Below are positions 1 to 64,000 of a stretch of 64,000 nt of DNA, one piece after another. Source of the stretch: Rhodopirellula sp. (lineage in GTDB: Bacteria > Planctomycetota > Planctomycetia > Pirellulales > Pirellulaceae); the NCBI GenBank assembly GCA_024644085.1, contig JAHELS010000001.1, positions 1 to 64,000 on the forward strand. The letters are read 5' to 3'. The notes beneath the pieces were generated by a model. It was not told the origin of the DNA. It did not search any database and saw nothing but the letters and a program-made list of their open reading frames with translations. How positions within the stretch are numbered: the first letter of the stretch is position 1; each line of letters opens with the position of its first letter. The translations under genes and the position numbers were made by a program.

Positions 1-758
1 GCCATCATACTCTTGACCAAGTCGGCGAACTCGCGTGTCACGTTGTCATTGTGAACGATTGGACTCGGAATGGATGCACTCAAATGTTTGCTCAGCAAGT
101 CGTTCGGCGTGTCACCGGTATAGGGAGGCTTCGCCGTACACAGCTCGTACAACACGCAACCGAATGCATACACGTCGGTGCGCTCGTCGCAAACTTTACG
201 TCGAATCTGCTCGGGCGCCATGTAGCTGCGAGTCCCTTTTGCGACCTTGGCGCTGTGGAACAGTTTCCCCAAACCCGATTTCTTTTTCTGTGCAATCGTA
301 AAGTCGATCAGCTTGACCTGTCCCTCGCGGCTGACGAGGAAGTTATCGGGTTTGACGTCGAGATGAATCCAGTTTTTGGTGTGCAGGTAGTAGAGGCCTT
401 CGGCCGCCTGTTCCACGATTTTGTCGAGCATGAATGCAAGTGATTCCGGTCCCCGTCGCAAGGCCTGCTTCATGTTCAGCTCACTGAACAGTTCCATGAC
501 CAGAAACGGGCGTCCAGACTCTTCGCGATACTCGATGATCTTGACCACGCGAGGGCTGGAAAGATCTTTTGCGACATTGAATTCATGCTTCAGCAAAGCA
601 ACTTCGGTCTTGTCGTTTGACGACGACTGCTTCAGTATCTTCAAGGCATAGCGAGCCTCGGTCGCGTCCTCGATCGCTTCCCAAACCTCCGCAGTGCTGC
701 CGACCCGGATCAATCGAGCCAGCCGATAGGGTCCAAGAAAATCGCGGCTCTTGCTCAT
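1..758 (-). CDS. Serine/threonine protein kinase, partial (3' end runs off the window start)
   Basis: Reverse-strand reading MSKSRDFLGPYRLARLIRVGS...ARYALKILK...HLDVKPDNFLVSREGQVKLIDFTIAQ...GTRSYMAPEQIRRKVCDERTDVYAFGCVLYEL, with kinase subdomain motifs. Absent from the ORF track because it is truncated. Confidence 0.9.
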   Translation of the reverse strand, partial: MSKSRDFLGPYRLARLIRVGSTAEVWEAIEDATEARYALKILKQSSSNDKTEVALLKHEFNVAKDLSSPRVVKIIEYREESGRPFLVMELFSELNMKQALRRGPESLAFMLDKIVEQAAEGLYYLHTKNWIHLDVKPDNFLVSREGQVKLIDFTIAQKKKSGLGKLFHSAKVAKGTRSYMAPEQIRRKVCDERTDVYAFGCVLYELCTAKPPYTGDTPNDLLSKHLSASIPSPIVHNDNVTREFADLVKSMM

Positions 759-912
759 GGTCAGACTTGGATTCAACGTGAACAGAGGTGAAACACGGCA
801 GTTGCAGCGCCAAAGGCACAATTCGACATCATAATCGGTCGCTTCACCACCCCCGTAGAACCCTCGCACAATGCTGCCAGAAAAAGCGGCCGGGAGGGAT
901 GCGGCGCGATGA

Positions 913-2181
913 CTAGTCCACGTTTTCCCCAGCCAAAGTCTGCTGGTACAGGGCGCGAATTTGTTCCGTCATCACCTGGTGACGAAACTGATGAGTAAAA
1001 CGCCGTTGTCCTTCCCTGCCCAATCTCTCGCGCATCGCTGCGTCTCCTGCCAGCGTCGCGATCGCACGGGCAAGTGACGACGTATCACGCGGTGCCACCA
1101 GGATTCCGGTCTCGCCGGTGATTGTCACTTCACGGGCACCGTCAATGTCATAGCTGATCACCGGGCGACCCGCGATCAAGGCTTGCGGCAACGTGCGGGC
1201 CAGGCCCTCGCGATAAGAGGTGTGCACCAGAATATCCATGGCGCCAATCAAAGACGGTACTTCCGCAGGCGGCACCAGCCCCGTGAAGATGAAATTCTCG
1301 GTCAAGCCGAGTGAATCAATTCTTTCGCAAATCGTCGACTTCAGAATGCCATCACCGACCAACAGGAAACGAACATTGGGATTCCGCTGTACCACGTTGA
1401 CTGCGGCCGTTATCAAATCGTCATGGCCTTTCAAGTGAAACAATCTTGCAATCTTGCCAACGACTACATGTTGTTCGTCCAGACCGTATCGTTTGCGAGT
1501 GTCACCGCGTTGCTTTTCGGCAGCAAGAAAAGGTTCGACATCCATTCCGCTGTATATCGTTTTGAACTTTTCACGCGGTGCGACGTTGGCATCGACCATC
1601 AGATCGGTCATTGCATCGGCGACTGATATCATGCGGTGGCATCTCTGCGCGGCCCAGCGTTCGCAACGTCGAAAGAATTCGCGAGCCACGCCATTTTGAT
1701 AGGGATGGAACGGCGCCCCATGGACGGTATGGATCACCGCCGGCACTCGCAAACTCCATGCAGCGTGACGTCCCAGCATGCCACCTTTTGCACTGTGCGT
1801 ATGAACAACGTCCGGCTGAAACTCCGCAATTGCGTCTCGGATCGCGTTTCGCGCTCTCCAGTCCCGCCAGGGATGAATGGCCCGCCGCAGACCCGGCAAC
1901 ACTCGTACCGGCAACTCCCCTGCCCTGCCCTCGCTTAGCAAGTCGCCCTCTGGACCGACCGACGGCCCGGTTATCAGCAGCACATCATCCCCAAAGTCAC
2001 GGATCAGATCGAGACAGTTCAGCAGCGTGTTCTCTTGCGCGCCGCCAATGATCATTCGTGTGATGACGTGGGCAACGCGCACGGGATGCCTGATAGAAGC
2101 GGGCAAAGGAGCGGACTTCGGGACGGCAGGAACCATGATCCCAACTCTGTCCAGCATGGCCACTGCGATGCGTTCTGACAA
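913..2181 (-). CDS. Glycosyltransferase family 4 (GT4-type)
   Basis: 422 aa; RVAHVITRMIIGGAQENTLLN N-terminus, GKIARLFHLKGHDDLI and SYREGLARTLPQALIAGRPVISYDIDGAREV motifs. Confidence 0.9.
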   Translation of the reverse strand: MSERIAVAMLDRVGIMVPAVPKSAPLPASIRHPVRVAHVITRMIIGGAQENTLLNCLDLIRDFGDDVLLITGPSVGPEGDLLSEGRAGELPVRVLPGLRRAIHPWRDWRARNAIRDAIAEFQPDVVHTHSAKGGMLGRHAAWSLRVPAVIHTVHGAPFHPYQNGVAREFFRRCERWAAQRCHRMISVADAMTDLMVDANVAPREKFKTIYSGMDVEPFLAAEKQRGDTRKRYGLDEQHVVVGKIARLFHLKGHDDLITAAVNVVQRNPNVRFLLVGDGILKSTICERIDSLGLTENFIFTGLVPPAEVPSLIGAMDILVHTSYREGLARTLPQALIAGRPVISYDIDGAREVTITGETGILVAPRDTSSLARAIATLAGDAAMRERLGREGQRRFTHQFRHQVMTEQIRALYQQTLAGENVD

Positions 2182-2224
2182 TGGTCAGCCGGCATCGACG
2201 TCCGTTGCATTCTCAAAAAGAAAA

Positions 2225-2251
2225 CGGCGTCCAGTGATCTACTGGACGCCG
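2225..2251 (-). terminator. Intrinsic terminator downstream of fliA
   Basis: Perfect 10-bp stem CGGCGTCCAG-N7-CTGGACGCCG; on the minus strand it is followed by TTTTCTTTTT. Confidence 0.8.
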
Positions 2252-2282
2252 CTTGTGATATCGCTTGTGTCGAAATAGAGAC

Positions 2283-3080
2283 TCAGGTACCGAATTCGAC
2301 TCGGCGGTAACCCAGTTGTTGTTGCAGGCGATTAACGATCGACGTATGCATCTGGCTGACGCGCGACTCGGAAAGATCCAGCGTCGCTCCGATCTCTTTC
2401 ATCGTCAGTTCTTCGTAGTAGTAGAGAATGATGATCAACCGTTCGTTTCGATTGAGTCCCTTGGTGACCAAACGCATCAGGTCGTTTTTCTGGACACGAC
2501 GCGTGGGATCTTCACCTTTCTTGTCCTCGAGGATGTCGATCTCGCGGACGTCCTTATAGCTGTCGGTTTCGTACCATTTCTTGTTCAACGATACGACGCC
2601 GACGGCATTGGCGTCGGACTGCATCTTCTCGACTTCCTTGACCGGCATTTCAAGGTGATCGGAAAGCTCCTGGACGGTCGGTGCGCGACCGTGTTTGGTT
2701 TCGAGCGTCTTACGAGCCACCGCCAATTTGCTGGCCTTGCTGCGGACCAGCCGCGGTACCCAGTCCATCGTCCGGAGTTCGTCGAGCATCGCTCCACGAA
2801 TACGCGGTACACAGTAGGTTTCAAACTTGACACCACGTTCCATGTCGAACGCGTCGATGGCATCCATCAGTCCGAAGATTCCGGCGCTGATCAAATCATC
2901 CAGCTCCACGCCGTCGGGCAGTCGCTGCCAGATTCGTTCGCCGTTGTAGCGTACCAGGGGCATGTAACGCTCGACCAACCGGTTGCGAAGCGATTCGTAG
3001 TCGGATGATTCTTTGGTAAGCTTTTTGAATGTCTGCCAGACTTGCAGGATCTCGTCGTCGGCCGTGGCTGTCGCTGCCAT
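2283..3080 (-). CDS. fliA: FliA/WhiG-family RNA polymerase sigma factor
   Basis: 265 aa; LVERYMPLVRYNGERIWQRLPDGVELDDLISAGIFGLMDAIDAFD...RIRGAMLDELRTMDWVPR...LNRNERLIIILYYYEELTMKEIGATLDLSESRVSQMH. Confidence 0.93.
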   Translation of the reverse strand: MAATATADDEILQVWQTFKKLTKESSDYESLRNRLVERYMPLVRYNGERIWQRLPDGVELDDLISAGIFGLMDAIDAFDMERGVKFETYCVPRIRGAMLDELRTMDWVPRLVRSKASKLAVARKTLETKHGRAPTVQELSDHLEMPVKEVEKMQSDANAVGVVSLNKKWYETDSYKDVREIDILEDKKGEDPTRRVQKNDLMRLVTKGLNRNERLIIILYYYEELTMKEIGATLDLSESRVSQMHTSIVNRLQQQLGYRRVEFGT

Positions 3081-3218
3081 TCAATCCTCCGTGATTGTTT
3101 ACTGTTGCCGCAGCGTCCTGCTGCGTTCAATTCAGCCTCGGGGCTCACATGGCTTGCTCGCACATGTAAACCACTTGGCCGTGGATTCGCCACTGGAAAC
3201 AATGGGCGTCGCTGCCCG

Positions 3219-3488
3219 TCACTCCTGCTTTGAATCCGGTTCTATGTAGCCCGCATCGATCATACCTTTCCGGTACCAATCGACACGCGATCGAAACATT
3301 CGCTCGAGACCGTCACGGACAAGGTAGTCCGCAATCCATCCCGCCACGCCGCCCACACCCATGAACAACAACATCGCAACGATTGCTTCCATCGCAACAT
3401 TACCGACGAACTCGCCCCGGATCGCGCCGCGTAATACGACCAATCCCATTGCCAGTGCGCCGAGCGAAACTGCGTAGCTTCGTAACAA
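3219..3488 (-). CDS. Small membrane protein between flhF and fliA
   Basis: 89 aa with two hydrophobic stretches; same strand as flhF and fliA. Confidence 0.6.
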   Translation of the reverse strand: MLRSYAVSLGALAMGLVVLRGAIRGEFVGNVAMEAIVAMLLFMGVGGVAGWIADYLVRDGLERMFRSRVDWYRKGMIDAGYIEPDSKQE

Positions 3489-3647
3489 CGTTTCAAATGT
3501 GTGTTGAGTGTCAAGCGTTTATGTTTCCCAAGTTGAGCAGACCGCTTTTGAAGAATATGGCTCAAGCCGTTTTCGTTCAGTGCGGGACAGCCCTGTTCAT
3601 GTATCGGTTGTTTGCTGCCGCATGGATGAATCGTTTTTGAATAAAAA

Positions 3648-4832
3648 TCAAGCAGCTTCCAATTGCGAAAATCCGGCCTGTATCGGAAGCAACCGGGAAA
3701 GCAGTGAATCCACGTCCGCTGTGGAAATGTCATCGGGGACCTGCTGTCCATTCGTCATGTAACTGAGCGGGATTCCCGGGAACCGGTCGGTGGCGACAAT
3801 CGCTGAAACAACACCCGCGGTACACGCAGCCTCGTCCAACTTGGTCATGATCGCGGCGGTGGGGCGTACCGGTGCGAATCCCTCCAGAGCCGCTTGAATC
3901 GTCGACCTGCTACTGGTCGCACTGAGCACCAGGTGCGTCTCGTCAGGCTGGGCGCTGCGCAACAGTTCCACCAATTGATCGATTCGGGCATCGCTCCGCG
4001 GGCTGCGGCCCGCGGTGTCGATCAGAATCAAGTCGACGTCGCCGAGTCGATGCAGCGCCGAGGACATCTGGTCCGGCTTCTCGACCACTTCCATCGGCAA
4101 ATCCATGATCTCGGCGTAGGCCTTGAGTTGCTGCACGGCGGCGATCCGAAACGTGTCGATCGTCAGAAGCCCGACGCGACGACGAGCCTCGATACGAAAC
4201 CCCGCGGCAAGCTTCGCTACCGTTGTCGTTTTGCCCACGCCGGTTGGCCCGACCAAGGCGACAACACGCCGGTCGCCCGGCTGAGTGCGAATCGGGCTGC
4301 CGATGCGAAGTTCGCGGGCGACCGATCGCCTCAGGTGATCGATCCAACGATCGATGGACTCGCTTGACGACTCGCCCACGTTAGCCGCAAAACTCGCCGT
4401 CGCGCTGAGCCATCGATCCGCGGTTCGCTCTTCGACGCCGACGGCAATGAGTTCATCTCGATACGGTTTCAATTGCGGCGGTAGTCCGGAATCTCCAGCT
4501 ACGGCGCTGTTGTGCGGCGAAAATACGCTCAGGGAGGATTGCGAAGCCAAGCGCGAATCAACACCGCCCGCGCGATCGGCCGGGGGCCCGGCAGGATCCG
4601 ACGCATCGCGAAGTCCAGCCGTCACTTCCACATAGGTCCGTCCAAGCCACCCCATCCATCCATCGCGGACCTGGCGCGTATGCAATACCGACGCATCGGG
4701 ACCCATCTGTTCACGAATCTGCGCCAGCGCGTCATGCAAGCTTGCGGCTCGAAAGGTGCGAATGTGCATGGAAGACTTGTCTTCGATCGGTAATGAAATG
4801 GTTTCTCTCGTATCGTCAACGCGGCGGATCAT
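3648..4832 (-). CDS. flhF: Flagellar biosynthesis SRP-type GTPase FlhF
   Basis: MHIRTFRAASLHDALAQIREQMGPDASVLHTR N-terminus; VALVGPTGVGKTTTVAKLAA; LILIDTAGRSPRSD. ATG at 4832 overlaps the flhA stop (ATGA); an alternative start is at 4769. Confidence 0.92.
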   Translation of the reverse strand: MIRRVDDTRETISLPIEDKSSMHIRTFRAASLHDALAQIREQMGPDASVLHTRQVRDGWMGWLGRTYVEVTAGLRDASDPAGPPADRAGGVDSRLASQSSLSVFSPHNSAVAGDSGLPPQLKPYRDELIAVGVEERTADRWLSATASFAANVGESSSESIDRWIDHLRRSVARELRIGSPIRTQPGDRRVVALVGPTGVGKTTTVAKLAAGFRIEARRRVGLLTIDTFRIAAVQQLKAYAEIMDLPMEVVEKPDQMSSALHRLGDVDLILIDTAGRSPRSDARIDQLVELLRSAQPDETHLVLSATSSRSTIQAALEGFAPVRPTAAIMTKLDEAACTAGVVSAIVATDRFPGIPLSYMTNGQQVPDDISTADVDSLLSRLLPIQAGFSQLEAA

Positions 4833-6895
4833 TGATCGCTGATCACCCCGTAGGATTCAATTTTTGTGTCTTGCGTGATTTCGCTGTACGACAATACACG
4901 CAATCGCGGCATCGACGGTGCCGTCATTTGACGGACCCCCGCACGAATCCGCGGACTGACCAAAACGATCGGCGGATGACCAGCGGTAATCAGCTTCTTA
5001 ACCCCTTCTTGGATTCTTTCGCAAGTGAGGTCTACGGCCGCAGGACTCATCCGAACAAATAAACCTCGTTCGTTGTGATCCAGCCCGGCGGCAATTCGGT
5101 CTTCCATCGCCGGATCGAGAGCCATCACATGCAAACGCCCCTGGTCGTCGCGATACCGTGAGCTGATTGTGCGTGCCAGCCGGTGTCTTACATATTCAGT
5201 CAACCAGACCGGATCCTTTGTGCGCGTTGCGAAGTCACCCAAAGTTTCCAGAATGATGCTTAACTGGCGAATCGGCACGTCTTCCTTCAAAAGCATGTGA
5301 AGAACCTGTTGGACGTCGCTGACCTTCATGACGCCCGGGATCAGTTCATCCACGACGGTCGGGGATGCCTCTTTCAACTCATCGATCAAATGCTTGGTGG
5401 CATCGCGAGACAGCAACTCATCCGCATGACGCTTGGCAATCTCCTGCAAGTGCGTCGCCAACACGGCGCCGGGCTCCACTGTCGTGTAACCGAAAATGGC
5501 GGCCTGTTCGCGGCGCATCGGCTCGATCCAAACGGCAGGCTCACCAAACGTCGGATCGTAGGTCGCTTCGCCTTCGATCACGCCCGTGGTATGGCCGCTG
5601 TCGATTGCCAGCAAACGGCTGGGCAAGACGGACGCCTTCGCGATTGGATTTCCCTCGATGCGGATCTCGTATTCCAATTCTCCGAGACTCATTTCGTCGC
5701 GAACCCGCACCTTCGGCAGAATGATTCCGAGATCCGCCGCCATCGTGTTGCGTACCCCCGAGATTCGCTGCATCAAATCGCCACCGCGTGACGGATCGGC
5801 CAGCCCCAAAAGGCCCAGCCCGATCGAGATTTCCATCGGATCAATCGTCAGGAAGTCTTCCACCCGTTTTTCGGGCGGCGCCGCCGCCGCGGCGCGCTCC
5901 GCTTCGGCACGCGACTCATCTTCACTTTTCTGCCGAACGTTTTGACGATTCATCACGACCGCCAAGCCAATGCAGCCGGCTCCGAGCGTGGCCATCGGAA
6001 CAGCAGGAAGATTTGTGAGGATCAACAGTGACAGAAACCCGCCAGCGACAGCCAGCGCCTTGGAATTGCCCAATAACTGTTGCAGGAATTGCAGAGGCAA
6101 ATTCGCCTTTTTAGCGCTTCGCGTGACCAGCAAACCGGCAGCAAGCGAAATCAGCAGTGCCGGCACCTGGCTGACCAGACCGTCCCCGATCGTCAACTTG
6201 GTGAACAGCGCCCCCGCCTCCGTGAAACTCATCCCCGACTGCATCACGCCGATGTACAGCCCGCCGATTACGTTCACGATCGTGATCACGATCCCCGCGA
6301 TCGCGTCTCCGCGCACGAACTTACTTGCACCATCCATGGCCCCATAGAAATCCGCCTGGGCGCTGATTTCTTCGCGACGGCTTTGCGCCTGCTTTTCGTC
6401 AATCAATCCGGCGTTCAAGTCGGCGTCAATCGCCATTTGGCGACCCGGCATACCATCGAGTGCGAAGCGGGCGGCGACTTCGCTGATCCGCGTGGCACCT
6501 TTTGTGATCACGATGAATTGAATCAAAACAATGATCACGAAAATAATCAGACCGACCTCAATCCGGTCACCGGCGACGAACTCGCCAAAGCTCTGGATCA
6601 CTCCGCCGGCGGCGCCCATTCCGCGCGCATCGGCACCGGTCAGGATCAATCGTGTCGTGGCTACATTCAACACCAGCCTTGCCAGAGTGGTGGCCAGCAG
6701 CAAGGAAGGAAAAATGCTGAACTCGAGTGGCGTCGCGACGTAAACCGTCGTCAACAGAACGATCACACCGATGGTGATGTTGGTTGCAAGCAACAAATCC
6801 ATCAGCATCGGCGGCAGAGGCACCAAGATCACTACCAGGCACCCGATGATGCCGAGCGGCAACACCAAGTCTCGATAGCGCATCAAAAACTGCAT
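4829..6895 (-). CDS. flhA: Flagellar export apparatus protein FlhA
   Basis: 688 aa; multi-TM N-terminus with FALDGMPGRQMAIDADLNAGLID; cytoplasmic domain typical of FlhA. Confidence 0.96.
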   Translation of the reverse strand: MQFLMRYRDLVLPLGIIGCLVVILVPLPPMLMDLLLATNITIGVIVLLTTVYVATPLEFSIFPSLLLATTLARLVLNVATTRLILTGADARGMGAAGGVIQSFGEFVAGDRIEVGLIIFVIIVLIQFIVITKGATRISEVAARFALDGMPGRQMAIDADLNAGLIDEKQAQSRREEISAQADFYGAMDGASKFVRGDAIAGIVITIVNVIGGLYIGVMQSGMSFTEAGALFTKLTIGDGLVSQVPALLISLAAGLLVTRSAKKANLPLQFLQQLLGNSKALAVAGGFLSLLILTNLPAVPMATLGAGCIGLAVVMNRQNVRQKSEDESRAEAERAAAAAPPEKRVEDFLTIDPMEISIGLGLLGLADPSRGGDLMQRISGVRNTMAADLGIILPKVRVRDEMSLGELEYEIRIEGNPIAKASVLPSRLLAIDSGHTTGVIEGEATYDPTFGEPAVWIEPMRREQAAIFGYTTVEPGAVLATHLQEIAKRHADELLSRDATKHLIDELKEASPTVVDELIPGVMKVSDVQQVLHMLLKEDVPIRQLSIILETLGDFATRTKDPVWLTEYVRHRLARTISSRYRDDQGRLHVMALDPAMEDRIAAGLDHNERGLFVRMSPAAVDLTCERIQEGVKKLITAGHPPIVLVSPRIRAGVRQMTAPSMPRLRVLSYSEITQDTKIESYGVISDQ

Positions 6896-7137
6896 CTGCG
6901 ATCCTTCGCGATTCTCGACACAGGGATACCATTCCCTGCCTTGCGGCGGACCTTACCGAAAACCGCTTCGGGCGGTCCAGAGTAGAAGCGAGCATCCTCG
7001 ACGCAGAGGTAGTTTCACGCTGGCAGTTTCACGGTCACGGATTCGCGGGTGGATGAAAGTCTTCGCAACACCCTGCCCTGCCCCAGTCTTCGCACCCCAA
7101 GCTGCCTTGGCGACCTTTTGCGTGACAATGCTCGAGC

Positions 7138-7896
7138 TTATTCCCCAAGGCTCCAGTTGATCGCATTGACAAGGAGACGAGGCAACACATCGCCTCGAAA
7201 ATCATCGATGTGCCCCAGCGATGTGTAAAACGACTTTCCACCGTCCTTGCGAATGTAAGTCCAAGCGATCGGTTCGGATGGTTGACCCTCGACGCTTCCG
7301 TTTAGCAACACGGATGTCCCATCGGCCAGCGGCGAGACCTTATAAAGCGACCCGCCGGCAACAAAGGGCTTTGACGAATCAATTTGACTCAGCAACTCTG
7401 ATGCGTGGGCGGGCACGTCCGAATGGACGTGCACGGTCGTCCTTAAGGAGTTGCCGTAATGATTCGTGTAATTCCCGCCAAAGACCACCTTGTCGAATTC
7501 CGGCCACTCTGCCCTGCCCTTTGGCGGATCCTTTCCGCGAAGCGAGAATGCGTGACTGGCGGTTCGTATCCCGACCACCGGGTTTGACTCGGCGACGTAG
7601 CGACGCACGACGTCCAATTGCTCATTGGGCAACGTCCGCCGGCGGACACTGATAACCAGCACGTCTGCTGAGTCCAACGATTCGATACCCACCAGTCGAT
7701 TCGAGTCTTTGGGATCCGCGAACACCGTTGTCAGGCGGTAGTCGGAACTCAAATGAGACTTGGCAAACGCGGGAAGTGACTTGTCGGTCTCGTACTCGTT
7801 TTCGGCAATCAACATCACAACGTGCGGGCGAGGCGATTGTGCGACGGTGGTCGACAGAAAACCGAGGGCAAGAAACAGGAATATCAATCTTCGCAT
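7138..7896 (-). CDS. ThuA-like domain protein with signal peptide
   Basis: MRRLIFLFLALGFLSTTVAQSPRPHVVMLIAENEYETDKSLPAFAKSHL...VVFGGNYTNHYGN; start placed at 7896 rather than the upstream start in the track. Confidence 0.7.
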   Translation of the reverse strand: MRRLIFLFLALGFLSTTVAQSPRPHVVMLIAENEYETDKSLPAFAKSHLSSDYRLTTVFADPKDSNRLVGIESLDSADVLVISVRRRTLPNEQLDVVRRYVAESNPVVGIRTASHAFSLRGKDPPKGRAEWPEFDKVVFGGNYTNHYGNSLRTTVHVHSDVPAHASELLSQIDSSKPFVAGGSLYKVSPLADGTSVLLNGSVEGQPSEPIAWTYIRKDGGKSFYTSLGHIDDFRGDVLPRLLVNAINWSLGE

Positions 7897-7986
7897 GTGG
7901 GCCACCAAGGCAGATCGTGCGATCAACACCCCAATCATAGCTGATGTGAAAACGAATTCACGTGGACGGAGTGAATTGCCGTTGAA

Positions 7987-9162
7987 TCAGCCTTTCTGAG
8001 TCAGGTGACGCAGTGTCAGCACACCGTTGATCGCACGAACGGCACCGAGTGTTGCCTCGTCAATCCCGCCATCAAGATCGATGATGGTGTAAGCAACTTC
8101 ACCGCGGGATTTATTCAACAAATCAGCAATGTTCAAGTTGGCATTTGCCAGGATCGTAGAAATCTGTCCCACCATATTAGGCACATTCGCATTTGCGATG
8201 GTGATCCGGCTGCCTCCGTTACGCGGCATGAAAGCTTCGGGAAAATTCACGCTGTTACGGACCGTACCGTCCTCGAGATAATCGCGGACGCTATCAGCCA
8301 CCATCACCGCACAATTCTCTTCGGCCTCGCCGGTCGACGCCCCAAGATGCGGAAAAGAAATAACCTTCGGATGAGCAAGCAATGCCCCGGTGGGAAAGTC
8401 AATGACGTAAGCATGGAGGTGCTCGTTGTCGAGCGATTCAAGGACGGCTTCGTCATCGCAGATCCCACCACGGGCAAGATTCACAAGAATCCCACCCTTA
8501 GGCATCATCTTGATTCGATCCTTGTTGACCAACCCGCGCGTCGCATCGAGCAGCGGTACGTGCACCGAAACCGCATCACAGCTGGAAAACAAATGATCGA
8601 CGCTGACCGCCTGCTCCACCCCGCTGGAAAGTTGCCAGGCGCTCTCGACGGAAATCAACGGATCGTAGCCAACGACTTTCATGCCAAGAGACAGAGCGGC
8701 ATTGGCAACACGAAGTCCGATCGCCCCGAGACCGATCACTCCCAAAGTTTTCGACGGCAATTCGGAACCGACAAAGTTCTTTTTGCCCGATTCAACTGCC
8801 TTGGAAATCTCTTCGTCGCTGCCCTTGATGGTTTCCGCAAACTTCATGGCCGCGGGGATGTTCCGCGAAGCCATCATCAGGCCCGCCAACACGAGTTCTT
8901 TGACTGCGTTGGCATTCGCACCCGGGGCGTTGAAGACCGGAACACCCCGCTGGGTCATCTGGTCCACCGGAATGTTGTTGACCCCCGCACCGGCACGGCC
9001 AATCGCCGCAACCGTATCGGGTATTTCCATGTCGTGCATCTTGTAGGACCGCAGCAGGATCGCATCAGGATGGCTGATCTCGGAAGCAACCTCGTAACTC
9101 TCACGCGGAAGCCGGCCAAGACCCTTCACGGAAATATTGTTCAACGTGAGAATTCGATACAT
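7987..9162 (-). CDS. serA: D-3-phosphoglycerate dehydrogenase
   Basis: 391 aa; GAGVNNIPVDQMTQRGVPVFNAPGANANAVKELVLAGL; GVIGLGAIGLRVANAA; C-terminal ACT-like region. Adjacent to serC. Confidence 0.9.
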   Translation of the reverse strand: MYRILTLNNISVKGLGRLPRESYEVASEISHPDAILLRSYKMHDMEIPDTVAAIGRAGAGVNNIPVDQMTQRGVPVFNAPGANANAVKELVLAGLMMASRNIPAAMKFAETIKGSDEEISKAVESGKKNFVGSELPSKTLGVIGLGAIGLRVANAALSLGMKVVGYDPLISVESAWQLSSGVEQAVSVDHLFSSCDAVSVHVPLLDATRGLVNKDRIKMMPKGGILVNLARGGICDDEAVLESLDNEHLHAYVIDFPTGALLAHPKVISFPHLGASTGEAEENCAVMVADSVRDYLEDGTVRNSVNFPEAFMPRNGGSRITIANANVPNMVGQISTILANANLNIADLLNKSRGEVAYTIIDLDGGIDEATLGAVRAINGVLTLRHLTQKG

Positions 9163-9229
9163 GGGGTGTCAAAGTGTTTTCAAAAAAGGAATGCTGGGGA
9201 CCGTAACAACGACTCACGACCCGGGCCGA

Positions 9230-10351
9230 TCAACCGTTCTTGGAGGCAAAGTCTTTCATGAAGCCGGCCAACGACTCAACGCCCTCGCGCGGCATTGCGT
9301 TGTAGATGCTGGCGCGAATTCCGCCAACGCTGCGGTGACCCTTCAAACTGGACAAGTCGTGATCGGCCGCCGACGCGAGGAACTTGGACTGCAACTCATC
9401 ACTGGGAAGCGTGAAGGTGACATTCATCATGGATCGCGAACCGGCACGAGCGTGGCCCTTGTAGAAATCACTGTGGGCGTCGATAACGTCGTAAAGGAGT
9501 TGCGATTTTTCGCGGTTCTGTTTCTCCATCGCATCCAGACCGCCGATGTCATCGGCCAACCATCGCGCAACCTTACCCAACACGTAGACCGCAAACGTTG
9601 GCGGGGTGTTCCACATCGAACCGGCGGCGGCGTGGTTGTTGTAGTTCAGGTAACCGGGCAAGTTTTCGCTGCCACGATCCAACAAATCACGGCGAATCAC
9701 CACGACGGTGACACCGGCCGGACCCGCGTTCTTTTGCGCGCACGCGTAGACAATGCCGTACTTGTCGATCGGTAACGGGCGGCAAAGAAAATCGCTTGAT
9801 GCGTCGCTGACCAAAGGCACCGAAGCAGGACACGGCGGCTCGGCATCATACTGAACCCCCTGGATCGTTTCGTTGCTGCAGTAGTACAAATACGCCGCGT
9901 CGTCACGAACGGTATAGTCCGACGCGGACGGGACGTGGTCGTAATTCGAATCTTTCGCGTCGTAGGCCGCCTCGATCTTGCCCTCTTTGCGTGCTTCGGC
10001 AAACGCTTTCTTGCCCCAGGATCCGGTCAACAGGTACTGGGCGGTCTTGTCAGTGCCGCGGAGCAAGTTGGCCGGGATCATGGAAAACTGCAGCGCGGCA
10101 CCGCCTTGCAGAAACAGCACGGCATAATCGTCCGATATACCGAGCAACGAACGAATCGTTGACTCGGCACTCTCGATGATGTCCACGAACACCTTTCCAC
10201 GATGGCTGATCTCCAATACCGACGCGCCGGCACCCGGCAAACAAAGCAGTTCTTCCTGAACCTGCTGGAGAACCGGTAACGGCAGCGCCGCGGGGCCGGC
10301 CGAGAAGTTGAATACCCGCTGAGCGGTCGCGGTGGCACTCATCTTGTGCAA
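9230..10351 (-). CDS. serC: Phosphoserine aminotransferase
   Basis: 373 aa; VFNFSAGPAALPLPVLQQVQEELL...VLEISHRGK...LFLQGGAALQFSMIPANLL...YACAQKNAGPAGVTVVVIR. Confidence 0.96.
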   Translation of the reverse strand: MHKMSATATAQRVFNFSAGPAALPLPVLQQVQEELLCLPGAGASVLEISHRGKVFVDIIESAESTIRSLLGISDDYAVLFLQGGAALQFSMIPANLLRGTDKTAQYLLTGSWGKKAFAEARKEGKIEAAYDAKDSNYDHVPSASDYTVRDDAAYLYYCSNETIQGVQYDAEPPCPASVPLVSDASSDFLCRPLPIDKYGIVYACAQKNAGPAGVTVVVIRRDLLDRGSENLPGYLNYNNHAAAGSMWNTPPTFAVYVLGKVARWLADDIGGLDAMEKQNREKSQLLYDVIDAHSDFYKGHARAGSRSMMNVTFTLPSDELQSKFLASAADHDLSSLKGHRSVGGIRASIYNAMPREGVESLAGFMKDFASKNG

Positions 10352-10596
10352 TTCCTAGTGGGGAAGTCCCCGGGGACCCAACACAAAGGGTCCACAGAGG
10401 GGCAAAATGGAGTAAGCGGGGATTCTAAACCCAGCAACCAAAGTACGGAAGGTTGCGAAATCGGTGTCCCCGCCAAAATCAACTGCTCGAGAGGCTGGCC
10501 GCGCAACACCCGTCCATCGGGGTGAATTCTCCGCCCTAAACTCGAAAAATGACCCTCTGCGTCGCGCACCCAGACCGGGTGACGGAGTATCGAACC

Positions 10597-13500
10597 ATGC
10601 CACGCGAAGAATCCGATGCCGATCGTGCGATCGATCTTGCCGCCGCGCTGCTCGAGCGAGCGGCTGAATTGCAAACGCCCCAGGAGCGACGCCAGCAGGC
10701 GGAACTCGACCGCATGATCTCGCATGCCGACGACAAGGCGACGCTCGTCGAGATGACCGACCAGGCATTTCGAACTCACACGCCGGCTCGCGTCGCGGAC
10801 CAACTGACTCACCTGCTTGACGTCCAGGGTGTGCCTCGCTTTTTCAGTCCGGTCGAACAGGCCATGCTTCGCGGATTCCAATCATTTGGTGAATACCTTC
10901 CCGGTGTCGCTGTCCCGCTGGTGAAAGAAAAGATGCGGCGTGAAACGGCGAACGTCATTTTACCGGCCGAAGAAGATCTCTTGCGTGAACACCTGCGCAA
11001 TCGCCAGCAGCAGGGTGTGCGGATGAACGTCAACCTGCTTGGCGAAGCGATCCTCGGTGAAGAAGAAGCGTTGCGGCGAATTCAGCAATGCATCGACGCG
11101 TTGCGGCTGGAGGAGGTGCGTTGTTTGTCGGTCAAGATTTCAACGCTGTATAGCCAGGTTTCGCCGCTGGCCCGTGAGCATACCGTCAGCAAAGTTTCGG
11201 ATCGATTGGAAACGCTGTATCGCACCGCCGACCAAGAGATCGATGAAACGACTGGAAAGGGAAAGTTTGTCTACCTCGACATGGAAGAGTACCGCGATCT
11301 CTATTTGACCGCCGACGTTCTTTGCGAAACCTTATCTCGACCCGGGCTCGAATCGACGCGTGCCGGCATCGCGCTGCAGGCCTACATCCCCGATTCCTAT
11401 CTCGTCATGCAGCGACTGATTGATTGGTCGCGCGGACGCGTTACCGACGGCGGAGTTCCTTTGACCATTCGGCTTGTCAAAGGTGCAAACATGGAAATGG
11501 AACGCGTCGAAGCATCCATCGGCGGCCATCCCCAGGCACCCTACAAATCCAAGCTCGAAACCGATGCGAATTTCAAACGGATGCTTCGTGAACTCATCGA
11601 TGGCGCGGCCGAAGGAGCGATCCGTGTTGGTCTCGCGTCCCATAACCTGTTCGACGTCGCATTGGGTTTGGTCTGGGCCGGACAACGACAGCTCACCGAC
11701 GCCGTCCAGATCGAAATGCTTGAAGGAATGGCGAATCACCAGCGTCGAGCCATTTCGGAGCGAAAGAAAAACATATTGCTGTACGCCCCGGCGTGTCACC
11801 AGGAAGGATTTCTCAATGCGATCGGTTACCTGATCCGGCGGCTGGACGAAAACACTGGTCCGCAAAACTTTCTCCGCCACGCCTATCGTCTGAAGTCGGA
11901 CAGCGACGAGTTCGAAAGATTGGCATTGGACTTTCGCAAGTCGATCGACTTGATGGCCACCGTCACCAGCTCGCCCCGGCGAACAGACGATCGACACCGC
12001 GATCCTGTCCAGCCGCCCGCGGCTCGGCATTGGTCCGAATTGGTCAACGAACCCGATACCGACTGGGCCGTGCCCGCAAACTCGGCATGGGCCGAAGGGA
12101 TTCTCGATCGTTGGGAAAAGCGATGTGGCGATGCCGCCACGCAGGTCAGCGACTCAATCGGGGACGGGCTCACAGCATACGACCCGGACCTGATTCGTGA
12201 ATCGATTGACCCGTCACGACCCGGTGTGACGATCTGTCGGTACCAAGTTGCGACGCTTGACCAGGTCCAACAGTCGGTGAGGATCGCTGTCGCGGACAAC
12301 GCCAAGTGGCGTAGCACTTCGGTATCGGATCGATTCGAATTGCTCCGCCAGGTCGCCCAGCGTTTGCGTGAGCGTCGGAGTGATTTGATCGGCGCGATGA
12401 TAGCCGACGCGGGCAAGACCATCGCGGAGGCAGATCCCGAAGTCAGCGAAGCGATCGATTTCTGTGAGTTCTACCCGCTGACGATGAAATCGTGGGTCGA
12501 ACTGCCGACGATCACCCTTCGGCCGCGGGGCGTGGTGGCGGTGATCACGCCGTGGAATTTTCCGTTGGCGATACCGTGCGGCGGAGTGGCCTCGGCTCTC
12601 GCTGCTGGGAACAGCGTGATTTTAAAGCCCGCCGCCGAAACGGTGCTGGTCGCGTCGATGCTGTGCGAGGCCTTCTGGGATGCAGGGATTCCGCGTCAGG
12701 TACTGCAACTGATGCCTTGCGATGACAACGTTGCCGAGGCGGGCCTGGTCAAGAACGATCTCATCGACGCCGTGATTTTGACCGGAGGTACGGCTACGGC
12801 AAAGCGCATGTTGTCGGTCCGTCCCGGATTGCACTTGCTAGCCGAAACCGGGGGAAAGAATGCAACGATCGTCACAGCGATGGCGGATCGCGACATGGCG
12901 ATCAAACATGTGGTTCAATCAGCATTCGGCCACGGCGGGCAAAAATGCAGTGCGACTTCGCTGCTGTTGCTCGAGAACGAAGTATTCCAGGACGAACATT
13001 TCAAGTCGATGCTTGCAGACGCCGTTACCAGCATTCGCGTTGGTTCGACTTGGCAACTTGAAACACGGATGGGCCCGTTGATCAGCGAACCCAACGCCGA
13101 CCTTGCCCGCGGAATGAAAACACTCGAAGACGATGAATCGTGGCTCGTTGTTCCCGAACACATCGTAGGGAATCCGAGCCTGTATCGTCCCAGCGTTAAA
13201 TGGAACATCAAGCCGGGCGGTTTTGCACACCTGACCGAATTGTTTGGACCTGTTCTCGGTGTGATGCCCTTCTCGCGACTCGAAGAAGCAATCGAGATCG
13301 TCAGATCGACCGGTTATGGATTGACCAGCGGGCTTGAAAGTCTGGACGACCGCGAAGTTGAGTTGTGGAAGAAATCAATCCACGCCGGTAACCTCTATAT
13401 CAATCGTCCCACAACCGGCGCGATCGTACTGAGACAGCCCTTTGGCGGGGTCGGCCTGAGCGCCTACGGGCCTGGCGTCAAAGCGGGCGGCCCGCATTAC

Positions 13501-14208
13501 GTCCTCGCCTTAACGCACATCGACGATGCAGGCGACACGCGTGGCGCGCCCGACGAGGCAGTCTCCGGCGCCGAGCATCCACCGTTATCGCAGTTGACCG
13601 AGTGGCTCGCTCAGGCGGTCGATTCGGAGAATATCAATCAATCGTTAGCCGACCAGGTGCTCGCGGCGCTACGTAGCGGGCACCGCGCGATGCTGACTGA
13701 GTTTTCACGCGAACAGGACACCATCGGATTGGTCGGCCAGGACAACATTCGACGATACCGCGCTGTGCGGGGCATCACAATTCGCATCAATTCGGGCGAT
13801 GCTCTGCGGGACAGCTTGATCAGCATCGCCGCCGCGGTCGCCGCGCAAGCTCAGTTTACGCTTTCGATTGACCCGGCAGTTGACGAAGAGCTGAAGATGC
13901 TGATCGAGTCGACCGCTGATGCGGTGCCCGGCCTGATTCATCCGGTCGAAGAATCCGAGCTGCAGTTGATCGAGCGGATTGAGCAACACCACGTCACTCG
14001 GCTCCGCCTTGTCACCGGCGCGCCATCCACATCGCCAGTCTCGGCCGCCTGTGCCCGGGCATTTGTCACGATCGTGGATGACCCGGTACTGAAAGAAGGC
14101 ACGATCGAGTGCCTGAGGTATCTCGACGAGCAATCGATTTCACACAACTACCACCGTTACGGAAACCTCGGACGGCGATCTGACGAGCCGAGGCGGGACG
14201 TGCTTTAA
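10597..14208 (+). CDS. putA: Bifunctional proline dehydrogenase / L-glutamate gamma-semialdehyde dehydrogenase
   Basis: About 1203 aa; N-terminal PRODH (IRLVKGANMEMERVEASIGG) and C-terminal ALDH (VVAVITPWNFPLAIPCGGVASALAAGNSVILKPA; GGKNATIV; GHGGQKCSATS). Start chosen at MPREESD; an upstream in-frame start exists at 10549. Confidence 0.93.
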   Translation: MPREESDADRAIDLAAALLERAAELQTPQERRQQAELDRMISHADDKATLVEMTDQAFRTHTPARVADQLTHLLDVQGVPRFFSPVEQAMLRGFQSFGEYLPGVAVPLVKEKMRRETANVILPAEEDLLREHLRNRQQQGVRMNVNLLGEAILGEEEALRRIQQCIDALRLEEVRCLSVKISTLYSQVSPLAREHTVSKVSDRLETLYRTADQEIDETTGKGKFVYLDMEEYRDLYLTADVLCETLSRPGLESTRAGIALQAYIPDSYLVMQRLIDWSRGRVTDGGVPLTIRLVKGANMEMERVEASIGGHPQAPYKSKLETDANFKRMLRELIDGAAEGAIRVGLASHNLFDVALGLVWAGQRQLTDAVQIEMLEGMANHQRRAISERKKNILLYAPACHQEGFLNAIGYLIRRLDENTGPQNFLRHAYRLKSDSDEFERLALDFRKSIDLMATVTSSPRRTDDRHRDPVQPPAARHWSELVNEPDTDWAVPANSAWAEGILDRWEKRCGDAATQVSDSIGDGLTAYDPDLIRESIDPSRPGVTICRYQVATLDQVQQSVRIAVADNAKWRSTSVSDRFELLRQVAQRLRERRSDLIGAMIADAGKTIAEADPEVSEAIDFCEFYPLTMKSWVELPTITLRPRGVVAVITPWNFPLAIPCGGVASALAAGNSVILKPAAETVLVASMLCEAFWDAGIPRQVLQLMPCDDNVAEAGLVKNDLIDAVILTGGTATAKRMLSVRPGLHLLAETGGKNATIVTAMADRDMAIKHVVQSAFGHGGQKCSATSLLLLENEVFQDEHFKSMLADAVTSIRVGSTWQLETRMGPLISEPNADLARGMKTLEDDESWLVVPEHIVGNPSLYRPSVKWNIKPGGFAHLTELFGPVLGVMPFSRLEEAIEIVRSTGYGLTSGLESLDDREVELWKKSIHAGNLYINRPTTGAIVLRQPFGGVGLSAYGPGVKAGGPHYVLALTHIDDAGDTRGAPDEAVSGAEHPPLSQLTEWLAQAVDSENINQSLADQVLAALRSGHRAMLTEFSREQDTIGLVGQDNIRRYRAVRGITIRINSGDALRDSLISIAAAVAAQAQFTLSIDPAVDEELKMLIESTADAVPGLIHPVEESELQLIERIEQHHVTRLRLVTGAPSTSPVSAACARAFVTIVDDPVLKEGTIECLRYLDEQSISHNYHRYGNLGRRSDEPRRDVL

Positions 14209-14227
14209 AACGTGGCGATGATCGCGC

Positions 14228-14773
14228 TTAGAAGCCAAACTTGCGCAGCCACTCATCAACGTCGTCGGAATCAATCCCTGATGATGTCTTGGGGTGCTCG
14301 GATTCCGCACCGCCCTGCCCTGCCCCGAAATCTCGGGTGATAGCGAGCCGAACCTTCCCATCGAGAAAATCGTCGAGCCACTGCTGAGAGTCAAACGCCA
14401 GTGCGCCGCGACGCCGCGCTGCTGCCTGGACCCGATGATCGGAGGAAACGACCACCAGATTCTTTGGCGCCGAATGCTCGGAGATCAGTTGCTCGAGCAA
14501 ATCATCGGCCTCCGGATAGCCGACTGCGAATCGAATGTGGATTCCCTCAACCTCGAATTCATCTGCGCGGTCGCGCGGCGGGCTGGCGGCATCAAACACG
14601 ACGCATGTCCGGCTCCGCGCTTCGGCATCGAGATGCTGGACCAGCCGATTGATCAGGAGCATCCGCTCGCGCTGCAGCCAATTCGAATCGGCATCGCGCG
14701 ATGGTGGCGCCACAGGCCCAACCACGTTGTAGCCGTCGATCAAAATCCAAAGTGATGGATACGAATCACTCAT
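14228..14773 (-). CDS. NYN-domain (YacP-like) RNA-binding/nuclease protein
   Basis: LWILIDGYNVVGPV...RTCVVFDAASPPRDRADEFEVEGIHIRFAVGYPEADDLLEQLISEHSAPKNLVVVSSDHRVQAAARRRGA. Confidence 0.85.
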   Translation of the reverse strand: MSDSYPSLWILIDGYNVVGPVAPPSRDADSNWLQRERMLLINRLVQHLDAEARSRTCVVFDAASPPRDRADEFEVEGIHIRFAVGYPEADDLLEQLISEHSAPKNLVVVSSDHRVQAAARRRGALAFDSQQWLDDFLDGKVRLAITRDFGAGQGGAESEHPKTSSGIDSDDVDEWLRKFGF

Positions 14774-14873
14774 CTTTCCCCCCTCACAAACCAGCGTAGC
14801 GGCAGCGACGTTCGTGGCAAAGTGATCAGGCATGAAACACAAGCGCCGTCAATTCTCCAGAGAGGCCGGCTGA

Positions 14874-15674
14874 TCACTTCGGCGCGCGATCTGGGTCGAC
14901 GGACATGTTCGCTGAGGGCGGGTACCCAACTCGGACCAGAAACAGAGCGTGCGCAGGTGCCGTTTGCCCTGCGATATCGCGATTACCACTTTCGATGATC
15001 TGGTCGATCCACTCGGGTGGTTGTTTCCCCCGTCCGATCTCGACCAACGTTCCGACGATGTTGCGGACCATGTTGTAAAGGAATCCGTCTGCCTCGATTT
15101 CGATCGCCAGGTAAAGACGATTCGGATCGGTCGATGGCTGCTGAAAGAGTTCGCAAGCACGGACGTCGCGCGTCGTTGTTCTTCTGTCCGATCCGGCTGC
15201 CTGAAAGCCAGCGAAATCATGTCGACCAATCAACCGCCCGGCCGCCCGGGTGATGAGTTCCAAATCGATCTTTGAATGCAGATGCCACCGATAGCGGTAC
15301 TCGAAGACATCGCGATCGCCACCGACCTGCAATTGGTAACGATATCGTTTGCTGACCGCGTCGCGAATGGCGTGAAAACCGTCCGGCGCGTCCTCGGCGC
15401 TGGTCACGACGATCGTATCGGGCAGGTTCGCGTTGAGCGCGGCGGCGAGGCGTCGTGGAGTATCGCGCCATGGCACGCTCAAGCTGGCGACCTGGCCAAA
15501 CGCATGAACGCCGGCGTCTGTGCGGCCGCTTCCGATCACCTGGACGGATTCGCCGGTGAGGTGCCTAAGTGCCTGTTGCAGCGTGCCCTGGATTGTCGCT
15601 TTACCAGGCTGTACCTGCCATCCGGCAAACTCGCTGCCGTCGTAAGCAATCGTCAGCTTGAATGTGCGAGTCAC
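14874..15674 (-). CDS. truA: tRNA pseudouridine synthase A (GTG start inferred; the track extends to 15794)
   Basis: FKLTIAYDGSEFAGWQVQPGKATIQGTLQQALRHLTGESVQVIGSGRTDAGVHAFGQVA...FLYNMVRNIVGTLVEIGRGK. Confidence 0.93.
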   Translation of the reverse strand: MTRTFKLTIAYDGSEFAGWQVQPGKATIQGTLQQALRHLTGESVQVIGSGRTDAGVHAFGQVASLSVPWRDTPRRLAAALNANLPDTIVVTSAEDAPDGFHAIRDAVSKRYRYQLQVGGDRDVFEYRYRWHLHSKIDLELITRAAGRLIGRHDFAGFQAAGSDRRTTTRDVRACELFQQPSTDPNRLYLAIEIEADGFLYNMVRNIVGTLVEIGRGKQPPEWIDQIIESGNRDIAGQTAPAHALFLVRVGYPPSANMSVDPDRAPK

Positions 15675-15691
15675 CAATGCCGGTTTGCTGC

Positions 15692-16717
15692 TTAAGATTT
15701 TCCACCAGCCGTGACGCCGCGACGGACCAACAACTCCGCGATCTGGATCGCGTTGGTGGCAGCACCTTTGCGAAGATTGTCGCTGACGCACCAAAACGCG
15801 ACGCCGGTACCACCGCTGATGTCGTGACGAATCCGACCGACAAAGACATCATCTTTTCCTTCGCAATCGCGCGGCATCGGATACTGGTGCTGGTCAAGAT
15901 CATCGATCACTGTCACGCCGTCGGCACCTTCGAAAAGCTGTCTCGCCTCCAACACCGTTAACGGCCGCTCGGTTTCGACCAAGATTGACTCGCTGTGTCC
16001 GATCTTCACGGGGACACGCACACAGGTGGGACAGACCTGGATTTCGTCGTCACCAAAAATCTTGCGCGTTTCGTAGACCATTTTCATTTCTTCGCTGGTG
16101 TAACCCTCGTGCTTGTCCGAGCCAATCTGTGGAATCAAATTGAATCCAATCGGATGCTGGAAAACACTCGGCGGATGCACCTTGCCGGCGAGCGCATTGC
16201 GAGTGCTGTCGTTGAGTTCTTCGCTTCCCGGGAGCCCTGCCCCGCTCGTTGCTTGATAGGTGCTGACAATGACGCGTCGTACTCGGGCCGCCCGATGCAG
16301 CGGCGCAAGCGCCACGACCAACTGCGTGGTGCTGCAGTTCGGACTCGCGATGATCCCGGAGTGATTATCAACCGCGTCCGGATTGACTTCGGGAACGACC
16401 AGCGGAACGGTCGGATCCATGCGCCAATAACCGCTTTCATCAACGACCAAAGCGCCCGCAGCGACCGCCCATGGTGCGAACTCCTTTGCCACTTCGTCCG
16501 GGGTGCTGGCGATCACCAGGTCGACACCCTTGAACGCGTCGGGCTCGAGCAATTCAACTTTGATCGTTTCGCCCGAGACACGGACTTCGCGGCCAACCGA
16601 TCGCTCCGAGGCAAGAAGCTTTAGTTTCTTGTAAGGAAACTCGCGTTGGACGAGTTGTTCCAAAACGATGCGGCCAACAGCACCGGTGGCGCCGACCAGG
16701 GCAATGGAATCGTACAC
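15692..16717 (-). CDS. asd: Aspartate-semialdehyde dehydrogenase
   Basis: 341 aa; IALVGATGAVGRIVLEQL; SPNCSTTQLVVALAPLHR; VSTYQATSGAG; RVPVKIGHSESI. Confidence 0.95.
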   Translation of the reverse strand: MYDSIALVGATGAVGRIVLEQLVQREFPYKKLKLLASERSVGREVRVSGETIKVELLEPDAFKGVDLVIASTPDEVAKEFAPWAVAAGALVVDESGYWRMDPTVPLVVPEVNPDAVDNHSGIIASPNCSTTQLVVALAPLHRAARVRRVIVSTYQATSGAGLPGSEELNDSTRNALAGKVHPPSVFQHPIGFNLIPQIGSDKHEGYTSEEMKMVYETRKIFGDDEIQVCPTCVRVPVKIGHSESILVETERPLTVLEARQLFEGADGVTVIDDLDQHQYPMPRDCEGKDDVFVGRIRHDISGGTGVAFWCVSDNLRKGAATNAIQIAELLVRRGVTAGGKS

Positions 16718-16905
16718 GGATTTGTATCAGGTTGGCGGTTGAATTGTGAATGAAAACGTGAAACGCAGCGACGCGCCGGAAACCGAACGGGGATGGTGCC
16801 CGATTCGGTGAGCCTACCAAAGTCACGAACGAAAACTCGGTTAGCAACGATCAAGCGGCTCTCGTGCCTGTGACTCTGGTCTTCAGGCCGTCGACGCGAC
16901 CGAAA

Positions 16906-18120
16906 TCATTTATCAATTTCCTTGATCGCGTCGACCAACGTCGGGTCAACGAGCCCAAGTCCCCCGCGGCCGCCGAGCAATCTCGATTGCACGTCATCCT
17001 TGACGTCCTCGGAGTTGGCTTCCCAAAAACGGGCGATCTTCGACTCATCGAGCGGCTTGTGGGAACGGAACAGTCGAAAGCCGACCCCGCGCGCCGGATC
17101 GCTCGTGAACCACCACGGGCTCTTGGGGAAGTTCGGGTCCTCTTCTTTCCAGTCTTCGTCATGAGAGGCGAGACGGGCGGCGCTGCGCAATTGTTCCGCA
17201 TCCATTTCCCAGCTGCCGCCGCGGACCACACAGGGATAGGAATTCTCGGGCCAAGTGACGGCATCGGTTGCGTTGATTGGCTTGCCTTTATCGAAATCCG
17301 TGTAACCCTCTTCGTTGTATTGATTGACGGTCCACTCGGCGACGCTGCCGTGCATGTCATGCAAACCAAGCGCATTGGGTTTCTTGCTACCGACCGGCGG
17401 AGCACCCTCGTCGGCGTTGTCGAAATACCAGGCGTAGTCGTCGATATCGCCGGGACTGTCACCCCAGCTGTAAGCGGTCGTGGTTCCGGCACGCGCGGCG
17501 TATTCCCATTCGGCTTCCGTGGGCAATCGAAACTGCTGGCCTGTGATACGACTGAGCCACTTGGTGAATTGCTGGGCGGAATACTGAGTCATCGTGACGG
17601 CCGGTTGATTCGGCTCTTCACCGTACTCATACGTAAAACTCGGATCGTACAATTCCGTTGGCGCGGTAATCGCGTCGACTTTGTTGTCATCGTTGATCGT
17701 TCGCTTTCCCTGGGCCTCGAACTCTTTGAAAATCGCATAGAGGTCCATGAATTCCTTGTACTGTGCCCACGTCACTTCCGTCTTGGCGACCCACATCGGG
17801 TCAACGACGACATCAATTTGCGGTCCTTCGTCATCCGCTCGATCTTCTTCATCCTCGGGGCTGCCCATTTTGAAAGTGCCGCCCGGAACCGGAATCATCT
17901 CGAACGAAACGTCCGTTCCCGGAATCGTCACGCTGTACGGCACCATGTAGCCGTTATCGACCTTGACCGAAGGACCTTCGGATGGTTCGTCTTTGACGAT
18001 CCCCACCTTGGATTGCGGAGAATCACCCAACACGTGCGATGCGGGCAGCAACAGAGCGATGGCAACAACTAGCGGCCGTGTAAGTTGGCAGGTCAAAGAC
18101 ATTTTTAGAACACGCTTCAT
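16906..18120 (-). CDS. Formylglycine-generating-enzyme/sulfatase-modifying-factor family protein, secreted
   Basis: MKRVLKMSLTCQLTRPLVVAIALLLPASHVLG signal; FEMIPVPGGTFKMGSPEDEEDRADDEGPQIDV; RLPTEAEWEYAARAGTTTAYSWGD; VRGGSWEM...GFRLFR. Confidence 0.92.
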   Translation of the reverse strand: MKRVLKMSLTCQLTRPLVVAIALLLPASHVLGDSPQSKVGIVKDEPSEGPSVKVDNGYMVPYSVTIPGTDVSFEMIPVPGGTFKMGSPEDEEDRADDEGPQIDVVVDPMWVAKTEVTWAQYKEFMDLYAIFKEFEAQGKRTINDDNKVDAITAPTELYDPSFTYEYGEEPNQPAVTMTQYSAQQFTKWLSRITGQQFRLPTEAEWEYAARAGTTTAYSWGDSPGDIDDYAWYFDNADEGAPPVGSKKPNALGLHDMHGSVAEWTVNQYNEEGYTDFDKGKPINATDAVTWPENSYPCVVRGGSWEMDAEQLRSAARLASHDEDWKEEDPNFPKSPWWFTSDPARGVGFRLFRSHKPLDESKIARFWEANSEDVKDDVQSRLLGGRGGLGLVDPTLVDAIKEIDK

Positions 18121-18389
18121 GGAAGTAGGTGGGAGAGGCAGAAACTCGAGAGCGGAAGTGACGGGATCATTATAGGTACCATTTCCCACCTGCCAAACGC
18201 AGCCGGCCCGAACACCAAGCTCGGTCTCGAAAGAACAACCGCTTCTCGCGCGGGCCGGGCTCTCTGGGGAAAAGACGCGATTCATGGAGGTGCGCGGGTT
18301 GCGACATCCGTTCAGACGTACAGGCGAATTCGCGTGCGGGACCGGGCCTAACGGGACCGCCGCCACCACCGGCGGGCCGCAGCGGTTGC

Positions 18390-19847
18390 TTATTGCACGT
18401 TCACTTCGTCGGGTCGAGATCCCAATTTGACGTAAAGAGAGACCGATTCGTCACCGCGGCGAACGTCCAATTTGACCCGGGTTCCGGCCATCGTATCCCC
18501 CACGATGCGCATCAAGTGTCCCATGTCGCGAATCTCCGTCCCGTCGACTGACAGAATCAGGTCGTCCGCTTGCAAACCGGCAATCGCTGCTGGAGACGCC
18601 TGATTGGTTAAACCGGTAACCATTGCGCCACGGACTCGGGGATCATCCCCAATCACGTCGTCGTCGGGAACTTCTATCAATGCGACACCCAACCATCCGC
18701 GTTCAACGCGGCCACTGTCGCGAAGCCGATGATAGACCTGTTTCGCCACATTGCTGGGGATCGAAAAACTGACTCCTTGATAGGTATCGCCGACAATCGC
18801 CGTGTTGATTCCGACCAATGTACCGCGAGCATCCACCAACGGCCCACCACTGTTCCCGGGGTTGACCGCGACGTCACTCTGCATGAAATCCTGGTACTTT
18901 GTGCTGGCGCGTATGTTTCGATGCTTGCCGCTGAGAATGCCAAACGTCACGGTTCGATCGAGACCAAACGGGCTGCCCACCGCCCACACGGGCGAACCAA
19001 CCTTGCATCGATCGCTGTCGCCCCATGTGATCGGCATCAATCGTTCCGCATCGACTTTCAAGACGGCAAGGTCGGTCAACGGATCGGTTCCCACCACGAC
19101 ACCGGCAACGCGGCGGCCATCGCTCAACGTCACCGTGATGTCCTCGCCGTCGGCAATCACATGGCGGTTGGTCAACACATATCCCGCCTCGTCGACGACA
19201 ACACCACTTCCCTGGTCCGTCGCGGGCAATACGCGTGTCGATAACAATCGCGCCATGCTTGCGTCTTCGATCATCGGTCGTCGCTGGACATCGATGTGAA
19301 CCACCGACGGACCGACCGCGGCGGTTACCATTTGGTATGCCTCGCTGAGCGCGTCGAGCGAAACATTGCGAAGTCCCTCGGTTCCCGTTTCGTACTCGGC
19401 TCGCAATTCACCGCGGTGCCATGAATACCGGATCTCTTCCAGGATCCTGGGTACAGCGAATCGTGCCCCCAACAACATGACCGACAACGTCGCCAGCAGG
19501 ATCAAACTCTGTGTGATCGGGTCGTGGCGGCGGTTGCGGCGCCGATGCTCCGAAGCTTTTTTCGCGGAGGTCTTCCGCGGTGCTGGCTCTCGCGGAGGCG
19601 ACGCGTCGACATCGGACGTCGGCAGATCGATTCGCTGCAGCAGCAATTGGCGCGAACGCAGTTCTTGATTCGACAAAGGGGATTCGGACCCCGAGCGGAG
19701 CGGTGAATCGGTAAGTTGCGCGGGCAAATTGGGGTCGGCTCGGCGGCCAGGATCATCGTGCATGATCGAAACAATCCCAAAATCGGAGACGAGCAGACCG
19801 ACCAATCCATCGGATGCGACCGCGAGAGAGGGGAGGCGTGGTTCCAT
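18390..19847 (-). CDS. HtrA/DegP-like trypsin-type serine protease with PDZ domain
   Basis: 485 aa; GSGVVVDEAGYVLTNRHVI; TDLAVLKV; MQSDVAVNPGNSGGPLVDARGTLVGINTAI; C-terminal PDZ. Confidence 0.94.
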   Translation of the reverse strand: MEPRLPSLAVASDGLVGLLVSDFGIVSIMHDDPGRRADPNLPAQLTDSPLRSGSESPLSNQELRSRQLLLQRIDLPTSDVDASPPREPAPRKTSAKKASEHRRRNRRHDPITQSLILLATLSVMLLGARFAVPRILEEIRYSWHRGELRAEYETGTEGLRNVSLDALSEAYQMVTAAVGPSVVHIDVQRRPMIEDASMARLLSTRVLPATDQGSGVVVDEAGYVLTNRHVIADGEDITVTLSDGRRVAGVVVGTDPLTDLAVLKVDAERLMPITWGDSDRCKVGSPVWAVGSPFGLDRTVTFGILSGKHRNIRASTKYQDFMQSDVAVNPGNSGGPLVDARGTLVGINTAIVGDTYQGVSFSIPSNVAKQVYHRLRDSGRVERGWLGVALIEVPDDDVIGDDPRVRGAMVTGLTNQASPAAIAGLQADDLILSVDGTEIRDMGHLMRIVGDTMAGTRVKLDVRRGDESVSLYVKLGSRPDEVNVQ

Positions 19848-20087
19848 TGTAGCGCAGAGTCAGCGGGCCGAGGCAAACTTTTCAGCCAAAAGCGGCGATG
19901 GCGGCCCCGCGAGGCGGCAAAAACGAATCATTGCGGCGGTTTTCAGGGGATGGCGCGGTTTAAACGCCTTGCCACCCCCAACTCGGCCTCCCCGCGACAC
20001 TCCGACAACGTGCCTCGCACACCGTATCGGAGTATGTTGGGCGTTTGCGAAAATGCCCTCCTCCAGCACGCGGCTTGAATTTGAACC

Positions 20088-22271
20088 ATGTCTGATTCCG
20101 TTCGCGAGACGATCTACGAAGCGATCGCCTCAATCCGTTTGATCGACCCCCACACGCACATCAACCCCCACGCGCCCGCTTCGAGCACGCTCGCCGACCT
20201 GCTTGGATACCACTATTACACCGAGCTGGCCCATTCGGCCGGCATGCCGAAATCTGAAATCGAAGAAGAAGGCTTGCAGCCGCGCGAATTAGTACGGCGG
20301 CTGGTTGAGAACCTTTCACCCATTGAGAACACGGCGCAGTACAGCTGGCTCGTCGAAATCTGTCGCATGTTCTTCGGGTTCGACGGCGAACGAATCGACA
20401 CCAGCAATTGGGAAGAGGTGTATGACGCGGCAGAGCGACAAATGGGCTCGGCAGAATGGCCGCAAATGGTCCTGGACCAAAGCAATGTGGAAGCCGTTTT
20501 TCTGACGAACGATTTCGACGACGAGTTGACAGGCTTCGATACCGAAACCTACATCCCCTGCCTGCGGACGGATGACCTTGTGTTTCATCTTCCCAAGCTG
20601 TCAACCCGTCAACGTTTGGCGGCGAGTTCGGGAATTGAACTCGATGGCTCGCTCGGCCGACTGCGCGACTCGCTCGACCAACGTTTCCGGCACTTTGTCT
20701 CTTCGGGCGCCCGGGCGTGCGCGATCTCGCTGCCTCCGACCTTCGAACCCGTGCCGGTCAGCGACGGGCGCGCCGCAACCGCGCTCGAGCAGGTCCTGCA
20801 GAAAGGTCCCGGCGCCGACCCCGCGCACCAGGCCGCTCTGTCGCGCCGCATCTTCTGGACGCTTGCCGAATTGTGCGATCATTACAACCTGCCCTTTGAT
20901 CTCATGATCGGCGTGAATCGTGGTGTCTACGGCGACGGAGTCTTCCAGGGCCAGGACCTTTATGACAGCCGTGTTTCACTGATTCAGTATCGCCAACTTT
21001 TTAATTCGTTCCCGCGTGTCAAGTTTCCCATTTCAGTGCTCGCCAGCGTCACCAACCAGGAACTCGTTAGCTACGCGTGGATCTTTCCAAATGTGATCAC
21101 CAACGGTCACTGGTGGTACAGCAACACGCCGTCGTTTATCTCGCGCGACGCGGCCGCGCGACTCGAAGCGGTACCGCAAACCAAGCAGATCGGTTACTAC
21201 AGCGACGCCTACAAACTCGAATTCGTTTGGCCCAAATTTGACATGTACCGCCGTCTTCTTGCAGGCATCTTGTCGGACCAATTTGTACTTCAGCGCGGAT
21301 GGAGCGAGGAACGCGCGATTGAATTGGGTCGACAGGTGCTTCGTGATAACGTCGACGAGATCTTTCCCCGCGCCGCGATGCCCGAAACCGACGAAGCGTT
21401 GGACGCAGATTCGCAAGCCACCCGGGTCGATCCCCTCGCCGGTACCTCGGCCGCTCTGGCCGCCGGCGCAATCGGAATGGTCGAAATCAACGAAGCCGGC
21501 GATGCCGAGTCAGACGACGACGCAGACGATCCCGGCTCGAGTTCGCAAGATCAATCGGACGACGATCAAGGCTTTTCGACTCTCGTCATGGAAACCGATG
21601 CGCTGACCGTGAACGAAGAGCCATCGGATCTGGAAACCGTTCGAATTGATGACGGCGACGACGCGTCAAGATCCGACGAGCATGGGGTGTTGCCCGATCT
21701 GCCGACGAAACTCGATCTGGATGACACCATACGAATCGATGACTCGGCCGATGCACAGTCGGAACAGGCGGATGCGGAATTCGAATTGGACCCGCTTCCG
21801 AGCGACGATGAACTCGAGGACGCAGGTGTCGATGACGTCGAGTTGCACGAGTTTTCACCCGAAAGCCGCGGGCCGGATGCAGAGGGGATCGAAGCCGAGG
21901 CCGACGATGACGCTCTTGATGTCGGCGACATTTTCGCCGACGAGGGATCAGAGGCGACTTCCGATTCGGAATCCGAAATCCGTATGCTCAGGGGCGAAGA
22001 CTCGTTTCAACCGGATGAAGACTCGCTGCAGTTGCGTCCCGATCCGGTCACCGGCGAATTGACGTTCCCAGTGGCCCAGTCGGACCAACCCTCTGCCGAC
22101 GGCGAAGACGAGTCGGATGACATCCACGCGACGATCGACGCCGACGAAATTGCCGCGCTGGGAGAGACAATCGAGTTAGCGGAAATCGACCTCGACGAAA
22201 TGGATTCCGACGAAGACCAGATCGAATCGCTCGACGAACAGGACAGCAGCGACGATTTGCTCCGGCCCTGA
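20088..22271 (+). CDS. Uronate-isomerase-like amidohydrolase-fold protein with about 295-aa acidic low-complexity C-terminal extension
   Basis: N-terminus IRLIDPHTHINPHAP and conserved NGHWWYSNTPSFISRDAAARLEAVPQTKQIGYYSDAYKLEFVWPKFDMYRR; after about residue 430 the protein is almost entirely D/E/S-rich. Confidence 0.85.
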   Translation: MSDSVRETIYEAIASIRLIDPHTHINPHAPASSTLADLLGYHYYTELAHSAGMPKSEIEEEGLQPRELVRRLVENLSPIENTAQYSWLVEICRMFFGFDGERIDTSNWEEVYDAAERQMGSAEWPQMVLDQSNVEAVFLTNDFDDELTGFDTETYIPCLRTDDLVFHLPKLSTRQRLAASSGIELDGSLGRLRDSLDQRFRHFVSSGARACAISLPPTFEPVPVSDGRAATALEQVLQKGPGADPAHQAALSRRIFWTLAELCDHYNLPFDLMIGVNRGVYGDGVFQGQDLYDSRVSLIQYRQLFNSFPRVKFPISVLASVTNQELVSYAWIFPNVITNGHWWYSNTPSFISRDAAARLEAVPQTKQIGYYSDAYKLEFVWPKFDMYRRLLAGILSDQFVLQRGWSEERAIELGRQVLRDNVDEIFPRAAMPETDEALDADSQATRVDPLAGTSAALAAGAIGMVEINEAGDAESDDDADDPGSSSQDQSDDDQGFSTLVMETDALTVNEEPSDLETVRIDDGDDASRSDEHGVLPDLPTKLDLDDTIRIDDSADAQSEQADAEFELDPLPSDDELEDAGVDDVELHEFSPESRGPDAEGIEAEADDDALDVGDIFADEGSEATSDSESEIRMLRGEDSFQPDEDSLQLRPDPVTGELTFPVAQSDQPSADGEDESDDIHATIDADEIAALGETIELAEIDLDEMDSDEDQIESLDEQDSSDDLLRP

Positions 22272-22390
22272 ACCGTCCCGCAGCGAATTCGCCGAGCTGG
22301 AAGCTCATTGCATTGGTATCGACACGACTCAAATCGATTCAAATTCTCCGTCTTTTGAGAAGTTGAAAGTTATTGAGTCACGAATGTCGC

Positions 22391-23974
22391 TCATTGAGAG
22401 TGCGACGATTTCTCGGAGGCAATCCGGTTGATGGCGTTGAGCATGGCTAGAATCGTGCTCTCGACACTGTCAGTGCTGACACCGACGCCACGATAGCTTC
22501 GTCCTTTGTATTCAACTTCGAGATTGACTTCGCCGATCGCGTCGCGGCCGAGCGTGGCACTGCGCACACGGAAATCCTTGCACACGACCTCGATACCGGT
22601 AATCTTCTCGACAGCCCAGAAGGCCGCGTCGATCGGACCGTCGCCCTGTTCGACACGCTCGGTTCGCTGTTCGTCACCATGCTTGAGCGTCAATTCGACA
22701 AGGGGCGCGCGTGATTTTCCACTGGTCACCACGTAATCAACCAATGACCACTCCTCTTCGACACTGCCGCTGATCTGCTGCTGGACCAAGGCGACAATAT
22801 CCCCGTCATAGATTTCTTTTTTCTTGTCGGCCAGCAACTTGAACTGATCGAAGACAACCTGCAATTGTTCGCCACTGAGGGTGAACCCAAGCGTCTTGGC
22901 GCGATCAGCAAGCGCCGCGCGACCGCTGTGCTTGCCCAACACCAAATCAGTCTTTGAGAAACCAACTTCCTCGGGCGACATGATTTCGTAAGTGCTGCGT
23001 TCCTTGAGCATGCCGTCCTGATGGATTCCCGACTCGTGAGCGAACGCATTTCGACCGACGATCGCCTTGTTGCGCTGAACCTGGATCCCGGTGGTTTTGC
23101 TGACCAACCGGCTGGCCGGAACGAGCCTGGTCGAATCAATGCGCGTGTTGCAGCTGTAAACGTCGGATCGGGTTTTCAACGCCATCACGACTTCTTCGAG
23201 CGCGGCGTTGCCCGCGCGTTCGCCGATCCCGTTAATGGTGCATTCGATCTGGCCAGCCCCGGCGGCCACCGCCGCCAGGCTGTTGGCCACAGCCATGCCA
23301 AGATCGTCATGGCAATGAGTACTGACCACTGCCTTGTCAATGTTGGGCACGGAATTCATCAACATGGTGAAACGGTCGTAGATTTCGTTGGGAGTGGTGT
23401 AACCGACCGTGTCGGGAATGTTCACCGTCGTTGCACCGGCATCGATGGCCGCTTCTACGACGCGACAAAGAAAGTCGTACTCGGTACGACAGGCGTCCTC
23501 GGGCGAAAACTCTACGTCGTCACAGTAACCCACGGCGCGTTTGACTCCAGCCACCGCACGGTCGACGATCTCATCGGTGCTCATTCTCAGTTTGAACTCG
23601 CGGTGAATGGCACTGGTCGCGAGGAATACGTGAATTCGGGAACTCGGCGCGTGCTTGACAGCCTCCCATGCTGCGTCGATGTCCTTGTCATTACAGCGGG
23701 CCAATCCGCAAATGGTCGATCCACGGACACTTTGGGCGATTTGCTTGACCGACTCGAAGTCTCCCGGCGAGGCAATCGGAAACCCCGCCTCGATGATGTC
23801 GACACCCATCTCCGCAAGCAATTGTGCCACCTCGAGCTTCTCTGCCAGATTCATGCTCGCGCCGGGCGACTGTTCCCCGTCTCGCAACGTCGTGTCAAAA
23901 ATCCGAATCATGCGTGGCTCTTGACGATTCGATGAATCGGATCTGGCCTCGCTGGATGTGGTGGGAGACGACAT
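22391..23974 (-). CDS. leuA: 2-isopropylmalate synthase
   Basis: [73 protein letters not shown]-terminal regulatory domain. ATG at 23974; the track's 24016 start would be TTG. Confidence 0.95.
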
Positions 23975-24014
23975 CTTGGTACCTTTGAACCGTGCGGTTG
24001 CCGAATAGTGTTCC

Positions 24015-24047
24015 AATAAAAAACCCGAATCGCGAGGCGACTCGGGT
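24015..24047 (-). terminator. Intrinsic terminator in the leuA leader (putative attenuator)
   Basis: Minus strand: ACCCGA-GTCGCCTCGCGAT-TCGGGT followed by TTTTTATT; outer 6-bp stem plus inner TCGC/GCGA stem; ends about 40 nt upstream of the leuA ATG. Confidence 0.85.
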
Positions 24048-24094
24048 CAAATGTCTTTTTTCGTTTTGGACCAATCTGGCCCGACAAACCCTCA

Positions 24095-24154
24095 TCACCC
24101 GCCAGTTTGGCGTCGCAGTAGCAAGAGCGAAAGGAGTAGGGGCTGAATTGTCAT
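24095..24154 (-). CDS. Leucine-rich leader peptide (MTIQPLLLSLLLLRRQTGG), putative leuL-like leader
   Basis: ATG ACA ATT CAG CCC CTA CTC CTT TCG CTC TTG CTA CTG CGA CGC CAA ACT GGC GGG TGA; 7 of 19 codons are Leu; located immediately upstream of the terminator and leuA. Confidence 0.8.
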   Translation of the reverse strand: MTIQPLLLSLLLLRRQTGG

Positions 24155-24269
24155 GATCGTATGTTAGGCAGGAGCGATCAGCCACGTCAACGGTTCGCGC
24201 GGCCGAGTGAGAAAAATTGCGTTTCATTTCGGTGGATGCCGCGTTGGGACATCGCATCGCGTCGGTGGA

Positions 24270-25349
24270 TCAAGCCGCCGACTTGGGGATATCCCTCCCC
24301 TGCAACTGGTAGACGTAGCGGAGCACCTCGGCGACCGCCTGGTACTGCTCGGCCGGAATCACGTCGCCAACCTCGACGTTCTTGTACAGGACCTGCGCCA
24401 AAGGCTTGCGTTCAACAACCGGGATTCCATGTTCGAGCGCAAGACGCCGAATCTTTTGGGCCAACACTCCGGCACCCTTGGCCAAAACGACTGGTGCAGG
24501 CATGGTCAACGGATCGTATTGAATCGCGATCGCAAGTTCTGTCGGATTGCTGATCACGACGTCCGCTTTCGGCACGTCCGACTCGGCACGCTGCATCATC
24601 AATTGACGCTGGACCATCCGGCGGCGGGCCGCCACCTGGGGGTCACCCTCGGTTTCCTTCAACTCGTCGCGGATTTCCTGGTCGCTCATCATCAGGTCTT
24701 GTTCGTGCTTCCATTTCTGGAATGCGTATTCCAGGATCGCCAGGATAAACAACGCCCCGCCGATCCACAGGCAGGTGCCGATCAAACAACGGAACAGAGC
24801 GCTGGCGATTTGCGGAACACTCATCGCCGCGAAATTCAGAATTGCGTCTCGATAGTGCCGCAGCGCAAAAAATGCGACCACGCCGATGATCACGACCTTG
24901 AAAAGACCGAATCCGAGTCGGGCGACGCCCCGTGACGATAGAATTCGTTTTGCACCCGAAAGGGGACTGATGTTGCTCATCTTCGGAGCGATCTTCTTGG
25001 TCGAGAAGATAAACCCGGTTTGCACGAGATTGATAAGGATGCCCGCGAGTAGCATCGCCAACAGCAGGGGCACAGCGGCAAGAGCAAGCCGACCACCATA
25101 GCCGAGCAGCCAGTTTGACGCGTCGCTGGTATCGAGAGGCTTCAGACGTGGCGTGGAAAAGGAATCGGCCATGGCGCCGGCAAGATGCTCGGCTGCGGGC
25201 GGACCGAGCATCCAGAGCGCCGCCACTGCAGCAAGCAACAGCGCAGCGGAGGTAAGGTCCTGGCTCTTGACAACCTGGCCTTCTTCGCGGGCCTGACGCC
25301 GTCGCCGGTCGGTTGCTGAATGCTTCTTGTCGCCACTCGAATCAGCCAT
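24270..25349 (-). CDS. flhB: Flagellar export protein FlhB
   Basis: 359 aa; KKHSATDRRRRQAREEGQVVKSQDL; autocleavage motif NPTE (DVVISNPTELAIAIQYD). Confidence 0.96.
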   Translation of the reverse strand: MADSSGDKKHSATDRRRRQAREEGQVVKSQDLTSAALLLAAVAALWMLGPPAAEHLAGAMADSFSTPRLKPLDTSDASNWLLGYGGRLALAAVPLLLAMLLAGILINLVQTGFIFSTKKIAPKMSNISPLSGAKRILSSRGVARLGFGLFKVVIIGVVAFFALRHYRDAILNFAAMSVPQIASALFRCLIGTCLWIGGALFILAILEYAFQKWKHEQDLMMSDQEIRDELKETEGDPQVAARRRMVQRQLMMQRAESDVPKADVVISNPTELAIAIQYDPLTMPAPVVLAKGAGVLAQKIRRLALEHGIPVVERKPLAQVLYKNVEVGDVIPAEQYQAVAEVLRYVYQLQGRDIPKSAA

Positions 25350-25371
25350 CGTTCACCCGGAGGTCAAAGGA

Positions 25372-26151
25372 TTACCACAGGGAACTCAGCCGACGCGCCA
25401 CGTTGGACAACTCGTCCTGGAAGATCAATCCCGCAGAACCGATTGTCAACGCGAGCACGACAAGCATCGCCAGCGCATTGATGCTCAACCCGATCGCAAG
25501 CACGTTGATCTGCGGCAATGTGCGGCTGATCAAGCCGGTCACGAGATTGCTCAACAGCAAGGCCGCAACGACGGGTGCCGCGACGCGAACGCCAGCGGCC
25601 ATCCCGGCCGATAACTGGTCGACGACCAACGTCATCATTGAGTCATGAAATTGAACGTTCCCAGCCGGGAGCGACTCGAAACTGTCAAGCAAGACACCGA
25701 GCAAGACGCGATGTCCCCCCACAATCAACATCACCGCGGTGACCAGTAATCCCACCATCCGGGCCACCGACGGCATGCTGCTCGAGGTCGTTGGGTCGAC
25801 CGCGTCACCCAGCTGCATTCCGCCCGTGCTGGTGATCGCTTCGCCACCAAGCTGCAATCCGGTAATGATCAACTGAATCGTGGCGCCGATCAGCAACCCG
25901 ATCAAACCCTCGCGAGCGACCGCAATCGTCAATTCCACCAGATTGTCGATTCTCGGAAGAGATTCAACCGCCGTCGCGCTCGCCACCGGCGGCAATAACA
26001 AAATAGTCATCAACACTGCAAGAAACGCCCGCACCCGTTTGGGTACACCGACACCCACCGATGGCATCGCCATCAGCAGCGTGCTGAGCCGGGTCATCAC
26101 CAGAACGCCCAGCACCAAATGATCGACAAACCACTGTGCCAGCGATTCCAT
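25372..26151 (-). CDS. fliR: Flagellar export protein FliR
   Basis: MESLAQWFVDHLVLGVLVMTRLSTLLMAMPSVGVGVPKRVRAFLAVLMTILL...GLQLGGEAITSTGGMQLGDAVDP. Start placed at the ATG overlapping the fliQ stop. Confidence 0.92.
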   Translation of the reverse strand: MESLAQWFVDHLVLGVLVMTRLSTLLMAMPSVGVGVPKRVRAFLAVLMTILLLPPVASATAVESLPRIDNLVELTIAVAREGLIGLLIGATIQLIITGLQLGGEAITSTGGMQLGDAVDPTTSSSMPSVARMVGLLVTAVMLIVGGHRVLLGVLLDSFESLPAGNVQFHDSMMTLVVDQLSAGMAAGVRVAAPVVAALLLSNLVTGLISRTLPQINVLAIGLSINALAMLVVLALTIGSAGLIFQDELSNVARRLSSLW

Positions 26152-26417
26152 CAGGGTGAGCCTGCGTTCTCGAACACGCCCCGGGTGAATTCGACCATCC
26201 GCATCACCAGCCACGGAGTGCACACGATCAACACGGCCGCCATCGCCAGGATCTTCGGCACAAACGCGACGGTCTGATCCTGGATTTGCGTCAGCGCTTG
26301 CATCAATCCAACAAACAGACCGGCAGCCATTCCGACCAACAACATCGGTGCCGCGATTACGACGGCCGCCATCAGGGTTTCCCGGCAAAGATCGACTGCC
26401 GCCGATGCATCCATCAT
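26151..26417 (-). CDS. fliQ: Flagellar export protein FliQ
   Basis: 88 aa; VDLCRETLMAAVVIAAPMLLVGMAAGLFVGLMQALTQIQDQTVAFVPKILA. Confidence 0.95.
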   Translation of the reverse strand: MMDASAAVDLCRETLMAAVVIAAPMLLVGMAAGLFVGLMQALTQIQDQTVAFVPKILAMAAVLIVCTPWLVMRMVEFTRGVFENAGSP

Positions 26418-26430
26418 CGATTCATCTCCG

Positions 26431-27339
26431 TCAGCCTAAGGTTCCGAAACTGTCCATCAACATCTGTACTACCAAACGCCACCCATCGACCAGAACGAAC
26501 AACAACAACTTGAACGGCAATGAAATCACCTGGGGCGGCAACATCAACATCCCCATCGAAATCGTCACGCTGGCCACCACTAAGTCGACAATCAAAAACG
26601 GCAAGTAGATCTGGAATCCCATCAGAAATGCCGTCTTCAATTCGCTGAGGATGTACGCGGGTAACAACACCCGCATGGGCACGTCCTCGAAACTGCTTGG
26701 CAAAGGCGCGTCGGGGTCCATGTATTCGTAGAACAAATGAACGTCGTCGTGGTTCCCGGCAACATCGATCTGCCGGGACATGAACTCGCGAACCGGAATC
26801 GACCCCGCCTCGTAGGCCTCTTCCAATGACATCGATACCGATGGATCGGTGTATGGCTTGATCGCGTCGTTGTAAACGCGCGTCCAGACAGGCGTCATCA
26901 CGAACAACGTCATGAACAACGCGATGCTTGTCATCACCTGGCTCGGCGGCAACGATTGCAATCCAATTGCCTGGCGCAAAAGCCCCAGCACGATGATGAT
27001 CCTTACGTAGCAGGTCGTCATCAACAGGATCGCGGGCGCCAAACTCAGCACCGTCAATAACAACAGCACTTGAAGACTACTGGCGAGACCTTCCGGACTT
27101 GTCCATTTCTCCGGACCGCCGGCAATCATGTTCAATGTCTCAACCGGAACGGCAACCGGTGACTGCTGGACAAGACTCGGCTGATCACCGACCTGTGTCG
27201 CCCCCGACTGTGTTACCGCAGTCTGGGGCAGAATCAGTCTCGGCGACTCGCTGCCACTATCGGACTGCTGTGCCCGCGCAGGCGTTGCCGAGGTCACCAG
27301 GATCAGAAAAACAAACGAGAAAATGCCGGGCCGGTTCAA
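26431..27339 (-). CDS. fliP: Flagellar export protein FliP
   Basis: 302 aa; LTVLSLAPAILLMTTCYVRIIIVLGLLRQAIGLQSLPPSQVMTSIALFMTLFVMTPVW; C-terminal MGMLMLPPQVISLPFKLLLFVLVDGWRLVV. Confidence 0.96.
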   Translation of the reverse strand: MNRPGIFSFVFLILVTSATPARAQQSDSGSESPRLILPQTAVTQSGATQVGDQPSLVQQSPVAVPVETLNMIAGGPEKWTSPEGLASSLQVLLLLTVLSLAPAILLMTTCYVRIIIVLGLLRQAIGLQSLPPSQVMTSIALFMTLFVMTPVWTRVYNDAIKPYTDPSVSMSLEEAYEAGSIPVREFMSRQIDVAGNHDDVHLFYEYMDPDAPLPSSFEDVPMRVLLPAYILSELKTAFLMGFQIYLPFLIVDLVVASVTISMGMLMLPPQVISLPFKLLLFVLVDGWRLVVQMLMDSFGTLG

Positions 27340-27480
27340 ACCAATGTCGCTCCATCGACGAGGGTTTCAGCAATCGCCGGAGCCTAGAAAAACAAGGCAA
27401 CTCAGCGAAAGACGAATGTTGAACCCGCTCAGCGCGAAGCCGTGAACCGGACGAACGTTGCTAGCAACGCCGCGAACGAA

Positions 27481-28482
27481 TCAATACCACGGGAATGCCT
27501 GCAGCTCGATGGCAAGGTGGGCACCGTGCAATAACATCCCGCCCTCGTCGTTGCTCCCGGTCGAATTGAAGAAATCGCTTCGCGGCAACTGGTCGGTTGC
27601 CACTGCGACACCCTCGACCACCATCATTGCGTAACCGCCCCGAACGCTCACGCAGTTCCCGAGTCTCAAAATGGCCGAAAGCCCGAATTCGCCTACAAAC
27701 GCGACGGTGTCAGCCGAGTCGATGATTGAAAGAGGCGGGGCACCAGTATCAACACGACCGCGATGCTCGGCATCATTGCCGTACACACCCACCTTGGCGA
27801 CTGCGGATGTAGATAGACATCGTGACAATACGCTTTGACGAGACCCGATAACGCCGATTTGCAGACCGTAGAGGTCATTGCGGGTCGCGGCATCGTACGA
27901 GAAACGCTGAGGGTTTGAATCGAACTCGGTTGCCAGGTCATCGTCCATCGATACATATCGCAAACCGGCAATCAATGTCATCGAATCGTTGATCACATGC
28001 TGATGGTTCAACTCGATACTGAATACTTCGCTCTCGAGCTCGGCAGCAATCGATTGCACGTTGGGCAAAAACAGGGGCGGATCCGAGTTGACGCGAACGG
28101 TATCGGTGCTGATCAACGTCGTCACCGAAGAATCAAATTGGCGCAGATCGAGGTAGCGAAACTCGACGCCGTCATCATTCCATAGCCGCCGAGTCAACGA
28201 TGCCTCGAATCCGACGACCCAATCAAAATTGAAATCGTCCGCATTGAGATTCTGCGAAGCATCCGACGTGTTCTGCATCAAGATCCGCGAATCAGCGGTC
28301 GCGCGGTCCATGTAGAGTGCCGCCGCTTCAGCAAACCAGCGCGGTTTCACGGCGGCACAGGTAAGACAGTCTGCATCATTTCCGCGCGCGGCCGGGCTCG
28401 CAGCGCATGTGATTCCCAGAACACAAATCAGCCAAGCGGCGGCAAGCCAAGGCGTCGTCGGCAGGGTTGAATCGAGTTTCAT
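27481..28482 (-). CDS. BBP7-like outer membrane beta-barrel protein
   Basis: 333 aa from MKLDSTLPTTPWLAAAW signal; RWFAEAAALYMDRA N-terminus; alternating beta-strand pattern; ends in aromatic-rich AFPWY. Confidence 0.65.
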   Translation of the reverse strand: MKLDSTLPTTPWLAAAWLICVLGITCAASPAARGNDADCLTCAAVKPRWFAEAAALYMDRATADSRILMQNTSDASQNLNADDFNFDWVVGFEASLTRRLWNDDGVEFRYLDLRQFDSSVTTLISTDTVRVNSDPPLFLPNVQSIAAELESEVFSIELNHQHVINDSMTLIAGLRYVSMDDDLATEFDSNPQRFSYDAATRNDLYGLQIGVIGSRQSVLSRCLSTSAVAKVGVYGNDAEHRGRVDTGAPPLSIIDSADTVAFVGEFGLSAILRLGNCVSVRGGYAMMVVEGVAVATDQLPRSDFFNSTGSNDEGGMLLHGAHLAIELQAFPWY

Positions 28483-28695
28483 GCGGATCGGATCAAAGAA
28501 CTTGCCAGGCAGCGACCAGATCGGTCTCAGGGGCCAGGCTCCGGCGCTACAGGGGCCCTTCGTCTGTGATCGGATCGACGGGTCGCCCAGCGGGACGAAT
28601 AATCGGAATAATCCGCACAAAACCTGCGATCCCTACCTCTTTCCCAGTCGACCCAGATGCCCAGAAAGTGCCCGTGATCAATTGGTCCGACTAGG

Positions 28696-31600
28696 ATGAG
28701 ACGGGTTCGCAATCGACCACCTCTGCACCATCACTTCGGCGCGGGCGACTTTGACTCTCGACATCTCATGAAATCGCAGTTTCGGCCTACGTCGAGAAGA
28801 ACAAAGGAACGCATGCGGCGTCGACGTCTCGAGCGGCTGCGATTCGAGCGACTTGAATCGCGTCGTCTGCTTGCCGTGTTCACGGTCAATAGCACCTTAG
28901 ATGCTGTCGACACCGACCCCGGCGACGGCGTTTGCGAAAGCGATGGCGGCATCTGCACGCTTCGAGCGGCAATCCAGGAAGCCAATGCGTTCGGCAATGT
29001 CGGAGGACCGGATGAAGTCGATGTCCCCGCAGGGACCTACACGCTTTCGCTTGCGGGAATCGATGAACAGCAGTCAAGGACCGGGGATTTGGACATCACC
29101 GGCAACCTGATCATTCGCGGAAGTGGCGACGTGATCATCGATGCCGGGGGGATCGACCGTGTAATCGACATCATCATCGGGGCAGTTGAGATCAGCGGGC
29201 TGACGATCCGTGGCGGCACGGTCGAGGACGACGATTTCTTTGAAGGAGCCGGCGGCGGAATCCGGAACCAGGACATTTTGACGATCAACGACAGTGTTAT
29301 CAGTGGAAACATTGCCGCCGTGGGCGCGGGGATCGCAAACTACAACGGCACACTGAAGATTTCGCGCAGCGTGATCTCGGGTAACGGCAACGGCACCACG
29401 ACGCTCGGTGGCGGCATCTCGAACTATTCAAATTATGATCCGGCGGACTTGGAGATTACTGAAACGACGATCAGCGGCAACCAGGCTGTGACCGGGGGTG
29501 GCATCAACAATCGCTCGTACGATGGGATGGCGACTGCGACAATTTCCAGAAGCACGATTTCTGGAAACACGGCCAGTCTCGGCGCCGGTATCTCCAACCA
29601 GAGCACCATCTACTACGACGAACCGCTCGCGTTGTTGACGATCCGAAACAGCACCGTAGCGGGTAACGACGCGACTTCAACCGGTGGAGGAATACGCAAC
29701 GAGGCCGACTCGGGCGGCAACTCGGTGCTCGACATCGCAAACAGCACTGTGTCCGGGAATACCTCTTTCAGCGACGGTGGCGGCATCATGAATGTCGCAT
29801 CCGACGGCGCGACTTTGACGATCAACAGCACAATCATTTCGGGCAACACTGCCGGCGGCCAAGGCAATGATCTGTACAGTGACAACACGTCCGCCAATTT
29901 CAGTCTTGTCCAGGACCCTGCGGGGCACACCCTCACCGATGGTGTGTCCAACAATCTCGTCGGGGCTGACCCGCTGCTGGGTCCACTTGGGGACAACGGT
30001 GGCTTCACGCTGACACATACACTCCTCGATGGCAGTCCGGCGATTGACAAGGGATCCAATTCAGCCGGACTTTCGAGTGACCAGCGAGGGAGTGCGTTTT
30101 CACGAACCGTCGATGACGCCATGATCGGCAACGCCGATGATGGAACCGACATCGGAGCGATCGAGGCCGGGCAATCCGCCGCGGTCCAGGACTTCGGAGA
30201 TGCGCCGGACGGGATCGATGTGTCGGGCATCCTACGGAATTATCCAACTCTCGGTGCCAACAACGGTGCGCGGCACGCGAGCATCGAGGGTGGTCCGCAT
30301 CTGGGATCACTTGCCGGCGACGCCGAACCCGACGCAATACCAACTGCCTCAGCCGATGGCGATGATCTTGCCGGGATCGATGACGAGGACTCGCTTACCC
30401 CCGACACATTCGTGTTGACTCCGGGCCAACCCATCTCCGGCAGCCTTTCGCACGATGGTGGTTCCGCCGGTGCCCTGCTAAGCGTTTGGATCGACTTCAA
30501 TCTCGATGGCGATTGGGATGACGTGAACGAACAAGTCCTGAGCGACGCCTTCGTGCAACCCGGTTTTACGACCACGTCGCTCGAGTCGGTGGTCGTGCCC
30601 GCGGACGCTCCCTCGGGAACGACATTTCTGCGCGCCCGGATCAGCACCGATGCTGGGCTGAGTCCGCGCGGCGAAGCGAGCGACGGGGAGGTCGAAGATT
30701 TCGCGCTCACGCTCGGCACTCCTCCACCATCGGTTGCCGATCTGTCCCTCGAAAAAACGGTCGACAATTCGAATCCAGCCCTGGACGACGAAATCACGTT
30801 CACGGTCACGCTTCGAAATGCCGGACCCAGCCGGGCGACAAACATCGAAGTGACCGATCTGCTGCCGTTCGAGCTTTTCTTTGAGGATTCCGATGCGACT
30901 CGAGGCTCGTACGACGATTTCGATGGGATCTGGTTGGTCGACAGCCTTGACTCAGGTGAGAGTGCCGTACTTTCCATAACCGCGACGGTCGACTCGACAG
31001 ACCCGATTACCAACACCGCGGAAGTGACGGCGTCGGATCAGATGGATCCCGATTCAACGCCCGACAATGCTGTGGCTGGAGAAGACGACCAGGCCTCGGT
31101 ATCACTCGGCAGCTGTTTGACCGCCGACCCACTGCATGCGGGAATGAATCGCCTGGTTTATTCCTGCTCTGTCGCCAACTCGTTCGTGGCGTTCGTGCGG
31201 GGATCCGAGCGCGGCACGACGACGTTCTCACGATTTGGCGTTTCGGTCGACATTTCCGACGCCGAGGACGTAGCCATCGCAATCGCTGACTCCAGCGGCA
31301 TCGCCGAAGCTTTCTTCCCGGTCACCGACACAGAACTGTCCGATACAATCCTGGTTCAAGCGTTCGAGATCACGCCACCGCGCGACAAGAGCAACACGCT
31401 CTCGCTCGAGTTCGACGTCGCATCCTTGGCTTCGACCACTCAGAACCTCCTCGATGTTAACCGTGATGACGTCGTTTCAGCGCTGGATGCGTTAATGGTC
31501 ATCAATCACCTTCATGACGCACAACACCACGGCGAATCAGTCGCAATGGTCGACGCGGAGCGGGCGCAATTCGCTCCCAACGCGACACAGTCCAGCTACC

Positions 31601-31809
31601 TGGATACCAACGCCGACAAGCGAGTCACGGCCCTTGACGCGCTGCTGGTGATCAATCATCTGAGCAGAAACAATGATACGCCCGCGAGCGGCGAAGCGCA
31701 GTTCCCGGTGGCCGCACTGCCCCGGCATCAGACTCGCCAGGCGGATCTCGACGCGGACAAGGACGAGCTTCTCGAGGAAATTCTGGACCAGATGCTCGTG
31801 ACGGCCTGA
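28696..31809 (+). CDS. Large secreted beta-helix protein with CSLREA-like, GEVED-like, DUF11-like and dockerin type I-like regions
   Basis: FERLESRRLLAVFTVNSTLDAVDTDPGDGVCESDGGICTLRAAIQEANA; repeated TISGNTA/GGGI beta-helix turns; GEVEDFALTLG; DLSLEKTVDNSNPALDDEITFTVTLRNAGPS; LLDVNRDDVVSALDALMVINHL and YLDTNADKRVTALDALLVINHLS. Confidence 0.9.
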   Translation: MRRVRNRPPLHHHFGAGDFDSRHLMKSQFRPTSRRTKERMRRRRLERLRFERLESRRLLAVFTVNSTLDAVDTDPGDGVCESDGGICTLRAAIQEANAFGNVGGPDEVDVPAGTYTLSLAGIDEQQSRTGDLDITGNLIIRGSGDVIIDAGGIDRVIDIIIGAVEISGLTIRGGTVEDDDFFEGAGGGIRNQDILTINDSVISGNIAAVGAGIANYNGTLKISRSVISGNGNGTTTLGGGISNYSNYDPADLEITETTISGNQAVTGGGINNRSYDGMATATISRSTISGNTASLGAGISNQSTIYYDEPLALLTIRNSTVAGNDATSTGGGIRNEADSGGNSVLDIANSTVSGNTSFSDGGGIMNVASDGATLTINSTIISGNTAGGQGNDLYSDNTSANFSLVQDPAGHTLTDGVSNNLVGADPLLGPLGDNGGFTLTHTLLDGSPAIDKGSNSAGLSSDQRGSAFSRTVDDAMIGNADDGTDIGAIEAGQSAAVQDFGDAPDGIDVSGILRNYPTLGANNGARHASIEGGPHLGSLAGDAEPDAIPTASADGDDLAGIDDEDSLTPDTFVLTPGQPISGSLSHDGGSAGALLSVWIDFNLDGDWDDVNEQVLSDAFVQPGFTTTSLESVVVPADAPSGTTFLRARISTDAGLSPRGEASDGEVEDFALTLGTPPPSVADLSLEKTVDNSNPALDDEITFTVTLRNAGPSRATNIEVTDLLPFELFFEDSDATRGSYDDFDGIWLVDSLDSGESAVLSITATVDSTDPITNTAEVTASDQMDPDSTPDNAVAGEDDQASVSLGSCLTADPLHAGMNRLVYSCSVANSFVAFVRGSERGTTTFSRFGVSVDISDAEDVAIAIADSSGIAEAFFPVTDTELSDTILVQAFEITPPRDKSNTLSLEFDVASLASTTQNLLDVNRDDVVSALDALMVINHLHDAQHHGESVAMVDAERAQFAPNATQSSYLDTNADKRVTALDALLVINHLSRNNDTPASGEAQFPVAALPRHQTRQADLDADKDELLEEILDQMLVTA

Positions 31810-31833
31810 AGTTGACTTGATGGAACAACCCGG

Positions 31834-32310
31834 TCAACCGAAAAGTCTTTCGTGGTGATAGAGCATCACATAGACCAACACGCCTGTGACCGACACGTAC
31901 ATCCAGATCGGGTAGGCAAACCTGACGAGCTTTTTGTGTGCGACGATCCGTCCCTTCATCGCCAGAAAGACAGCCCGCAAGGCGAGGTACGGAACCGCCA
32001 TCGCCAACACCAGGTGAGTCAACAGGATTCCATAATAAGTGTATCTAGCAGCCACAGGTGCAACGTTCGGATCGGTGGGAAACCGCTTGTTGGGTTGTCC
32101 GGTTGCCTGGTAGAGGGCGACCTTGTGAAAGAGGTACAGCAACAGAAACAACGCGCTGACGCCAAGAGCCCAGAGCATGAACTTCTTGTGCACCCTGGCC
32201 CGACCCCGCCGAATGTTGATCAGCCCCAACGCAAGCAGTACCGTCGCCGCCAGGTTCAGTGTTGCGGTTGCGTGTGGAACGTGGTCGGCAAAGAATTGCC
32301 AAGGCATCAC
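31834..32310 (-). CDS. DUF420-family membrane protein
   Basis: 158 aa, multiple TM; HKKFMLWALGVSALFLLLYLFHK; ILLTHLVLAMAVPYLALRAV; stop overlaps the upstream SCO gene. Confidence 0.85.
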   Translation of the reverse strand: MMPWQFFADHVPHATATLNLAATVLLALGLINIRRGRARVHKKFMLWALGVSALFLLLYLFHKVALYQATGQPNKRFPTDPNVAPVAARYTYYGILLTHLVLAMAVPYLALRAVFLAMKGRIVAHKKLVRFAYPIWMYVSVTGVLVYVMLYHHERLFG

Positions 32311-32996
32311 GAATCCTTGCCAGCCGAATTGCCCTCAAACGTCCCGTCGATCATCTGCGTGATGGTCTCTTTCAGTTTTTCGAACTGATGCTTTTCGGGC
32401 CAACTGTAAAAGCCTTCGATCTCACCCTTGGGGTCAACCAGGACAAATCGTTCGCTGTGGAATTTCTGGTCGACCGGTTGCCGGTAGATCTCTGCTCCGA
32501 TGCGACGAATGTAGGTCAAGTCTCCGGTCATGAAGAGCCATTGATTCTCGTCGGCGCCGAAACGCGCCGCGTATTCGCGCAGCACCTCCGGGGTATCCGT
32601 TTCGGGATCCACCGAGATCGCGACGAATCGCACACCCGCGCCCTCGAACTTTTCCTGCAACTCCTTGAGCTTCTGGTTCTGCTGAACACAAATGCTCGGA
32701 CAAGTGCTGAAAAAGAAACTGACGACGTAGGGTTGGCCGAGCAGCTGCTCGCTTTTGACTGTCTTGCCACTTCGTTCGGTCAATTCGAATCGACTCAGCC
32801 ACTCTTCGTCCTCGGGCGGATGACTGGGCAGCATGTTCTCAACCTCGGTCGCATCGACGGTGACCGTGGGAGCGTCATTGGTATAGACCACCTCGTCAAC
32901 GCCGGGGCCACCACGCGTTGCGCGCATCGCTCGAATCGCCAATCCGAGGCCGACGCCGACCAAAAGGATCATCACCAGGTGAACAGTGGTTCGCAT
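32307..32996 (-). CDS. SCO1/SenC-family copper chaperone
   Basis: 229 aa; QLLGQPYVVSFFFSTCPSICVQQNQKLKELQ...FVAISVDPETDTPEVLREYAARFGADENQWLFMTGD. Confidence 0.93.
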   Translation of the reverse strand: MRTTVHLVMILLVGVGLGLAIRAMRATRGGPGVDEVVYTNDAPTVTVDATEVENMLPSHPPEDEEWLSRFELTERSGKTVKSEQLLGQPYVVSFFFSTCPSICVQQNQKLKELQEKFEGAGVRFVAISVDPETDTPEVLREYAARFGADENQWLFMTGDLTYIRRIGAEIYRQPVDQKFHSERFVLVDPKGEIEGFYSWPEKHQFEKLKETITQMIDGTFEGNSAGKDS

Positions 32997-33008
32997 ATTC
33001 GCATATCC

Positions 33009-33905
33009 TCAAACAATCACATCAACTTTTCGACTGCCCCGCATCAACCGCCACGCCAGCAGTGTCGTCAACAACGCCGCGACAATGGTCACAGCCCAAC
33101 AAACCAGCGACCGCGGGGCAAACCCGGCCTCGGCAAAGTCGGCGGCGGGGTACAACAGGCGTCGCATTTCAACCATTGAATAACTCAGCGGATTGACCCT
33201 CATGATACCTCCTAGAATCCACTGGCCGAAACCTGCTTCGGGACCCACCACGGGGATCGGAAAGAAGGACCCGCTGAGCAGCCACATCGGCATCAAGCCG
33301 AGCATCATGATCGCATGAAATCCTTGCGTGCTTTCCATCGGCCAGGCGACGATCATCCCGAGCGAACACATTGCCACGGCGATCAGTGCCAACAACAACA
33401 GCAACGGTATCAGCGTCCATTGAATCGCCACCGTTCCAACCACAACGACAAGCACCAAAAAGGCAACAGCCTGCACCCACGCAATCGCGGATCCGCCAAT
33501 CACTTTGCCGGCCAGCACAGGCCAACGCCCCACCGGTGCGACCAACACCGATTGCATGAATCCTTCGCGACGATCTTCGATCACTGAGATCGTGGAAAAG
33601 ATCGCGGTGAACAACACGATCAAGGCAATCGTGCCCGGAAGAAAGAATTGCATGAAATCAAGGTTGCCCGCACTCTCGAACGAACCTTGCAGCCCGGTTC
33701 CGAACAGCAACCAGAACAACAAGGGTTGGAGAATCGCCGCGGTTACCCGATTACGCTGGCGAAAAAAACGCACCCACTCTCGCTTCGCCAGCATCCATGC
33801 CGCCGCGGTGCCGTCACCAATACTCACACCGTGAGATTGTTCGACAGGCTCGAGTGAAACCTCGGCCGTTTCGGTGGCGGTGCTCATGGTACTCAGCGTG
33901 CTCAC
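33009..33905 (-). CDS. ABC-2 type transporter permease
   Basis: 298 aa, about 6 TM; NRVTAAILQPLLFWLLFGTGLQGSF; RREGFMQSVLVAPVGRWPVLAGKV. Confidence 0.9.
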   Translation of the reverse strand: MSTLSTMSTATETAEVSLEPVEQSHGVSIGDGTAAAWMLAKREWVRFFRQRNRVTAAILQPLLFWLLFGTGLQGSFESAGNLDFMQFFLPGTIALIVLFTAIFSTISVIEDRREGFMQSVLVAPVGRWPVLAGKVIGGSAIAWVQAVAFLVLVVVVGTVAIQWTLIPLLLLLALIAVAMCSLGMIVAWPMESTQGFHAIMMLGLMPMWLLSGSFFPIPVVGPEAGFGQWILGGIMRVNPLSYSMVEMRRLLYPAADFAEAGFAPRSLVCWAVTIVAALLTTLLAWRLMRGSRKVDVIV

Positions 33906-33925
33906 AATTTCAGATACTCACGGCG

Positions 33926-34888
33926 CTAATGGACAAACTCGCGCCCGGTTTTGGAAACGAAAACGTCCTCAAGACTTGGCCGACCGATGGTGATCGAGCG
34001 GGCCCGGTCGCCAAGTTTCTCGACCAGAGTCGAGACAAGCGTTGCCGGCGATTCATCATGCAAACGGAACTGATTGTGAAGACGTTGAGGATCGAGTCCC
34101 AGGTGCCGCAAAATCTGCTCGACTTCGTCGCTCTCATTGGCAACGACCGTGACGATGCCCTGGCCCATCTCAGATCTCAATTGATGTGGCGTTCCCTCGG
34201 CGATCATCATCCCCTCGGACATGATGGCAACGCGGTCGGCCTTTTCGGCCTCTTCCAATAAGTGGGTTGTTAACAACACCGCGATCCCCTCGCCGGCCAT
34301 TTCGCGAAGTGCGTCCCACAAACTCAGTCGCGCGGACGGATCGAGGCCCGTGCTCGGCTCGTCCAACAGCATTAACTGTGGTTGATGCAACATACCCTTG
34401 GCCAATTCGACGCGCCGCTTCAAACCACCCGAGAGCGTCTCGCAAGACTCGGCGCGGCGATCGGTCAACTGCAATCGCTGCAACAATTCATCACGTCGCC
34501 GCCGTAATTGTGCTCCTTTGATTCCGTACAACGCACCCTGACAGGCAATGTTTTCATCCACGGTCAGTTTTTTATCCAGACTCGGCGACTGGAAGACGAT
34601 ACCAATTTGCCCTCTCACCGCGAGCGGATTCGACCGGGTGTCGTAACCACCGATCGAGATCGTGCCCCGCTGGATCGGCAACAAGGTGCAGAGCAGTCGA
34701 AACAGGGTCGTCTTGCCGCTGCCGTTGGGACCGAGCAGCGCGAAGATCTCACCCGGCTGTACGTGCATGCTGAGACCCCGCAATGCGACGTGGTCCCCAT
34801 AACTGTGGTGCAGGTCGTGCACCGTGCAAACGGCGGTGACCGACGGATGATCCGAACCAGGCCTGTGATCGATCAACGAAATGCTCAC
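33926..34888 (-). CDS. ABC transporter ATP-binding protein (GTG start inferred)
   Basis: VHDLHHSYGDHVALRGLSMHVQPGEIFALLGPNGSGKTTLFRLL; LSGGLKRRVELAKGMLHQPQLMLLDEPSTGLDP. The track ORF extends upstream into ctaB. Confidence 0.93.
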   Translation of the reverse strand: MSISLIDHRPGSDHPSVTAVCTVHDLHHSYGDHVALRGLSMHVQPGEIFALLGPNGSGKTTLFRLLCTLLPIQRGTISIGGYDTRSNPLAVRGQIGIVFQSPSLDKKLTVDENIACQGALYGIKGAQLRRRRDELLQRLQLTDRRAESCETLSGGLKRRVELAKGMLHQPQLMLLDEPSTGLDPSARLSLWDALREMAGEGIAVLLTTHLLEEAEKADRVAIMSEGMMIAEGTPHQLRSEMGQGIVTVVANESDEVEQILRHLGLDPQRLHNQFRLHDESPATLVSTLVEKLGDRARSITIGRPSLEDVFVSKTGREFVH

Positions 34889-35928
34889 CAAAACAGACGC
34901 AGCGTGACAACCGCCAAAACCGCAGGCAGGACCAACAACGACGAGCGCAACAACCGACGTGCCCGCGTGTCGCCAGGGTCGGCTGCAAAGCGAATCGACG
35001 CCTGCAACATTGGGATGGTGCTGGCCAGCACTGCGGCGGATGCAATCACGGCCCCGAGCCAGCTGCCGGTGAGACACACCATCGTAATGGCACAGGCAAT
35101 CAGGGCGAGCGAGCCGGCGATACTTTGCCAACCGGCGCTTCGACCGGACGGTTCGACCGTCGTGGTCATGCGAAACCCCGCTTCGTCATATTGGCGACGG
35201 TAGATCCACGCAATCGACATGAAGTGCGGGTATTGCCATGCCGCCAATACTCCAAACAACAGCCATCCAGTCGCGTCGGTCAATGAACCGCCCGTTGCCG
35301 TGTAGCCAATCAACACCGGAAGTGCGCCCGACACGGCGCCCACGGTTGTGTTCCATTGGGTACGTGTTTTCAACGGCGTATACACCAATACGTAAATGAA
35401 CCAAGTTGCCAATCCCACCAATGCCGGTACAGCTCCGAACATCATGTGCAACATGATCGTGCCGGCTGTTCCCAACGCGGCGGTGTAGATAACGGCCGGA
35501 ATGGTTGAGAGCCGGCGCGATGGTATCGGCCGACCGGCGGTGCGGGTCATGCGCCGGTCGATGACCCGTTCCCAAACCTGGTTTGCTGCGCCGGCGCTTC
35601 CGGCGACCGCGGCGGTCGCGATCAACAACCAAAACAATTGCCCCGCGGCCACCCATCCGCCAGCGCCTAGCATCGCCGTCGCGGTGGTTGTGACCAGGAT
35701 CATCACCACGATTCGCGGCTTGGTCAGCTGAACGTAATCCGAACAAGCTGCCGAGAAGGAACCGGGATTCGCGCGTTCCAAGTTGTCGGTGCCGGAATCA
35801 AGTTCTTCCGCACTCCCCTGCCCTGCTCCGTTGAGTCGCCCGGCCGAAAGATCGTTAACGCCACCGCCGATGCGCGCGGCCTCGCCAACCTTGGTAGCCG
35901 GATCAGCAGTCAAAACGTCGGTGGCCAT
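34885..35928 (-). CDS. ctaB: Protoheme IX farnesyltransferase (heme O synthase)
   Basis: 347 aa; YVQLTKPRIVVMILVTTTATAMLGAG; AAGSAGAANQVWERVIDRRMTRTAGRPIPSRRLS. Confidence 0.93.
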   Translation of the reverse strand: MATDVLTADPATKVGEAARIGGGVNDLSAGRLNGAGQGSAEELDSGTDNLERANPGSFSAACSDYVQLTKPRIVVMILVTTTATAMLGAGGWVAAGQLFWLLIATAAVAGSAGAANQVWERVIDRRMTRTAGRPIPSRRLSTIPAVIYTAALGTAGTIMLHMMFGAVPALVGLATWFIYVLVYTPLKTRTQWNTTVGAVSGALPVLIGYTATGGSLTDATGWLLFGVLAAWQYPHFMSIAWIYRRQYDEAGFRMTTTVEPSGRSAGWQSIAGSLALIACAITMVCLTGSWLGAVIASAAVLASTIPMLQASIRFAADPGDTRARRLLRSSLLVLPAVLAVVTLRLFW

Positions 35929-35937
35929 TAGAAGAGA

Positions 35938-36972
35938 TCAAACAGGAGTTGGAGTCGTTCTCAAGTGCGCCTGATTGCGTCGGTGTCGAATCCGTAACAG
36001 CCGCAGCAAAACCATCGTCGCCACCGCCAAGATCAAGGATCCGGTTGCCACGTGCGAGGTGACAATGATCGAATCGACAAATCCCTTGGCTTGGATCAGG
36101 TACCCGTCTGCTCCCGGTACCCACTCCAAAAAAGATGGCCATCCATAGTTGACCACCCAGGTCGCGATCCCAAGCAGGATCTGGATCGCCACTAATCCTA
36201 CCAGCGCCATACCGGGCCGTGACAGCGTCAAATCGCCGCACTGCCGAAGAGCGAAATAGGTGACAACAGTTAAAAACCACAGAAAAAAGGCTGTCATGAC
36301 GTGCAGGGCGACGGTCATTGCAAAACCGCTCGGAGCCGCATTGGGCTGCACGTGCCGTAATTGGGCTCCCAGGACCAATTGCAAGTAGCTCCCCAGAACC
36401 AACGCTGTCGCCATTACCACGACCACCAACCCGACGCGTCGGCTGGCCGCGTCCTCGTCAGAAGCCGATCGCCACCAGTGCCGGCTCGTTACCACCGCCG
36501 CCGCGACGCAGAGTGCGAAAAACGCTGGTCCAACGCACCCATGGATCATCGCCAGCGTGCGATCACCCAGCACGACTCGCATTCCTCCGAGCGCTCCCTG
36601 AGCGATCACCGCAACGAGCACGCCGACGCACAGGTAGACAACCCATCTTCGCGGTTCGCGCAAGAACGCCGCGATTACGATGGCGATCGCAACCATGCCA
36701 ACGACGGCACCCAACAAGCGGTGCCCATGCTCGATGAATAGATCGAAAGGTCCGAACAACCATGTTTCGTACGGATAGAGAAACAGGTTGTAACCGTAGG
36801 TGGCCGGCCAATCGGGAACCGCCATTCCGGCGTCGTACGTTGTGACCAATCCACCTACCCAAATCAGTGGCCACACCAAACAGACCGCCAGCACGGCGAG
36901 GTGGTGAAGGGCGCGCGCCGGGGGATGGGCGTTGCCAGTCGGCGCTGTGGAACACGAATCATTCGACGGCAT
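35938..36972 (-). CDS. ctaA: Heme A synthase (CtaA/COX15)
   Basis: 344 aa, 8 TM; PLIWVGGLVTTYDAGMAVPDWPATYGYNLFLYPYETW...LFIEHGHRLLGAVVG. Confidence 0.93.
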   Translation of the reverse strand: MPSNDSCSTAPTGNAHPPARALHHLAVLAVCLVWPLIWVGGLVTTYDAGMAVPDWPATYGYNLFLYPYETWLFGPFDLFIEHGHRLLGAVVGMVAIAIVIAAFLREPRRWVVYLCVGVLVAVIAQGALGGMRVVLGDRTLAMIHGCVGPAFFALCVAAAVVTSRHWWRSASDEDAASRRVGLVVVVMATALVLGSYLQLVLGAQLRHVQPNAAPSGFAMTVALHVMTAFFLWFLTVVTYFALRQCGDLTLSRPGMALVGLVAIQILLGIATWVVNYGWPSFLEWVPGADGYLIQAKGFVDSIIVTSHVATGSLILAVATMVLLRLLRIRHRRNQAHLRTTPTPV

Positions 36973-36978
36973 CGACGT

Positions 36979-37161
36979 TCATTCGCCTTTCTGGTTTTTC
37001 CATGCGTGTAACTTCTCGGCCGTTACAGCTCCACTTACACAGCCACCGGCGCCAAACAGCGCACCGAACACAATGCCCGAAAAGCCCATCGCCAACATCA
37101 AGCCGATACCCGCCGACAAACCAATGATCGCGCCGATGGTGCGGAATGTATCTTCGGTCAA
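36979..37161 (-). CDS. Small two-TM membrane protein
   Basis: 60 aa; glycine-rich TM hairpin; overlaps the upstream cytochrome c gene (37158) in operon orientation. Confidence 0.55.
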   Translation of the reverse strand: MTEDTFRTIGAIIGLSAGIGLMLAMGFSGIVFGALFGAGGCVSGAVTAEKLHAWKNQKGE

Positions 37162-38396
37162 TGTGACTCCCCTTGATCAAGCTTCGCCAACGATTGAACG
37201 TAACGGACCAGATCCCACACCTGGTCCTGGGTTAGACCCCTTCCATCTTCCTTTTCTACCAAGGTGACCGCCGGCATCGGAGTGCCTGCGATTCCCTGGG
37301 TGATCCGCCGGTACAAGCTTTCGGCATCGCTACCGCCGCGCAGCACGGCATCATGAAGCTTTCGTGGATTGAGCGGACGCGGAGTCAACGCCCCGGCTTC
37401 ACGCAGCGGACGCATCGCGTCCCGATCCGATGGGGTCAAACCGACGCGTGTCGAATACTCCTTCGTCCAATCGTCGTAATCGAGCGTGGCAACACCGCCG
37501 CGCCCATTTTTACCGTGGCATCCAACGCAATTGGCGATGGGGCCATGAAAAATTTCCTGGCCCCTTCCAACGGACACGGAATAGGCTGGGCCGCGCAGCT
37601 CTTCCCAGCCCGGCGCTGCGACGGTTCCTTCCCTTGCGTTTCGCCAACTTTCGACGACCTTGTTGACCACCTCGCGGACAACTTCGCCCCCTTCGTTGCT
37701 GCGGTCACCGCTGAGTCGCAATTCGTCACTTGGCAACGTTTCGGCGTATCCGAGTTGGTCGATCGCAGCCGCCATCAACCGCCGTTCCACCTCTCCGCGA
37801 ACCGCGAGATAAATCAAGTAATCGACGATCGCCTCGAGATCCTCAGCGCTGAGCCGAGCGAAGGCAGGCATGGCTGTGCCTGGAATGCCCTGATCAATCA
37901 CGCGGTGCAAATCATCGCGTGTCGGTTTGGCAGACCGCTCTGTTGACTTCCATTTGAAAACTCCGTGCCGAAAGTCGCGCGGATAGGGATCCTGGAATGA
38001 ACTCGCCGGACCTGCGCCGCTTCCCGCCAGGGCGTGGCAAATCACACAGTGCTCACGAAATGACCCGCGATGTGTTCCATCCTTTTCGCTGCTGACCGGT
38101 CCGGCCGCGCGCGACAACCGTTGAGAATCGACCAGCGGACGGTTGGGTTGATCAAGGATCGACTCAGGCCAGCGCGGCTCGTCGGGCGAACCGAAGAGCA
38201 TGTCGAGAGTATCCGCGACATCAGCACGGATCGCATCCACTTCCACGCTCCGAGAACGGGCTAACGTCAGCGCGTAGACTTCATTGGTCTCGAACCGCTC
38301 GATCTGTGAGTCGCAGCCGGCCAGGGCCAGCAGAAAGGGGAGAATCAGAACTAGACGCACGGCATCGAACTGGTTTGGACAAAGGATAGTTGCCAA
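37158..38396 (-). CDS. Di-heme cytochrome c lipoprotein
   Basis: 412 aa; lipobox LALAGC; two CXXCH motifs (CVICH, CVGCH). Confidence 0.9.
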   Translation of the reverse strand: MATILCPNQFDAVRLVLILPFLLALAGCDSQIERFETNEVYALTLARSRSVEVDAIRADVADTLDMLFGSPDEPRWPESILDQPNRPLVDSQRLSRAAGPVSSEKDGTHRGSFREHCVICHALAGSGAGPASSFQDPYPRDFRHGVFKWKSTERSAKPTRDDLHRVIDQGIPGTAMPAFARLSAEDLEAIVDYLIYLAVRGEVERRLMAAAIDQLGYAETLPSDELRLSGDRSNEGGEVVREVVNKVVESWRNAREGTVAAPGWEELRGPAYSVSVGRGQEIFHGPIANCVGCHGKNGRGGVATLDYDDWTKEYSTRVGLTPSDRDAMRPLREAGALTPRPLNPRKLHDAVLRGGSDAESLYRRITQGIAGTPMPAVTLVEKEDGRGLTQDQVWDLVRYVQSLAKLDQGESH

Positions 38397-38529
38397 GGAA
38401 CCACACCTTCATTCAACCGTGAACGGTCGCGATCGGCAAATGCTACCGATTGTCGCACCCCCAGCGATTCGTCGGTTCGATTCCAGGCGGTTGATCTCGC
38501 ACCGGGCCGCACCAGCGCCGCCGTGATGT

Positions 38530-39489
38530 CTATTCGGCCGTGAGCGCGTCGGCGGGAATCACCACGGTTCCCATGTCGGTCACGCCCTCTTGGATCTCAA
38601 CCTCAAAGCGACTGCGGCTCCATTCCACCTCGTCCCCGCCGATCGTTACCGTCTTGATCGCACCCGCCTCGTGGAAGGCACGGAACACCAATGTCTCCCC
38701 CACCGGCAATCCCTTGATTGTCAAATCGCCGTTCTCATCGCTGATCCCGGCGAAGGGATGCGTCAACACCAGCACGTAACCTTTCATCCACGGATGAATG
38801 TTGCAATCAACCGGAATTGGCGCGGGTTCGTCCATTTTCAGCTCGATCAGAGCCTCCTTGCCGGCGGGGATCATCAGGTTTTCCGCCTTGTTATTGAAGA
38901 AGCTCAGATTCGCGTTGTGACCGACTTCATCCGGATTGGTCACTCTTAACGTGTCACCGACCTGGCTCAGCGCAATATGAGGCTCGAAGCGACAATTCTC
39001 GTTTGCGAGTGTCACGGTGGCGCCGCGCGGTTCGATTCCGGTCAATTCCGAGCCGCCACGTCCGGTGTAGACATAGACCAACGCGTTCTTGATTCCTTTG
39101 TTCTCAGGATGGACCAGCAACCGCTCATTGCGAAGATCGAACTGGCCGCAAAACGACTGATCTTGCGTGACATTGACCTTGGCGGCCTCGACGGCATCGC
39201 CGCCATACTCGAAGCGCATCTTCAACGTTCCTCCCTCTGCCGCGACTGCCTCGGTCGCATTGGCCTCGGTGGCGGCCGGCGAGGACTCGGTGGCATCCGC
39301 GACCTCCGCTTCAGTGACCTCCGGTTCGGTGACCTCCGGTTCGGTGACCTGCGACTCCGCTGCGGGGACGGGTGGATTCGGGATTGCTGTCGACCGCTCG
39401 GTCTTGCCGCAAGCGACCACAAGCATCAGAGAAAGCAATGCGGCACCGTAGCCCGCGGAGGACGGAATCTTCATGTCTGGGAAATCCAA
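38530..39489 (-). CDS. Cupredoxin-like lipoprotein, paralog 1
   Basis: 319 aa; lipobox MLVVACG; VGHNANLSFFNNKAENLMIPAGK...VDCNIHPWMKGYVLVLTHPFAGISDENGDLTIKGLP; C-x2-H-x2-M (CNIHPWM) type-1 Cu motif. Confidence 0.85.
   Translation of the reverse strand: MDFPDMKIPSSAGYGAALLSLMLVVACGKTERSTAIPNPPVPAAESQVTEPEVTEPEVTEAEVADATESSPAATEANATEAVAAEGGTLKMRFEYGGDAVEAAKVNVTQDQSFCGQFDLRNERLLVHPENKGIKNALVYVYTGRGGSELTGIEPRGATVTLANENCRFEPHIALSQVGDTLRVTNPDEVGHNANLSFFNNKAENLMIPAGKEALIELKMDEPAPIPVDCNIHPWMKGYVLVLTHPFAGISDENGDLTIKGLPVGETLVFRAFHEAGAIKTVTIGGDEVEWSRSRFEVEIQEGVTDMGTVVIPADALTAE
39301..39355 (-). repeat. 15-bp tandem repeat encoding a [V-T-E-P-E]n linker in cupredoxin paralog 1
   Basis: gacctccgcttcagt / gacctccggttcggt / gacctccggttcggt / gacctgcgac...; protein VTEPEVTEPEVTEAEV. 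Confidence 0.9.
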
Positions 39490-39519
39490 AAGGAGGCTTG
39501 GTGGGACCGCGACGATGAA

Positions 39520-40281
39520 TCAATCGGCGCTCAACGAATCAGCAGGGATGACGACCGTGCCGAAGTCGTTGAGTCCAGGTTCGATTTTCACTTCGAAACG
39601 GCTGCGACTGAATTCGTCCTCTTTTCCGTTGATCGTCACGTCCTTGATCGCACCGGCTTCGTGGTAGGCGCGGAAGACCAATTCTTCACCGGCGGGCAGC
39701 CCCTTGATCAGCAGGTCGCCGTTCTCGTCGCTGACGGCCGCGAAGGGATGTTCGAGCACGACGACGAAGGCTTTCATCCACGGATGGATGTTACAGTCGA
39801 CGGGAATCGGTGCCGGCTCGGCTTCAACCAACGGGATCGGTTTATCCTGCTGCGCGGGGATCATCAGGTTTTGTTGTTTGTTGTTGAAGAAGTTAAGGTT
39901 GGCGTTGTGTCCCACCGTGTCGGGATTGGTAACTTTCAACGTATCGCCGGTTTGTGCGATCACGATATGGGGTTCGAATCGGCAATTCTCGTTGGCAAGT
40001 GTGTGTGTGTTGTTGGCGGGCTTGACGTCGTCAAGATCTGATCCGCCACGTCCCGTGTAGACGTAAACAATCACATTCTTGATCCCTTTGTTCTCCTGAT
40101 TGACCAATAACCTCTCATCAACAAGTTTGTGCTTGCCGCAAAATTCAACATCCTTGTCGACATTCACCGACCCGGGCTCGGGTGCGTCGCCGCCGTACTC
40201 GAACCGGATCTTCAAATCCCCAGTTTCAGCAACGGCGGATACTGTCATCGAAAGGAGGAACAGAACAGACAGGGGCAGCAT
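39520..40281 (-). CDS. Cupredoxin-like secreted protein, paralog 2 (start at MLPLSVLFLLS; the track extends to 40341)
   Basis: Signal peptide MLPLSVLFLLSMTVSAVAE; DLKIRFEYGGDAPEPGSVNVDKDVEFCGKH; VGHNANLNFFNNKQQNLMIPAQQ; CNIHPWM motif. Closely similar to paralog 1. Confidence 0.85.
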   Translation of the reverse strand: MLPLSVLFLLSMTVSAVAETGDLKIRFEYGGDAPEPGSVNVDKDVEFCGKHKLVDERLLVNQENKGIKNVIVYVYTGRGGSDLDDVKPANNTHTLANENCRFEPHIVIAQTGDTLKVTNPDTVGHNANLNFFNNKQQNLMIPAQQDKPIPLVEAEPAPIPVDCNIHPWMKAFVVVLEHPFAAVSDENGDLLIKGLPAGEELVFRAYHEAGAIKDVTINGKEDEFSRSRFEVKIEPGLNDFGTVVIPADSLSAD

Positions 40282-40631
40282 CGAGTTCTTCAACGTAGTC
40301 TCTCCGGATGGGATGGTGGACCGCGGGATGGTGGAGGTCAACGCTCACATCTTACCCGACGATCGAAACTTGGATGGGGCGAGGCTCATTTTTGGTGGTT
40401 CGGCCGGTCAAAAAAATGGGATGACAAACAGGAAGGCGACGACCGATTCGACCACCAGCCGTCGCCCATCGAAGGAGTGGTTGGCGAAGAAAGTGCCATC
40501 CCAGGCAGGGTGTTGGGGAATGACAGAATGCAATCTTCGGCGGGACTCCCGCATTTTATTACCCCTCGATCTGATGTCCAGCTATGACGGATTCGGCGGA
40601 ACCCCGATTTTTGCTTCCGCGCCCCATTCCC

Positions 40632-40673
40632 TGGCTGCTGTCGAAACGGGCCCTTGGCTGCTGTCGAAACGGG
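40632..40673. repeat. Two perfect 19-bp direct repeats (tggctgctgtcgaaacggg) at 23-bp spacing upstream of purD
   Basis: Copies at 40632-40650 and 40655-40673. Confidence 0.95.
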
Positions 40674-40738
40674 ACGCGAGTCTCTAAATTGCCCACTGTT
40701 GATGGTTCCGGCATTCGTTGTGCATTCAGGTATCAGAC

Positions 40739-42040
40739 ATGAACGTGTTAGTGGTCGGCGGGGGCGGGCGTGAACATGCCCTGGCATGGAAAATCTCACA
40801 AAGCCCCCGGGTTGAGAAAGTCTTCGTCGCCCCCGGAAACGCCGGCACCGCCCGCGACCTGGTCAACGTGCCGATCGCGGCAACCGACAAGGCGGCACTG
40901 ATCCAATTCGCCAAAGACGAGTCAATCGATTTGACCATCGTCGGACCCGAGGCCCCGCTGGTCGCAGGGCTGGTCGACGACATGGAAGCTGAGGGACTGC
41001 GCGTCTTTGGCCCATCGCGTGAGGCCGCCGAACTCGAAGGCAGCAAAGTCTTCTGCAAGAACCTGCTCCATACGGCGAACATCCCCACAGCCGGTTATCA
41101 AACATTCCGTAGCGGAGACGAAGCGATCCGATACATCAAGGATCGTTACCCCGAACCGGGTGAGCCGGCGCACGTGGTCGTGAAAGCCGACGGCCTGGCG
41201 GCGGGAAAAGGCGTCATCGTTTGCAGCACCCGCGATGAAGCGCTCGACGCGATCGACCGTATCGCTTCGCGACGTGAATTCGGCGAAGCGGGAGATGAAC
41301 TTATCATTGAAGAAAAACTCATCGGCCAGGAAGCAAGCGTTCTGGCGATCACCGACGGCGAGACGATCGTGACGCTGCCGGCCGCCCAGGACCACAAACC
41401 GGCCAACGATGGAGACACCGGACCGAATACCGGCGGCATGGGCGCTTACTGCCCGACTCCGATGATCGACGAAGAGATGATGACAAAGATCGAATCGGAT
41501 GTTCTGGTGCCGATCGTGCACGCAATGAAACGGGCACGCCGTCCCTTCAAGGGAGTTCTGTACGCCGGCTTGATGATGACGGCCGCCGGGCCCAAGGTGC
41601 TCGAATTCAATGTCCGATTCGGTGACCCGGAATGCCAACCATTGTTGATGCGATTGAAAACGGACCTGGTCGACATCCTCGAAGCGGCGATTGATTCAAG
41701 ACTGGCGGAGCTCGAGCCGCTCGAGTGGGACCAACGGCCGAGCATTTGCGTTGTGATGGCAAGCGAAGGGTATCCGGGCGACTACGAAAAGGGACGCGAG
41801 ATAACCGGACTCGACGAGGCTGATGCGGTCGACGGAGTCAAGGTTTTTCACGCCGGTACGAAGCTTGTCGACACGCAAGTCGTGACCGACGGTGGCCGGG
41901 TGCTTGGCGTCACGGCAATCGGCGACACGATCAGCGGCGCGAAGCTGCAAGCCTACACGGCTGTCAAACAAATCCGCTGGCGCGGGGCATGGTGCCGGAA
42001 AGATATCAGCGACAAAGCGCTGCAGACCTCCGCCACGTAG
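40739..42040 (+). CDS. purD: Phosphoribosylamine--glycine ligase
   Basis: MNVLVVGGGGREHALAWKISQSPRVEKVFVAPGNAGTARD; DHKPANDGDTGPNTGGMGAYCPTP. Confidence 0.97.
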   Translation: MNVLVVGGGGREHALAWKISQSPRVEKVFVAPGNAGTARDLVNVPIAATDKAALIQFAKDESIDLTIVGPEAPLVAGLVDDMEAEGLRVFGPSREAAELEGSKVFCKNLLHTANIPTAGYQTFRSGDEAIRYIKDRYPEPGEPAHVVVKADGLAAGKGVIVCSTRDEALDAIDRIASRREFGEAGDELIIEEKLIGQEASVLAITDGETIVTLPAAQDHKPANDGDTGPNTGGMGAYCPTPMIDEEMMTKIESDVLVPIVHAMKRARRPFKGVLYAGLMMTAAGPKVLEFNVRFGDPECQPLLMRLKTDLVDILEAAIDSRLAELEPLEWDQRPSICVVMASEGYPGDYEKGREITGLDEADAVDGVKVFHAGTKLVDTQVVTDGGRVLGVTAIGDTISGAKLQAYTAVKQIRWRGAWCRKDISDKALQTSAT

Positions 42041-42042
42041 GG

Positions 42043-43005
42043 CTACACTCGCAACAGTGACAATATACGGCGGTTCCCTTCGAGATCCTTGATGAACCGC
42101 AAGTCCGCAAGTTCGCTGGATTGATTGGCCAACGTTTCAACATCGTCGGCGATCATCGGCGAGAGTTCGAGGATCAAGCGTCCGCCGGCGCGAAGACGCT
42201 CGGCTGCCAACGGCAAGATCCGCTCGATCACCTCGGTCCCCTTCGGGCCGGCCACCAGCGCCTGTTTGGGTTCGTGCTCTCGAATCGTTGGTGACAATTG
42301 CTCGAATTCCGATTCGCTGACATAAGGCGGGTTGCTGCAAATGATGTCGAACCGATCGGGCGCTGTGACGGCATCCAGCAAATCGCTTTCGACGAACGTG
42401 ATTCGATCAGCGACTCCGTGTTGTTCCGCGTTCCACCGTGCGATCTTCAGCGCAGCGGTGCTTTGATCCACAGCCGTGATGCTCGTGTTTTTCAGATGCT
42501 TGGCGAGCGTCACCGCGATCGCCCCGCTGCCCGTCCCGACATCGGCGATGCTCAGCTCGGCGGCCGGTTCGTTCATCGCCTTGGCACAATCGAGGGCCTC
42601 GATCACCAAATGCTCGGTTTCGGGGCGCGGGATCAGCACGTCTTCGTTGACACGAAACCGCAAGGAGTAAAATTCGCGATACCCGACCAATTGGGCGACC
42701 GGCGTTCCCTCGCCACGCCGACGGACCATTTCGCGAAAGGCGATTCTCTGTTCTTCCTCGGGTTCCTCTGCAAAGGCGGTGTAGAGATCGATGCGGCTGC
42801 ACTCGCGGGCGTGGGCGAGCAGTACCTCGGCATCGAGACGTGGCGAGGAGCTTCCACGCTGCTTGAAGAACTCAGTGGTCCACTCCAAGAGCCGCAGCAC
42901 TGTCCACGAATCGGGGCTCGTGCCGGGGCCTTCGGGGTTCTCCGTCATGTTGGTTCCCCGACTGTCGCGCGAACTCGGACCCGTGGATTCTGACATCGTT
43001 TTCAA
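42043..43005 (-). CDS. prmC: Peptide chain release factor glutamine N5-methyltransferase
   Basis: 320 aa; DVLIPRPETEHLV; IADVGTGSGAIAVTLAKHL; IICSNPPYVSESE. Adjacent to prfA. Confidence 0.95.
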   Translation of the reverse strand: MKTMSESTGPSSRDSRGTNMTENPEGPGTSPDSWTVLRLLEWTTEFFKQRGSSSPRLDAEVLLAHARECSRIDLYTAFAEEPEEEQRIAFREMVRRRGEGTPVAQLVGYREFYSLRFRVNEDVLIPRPETEHLVIEALDCAKAMNEPAAELSIADVGTGSGAIAVTLAKHLKNTSITAVDQSTAALKIARWNAEQHGVADRITFVESDLLDAVTAPDRFDIICSNPPYVSESEFEQLSPTIREHEPKQALVAGPKGTEVIERILPLAAERLRAGGRLILELSPMIADDVETLANQSSELADLRFIKDLEGNRRILSLLRV

Positions 43006-43032
43006 ACAGCTCCGCTCTTTGCGCGCTGAGTC

Positions 43033-44115
43033 CTAGTCGATCATGTCGCCGCGAAGTTGGTCGCGGTCGTATTCGACCAGAGCTTCGGTCACTGGGCTGA
43101 CGTCGCCCGCGATGATCTGGTCCAACTTGTAGATCGTCAAATTGATGCGGTGATCGGTCAATCGGTTTTGCGGAAAGTTGTAAGTGCGAATCCGCTGGCT
43201 GCGATCGCCAGATCCGATCAACCCTTTGCGCTGCTCGGCCTGCTTGGCGGCTTCTTCTTCTCGTTTTTTTTCGTAGATACGCGCCTTCAACACGCGCAAC
43301 GCCTTGGCCAGATTCTTGTGCTGGCTCTTTTCATCCTGGCACTGAACAACGATTCCGGTGTCGTGGTGGGTTAGCCGAATTGCCGATTCCGTTTTGTTGA
43401 CGTGCTGGCCGCCGGGGCCGGAGGCACCAAATTTATCGACACGATAATCATCCGCTTTCAGTTCGACCTCGACATCTTCCGGTTCGGGCATCACGGCGAC
43501 GGTAGCCGCTGAGGTATGAACGCGCCCCTGGGTCTCGGTCTCCGGAACGCGTTGGACACGATGGCCTCCCGACTCGTATTGCAGGTCGCGATAGACACCT
43601 TCGCCCTCAAGCGTCAAGGTGACCTCTTTGAAACCTCCCATTTCGGTCGCGCTGGCGTCCATCACTTCGGTCTTCCACCCTCGCTGCTCCGCATAGCGTC
43701 GATACATTTCGTACAGATCGCGCGCGAACAACGCTGCTTCGTCACCACCGGTTCCAGCGCGGATTTCCATCACGCAACGGGTCCGATGGCTCTCTTCGCC
43801 GCCCACGGTCAACGACAGCAGTTCCTCCCACAACTGTTCTCGCTCGGCACGAAGATTCTCCATCTCCGTTTCTGCCATTTCGCGTTCGTCCGGGTCCTCG
43901 GCCGCCTCGGCCATCTCCTTGCAGCCGTGAATTTCGTCGGTCAGCCGCTTGAAGTCGCGATACTTGTGGGCGAGTTTTGCCAATCCACCATGTTCGCGCG
44001 CCGTCGCGCTCATCCGTGCCCCGTCGGCCAATACGTCGGGGTTCGACATGTCGCGCTCAAGCTGCTCGAACCGAGCCAGCTTTTCTTCCAGGGTGTCGCG
44101 AATCGATCCGCTCAT
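43033..44115 (-). CDS. prfA: Peptide chain release factor 1
   Basis: 360 aa; [71 protein letters not shown]. Confidence 0.97.
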
Positions 44116-44178
44116 GGATGAATCTTTTCAGGTGCCTGACCGCGATCGCGCCGCGGGTCGAGAAGGTTGGTTATGAAA

Positions 44179-44218
44179 ACAGCCGCATCGGTCTGTGATG
44201 CAGAGACCGTGCGGCTGT
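44179..44218 (-). terminator. Intrinsic terminator between rpmE and prfA
   Basis: Minus strand: ACAGCCGCA CGGTCT-loop-AGACCG A TGCGGCTGT then TTTTC; 9+6 bp stem with a 1-nt bulge. Confidence 0.8.
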
Positions 44219-44242
44219 GAGATGGCTGAGCAATGAGCGTAG

Positions 44243-44488
44243 TTACTTCTTCTTTCCCTTCTTTTTCTTTTGCTCGAGACTTCCGTACGTGCCGGCTGCA
44301 AATTTCTTCTGGAACTTGTCAATGCGTCCCGCCGTGTCAACGTACTTCAATTTGCCGGTATAGAAGGGATGGCACTCGTTACAGATATCGATCTTCAACT
44401 CGTTGCGCACACTGCGCGTGGTGAACGTATTGCCACAACCACAGGTAACCGTTGTTTCCTGGTAATCGGGGTGAATGCCTTCTTTCAT
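44243..44488 (-). CDS. rpmE: 50S ribosomal protein L31, zinc-binding type
   Basis: [66 protein letters not shown]...CXXC. Confidence 0.97.
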
Positions 44489-44753
44489 GGCTATTTCGGA
44501 CGTCTTTTCTGAGGGGTTATCGAGGCGAGCCTGGCTTGGTACAGGGTCGCGGAGCCCCGTAATGTACGTCACATGCCCGCTTTTGTTCAAGGGCCAACCG
44601 GGGCTGTCTTGTACCGGTTGCTGGCTCGAAGGATCCCGGAGGTTGGCGCAACGAAACGATGCCCAAGAGCAGCAGAGCATGTTCCCCACCTTGCCGTGGC
44701 CCGCGATCCCATCGAAGCTGGCCGAGGATACGCGGCAGAACAAATAAGGCGCC

Positions 44754-45575
44754 ATGATGCCACACATCGGCATTCTCATACACGAACACGGATCATTCGG
44801 CACCCAATACTATCTCCGGTGGCTCGCGGACATCTGGAGTGAGCTGGGTCACCAGGTGACAGTGATTCAGGGACCAACCGAGGCATTCGAGGCCGACGTG
44901 GTGGTGTTGCATGTCGATTTGACCGTTGTTCCGGAAAACTATCTCGAGTTCATTCGGAGGTTTCCGGTGGTCATCAATCGCAGCGTCGAGGACATCTCAA
45001 AGCGACGGATTACCCAAAACCTCGTCGCCCAAGGCGACGATTATGACGGTCCGGTGATCGTGAAAGCGGATCGCAATTGGGGTGGACGGCGCGAAGCCCA
45101 ACTCGCTGCAAAAGGCCTGGGGCCGGACAGCGATCGCCGCATCCTGCGGGAATACCTCGTGCTTGAGTCGCAGCACCGCGTCCCCGAGGTTGTTTGGCAA
45201 GACCCGCTGATCATTGTCGACAGGTTTCTACCGGAACGCCGCGGCGATTTGTATTGCCTGCGGATGTGGAAGTTCTTTGGGGACCAGGAAGCGAGTGTAC
45301 TGGGTTTGTCACCCGAGCCCATCGTTAAAGCTGCGAACATCGTCCGCCGCGAACCACTCACGGATGTTCCAGAGGAACTACGTGAGATCAGGAAAGAACT
45401 GGGATTCGACTTCGGAAAATTCGACTACGCAATCGTCGACGGAGGGCCGGTCCTCTATGACGTGAACCGAACGCCAGCGATTCCACCACTTCCAAAGGAA
45501 CAAAACATGATCGAATTCCAAAGGCTGGCGGAGGGATTACGACCGTTTATCCTCGGCGCTGACCAAATCAGTTAA
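44754..45575 (+). CDS. ATP-grasp-fold protein
   Basis: 273 aa; [23 protein letters not shown]...[21 protein letters not shown]...[23 protein letters not shown]. Confidence 0.75.
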
Positions 45576-45630
45576 TGGGCCAAATCAGTTAATGGGCCAA
45601 ATCAGTTAATGGGCCAAATCAGTTAATGGG
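45563..45630. repeat. Four perfect 17-bp tandem repeats (ccaaatcagttaatggg) joining the 3' ends of two convergent genes
   Basis: Units 45563-45579, 45580-45596, 45597-45613, 45614-45630; the first carries the + gene stop, the last the - gene stop. Confidence 0.98.
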
Positions 45631-46468
45631 TCAGCGCGTAGGTCAGAATGTTGATCGTGATGGCATAAGCATCGATTGAAAACCGGTCGAAGAACTCCTT
45701 GGATTCTCCCTCGCGTTCCCATCCGTCGGCGATGTCGGTGTTGTGCGTGGCAACGGCCATCAATCGTCCCTGAGCGTCAAACAATCCCATGAAGTGAACC
45801 GTGCCGACTCCGGCGACACCGCCGCTGGGATACCGATGCACGCCGGGCGGGTCGGTCGACATGCCGGACTGAGCAAAGAAGATTCTCGCCGGCACCTGCG
45901 GACACTCTTTGAGTTGATAGACAATCGACATGATCGGGTGATCCCGGCCAACCGGTCGCCAGCGCCATGCCTTGGGCAATCCCCGGACGTTGAAGGCAAA
46001 GTTGTGCCACTCGGCATCACCCCAGAAATCGTCGACCCACAGAAATCCCCCGGCACCGAGATACCGCTCCAGTGCGGCCAGTTCCGAAGGCGAGAGTTTC
46101 TGCCAACCGACGTCACTCATGAAGATGAACGGATGATCGAGCAACGCGTCGTCGGTCAACCGCAACACGACCGGCTCCGGATTGACACGCATCGACGTTA
46201 ACTCGCCGAGCCTGAGGATCAGGTTTTTCTCGGCACGTGGGTAGTCCGTCTCCCAACGTTCCCAGTCGCGGCCTTCGTATCGATACCACGATTCGCCAAA
46301 ACCACCGGTGCTCTCGTACTTGATGCGGACAAACGTAAAAGCGTCTGTATCGGTCGTCTGCGAAACGATGGTGCGGTCCGAGTCCGCCAACAGGAACGGC
46401 CCGCACAGGGTCGCCCACGCGAGGAGACTTGCAATACAGATCAGGCGACGAAGCGAATCTTCGAACAT
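45623..46468 (-). CDS. DUF4159-domain secreted protein
   Basis: 281 aa; FTFVRIKYESTGGFGESWYRYEGRDWERWETDYPRAEKNLILRLGELTSMRVNPEPVVLRLTDDALLDHPFIFMSDVGW. Confidence 0.85.
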   Translation of the reverse strand: MFEDSLRRLICIASLLAWATLCGPFLLADSDRTIVSQTTDTDAFTFVRIKYESTGGFGESWYRYEGRDWERWETDYPRAEKNLILRLGELTSMRVNPEPVVLRLTDDALLDHPFIFMSDVGWQKLSPSELAALERYLGAGGFLWVDDFWGDAEWHNFAFNVRGLPKAWRWRPVGRDHPIMSIVYQLKECPQVPARIFFAQSGMSTDPPGVHRYPSGGVAGVGTVHFMGLFDAQGRLMAVATHNTDIADGWEREGESKEFFDRFSIDAYAITINILTYALTH

Positions 46469-46563
46469 GTCACGAGTTTAACAGACACGTCCGCGGGGCT
46501 TGCGGAATTTCATCCTTCCAACTCTTTGTTATTTGTGACCTCACGCACAGCGTATGCTCGGCT

Positions 46564-47529
46564 CTACTCCTGCACGGTACCGCTCTTTCGCCTCCAACGA
46601 TCAGCAACAACGGTGTCAATCACAAGCTGGCCGAGGTGGTAGACGATCATCGGTACGACACTGACGCCACAGTCGATCGCAATTTGCAATCCGACCATCA
46701 GCGTTTTTTGGCTGCCCGCGATTCCAACCGCAATCTGACTTTCCCTCGACATTTTGAAACGTTTCGCCGTGATGATTCCGAGCGACAAAGCAACACAGTG
46801 GACGACGACGGCGGATGCGAGCACGATCGCCGCAGCAAACCAACTTGCCGATGCCTCGACCGCTTCGCCGCCAGCCCCCTCAGCAGCGCTGCCGCTGGCA
46901 ACCGCGCCGAACACGACCATCACCAGGATCCCGACCTGTCCCAACAGGGAGAGACGCTGCTTTTGGCGGTCGGCCCATTTGCCAGCGCCGGCACGCCGCA
47001 TCAACTGTGCGAGTACCAGCGGCGCGACGACAATGATTGCGAGCTTTCTGACCTGCGCGACCGCATCGATCTCGGCCTGCTGCGCCAGTACCAACCAAAT
47101 ACCAAGTGGCACGACGATCACGCAGGCCAAATTGGTGACCACCGTGGTCATCATCGCGATCGAATCGTCACCGCCTGCCTTGCGAGTCCAAACCGACGCC
47201 GACGCCAGAGTACATGGCACGATTGCCGTGACGAACAAGCCTCCGAAAAGCTTCTCAGGCAGTAGCCACATCGTCGGAAGACAGAGCAAAGGTACAAGCA
47301 AAACGTTCGCAAGGATCGCGATCACCGACGGCAGCGGCTTGGTAATGCTCTTGCGAATCGTCTCGGCGCGAAGCGTCACCCCCATTGCCCACATCACAAT
47401 GAACACGATTCCGCTGCGCAGCAGAGACATTTCGAGCAACGGCGCCAGCGGATCTGCGGCGAAGTAACCCGCGGCGAAGCAAACCGCTAATGCTGTCAAA
47501 AACCAATGCTTTGTGAGACTTGCCCACAT
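46564..47529 (-). CDS. Bile acid:sodium symporter (BASS) family transporter
   Basis: 321 aa, about 9-10 TM; IVPCTLASASVWTRKAGGDDSIAMMTTVVTNLACVIVVPLGIW. Confidence 0.88.
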   Translation of the reverse strand: MWASLTKHWFLTALAVCFAAGYFAADPLAPLLEMSLLRSGIVFIVMWAMGVTLRAETIRKSITKPLPSVIAILANVLLVPLLCLPTMWLLPEKLFGGLFVTAIVPCTLASASVWTRKAGGDDSIAMMTTVVTNLACVIVVPLGIWLVLAQQAEIDAVAQVRKLAIIVVAPLVLAQLMRRAGAGKWADRQKQRLSLLGQVGILVMVVFGAVASGSAAEGAGGEAVEASASWFAAAIVLASAVVVHCVALSLGIITAKRFKMSRESQIAVGIAGSQKTLMVGLQIAIDCGVSVVPMIVYHLGQLVIDTVVADRWRRKSGTVQE

Positions 47530-47689
47530 ACTGCAATCTTCCCAAACGGCCTATCGGCGAATCGTCGTGCGAATCTAAGATCGCGGCTCGCCCAGAGGAA
47601 CCAACTCTGCGTAACAGGACACCGGATCGCTAGCATAGCCGAAGACTTGGCCAGGCGAGTGTGAATCCATCGGCGGGAAGGAACTCCGC

Positions 47690-49039
47690 ATGCACGAACG
47701 AACGCAGCGAGCGATCGCGCGGCTGATGTTCGTTTTCTGCTGCGCGGTGCCGACCTCGATCACGCTGATGTGCGTGATGATAACCTGGACGCCGTGGCAC
47801 CACGCCCGCACGCTGCGGACGATCGAAGGAGAACTCTCGCGCGACACCGGACTGTTGATCGAGATTGGTGATTACGAACGTCCCGCACCGAGTTCGATTC
47901 ACCTTTACGATGTTCGCGCACTTGATCCGGAAACGGGACGCGAGATAGCGCGTGTCCGAGAGGTGCACTGGGCCGCGATTGACGATGAGGTGGCGATCCT
48001 TTTGCATCAACCCGAACTCAAATCGAGCGAGCTTCGCAGCACCTGGAAATTGATACACGACCGGTTCCTGTGCCGGCCCGAGCGGACGAGTGCCGCAGTG
48101 CAGATTGCGGCCAATGATCTGACCATTCACAGCCGGACCGGGGCGCTGACGCTGCGTGACGTCGACGCCTGGATTCGTCCGTTGGAAGATTCCGTCGAAG
48201 CAACCGTTCAGTGTTTGCCGGCAATATCGCAATCGAATTCACCTTTCACAATCACGGCAAGCCGCATTCGATCGGGTGAGAGTCCATCGACCAGGTGGCT
48301 GCTCGACACCGGCGGGACCCCCCTGCCCTGCTCGGCACTGGGAGAGTACCTGCCTCCGCTGGAAAGTCTCGGCAGCGATGCAATGTTCTCCGGGACGATG
48401 CGATGGCACACCCAGGCCGGCCAGTGGTGGATTGATCTGGGCGGCTCAAGGTTCGAACAGGTTTCACTCGATCGTCTGTTCGAGAAGCATGCACATCGAC
48501 TATCGGGGACTGCGAGCATCCAATTGGAACGATGTCGGATTGAACGCAACAATCGAAAGAGCGACATCGCGGGTTCGATTCGCGCGAAGAATGGGCTGAT
48601 CGGACGATCGCTGATTCTGTCGGCCAGAGAACACCTCGGATTTAATGTTCGTTTGCCGGAGGGAATGGTCAACTCACTCGGCGACATTCCCTATGATCGC
48701 ATCGCCCTGGGGTTCAACCTGAACAACACGCAATTGCGACTCGACGGAATCTGTCGCACCGAAATTGGGTACGAAAGTTACCCGGCGGGAGTCGTGCTGT
48801 GCCTCGACGGGTACCCGCTGGTTGAATCAAACGGCGCGACGCTCGACTCGTTGAAGGTGCTGACCGCATTGGCGCCGTCGCACAGCGTGTTGGTGCCGAT
48901 GTCGGACCAGACGAGTTGGCTGGCGGACATCCTGATTCCACCCAGTCGACCGCTGCCGCGGGGCGAGCCGTCGCCGCCACGGATTCGTTCAGCGGAGAAT
49001 TGGCGAGGCGGTCCGACGATCGGCCAGCCCAACCATTAG
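47690..49039 (+). CDS. Uncharacterised membrane-anchored protein (possibly AsmA-like)
   Basis: 449 aa; single N-terminal TM then long beta-rich region; stop overlaps the convergent ccsBA stop (ccaTTAGacc). Confidence 0.6.
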   Translation: MHERTQRAIARLMFVFCCAVPTSITLMCVMITWTPWHHARTLRTIEGELSRDTGLLIEIGDYERPAPSSIHLYDVRALDPETGREIARVREVHWAAIDDEVAILLHQPELKSSELRSTWKLIHDRFLCRPERTSAAVQIAANDLTIHSRTGALTLRDVDAWIRPLEDSVEATVQCLPAISQSNSPFTITASRIRSGESPSTRWLLDTGGTPLPCSALGEYLPPLESLGSDAMFSGTMRWHTQAGQWWIDLGGSRFEQVSLDRLFEKHAHRLSGTASIQLERCRIERNNRKSDIAGSIRAKNGLIGRSLILSAREHLGFNVRLPEGMVNSLGDIPYDRIALGFNLNNTQLRLDGICRTEIGYESYPAGVVLCLDGYPLVESNGATLDSLKVLTALAPSHSVLVPMSDQTSWLADILIPPSRPLPRGEPSPPRIRSAENWRGGPTIGQPNH

Positions 49040-52000
49040 ACCGCTGGTTTCGTACCGAATGGTACCGTCCAACGCAGCACGGCGTCGACGACCATCAACA
49101 ACAGGTGCAATCCAAAAAAGTACCCGAGGTACATGAGCGTGCCTTCGGTGAACCCATAGCTGTGGAAGCCGATCCCGAGTTCGTTGGTACCAAACCAACT
49201 CCACGCGGTCACCAGGTTGCCGACGATCGCAAGATTCGCGAAGCCGCGCGCCTTGACCATGCCGTCCCACCGGGCATGAAGCATCAACGCGTTCCAGATC
49301 ACGATCAACAGAGCGCCGTTCTCCTTGGGGTCCCAGCCCCAGAAGCGTCCCCAGCTGTCATCGGCCCAAAGACCTCCGAGCACGGTGCCGATGAAGCTGA
49401 ACAGAATTCCAAAGCAGGCTGCTCCGTAACAACACCGATAGATGTCTCGCAGCTTTTTCTCATCCTGGCCGATCCAGCCCGCGATCAGGTAGCCGATCCC
49501 GAGCGTGCCGGCGACCAGCGTTGCCACGTAACCCAGTGTTACGCTGATTACATGGGTGGCCAACCAGAACTGCGTGTCAAGCACAGCTTGCAACACCGGC
49601 ATCGTGTCACCCGTATTCAATCCGTAGGCGACTAACAATGTCAGTGCGCCCGCGGCGGAAGAAACTATGTTGCCGATACCGTACTTGAAGATTCTCTCGA
49701 CCACCAATCCAAACAACACAGCGGCCCAACCGATGAAAACGGCCGACGAATAGATATTGATAACGGGCGCCCGTCCGGTGATTGCAATTCGACACAGAAT
49801 CGCCGCAGTGTGAATGACAACGGCCACCGCCAGCGCTCCCCAAACCGCCTGACGCAGTCGTGGCAAGTTCACCGCGAAATAAACCAGCCCCATCACCAAC
49901 GTGATCAGGTAAAGCACCATCGCAACGCCGGTGGGCCAGTTGGATTGCATCCACCGCTCAAGCGACACCAGACCCGGGCGATAACCGGGAACCATGTAGG
50001 CCTTGACCGAGGCAAGATGCTGGTCAACGGCATCATTGAACGCCTCGGTGTCCTGGTCGCCATACGACTTGATCATCTCGCTGAAAGTTTCGATGCCCGC
50101 CGGCGGCGGAGCGTCGTCCGAGTCGGAACCACTCAGTGCCAATTCGCGGTAGTGATTGAAGAAGGCCGATCCGAACGCAGACCATTTGGGATCATTGACC
50201 GTATCGGCAGCCACTTCCTCCGACGGCGGAATGATGGCCGGCGCGGGCATTTGGTCGAGCGCTTCCATGCGACGCTGCAAATCTCTCAACGCGAAAAGTT
50301 GCCGGGTCTGCTCGTCCGCACCGGGGAACACCCGTTCAAACTCCTCGGCCGAGATTTCCTCGGGAACGGGCAAACGGAAGGCGGCTGCCGCGAGCGTGTA
50401 TTGACGTGTTCGTCGGTCGAGTTCGAGCAGCTTGCGTTCCTTGAATGATTGATCCCGCGGGTCCTTCTCGGCCGCGGCGTCGACCATCTGGCTGACGCGT
50501 CCCCAACGCGTACCGATGTCTTCGAGCGAATAAAGCTTGCTCTCACGGCGATCGAGGCCGAGTTCGCTGCGCACCTCGTCGGCATCTATCCGGAACATCG
50601 GCAGGAACTTCAACTCTCGTCCGTCAACGGCGACCTCCATCAACCACTGTATCGCGGTCAATTTTTTCGCCGACTTTGCATCCGCGCCGCCTGAGGCGCG
50701 GGTCTTGATCGCCGCGGGGGCTGAGTCGAGGGGAAGTGAATCCTTGTTACTGATCGCCTTGAGCGTTTGACGTGCATAGGCGTCGAGCGGCATGACCCGG
50801 CCGCCGAACTGGGTCGGAATCTTTCCCGCCGTGTAAAAGTCGTACTGGTCCGCACGGCTGGCGGGCCGCATGCTTTGCATGACGGCCTGCCACGGCACGA
50901 GCATGTAAATCGCCAAGAGGACGAAACCGGCCACGGTCAGCAGCACCGGGCGGTTCGAAGGCGGCGACTGGTTGAACTCGGCCAGGTCGGCCCGTTGCTT
51001 GCGAGTCTCCCGTTCGCGTCGCCTCAGGAAGCGTGTCAACGTACCCATGAAATGGGCCAGCATTCCCAGCCCCGTGATGCTGCAGGCAACGTAAGGAATC
51101 AACCATCCCGAATTTTGAACGACCTGGATTCCGGTCATTTCCTTACCGCCCGGCAACGGTGTGTAGCTTGATTGGTAGAACGTTTCACCACGGTAGCGGA
51201 GCGGATTATTCATCCAGACTCGTTCTTTTCGGTCCTCGCCCGTTTCCACGTCGACGATGCGAATGAATGACGAATAATCACGAGGCGTATCGGTTCCGCT
51301 GTAATTGACCCGGCGAACGTCCTCGAGCTGAATCCAGTAAGGTTTTACTTCGCGATGAAACTTCAAGCCGAACTGGTAAGTCGTTTCGTCAACCGCTACG
51401 GTGTCGTAGAAATCCTTCGAGTTTACATCCGGCATCAACATTTCCCGGTCCGAAATCAATTGGCTGACGAGATGCTTGCCGAGCGATTCGCCCGACTCTT
51501 TATCGAGTAATTCGACATAGGCCGAAGCGAGATTCATGTCGCTGTCGGTGCCGCCCGACTTTGTGGTTTCGACGGCCCTCACGTCGAGTCCAACGCCCCG
51601 GTCGGCGAGGTTGTCATCCGTAACGTCTTTGAGCGATGAATTCTCGTAGAAAGCCAGCACGCGGACGTCGACCGGCAGCGCCGGGTCACTGATCACCGCC
51701 TCGGATCGACTCGCGGACTTCAGCCGACTGCCTGGAATCGCGATGACTTGGTCGCGTCCCCCCACGTCCTCGATAAAAGCCAATTCGATCAGATCAAGAT
51801 TCACCAGCGTGTTGGATGATTGGCCTTCGACCAAACTCAACCTCTGTTCCAATTGCCGGTCGCCAAACGCAAACTGGCCCACCATCAACAATGCGACGCC
51901 CAAGTGCAACAGAACATTGCCACCCTGTTTGTCAAAGACAAACAAACATCCAATCATCAGAACCACGCCGGCACCAAGCCCCTTGGTCAATTGCCAAACA

Positions 52001-52692
52001 ATTCTCAGACCGGGGTCGCCAATGCGAAAGCCGGTGGCCAGCGAATACACAATGCAGATTCCGATGACGGCAGCGATCGTGTAGGCAATCGACTTGATCG
52101 TCGGGTTCGATACGCGAGTACCGGCCACGCCAACACTGCAACCCAAAACCGTCAGTGCTGCCAGCACCGCCGCCCACAACAATTCGTAGCTGATCGGAGG
52201 CGTGCCCTGTAATCCGTCGCTGCTGTGCCCGGCAACGATCACAGCTGCCGCCAGCAAGGCACCGGCGAGAATCAAACCGAGACCTGCGGCGAGCCTGGTC
52301 CCCTTGGCGTGGATGTGGAATCGGGTCACCTTGGCTGCGACCAAATTGATCATCAACAGCAGCCCAATCAGCGCACCGCCGGGAAACGGGATAACGCCTC
52401 GTATCGGGCTCTCGTGCGGATAGAACGCCTGGGGAAAGAAATCGTCAATATGCAGCGGTGCGATCCAAGACATGAAGTACCGCTGCTTGACCTCGAACAT
52501 GTTCATTTCATCCTGTGCGAGCGTTCCCACCAGCACAGTAATCATCGAAAGGGCAAACAGAGCTACGGTCAACTTGAGCGACCCCAGTGCACCGCCTACA
52601 TGGCTGCAGATTGCGCCGAGGGAATCCCAGTCACCGGCGGAATCCCTGTTGCCGGGATTGGGGGAGACAGATTCAGAAGCAGCAGTCGCCAT
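49036..52692 (-). CDS. Fused cytochrome c biogenesis protein (ResB/CcsB + CcsA)
   Basis: 1218 aa; N-terminal ResB-like region; C-terminal CcsA with WGWDPKENGALLIVIWNALMLHARW. Confidence 0.93.
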   Translation of the reverse strand: MATAASESVSPNPGNRDSAGDWDSLGAICSHVGGALGSLKLTVALFALSMITVLVGTLAQDEMNMFEVKQRYFMSWIAPLHIDDFFPQAFYPHESPIRGVIPFPGGALIGLLLMINLVAAKVTRFHIHAKGTRLAAGLGLILAGALLAAAVIVAGHSSDGLQGTPPISYELLWAAVLAALTVLGCSVGVAGTRVSNPTIKSIAYTIAAVIGICIVYSLATGFRIGDPGLRIVWQLTKGLGAGVVLMIGCLFVFDKQGGNVLLHLGVALLMVGQFAFGDRQLEQRLSLVEGQSSNTLVNLDLIELAFIEDVGGRDQVIAIPGSRLKSASRSEAVISDPALPVDVRVLAFYENSSLKDVTDDNLADRGVGLDVRAVETTKSGGTDSDMNLASAYVELLDKESGESLGKHLVSQLISDREMLMPDVNSKDFYDTVAVDETTYQFGLKFHREVKPYWIQLEDVRRVNYSGTDTPRDYSSFIRIVDVETGEDRKERVWMNNPLRYRGETFYQSSYTPLPGGKEMTGIQVVQNSGWLIPYVACSITGLGMLAHFMGTLTRFLRRRERETRKQRADLAEFNQSPPSNRPVLLTVAGFVLLAIYMLVPWQAVMQSMRPASRADQYDFYTAGKIPTQFGGRVMPLDAYARQTLKAISNKDSLPLDSAPAAIKTRASGGADAKSAKKLTAIQWLMEVAVDGRELKFLPMFRIDADEVRSELGLDRRESKLYSLEDIGTRWGRVSQMVDAAAEKDPRDQSFKERKLLELDRRTRQYTLAAAAFRLPVPEEISAEEFERVFPGADEQTRQLFALRDLQRRMEALDQMPAPAIIPPSEEVAADTVNDPKWSAFGSAFFNHYRELALSGSDSDDAPPPAGIETFSEMIKSYGDQDTEAFNDAVDQHLASVKAYMVPGYRPGLVSLERWMQSNWPTGVAMVLYLITLVMGLVYFAVNLPRLRQAVWGALAVAVVIHTAAILCRIAITGRAPVINIYSSAVFIGWAAVLFGLVVERIFKYGIGNIVSSAAGALTLLVAYGLNTGDTMPVLQAVLDTQFWLATHVISVTLGYVATLVAGTLGIGYLIAGWIGQDEKKLRDIYRCCYGAACFGILFSFIGTVLGGLWADDSWGRFWGWDPKENGALLIVIWNALMLHARWDGMVKARGFANLAIVGNLVTAWSWFGTNELGIGFHSYGFTEGTLMYLGYFFGLHLLLMVVDAVLRWTVPFGTKPAV

Positions 52693-52741
52693 CGTCGCAC
52701 TCGTGTCAGAGGAATGTTCTTTTTTGGATCCAGCGCAGGGA

Positions 52742-53872
52742 CTAGAGATTCAATTCAAGCGATTCAAGAAATGACGCGATTGCATCCGATTGTTCCGTCA
52801 CAACCTTGGCCGGTCCGGTCATTTTCACGAATAAGCTGATGCCGTCATCAATCGGGACAATGGTGGCGTCAATCGCCGTCCCCGTCTCAGCGTCCTCGGC
52901 GGCCAAGAGAAACCGCTGCCCCGGCCGGCCATCGACCTCGACCACCTGGGCGTCGGAGAGTGCTTTGTCGACGACTTCATCGGAGACCTCACCCTCGCGC
53001 ACCTGTCCTAGCCACCGGGCAACGTTTCCGCGTAAGTCGCCTCCCGCGGGGATGACGGTTAGCTCGGCCGGCGAGTCTTCCGGACCGACGCTGAAGGCCG
53101 CCATTCGCATACTGGTCATGCGACCGTCTCGCCAACCTTCGGGACGCTGAAACTTCAATCGCGAATCGGGCTCGGGCGTCGCCGGCTCGCCGCCGCCGCC
53201 GCCACCGTCAAGGTCGGATGCCACGCGAGGCTGACCTGCAAAAGGCGGTGTCATTGGCGCAGCCGCCTCGGCAGGCGAGCCGATCAGATCGACCCACACC
53301 CCGGACGTGTCCAGCGTCGTGACTTCGAATTCTTCACCACCGCCCCATCGCTCGTCCGAAGGGCTCAAGCCGAGTTGGCCACGCCACCGATTGACATTCA
53401 TCTGGACCTGCTGGTCCCAATCCGGCTGCCGTGACAACTTCGAGATGCTGATGTCAAGTTGTTTGTCCGGTGTGTCGACATCGATCGAGGCAAATCGCAT
53501 CGGTTTTTCGCCGCCCCGCCGCCAGGTATCCGGAAGCTGGTCGAGAACCGGTTCGCCGGAATCGTTGAATTCGATGCCGCGAACGAATTGCCGAAAGGAT
53601 GATTCCACGGTGTCGATCGCGGCTTTCGGGCCGGTGACTTTGAAGAACCAAACGTCGTCGCCATGAGGCACCATGGTGGCAAGCATGCGGTCTTCACCGA
53701 GTTTCAACTGCTCGGGCACCTCGGTGGGGATCGAGTAGGTCACGATCGGTTCGGCTCGTTCACAGCCGACCATCGCCGTCGAACCGATTATCACCACCGC
53801 GACATACCACGACAGCATGCGCCTATCGCGTCCGGGACGAGGCGAAAGACTTGGAGAAAAAATACTCGACAT
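52742..53872 (-). CDS. Uncharacterised lipoprotein
   Basis: 376 aa; SWYVAVVIIGSTAMVGCERAEP lipobox; no recognised domain. Confidence 0.75.
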   Translation of the reverse strand: MSSIFSPSLSPRPGRDRRMLSWYVAVVIIGSTAMVGCERAEPIVTYSIPTEVPEQLKLGEDRMLATMVPHGDDVWFFKVTGPKAAIDTVESSFRQFVRGIEFNDSGEPVLDQLPDTWRRGGEKPMRFASIDVDTPDKQLDISISKLSRQPDWDQQVQMNVNRWRGQLGLSPSDERWGGGEEFEVTTLDTSGVWVDLIGSPAEAAAPMTPPFAGQPRVASDLDGGGGGGEPATPEPDSRLKFQRPEGWRDGRMTSMRMAAFSVGPEDSPAELTVIPAGGDLRGNVARWLGQVREGEVSDEVVDKALSDAQVVEVDGRPGQRFLLAAEDAETGTAIDATIVPIDDGISLFVKMTGPAKVVTEQSDAIASFLESLELNL

Positions 53873-54229
53873 GGCAACCTGGGCGAGAATGGCGAAATCC
53901 GTTTCGGAAAGGCTTGCTGTTGATACGTATCCCAGCGGACGACTATCGCACGGGCAAGTGGCGCACCGGCCCCCCGGGGACGACAGAAAGAATCAACCGG
54001 CCATCGGCGAGGGAGCTGGATCGAAGCTCCGACGCGACATTTCCTATAGGTAATATAAACGTCCGGCCACGTTGGTTCGTACCCAGAATTCAACCTGTGA
54101 CAGCGTGCCACAGTCGTGAAGCGTTCGCGAACACCCGGTTTTAGCTGATCAATCCGCCTGATTCGAGGCGTCTGAAACACGCAAACGAGGCTGCGGCGGT
54201 GGTCCGACTCGGGTTGGCGTCAATCCGCC

Positions 54230-54265
54230 CAGCGCCTTACCAGCCACCAGCGCCTTACCAGCCCA
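54230..54265. repeat. 16-bp direct duplication (cagcgccttaccagcc) at 18-bp period spanning a stop codon
   Basis: Units start at 54230 and 54248; the second contains the stop of the 54255..55940 gene. Confidence 0.95.
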
Positions 54266-55940
54266 TCAATCCGATCAACGAATCGGTCAGCGAGCTGACC
54301 GGTGCCGACTGTTCGCTGTAGGTCCACATGTTACGAACAAGGTCGGTCATCAGCATGCCGCCGAGGCTTAGCACACAAAGGATCAGCATCAACGTGATGC
54401 ATTGCAGGAGTGTGAAGGGGACTTCGTAGGCCCCGACCGCTGCGGCCGAGGAAACCGGCGCAGCGGATCGATCAATTTCGATTCCCTCCGCTTCGTCGTC
54501 CATGACGACCGCGTCGCCGTCGTCGGCCTCTGCGAAGACGTCTCCGCCAAGCGGGTCGGCCTCGACTATTCCGGCATCGCCAAATTCTACCGGTTCACCG
54601 ATTGCTTCGGAGTCTTCGACTTCGATCACTTGCGAGCCACTTTCAAAGTCGGCATCGAGCCCGACACCCGAGGGTGAAAGCTGGAATTCCTCATCGGCCT
54701 GAAACTCTGCCTCGCCCTTGCCGCTACCGCTGCCGCTGCCGCTACCGCTACCGCCATCGGACAGTTCGGCCCCGAGGTCGAGCGCGGAAATACTGCTGCC
54801 GGCCAGATCAAGTGGTTCGCTTTCGAGTGACAAACCGCTGTCCGACGGACTCATCAAATTGATTCCGCTGTCACCCGCAACCGAAATGTCGCTGCCGGCG
54901 CTACTGATCACGAGGTCGTCATCGTCATCGGCGATCACCAGGTCATCGTCATCCGCCAGAGCATCATCGAGCCCACCAAGATCGGAATCCTTCAGAGCAT
55001 CGGCCCCGATACTGCTGCCGAGTCCTGAAGACGCCAGCAAATCGTCGCTTTCGCCTGCCAGCAAACCGCTGTCTTTTTTCTCCGATCCAAGCAGGTCAAT
55101 CTCGCTGAGCACATCCGCCCCGCGACTGCTCAGCGATGATCCGAGGTCGCTGGCACCAGGCGAATCGAGATCCTCCATCAACTCAAGACTGCTGACACCG
55201 GTGGAGCTTAACTGTGAACCTTCGGTCGATGCGTCGCTGCCGAGCACATCCATCGCGCTATCTTCGTCATCGCCGATCAGATCCTCGCCGCTGTCCTCGT
55301 CTGAGAGATTCAAATCGCCGTCGGATGCTTCCGGGCCGAGCACATCAGGATGTGATTCGGATATTGCGTTCAATTCTTCGTCGGTCACCGGACCGGTGCT
55401 GCCCGCGTTGGGTTCGATGGCCAAATCAAGCTGGCCGGAATCGTGCATGATTGCGCGATCATCCAGCTGCAATTCTGCCGAGTCGATCTCGAGCAGATCA
55501 TCGCCGCCGCTTTCCAGCAACAAGTCGCTGTCGCTGGCGACAATGGCAACGTCGCTCCCTTCGCCTTCGGAGGGCACCAGATCGACGTCGCTGCCGCTGC
55601 CGGGAACGAGTGACTCGTTGCCGAGCTCAAGATCGCTACCGCTTCCCTCTTCGCTCGATGGGACATCACCGCCGATCACGTTGCTGCCGCCCGAGGAGAG
55701 CGACGCACCGACTTCGCTTTCGTCGACCAGCAACCCGCTGCCGCCATCATCACCGACTTCGGCATCACCGACTTCGGCGCTCAGGTCATCGGCGAGATTG
55801 TCGATCGCATCCTCGGGGAATTTCCAGCTTGCACCGTCGCGAAATCCTCGCACCCTTCCCTGGCTTCTCAGTTCAACAAGCCTGTCGGTTGGTATTCCAA
55901 GTTTTTTGGCGGCTTCTTCAAGCGAAAGGTAGTCTGCCAT
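54255..55940 (-). CDS. Predicted HTH (excisionase/MerR-like) domain, long acidic Ser/Gly/Asp linker, C-terminal TM protein
   Basis: MADYLSLEEAAKKLGIPTDRLVELRSQGRVRGFRDGASWKFPEDAIDNL; then about 400 aa of D/E/S/G; then PFTLLQCITLMLILCVLSLGGMLMTDL. Start at 55940. Confidence 0.85.
   Translation of the reverse strand: MADYLSLEEAAKKLGIPTDRLVELRSQGRVRGFRDGASWKFPEDAIDNLADDLSAEVGDAEVGDDGGSGLLVDESEVGASLSSGGSNVIGGDVPSSEEGSGSDLELGNESLVPGSGSDVDLVPSEGEGSDVAIVASDSDLLLESGGDDLLEIDSAELQLDDRAIMHDSGQLDLAIEPNAGSTGPVTDEELNAISESHPDVLGPEASDGDLNLSDEDSGEDLIGDDEDSAMDVLGSDASTEGSQLSSTGVSSLELMEDLDSPGASDLGSSLSSRGADVLSEIDLLGSEKKDSGLLAGESDDLLASSGLGSSIGADALKDSDLGGLDDALADDDDLVIADDDDDLVISSAGSDISVAGDSGINLMSPSDSGLSLESEPLDLAGSSISALDLGAELSDGGSGSGSGSGSGKGEAEFQADEEFQLSPSGVGLDADFESGSQVIEVEDSEAIGEPVEFGDAGIVEADPLGGDVFAEADDGDAVVMDDEAEGIEIDRSAAPVSSAAAVGAYEVPFTLLQCITLMLILCVLSLGGMLMTDLVRNMWTYSEQSAPVSSLTDSLIGLMGW
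54718..54757 (-). repeat. GS-encoding hexanucleotide-like microsatellite
   Basis: ttgccgctaccgctgccgctgccgctaccgctaccgcc; encodes (GS)n. Confidence 0.85.
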
Positions 55941-56038
55941 TGAATTGTCGGCTCCGATGTTTCCCCTGGCGGGGAAACGACGTCGTTTGTTGAGGAGACG
56001 GCACACCGCACCGGGCACGCCGTTGCAACTCAACAAAC

Positions 56039-56461
56039 TTACCGACGACCGAGCTCGCGAATCTCGTCTGGCAACGGCGAAGTAGCATTGAGTTGCAATG
56101 AAAAGTCAGCATCGATGGGACGACTGCTGACCAGCCGGATCTTCCCCGACCTATCGATATGATACACAGCCATCCAGGATTTTCCGGTGTGAACTAGCGT
56201 AATTGTCTGAGTTCCCGAGGCGTCAGAACCGGAAAAACCGATCATCTCGCCAGCAGCGCCCACTCTCGCGAGTGCCTCGACCGGGGAAGCCGCGATTGCC
56301 ACGCCCGCACCCTGGCCACCCCACCGAGCGTCCGAAGCTTGAGAATCCTGAGGCGGAACCTGGCTGATGCCCGCCGTGGCGGCCACCACCATCACGATGA
56401 GAGCTGCGACCAGCGGCGTCAGTTTCACGCCTCGCTGACTTGCTCGAATCCGTTTCCACAT
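56039..56461 (-). CDS. Uncharacterised protein with N-terminal TM
   Basis: 140 aa; VKLTPLVAALIVMVVAATAG; between the HTH-acidic gene and the divergent TolQ operon. Confidence 0.6.
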   Translation of the reverse strand: MWKRIRASQRGVKLTPLVAALIVMVVAATAGISQVPPQDSQASDARWGGQGAGVAIAASPVEALARVGAAGEMIGFSGSDASGTQTITLVHTGKSWMAVYHIDRSGKIRLVSSRPIDADFSLQLNATSPLPDEIRELGRR

Positions 56462-56647
56462 CCTTCCACTCCATCACTGGGGACTCCTTCCAACGCCGGA
56501 ATTTGCACTCAGCGGCGTCGAACAGGCGCGATCGTAGCCCCCCAATGCAGCGGGCCGCAATATTGAAAAGACGCGTCCAGGCCTGGTGGGAATTCCTGAC
56601 GATTGGGTGAAGTTGGCCGGTGTTTCCGGTCGATCCGATTGTAGGGA

Positions 56648-58351
56648 TTGGTGTGCCTCCACGATGGGATCACCAGATTCGGGATGAAACTGCGCCGGCA
56701 GGGCGCGGATCCCACTCAACCAGAAGGTTTGTCCGTGAGTATCAAAGTGCAACAGGCTTCCTTTTCGAGAAACGTCATTCCGTCGACCGAATCGGGCTCG
56801 GAAGCCTCTGTCTATCATCCCACCGAAGCTGGGATGAATGCGAACCCGGCGGTGGTCGCACTCACAGGGATGCTATTGGCGTTCGGCTTTTACGCGATCG
56901 TGCTGACGGTCTCATGGGCGCCGATGCAGCGTTACTTTCTCGGACACCCGGTTGCCGTAGCGGCGACAGTCTTGTTTTGGTTCGCGGTGGCGGTACTGAT
57001 CTCGAAGTGGTTCGGAATCGTCTCACAATCGAATCGACTCGAGGCGATCCGTGACGAAGACTTGATGCCTCCAACGGCCCAGGATTCTCCCGCCGGACGG
57101 TGGCTGGAAGAAAACGATGCCCGTCATGTCGCCAAAGGATGGCTGGCGGAGATCACCCGGTTGCCATCGTCCACGCGGGACAGCCATCTGGTCCGCCGGC
57201 TCGGAGAATTGCTCACACGCCAATCACAACGCGGGAACACGAAACACCTGGCCGATGATCTCCGTGAACTCTCGGCTCGCGACGCCGATGCCGCTCACGA
57301 TTCACTCGGGTTGGTACGAATCATCATTTGGGCGATCCCCATGTTGGGATTCCTGGGAACTGTGATCGGGATCACACAAACGCTTGGCGGGCTCGATTTT
57401 TCGAACGGGACCGCCGCCGTGCAGAACCTCAAGAGTGGTCTGTACGTGGCATTTGACACAACTGCGCTCGGTCTGGTCCTTTCCGTGGTGGCGATCTTCC
57501 TGCAGTTCCCGATTGAACGGAACGAGCAACGCTTGCTGGCTGCCATCGATGCCCGGGTTGGTCACCTCGTCTCGGCGTGTCTTCCCAGCGACGAAGCATC
57601 CGACAATCAAACGGCCTTGATCGCCGACCTTTGCCGCGGCGTCCAGGCAGCGGTCGCGGAGTCGCTTGACAATCAAGCGAAACTATGGCGTGAGACGATC
57701 GACGCCGCCCAGAACCAGTGGAACAGCGTCCAGCAGCGTAACAACAACACCATCGCCGAAGCCTTCGAGACGACGCTCGTGCCCGCCCTTTTGGATCACG
57801 CCAAGTGCGTGGTGGAATCATCGCGGATCGCCGGCGAGACAATGGAGCAACAATGCCGCCAATGGAGCGAAACGGTCGATCAAGCCCGGCGGCTGGCCCA
57901 GACCTCCAGCGAGTCAGCGTCGCGCGAAGTCATCGACGGACTGCAATCCGTATTGAAACCGGCATTGGTCGATCACGCCGCAAGTCTTGATGAATCGGCG
58001 CAAATTGCTGCGGATCGACTTGAACGCCAATGCCACCAGTGGCAGGAATCGATCTGTTACCACTCCGATACGCTCTCGACACAGCAACTTGCGCTGGTCA
58101 AGCAGTACGAAGCTTTGACCGAGGCATACAGCCATTCCGAGTCGATCGCCGCCCTCCAACAATCACTTGATGCCAATCTCCGTCGACTCTCGGAAACCAA
58201 CGCGACTGTGGTTCAAAGCGTCTCCGCGGCCGGCGGCAACGGCATGGCCGACGCGATGCGAGTGCTGGCGCGAGCCGTTGACGTATTGTCCCAGCGGATG
58301 TCCGATTCCCCGGGTGCCGGCCCGGCGGTTTCGTCGAGGCGTGCAGCATGA
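56648..58351 (+). CDS. MotA/TolQ/ExbB proton-channel family protein with long cytoplasmic coiled-coil-like tail (start uncertain; MNANP at 56834 possible)
   Basis: IIWAIPMLGFLGTVIGITQTLGGLDF...LKSGLYVAFDTTALGLVLSVVAIFLQFPIERNEQRLL; tail with repeated PAL-DHA...ES--IA...E-QC-QW-E segments. Confidence 0.88.
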   Translation: MVCLHDGITRFGMKLRRQGADPTQPEGLSVSIKVQQASFSRNVIPSTESGSEASVYHPTEAGMNANPAVVALTGMLLAFGFYAIVLTVSWAPMQRYFLGHPVAVAATVLFWFAVAVLISKWFGIVSQSNRLEAIRDEDLMPPTAQDSPAGRWLEENDARHVAKGWLAEITRLPSSTRDSHLVRRLGELLTRQSQRGNTKHLADDLRELSARDADAAHDSLGLVRIIIWAIPMLGFLGTVIGITQTLGGLDFSNGTAAVQNLKSGLYVAFDTTALGLVLSVVAIFLQFPIERNEQRLLAAIDARVGHLVSACLPSDEASDNQTALIADLCRGVQAAVAESLDNQAKLWRETIDAAQNQWNSVQQRNNNTIAEAFETTLVPALLDHAKCVVESSRIAGETMEQQCRQWSETVDQARRLAQTSSESASREVIDGLQSVLKPALVDHAASLDESAQIAADRLERQCHQWQESICYHSDTLSTQQLALVKQYEALTEAYSHSESIAALQQSLDANLRRLSETNATVVQSVSAAGGNGMADAMRVLARAVDVLSQRMSDSPGAGPAVSSRRAA

Positions 58352-60276
58352 GTCGGCGTCAACGCCAATCTCTCTCGCCATCCCTGTTCCCTTTTCTGGC
58401 CGTGCTGGTGTGCACGCTCGGAACATTGATTCTTTTGCTGGCTCTTGTTTCTCAGAACGCGACCGACGCGGCCGAACAGCATGCCAGGAACGAGCAAGTC
58501 GCTCGCGCGAATCAGCACCCCGTCCAACCGCCCGTTCAAATGTCGGCCGAGTCCGCGGAGTTCATGCTCGCCGAGGAACGTTTTCGCGTTGAACAACTGG
58601 TCGCATTCCGCGACAAGCAAACCACCGACATGGAAGAGCGTCGCGGACAGATCACCCATCTCGAAGACCACATGGACCGGCTGCGAGAAAAACTCCGGCT
58701 GCTCAATGCAGAAGTTGAGCGTGCGACCAATGGTTCGTCTGACGACCAATTGGACGAGAAAGCGATCGCAGAACTTCGCGCCCAAATCGAAGCCGAGCAA
58801 GGAGCTGTCGGAGAGCTGCGTGAACAATCCAAATCGGCCTCACCTCGTGTTGTGATCGTGCCCCACAAAGGACCCAACGGTACCGATCGGCGCCCGGTTT
58901 ACCTGGAGTGCACCGCGGCGGGTTTGACAATCTGGCCCGAAGGCTCGCAGATCACGTTGAGCCAACTTGATAAGTCAGACTACTCGGCGAACCCTCTCGA
59001 TGCCGCCCTGCGAATCATGCGGCTGCACATCATGCAGCATTACGGCGACACCGCCCCGCCCTACCCTCTTCTGGTCGTGCGTCCCGATGGAATCGAAACG
59101 TACGCCGCGGCTCGCCAAGCCATGCGGGACTGGGATGATCAATTTGGGTACGAATTGGTTCCGGCCGATACCCGGTTGGCATACGCGAAGCCCGATCCCG
59201 AGTTGAAGAATCGAGTCGAGCTGGCGATTCGCGAAGCTGCTATTCGACAGCACGCGAAAGAATCGATCGCCCGCCGCGGCGGCATCGGTCGGAACCGGCT
59301 TGGATCCAAACATTTCGACGGCTTGGCCGGCGACTCCCACGCCGCTGTACGTTCGCGTTCCGGGAACTTGACGACGGCCAATCGAAGCGAGCGGATGCCG
59401 ACGCTTTCGGCCGCGTCGCTCGACCGAGCGGGGCGCAGTCACGGCTTTCGACCACACCGCGATGATTACGCAATCGGAAACTCGAGTTACACGCGGCCGA
59501 CACCAACCGCCAATCGATCGCCCTCCGCCCCACCGACGCATCGTGATCACTCCAACACGATCGATTATCAAGCCGCTGCAGCTGCCGCTGACGAGCGGCG
59601 CATGGTGAATGAAATGAGGACAGCCGCCGAAGAACTGCGGAACTCTGGATCGACGATTCTTCCCATGGGCGAGCATGCCGACCTCGCCGGCGACGCAATC
59701 AAATCGCTGGCGTCGAGTGAAGGTGATTCCGCCGACACTTCAGACATGTCTGCAGCCGCGAAGAATTCCGAAGGTGCAACCGCCAACTCGCCCGAAGCGA
59801 CGTCAAGCGGATCCCGTTCGTCTCCCTCATCGGCATCACGATCCGGCTCACCCTCGGACAATCAAAGCAACTCGAACCGCACCGCCGACAGCTCGCCACC
59901 GCCAACCGATCTGGTCACGCGGTCGGGCCGCGATTGGGCATTGCCACCCGAAATAGCGGGAATGCGAGGTAACGCGATCGTTCGTACAATCCGGATGGAA
60001 TGTCATTCCGACCGGCTGGTCCTGCTTCCTTCGTCCAGCAACGGCGCAACCGAAATCTTTGGACTCTCCGGCGGAACCGATATCAATCGGGCCGCTCTGG
60101 AGTTGGCGACTGCGGTTCGTGATCGCATCAAACAGTGGGGACCCGCGTTACCGGGTGGGCGATGGCAACCGCGTCTCGACGTGATTGTGATGCCGCAGAG
60201 CGAAAACCGATTCGATCAATTGCGCTCGTTGATGACCGGCAGCGGTGTTGAAGTGTCGGGGAGGATCGCGCCATGA
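58348..60276 (+). CDS. Single-TM partner 1 of the TolQ-like protein: TM, coiled coil, two similar C-terminal domains
   Basis: 642 aa; SLFPFLAVLVCTLGTLILLLALVS TM; EERRGQITHLEDHMDRLREKLRLLNAEVERA coiled coil; start overlaps the previous stop (ATGA). Confidence 0.8.
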   Translation: MSRRQRQSLSPSLFPFLAVLVCTLGTLILLLALVSQNATDAAEQHARNEQVARANQHPVQPPVQMSAESAEFMLAEERFRVEQLVAFRDKQTTDMEERRGQITHLEDHMDRLREKLRLLNAEVERATNGSSDDQLDEKAIAELRAQIEAEQGAVGELREQSKSASPRVVIVPHKGPNGTDRRPVYLECTAAGLTIWPEGSQITLSQLDKSDYSANPLDAALRIMRLHIMQHYGDTAPPYPLLVVRPDGIETYAAARQAMRDWDDQFGYELVPADTRLAYAKPDPELKNRVELAIREAAIRQHAKESIARRGGIGRNRLGSKHFDGLAGDSHAAVRSRSGNLTTANRSERMPTLSAASLDRAGRSHGFRPHRDDYAIGNSSYTRPTPTANRSPSAPPTHRDHSNTIDYQAAAAAADERRMVNEMRTAAEELRNSGSTILPMGEHADLAGDAIKSLASSEGDSADTSDMSAAAKNSEGATANSPEATSSGSRSSPSSASRSGSPSDNQSNSNRTADSSPPPTDLVTRSGRDWALPPEIAGMRGNAIVRTIRMECHSDRLVLLPSSSNGATEIFGLSGGTDINRAALELATAVRDRIKQWGPALPGGRWQPRLDVIVMPQSENRFDQLRSLMTGSGVEVSGRIAP

Positions 60277-61322
60277 GTCGTGGAAGCAAAAGGAAACGAG
60301 CCACTCTGGAACTTGGTCACGACGCGTTTTTGGACATTGTCGCGAACCTTGTCGGCATCCTGATCATTCTGGTTGTCGTCCTGGGTGCCCAGTCGACGGC
60401 GGTGATCGAAGAGATCAAAGAACAAATCCAACAGGAAACGGTCACCGAGGCGGACGTGCCGCTGGCATCTGACGAACAATTGGCCGAGCTTGCCCAACAA
60501 TCGATGCGCGCGGCCTCCGCGCAAGCCGATTCCAATCGTTTCGAAAAGTTGATCCGACAATACGATGCTGAAATTCAGCACCGCAAGTCGCAGCGAGCGG
60601 TGATGCTGGACCTGCTCTCCGAGGCGCAAGCAGCCTGGGAAGCCCGGAAAGTCGAACTCGACCGGGATTCGATTCTCCTGGCCGAGCATCAAACCGCGCT
60701 CAATGAGGCACAGAAGAAACTCGAACAACTTCGCGGCGAGCGACAACGTCTGGAGAATCAACCGGACGAGGTTGTGGCCATCGCTCATCTTCCAACGCCG
60801 ATGGCGAAAACTGTCTTCGGTGACGAGCTGCATTTTCGCCTCAAAGGCAATCTGCTCTCAGTCGTCCCGGTCGAAAGGCTGGTCGCGGAAATCCGCCGTG
60901 ACTTCGAGCGTATTGCGCCCGGGTCCCGCGAAGGACAGATGGACGCAGCGGTCGGTCCGGTTCGCGGATACGTGGCCCGCTACCGAATGGATAAGAATCG
61001 CGAAATGGTCTCTCGGGGCGGCCAGGTGCAAATGGCCACTCGCATCCAGTTGGTCGGAATGACGGTCGAACCGCTCAAGGAGCCGCACGGAAAACCGATT
61101 CACGCATTGCTGTCCCAGCCCCGCGAACTCGACATCGAATTGGCCGGACGCGATCCAGGTTCGACGACCATCACGGTTTGGGTCTATCCCGACAGCTTCG
61201 CCGCCTTTCGTAAGCTGAAAGAAGAATTGTACGCACGTGGATTTGCGACCGCAGCGCGCCCGTTGCCGACCGATCACGCAATCAGCGGCGGACCGCAGGG
61301 AACAAGATCGGACGCCCAGTAG
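60273..61322 (+). CDS. Single-TM partner 2 of the TolQ-like protein: ExbD/TolR-like TM with Asp, coiled coil, C-terminal domain
   Basis: 349 aa; LGHDAFLDIVANLVGILIILVVVLGAQ TM; coiled coil; C-terminus STTITVWVYPDSFAAFRKLKEELYARGF; start overlaps the previous stop (ATGA). Confidence 0.8.
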   Translation: MSRGSKRKRATLELGHDAFLDIVANLVGILIILVVVLGAQSTAVIEEIKEQIQQETVTEADVPLASDEQLAELAQQSMRAASAQADSNRFEKLIRQYDAEIQHRKSQRAVMLDLLSEAQAAWEARKVELDRDSILLAEHQTALNEAQKKLEQLRGERQRLENQPDEVVAIAHLPTPMAKTVFGDELHFRLKGNLLSVVPVERLVAEIRRDFERIAPGSREGQMDAAVGPVRGYVARYRMDKNREMVSRGGQVQMATRIQLVGMTVEPLKEPHGKPIHALLSQPRELDIELAGRDPGSTTITVWVYPDSFAAFRKLKEELYARGFATAARPLPTDHAISGGPQGTRSDAQ

Positions 61323-61387
61323 TCGCGATCGCCATTTGTGGAATTGGAAACGGTGATCGGCTCCCCGCGTCGCGCTGCTCATCCTTG

Positions 61388-62374
61388 TCAATCGCGACTT
61401 TCGATTTCCTGGCGCGCCCAGGCAGCCGCCCCGAGCACACCAGCATCGTCGCCCAGTTTTGCCGCGACGACGTCAAAGCGATCTTTGTAGACGCTCATCA
61501 CGTTGTGGCGCGCGGTCTTGCGGACAGTGCCGACGATCAATTCTTCCATCGCCTCGACCAAACCACCGCCGAGCACAATTTTGTCCGGCGCCAAAATGTG
61601 GACGATGTTAACGACCGCCAATCCGATCGATTCGGCCGCTTCCTGAACAAGATTCTTGATGGCTTCGTCTCCATTCTCGATTGCGTCAGCAAGCGCGCCG
61701 CTACGAATTTCAGCCAGATCGGTTCCCACCTTTTTAAGCAGGTGCGGCGCGTCGCCACGGTGCGCCGCCTTGGCCGCTTCGGCGGCAATCGACAATCGGC
61801 TTGCCTCGGCCTCGACGGTCCCGGGCAGTTTGTAACCGCTGGCCCGCGAACTGCTGCTGATCCGCGTGTGGCCTATTTCCATGCAACTGACTCCGGCACC
61901 CTGGAGAATCCGGCCTTGGTAGACACAGCCCCCGCCCACTCCCGTGCCGGGAAAGATACCGATCGCACAACGTGAACCCTTCGCAGCCCCGAATTTGTAT
62001 TCACCAAAGATGCCGGCATCGACATCATTCAATACGACCACCGGAAACCCAAACCGCTTCTGCAGTTTGTGCTGGACGTCGACATCGTCCCAGCCGAGGT
62101 TGGGAGTTCTGAGAATGCGGCCACGATCCAGATCGATCGGACCGGGACATCCGATTCCGATTCCGGCAATTCGATCTTTCGGAATTTCGTTTTCATCGAT
62201 CAACCGGGTGATCGTCGATGCGATCCGCTCCAGCCCGTTGTCACTTCCGTCACGTCCGCGGGTCTTGCGACGTCGGCGGCCGATCACTTTCCATTTCTCG
62301 TCGTAGGCGATGGTCAGCATCTTGGTGCCGCCAAGATCAAACCCGAGCCAGATGTTTTCTTGTTTTGCGTCCAT
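61388..62374 (-). CDS. ROK-family sugar kinase (glucokinase-like)
   Basis: 328 aa; LGFDLGGTKMLTIAYD; GIGCPGPIDLDRG; GIFPGTGVGGGCVYQGRILQGAG. The canonical ROK zinc motif is not obvious. Confidence 0.88.
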   Translation of the reverse strand: MDAKQENIWLGFDLGGTKMLTIAYDEKWKVIGRRRRKTRGRDGSDNGLERIASTITRLIDENEIPKDRIAGIGIGCPGPIDLDRGRILRTPNLGWDDVDVQHKLQKRFGFPVVVLNDVDAGIFGEYKFGAAKGSRCAIGIFPGTGVGGGCVYQGRILQGAGVSCMEIGHTRISSSSRASGYKLPGTVEAEASRLSIAAEAAKAAHRGDAPHLLKKVGTDLAEIRSGALADAIENGDEAIKNLVQEAAESIGLAVVNIVHILAPDKIVLGGGLVEAMEELIVGTVRKTARHNVMSVYKDRFDVVAAKLGDDAGVLGAAAWARQEIESRD

Positions 62375-62652
62375 CGTTCCCTATGCCAATGGATGTAGTG
62401 GCAGGGTGACTGCGGTATGGTTCTGGGTATCGATGCGAAAGCAGAACCCAACACCTCCCCCACATCAACCCACCGGTTCGCCCCGATTGCCACCTCGACC
62501 GCCGCCAGGAAAGATCCGCGGCGAGCGTCAAGTTGTCAGCTGGCGGCGGCAAGCCCGGAGAATTCGCATCTTGGCAACCGGGACAGAAAATCGATTTGCA
62601 GGTGAAATAATCGCTATGACCGGCGCATCTAGCTAGTTGACCGACTTCGGAA

Positions 62653-63198
62653 ATGAGCCAAAACCCCGATTCCGATCCTGATTTGCCGTCGCCTCAAGAG
62701 GACGTTTCCCGGCAGTGGCGACAGGTATTCGAGGAGTCAACGCCGGGGCTGAGGGCATTCTTGAAGGGTCGCTTGAAGCAGGATTCGGATATCGATGACT
62801 GCTTGCAAGTCGTTTTCGTGAAGATGATCCAGCGGGGCCGCGATGTTGCACCGGCAGCCCGGCGAGCCTGGTTGTTCCGGGTGGCCGCAAATGAATCGGC
62901 ACGAATGTGGCGGAGCAAGGCATCGACCGACAAGATGCTCGAGCGACATGGCGCAGACGAGTATTCGGAAACCGACCCGGCCGAGAATGTCATTCTTTCT
63001 GAAACGACGACACAACTTTACCGAGCCCTTGAGCAGCTGCCCGACTCGTGGCGCCAGGTCGTTCGGTTACGAATCAAGGAAAACCTGACCTTCCAGGAAA
63101 TTGCCGACCAGCTGCAGATTCCACTCGGGACCGCCCTGACACAGATGCGGCGAGCACTCGAGCGGCTGAAATCAGAAATGGAACAAGACGCCGAATGA
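62653..63198 (+). CDS. ECF-type RNA polymerase sigma factor
   Basis: 181 aa; sigma2 DIDDCLQVVFVKMIQRGRD; sigma4 LPDSWRQVVRLRIKENLTFQEIADQLQIPLGTALTQMRRALERLK. Confidence 0.92.
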   Translation: MSQNPDSDPDLPSPQEDVSRQWRQVFEESTPGLRAFLKGRLKQDSDIDDCLQVVFVKMIQRGRDVAPAARRAWLFRVAANESARMWRSKASTDKMLERHGADEYSETDPAENVILSETTTQLYRALEQLPDSWRQVVRLRIKENLTFQEIADQLQIPLGTALTQMRRALERLKSEMEQDAE

Positions 63199-63205
63199 AA
63201 ATCGC

Positions 63206-63796
63206 ATGACTCGACCACGCCCCGAAACCAACGTATCGACGACCCACGACCGATGGTCTGAACAGTGCATGCTGTACCTATTGGGGGAATTGCCCTCCGA
63301 TGTGCTGGCGGATTTCGAGCGGCAGCTTGCGTGCTCGCCGAAGCTCGGCGAGGAATTGCTGCGACAGGCCGAAACCATCGCTGATGTTTCATCCCAACAA
63401 ACTTTTCCAACAACTTCGCCCTTGATACCGGCGGCGAATGACGAGTCCAAACGCTGGACCTTCGTTGCTTCGCTGGTCGCGATTGCTGCTTGCCTGACGC
63501 TGGTCTTTGTCGGACTTCGCCGAAGCGAACCGGATCCTCAACGCATTGCAAGCCTCACGGGCATCGATGACCAACCACGAGCGGATGCAATGGAAGATCT
63601 GTTGATCGCCCGCGCATGGGCCGAAAGCCCGCTCACGTTTGATGCTGATGATTACGAGTTGGACGAGTCCGATCCAGCGGTAGCGACGGTGCCGAGCGAC
63701 GATCCCGCCGACAATGATGCAACACTCTCCTGGATCATCACTGCCTTAGCGTCTGAATCTGAAACTGATATCCCGGGGGCAAGTGAAGATGGTTGA
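63206..63796 (+). CDS. Anti-sigma-factor-like single-TM protein
   Basis: 196 aa; CMLYLLGELPSDVLADFERQLACSPKLGEELLRQ then TM FVASLVAIAACLTLVFVGL; directly follows the ECF sigma gene. Confidence 0.65.
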   Translation: MTRPRPETNVSTTHDRWSEQCMLYLLGELPSDVLADFERQLACSPKLGEELLRQAETIADVSSQQTFPTTSPLIPAANDESKRWTFVASLVAIAACLTLVFVGLRRSEPDPQRIASLTGIDDQPRADAMEDLLIARAWAESPLTFDADDYELDESDPAVATVPSDDPADNDATLSWIITALASESETDIPGASEDG

Positions 63797-64000
63797 TATC
63801 ACGAAGAATCATCTCACGGTTTTCGTCGCCTTAGCGATTTTCGTCTCGACCGGACTCTCCGTGACCGCCGTGGGTCCGACCCCCAAGGCGAAGCCGAGTT
63901 CATCGAGCGTGCGAGCGTCGCAGGCGAGGCTGACCAATTCACAATCATTGGCTGACAACGGAAAGAAAACATCACCACGAAATGTGGTACCTGTCGATCG
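63789..64000 (+). CDS. Secreted/membrane protein, partial (runs off the window end)
   Basis: MVDITKNHLTVFVALAIFVSTGLSVTAVGPTPKAKPSSSS...; ATG overlaps the end of the anti-sigma-like gene. Confidence 0.6.
   Translation, partial: MVDITKNHLTVFVALAIFVSTGLSVTAVGPTPKAKPSSSSVRASQARLTNSQSLADNGKKTSPRNVVPVD

Follow-up and report, generated by a model that had tools for sequence, protein, structure and literature searches.

Transcription attenuation by a translated leader peptide is a known kind of regulator (PMC2965389; PMC1262725), which as of 2010 had been recorded only in Proteobacteria and Actinobacteria, Firmicutes then being added (PMC2965389). Four described systems share features with the locus reported here. 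The leu operon attenuator of Salmonella and E. coli (leuL; Rfam Leu_leader) has in common with it a Leu-rich leader ORF, an alternative antiterminator and terminator and an enrichment of the rare CUA codon; the S. typhimurium attenuator contains three CUA codons, and their replacement by CUG lowered its sensitivity (Carter et al. 1986, as reported in PMC1183508). The actinobacterial leuA leaders (LEU element; leuL1 of Streptomyces, MRFGLLLLSCRGEGL) likewise place a short Leu leader before leuA. The leuL1 of S. lividans is transcribed leaderless and is without a typical Rho-independent terminator (PMC8079986), while for the LEU element a pseudoknot was described, with Leu codons pairing to the Shine-Dalgarno sequence of leuA, classical attenuation being judged unlikely there (PMC1262725). 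The trpL of Sinorhizobium meliloti has a leaderless leader peptide, as is predicted for the present locus, the attenuated RNA beginning at its ATG, and the peptide, peTrpL, has been proposed to act in trans (PMC7298713). The LeuL of Epsilonproteobacteria (Campylobacter jejuni leuABCD) resembles it in that several of the leader codons are rare Leu codons and that, as predicted here, termination yields a short RNA (PMC3847290).

The window (the whole stretch of DNA that was analysed, 64,000 nucleotides from a Rhodopirellula sp.) carries upstream of leuA a set of elements that very probably constitutes a Leu-sensing, ribosome-mediated transcription attenuator of this gene (Table 1). Compared to leuL of Salmonella and E. 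coli, this device belongs to a different phylum, has no Rfam match, is probably leaderless, has an antiterminator strand (segment 2) that overlaps the stop codon of the leader, and precedes leuA, leuC being located on another contig of the same genome. In contrast to the actinobacterial LEU element, it has a strong terminator together with a co-varying antiterminator, and the absence of a typical terminator does not apply to it. It differs from the S. meliloti trpL in the gene, the phylum and the amino acid (Trp there, Leu here), and from the C. jejuni LeuL in gene arrangement and phylum, the short ORFs in that study having been sought with a ribosome binding site.

Table 1. Elements of the putative leuA attenuator in the window, listed in the direction of transcription.
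Feature	Position	Strand	Basis and remarks
Promoter -35 hexamer TTGACG	24185..24190	minus	Promoter scan; conserved as TTGAC in relatives
Promoter -10 hexamer TAACAT	24161..24166	minus	18-nt spacer; ends 6 nt before the leader ATG
Leader ORF MTIQPLLLSLLLLRRQTGG (then stop)	24095..24154	minus	Sequence read directly and conservation in relatives; probably leaderless
Regulatory codons CTA CTC CTT TCG CTC TTG CTA CTG (7 Leu)	24116..24139	minus	Direct reading; CUA enrichment in leaders
Antiterminator 5' strand (segment 2) GGGUGAUGAGGGUUUGUC	24083..24100	minus	Overlaps last leader codon and stop codon; co-variation and fold
Hairpin GGGCCAGAUUGGUCC enclosed by the antiterminator	24068..24082	minus	Fold; similar hairpins in the same place in relatives
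Antiterminator 3' strand (segment 3) GACAUUUGACCCGAGUCGCCU	24035..24055	minus	Contains the whole terminator 5' arm; co-variation and fold
Intrinsic terminator hairpin	24022..24048, U-tract on to ~24016	minus	Fold and conservation in relatives
AAAGG, likely Shine-Dalgarno of leuA	23982..23986	minus	Sequence reading; inference
leuA, 2-isopropylmalate synthase, regulated gene	22391..23974	minus	TIGR00973, 713.9 bits (cut-off 598.7)

Direct reading of the minus strand gives a leader of 19 codons, 7 of which are Leu, with its ATG at 24154, a TGA stop ending at 24095, and a distance of exactly 180 nt from its ATG to that of leuA (23974), just as the first-pass annotation of this DNA had it. CUA accounts for 25.2% of the 749 Leu codons of the leaders versus 1.4% in the leuA bodies of these loci (2269 Leu codons); among the leaders of a Gemmataceae-like set (see below) the commonest Leu codon is CUU, not CUA. 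Beyond the Leu run the sequence of the leader peptide is not conserved, and its C-terminus tracks the pairing needs of the RNA, which argues against the ORF encoding a functional small hydrophobic peptide that is translated from the attenuated short transcript and acts in trans, besides or instead of attenuation. Termination would indeed yield a leaderless short mRNA, as it does at the S. meliloti trpL (PMC7298713); nevertheless, we consider such a peptide quite improbable.

The terminator hairpin consists of GACCCGAGTCGC-CTC-GCGATTCGGGTT followed by TTTTATT, with 12 pairs (from 24048 through the U-tract to about 24016 it reads GACCCGAGTCGC-CTC-GCGATTCGGGTTTTTTATT). It folds with -19.7 kcal/mol (z -6.6 relative to shuffles) and, at 24048-24022, heads the list of terminator-like sites in the 4 kb between positions 22000 and 26000. 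The hairpin and the U-tract had been recognised correctly on first reading, only their distance to leuA is to be revised, since the 3' end of the terminator lies 48 nt, rather than about 40 nt, from the leuA ATG. Two further observations concern leuA and its surroundings. A 727-aa ORF at 20088-22271 of the window (plus strand), which converges on leuA, gave no match in Pfam; it looks like a uronate isomerase at its N-terminus, and its last ~300 residues are very acidic and repetitive. In one of the genomes searched (G202), contig C241 carries two leuA copies with identical scores, at 16863-18389 (minus) and 18848-20374 (plus), which are divergent and 458 nt apart, while a third copy is on contig C252, an arrangement that is either an inverted duplication or an assembly artefact.

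Segment 2 consists of the final codon of the leader, its stop codon and the adjoining GAGGGUUUGU, and it pairs with the terminator 5' arm over its full length. In the window the pairing is GGUGAU/GA/GGGUU(UGUC) with (GACA)/GACCC/GA/GUCGCC, and the duplex 24100-24083:24055-24035 has a predicted energy of -17.3 kcal/mol. The first-pass annotation had suggested that UCGGG (24084-24080), pairing with the CCCGA of the terminator arm, could act as antiterminator; this candidate was rejected, as its duplex reaches just -12.3 kcal/mol and is not the conserved pairing. The blocks conserved in the clade of the window are UGAUGAGGGUUUG, from the stop codon on, and CCCGAGUCGCC, the 5' arm of the terminator. 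Such highly conserved RNA stretches might be expected of a leader RNA that binds a ligand or a protein (a riboswitch, a T-box or a LEU-element-like structure), the Leu ORF being incidental. They coincide, however, with the antiterminator and terminator strands and change together between lineages, and the persistent feature of the leaders is the Leu codons with their CUA bias. Moreover, Rfam, whose models include the T-box and the leader families with the Leu leader, gave no match at the gathering score, and nothing relevant turned up when the threshold was relaxed to E 10. The riboswitch explanation was accordingly rejected, and a binding element of any of these kinds is in our estimate very improbable.

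The occurrence of the device was studied in 218 leuA upstream regions, taken from 80 named contigs and from whole genomes of the family, the order and the phylum to which the window belongs, with a strict detector that requires a short ORF with a stretch of 10 residues of which 5 or more are Leu, then a strong hairpin with a T-run within 170 nt. The detector found 120 of the 218 regions, none of 1090 shuffles, none of the 218 reverse complements and 2 of 2316 control windows (other DNA of the same loci). The nearest relatives (L083-L111, n=29) pass in 27 cases, so that the comparison proposed with the first-pass annotation bears out the conservation of the Leu run and the terminator. L101 fails the strict detector and passes a relaxed scan. 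In L092, which is of the same genus (genome G142), a palindromic insert, GTAGGCCGGAACAAGCG...CGCTTGTTCCGGCCTAC, has displaced the leader, and the stem of the terminator shows decayed pairing, which we read as a natural loss of the attenuator. leuA leaders occur across Pirellulales and also in Thalassoglobus (L031), on a Phycisphaerales contig (L049) and in others, and the leuA of a Stieleria (L004) has the device too; the leader was not seen in several lineages of Pirellulaceae (L179, L184, L191, L195, L198 and others). Inspection of ATG-started short ORFs at ilvB, trpE, hisG and leuC of the window's genome revealed no similar leader. Outside the phylum, a Leu-rich leader and a terminator of similar layout precede leuA in records of Lysobacterales, Dyella and another gammaproteobacterium (L069, L072, L074 and L081).

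These counts bear on another reading of the locus, namely that the hairpin simply terminates the flagellar-export operon upstream and that the Leu-rich ORF is a chance frame. flhB lies on the same strand upstream of the leader (stop at ~24270), some 220 nt before the hairpin, as this reading would have it. The arrangement recurs, however, before leuA in many genera and is found in just 2 of the 2316 stretches of control DNA, there is a promoter between flhB and the hairpin, and the stop region and the terminator arm co-vary in their pairing (see below). We regard a flagellar terminator with a chance frame as scarcely credible.

With the Gemmataceae LeuA of L034 as the query, a class-wide search added 30 further loci, the family assignment of this Gemmataceae-like set resting on identity to L034. 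When L034 is counted with these 30 loci, 26 have a Leu leader and, downstream of it, a hairpin with a T-rich tail. In these the 5' arm of the hairpin pairs with the last part of the leader ORF (z -5.6; spacer control +1.9). In L226-L237 (family f69) the T-tracts of the hairpins that follow the Leu leaders are imperfect, for instance TTTCGTTT or TCGCGTTT, in contrast to the strong U-tracts of Pirellulales, and since such tracts are frequent in the Gemmataceae-like set, it is less certain how strongly these hairpins terminate transcription. The candidate device as a whole reaches across Pirellulales into Gemmataceae, with different sequences.

Co-variation of the alternative pairings was assessed in 99 non-redundant relatives by comparing the duplex energies of segments of the same sequence with those of segments swapped between sequences. 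The stop region and the terminator 5' arm (2:3) gave -18.0 kcal/mol when matched versus -14.8 kcal/mol when swapped (z -10.8; the swap ignores phylogeny, thus the z values are not exact probabilities, the main negative controls being near zero). When all segments were compared in the same 99 sequences, z was -8.0 for leader and stop region (1:2), -10.5 for 2:3 and -23 for the 5' and 3' arms of the terminator (3:4), versus +0.7 for leader and 3' arm (1:4), +1.1 for stop region and 3' arm (2:4) and +1.6 for spacer and 5' arm. Two further pairs, leader with 5' arm (z -3.8) and spacer with stop region (z -4.8), deviated without explanation. Among 33 representatives of less than 55% identity the values for 1:2, 2:3 and 3:4 were -5.5, -8.0 and -14.8, with controls around zero. 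An antiterminator that uses the terminator 5' arm, and is mutually exclusive with the terminator, is thus supported by z values of -8.0 to -10.8 for 2:3. Within the window's own clade (25 sequences) no 2:3 co-variation was detected (z +0.6) because segments 2 and 3 are nearly invariant there; the co-variation that supports the proposed antiterminator comes from between lineages. A per-column pair table is biased, its register having been picked to maximise pairing, therefore we relied on the duplex permutation test instead.

A variant leader, LLLDLGLL...SSSRFVV, was noticed in L103-L107 and L109 and, less clearly, in L111, L159 and L161-L164. By eye, GAUUCGU inside its ORF pairs with ACGAAUY before the GCCCGAGCC terminator, and the antiterminator of this variant appears to be rebuilt within the coding sequence.

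In predicted folds, the position of the ribosome has the expected effect on these structures. When the window transcript was folded as it stands before the 3' arm of the terminator is made, the antiterminator formed with the ribosome on the Leu codons and was lost with the ribosome at the stop codon; in this geometry a ribosome at the regulatory codons leaves the antiterminator strand free and one at the stop codon covers it. Over the 99 relatives, masked folds gave a mean antiterminator probability of 0.53 for the stalled ribosome versus 0.14 for the ribosome at the stop, the former exceeding the latter in 77 of the 99 and the reverse being the case in 5; the window agrees with the majority. 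Whatever the state of the ribosome, the terminator is the favoured structure at equilibrium, hence the switch must be kinetic, like that of classical attenuators. Classical attenuators also terminate transcription when the leader is untranslated. The protector pairing 1:2, for all its z of -8.0 over the 99 sequences, has a predicted probability of 0.001 in the window, and the naked window transcript also favours the antiterminator, therefore termination without translation of the leader is unsupported here.

TTGACG-18-TAACAT (24190-24161) is the only promoter-like site between positions 22000 and 26000 and stands directly before the leader, so that transcription is predicted to start at A 24154 or immediately beside it. 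Among the 99 relatives, the leader ATG follows a promoter of the TTGAC/TANNNT type at a distance of 6-7 nt in 44, versus 0.8% of shuffles (counted was the best promoter-like pair scoring at least 10, with the -10 hexamer ending 6-7 nt before the ATG). Because of this spacing we propose that transcription probably starts at or beside the leader AUG, and that the leader is without a 5' UTR. The same attenuator might instead have a conventional 5' UTR, with transcription starting well upstream of 24154, for instance by read-through from flhB, and internal initiation of the leader. Some read-through is possible, given that flhB is upstream on the same strand, and many relatives outside Pirellulaceae have no evident promoter at 6-7 nt. 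The 44 hexamer pairs at that distance speak against this, as do the SD-like 4-mers, which precede the leader start in just 10 of the 99 relatives, and we hold a conventional 5' UTR to be rather unlikely.

Attenuation of leuA by a Leu leader and a translating ribosome, as first suggested for this DNA, is strongly supported by the comparative evidence, with the antiterminator strand corrected and a leaderless start proposed. The parts, their conservation and the between-lineage co-variation of their alternative pairings are computational observations; from them we infer the transcription start, the translation of the leader, the stalling and the response to Leu. Transcription would start at or beside the AUG of the 19-codon leader, whose translation would probably need no 5' UTR. 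Under a shortage of Leu-tRNA, the ribosome would stall on the Leu codons and leave segment 2 (24100-24083) free to pair with segment 3 (24055-24035); this pairing would take up the 5' arm of the terminator, no terminator would form and leuA would be transcribed. When Leu is plentiful, the ribosome would reach the stop codon and cover segment 2, allowing the terminator (24048-24022) to form and to end transcription just before leuA.

The regulator is of a known type, in a phylum for which no description of such attenuation was found in the open-access papers searched; in PMC4833913 planctomycete short leader genes figure just in a genome-wide distance statistic, and leuA is absent from its main text. 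The antiterminator strand placed on the stop codon of the leader would be a distinct design, common to many of these lineages. Attenuation works only when the ribosome closely trails RNA polymerase. For Gemmataceae a segregation of transcription and translation has been claimed, and for Gemmata their coupling has been disputed (2014, cited in PMC5394234 and PMC5287468). Most of the genomes retrieved with the Gemmataceae LeuA as query have a Leu leader, a terminator-like hairpin and a co-varying antiterminator (test set of 26 loci). The wider interest of these leaders lies in this disputed point: as attenuation needs coupled transcription and translation, the Gemmataceae-like leaders open the question of coupling to a direct genetic test.
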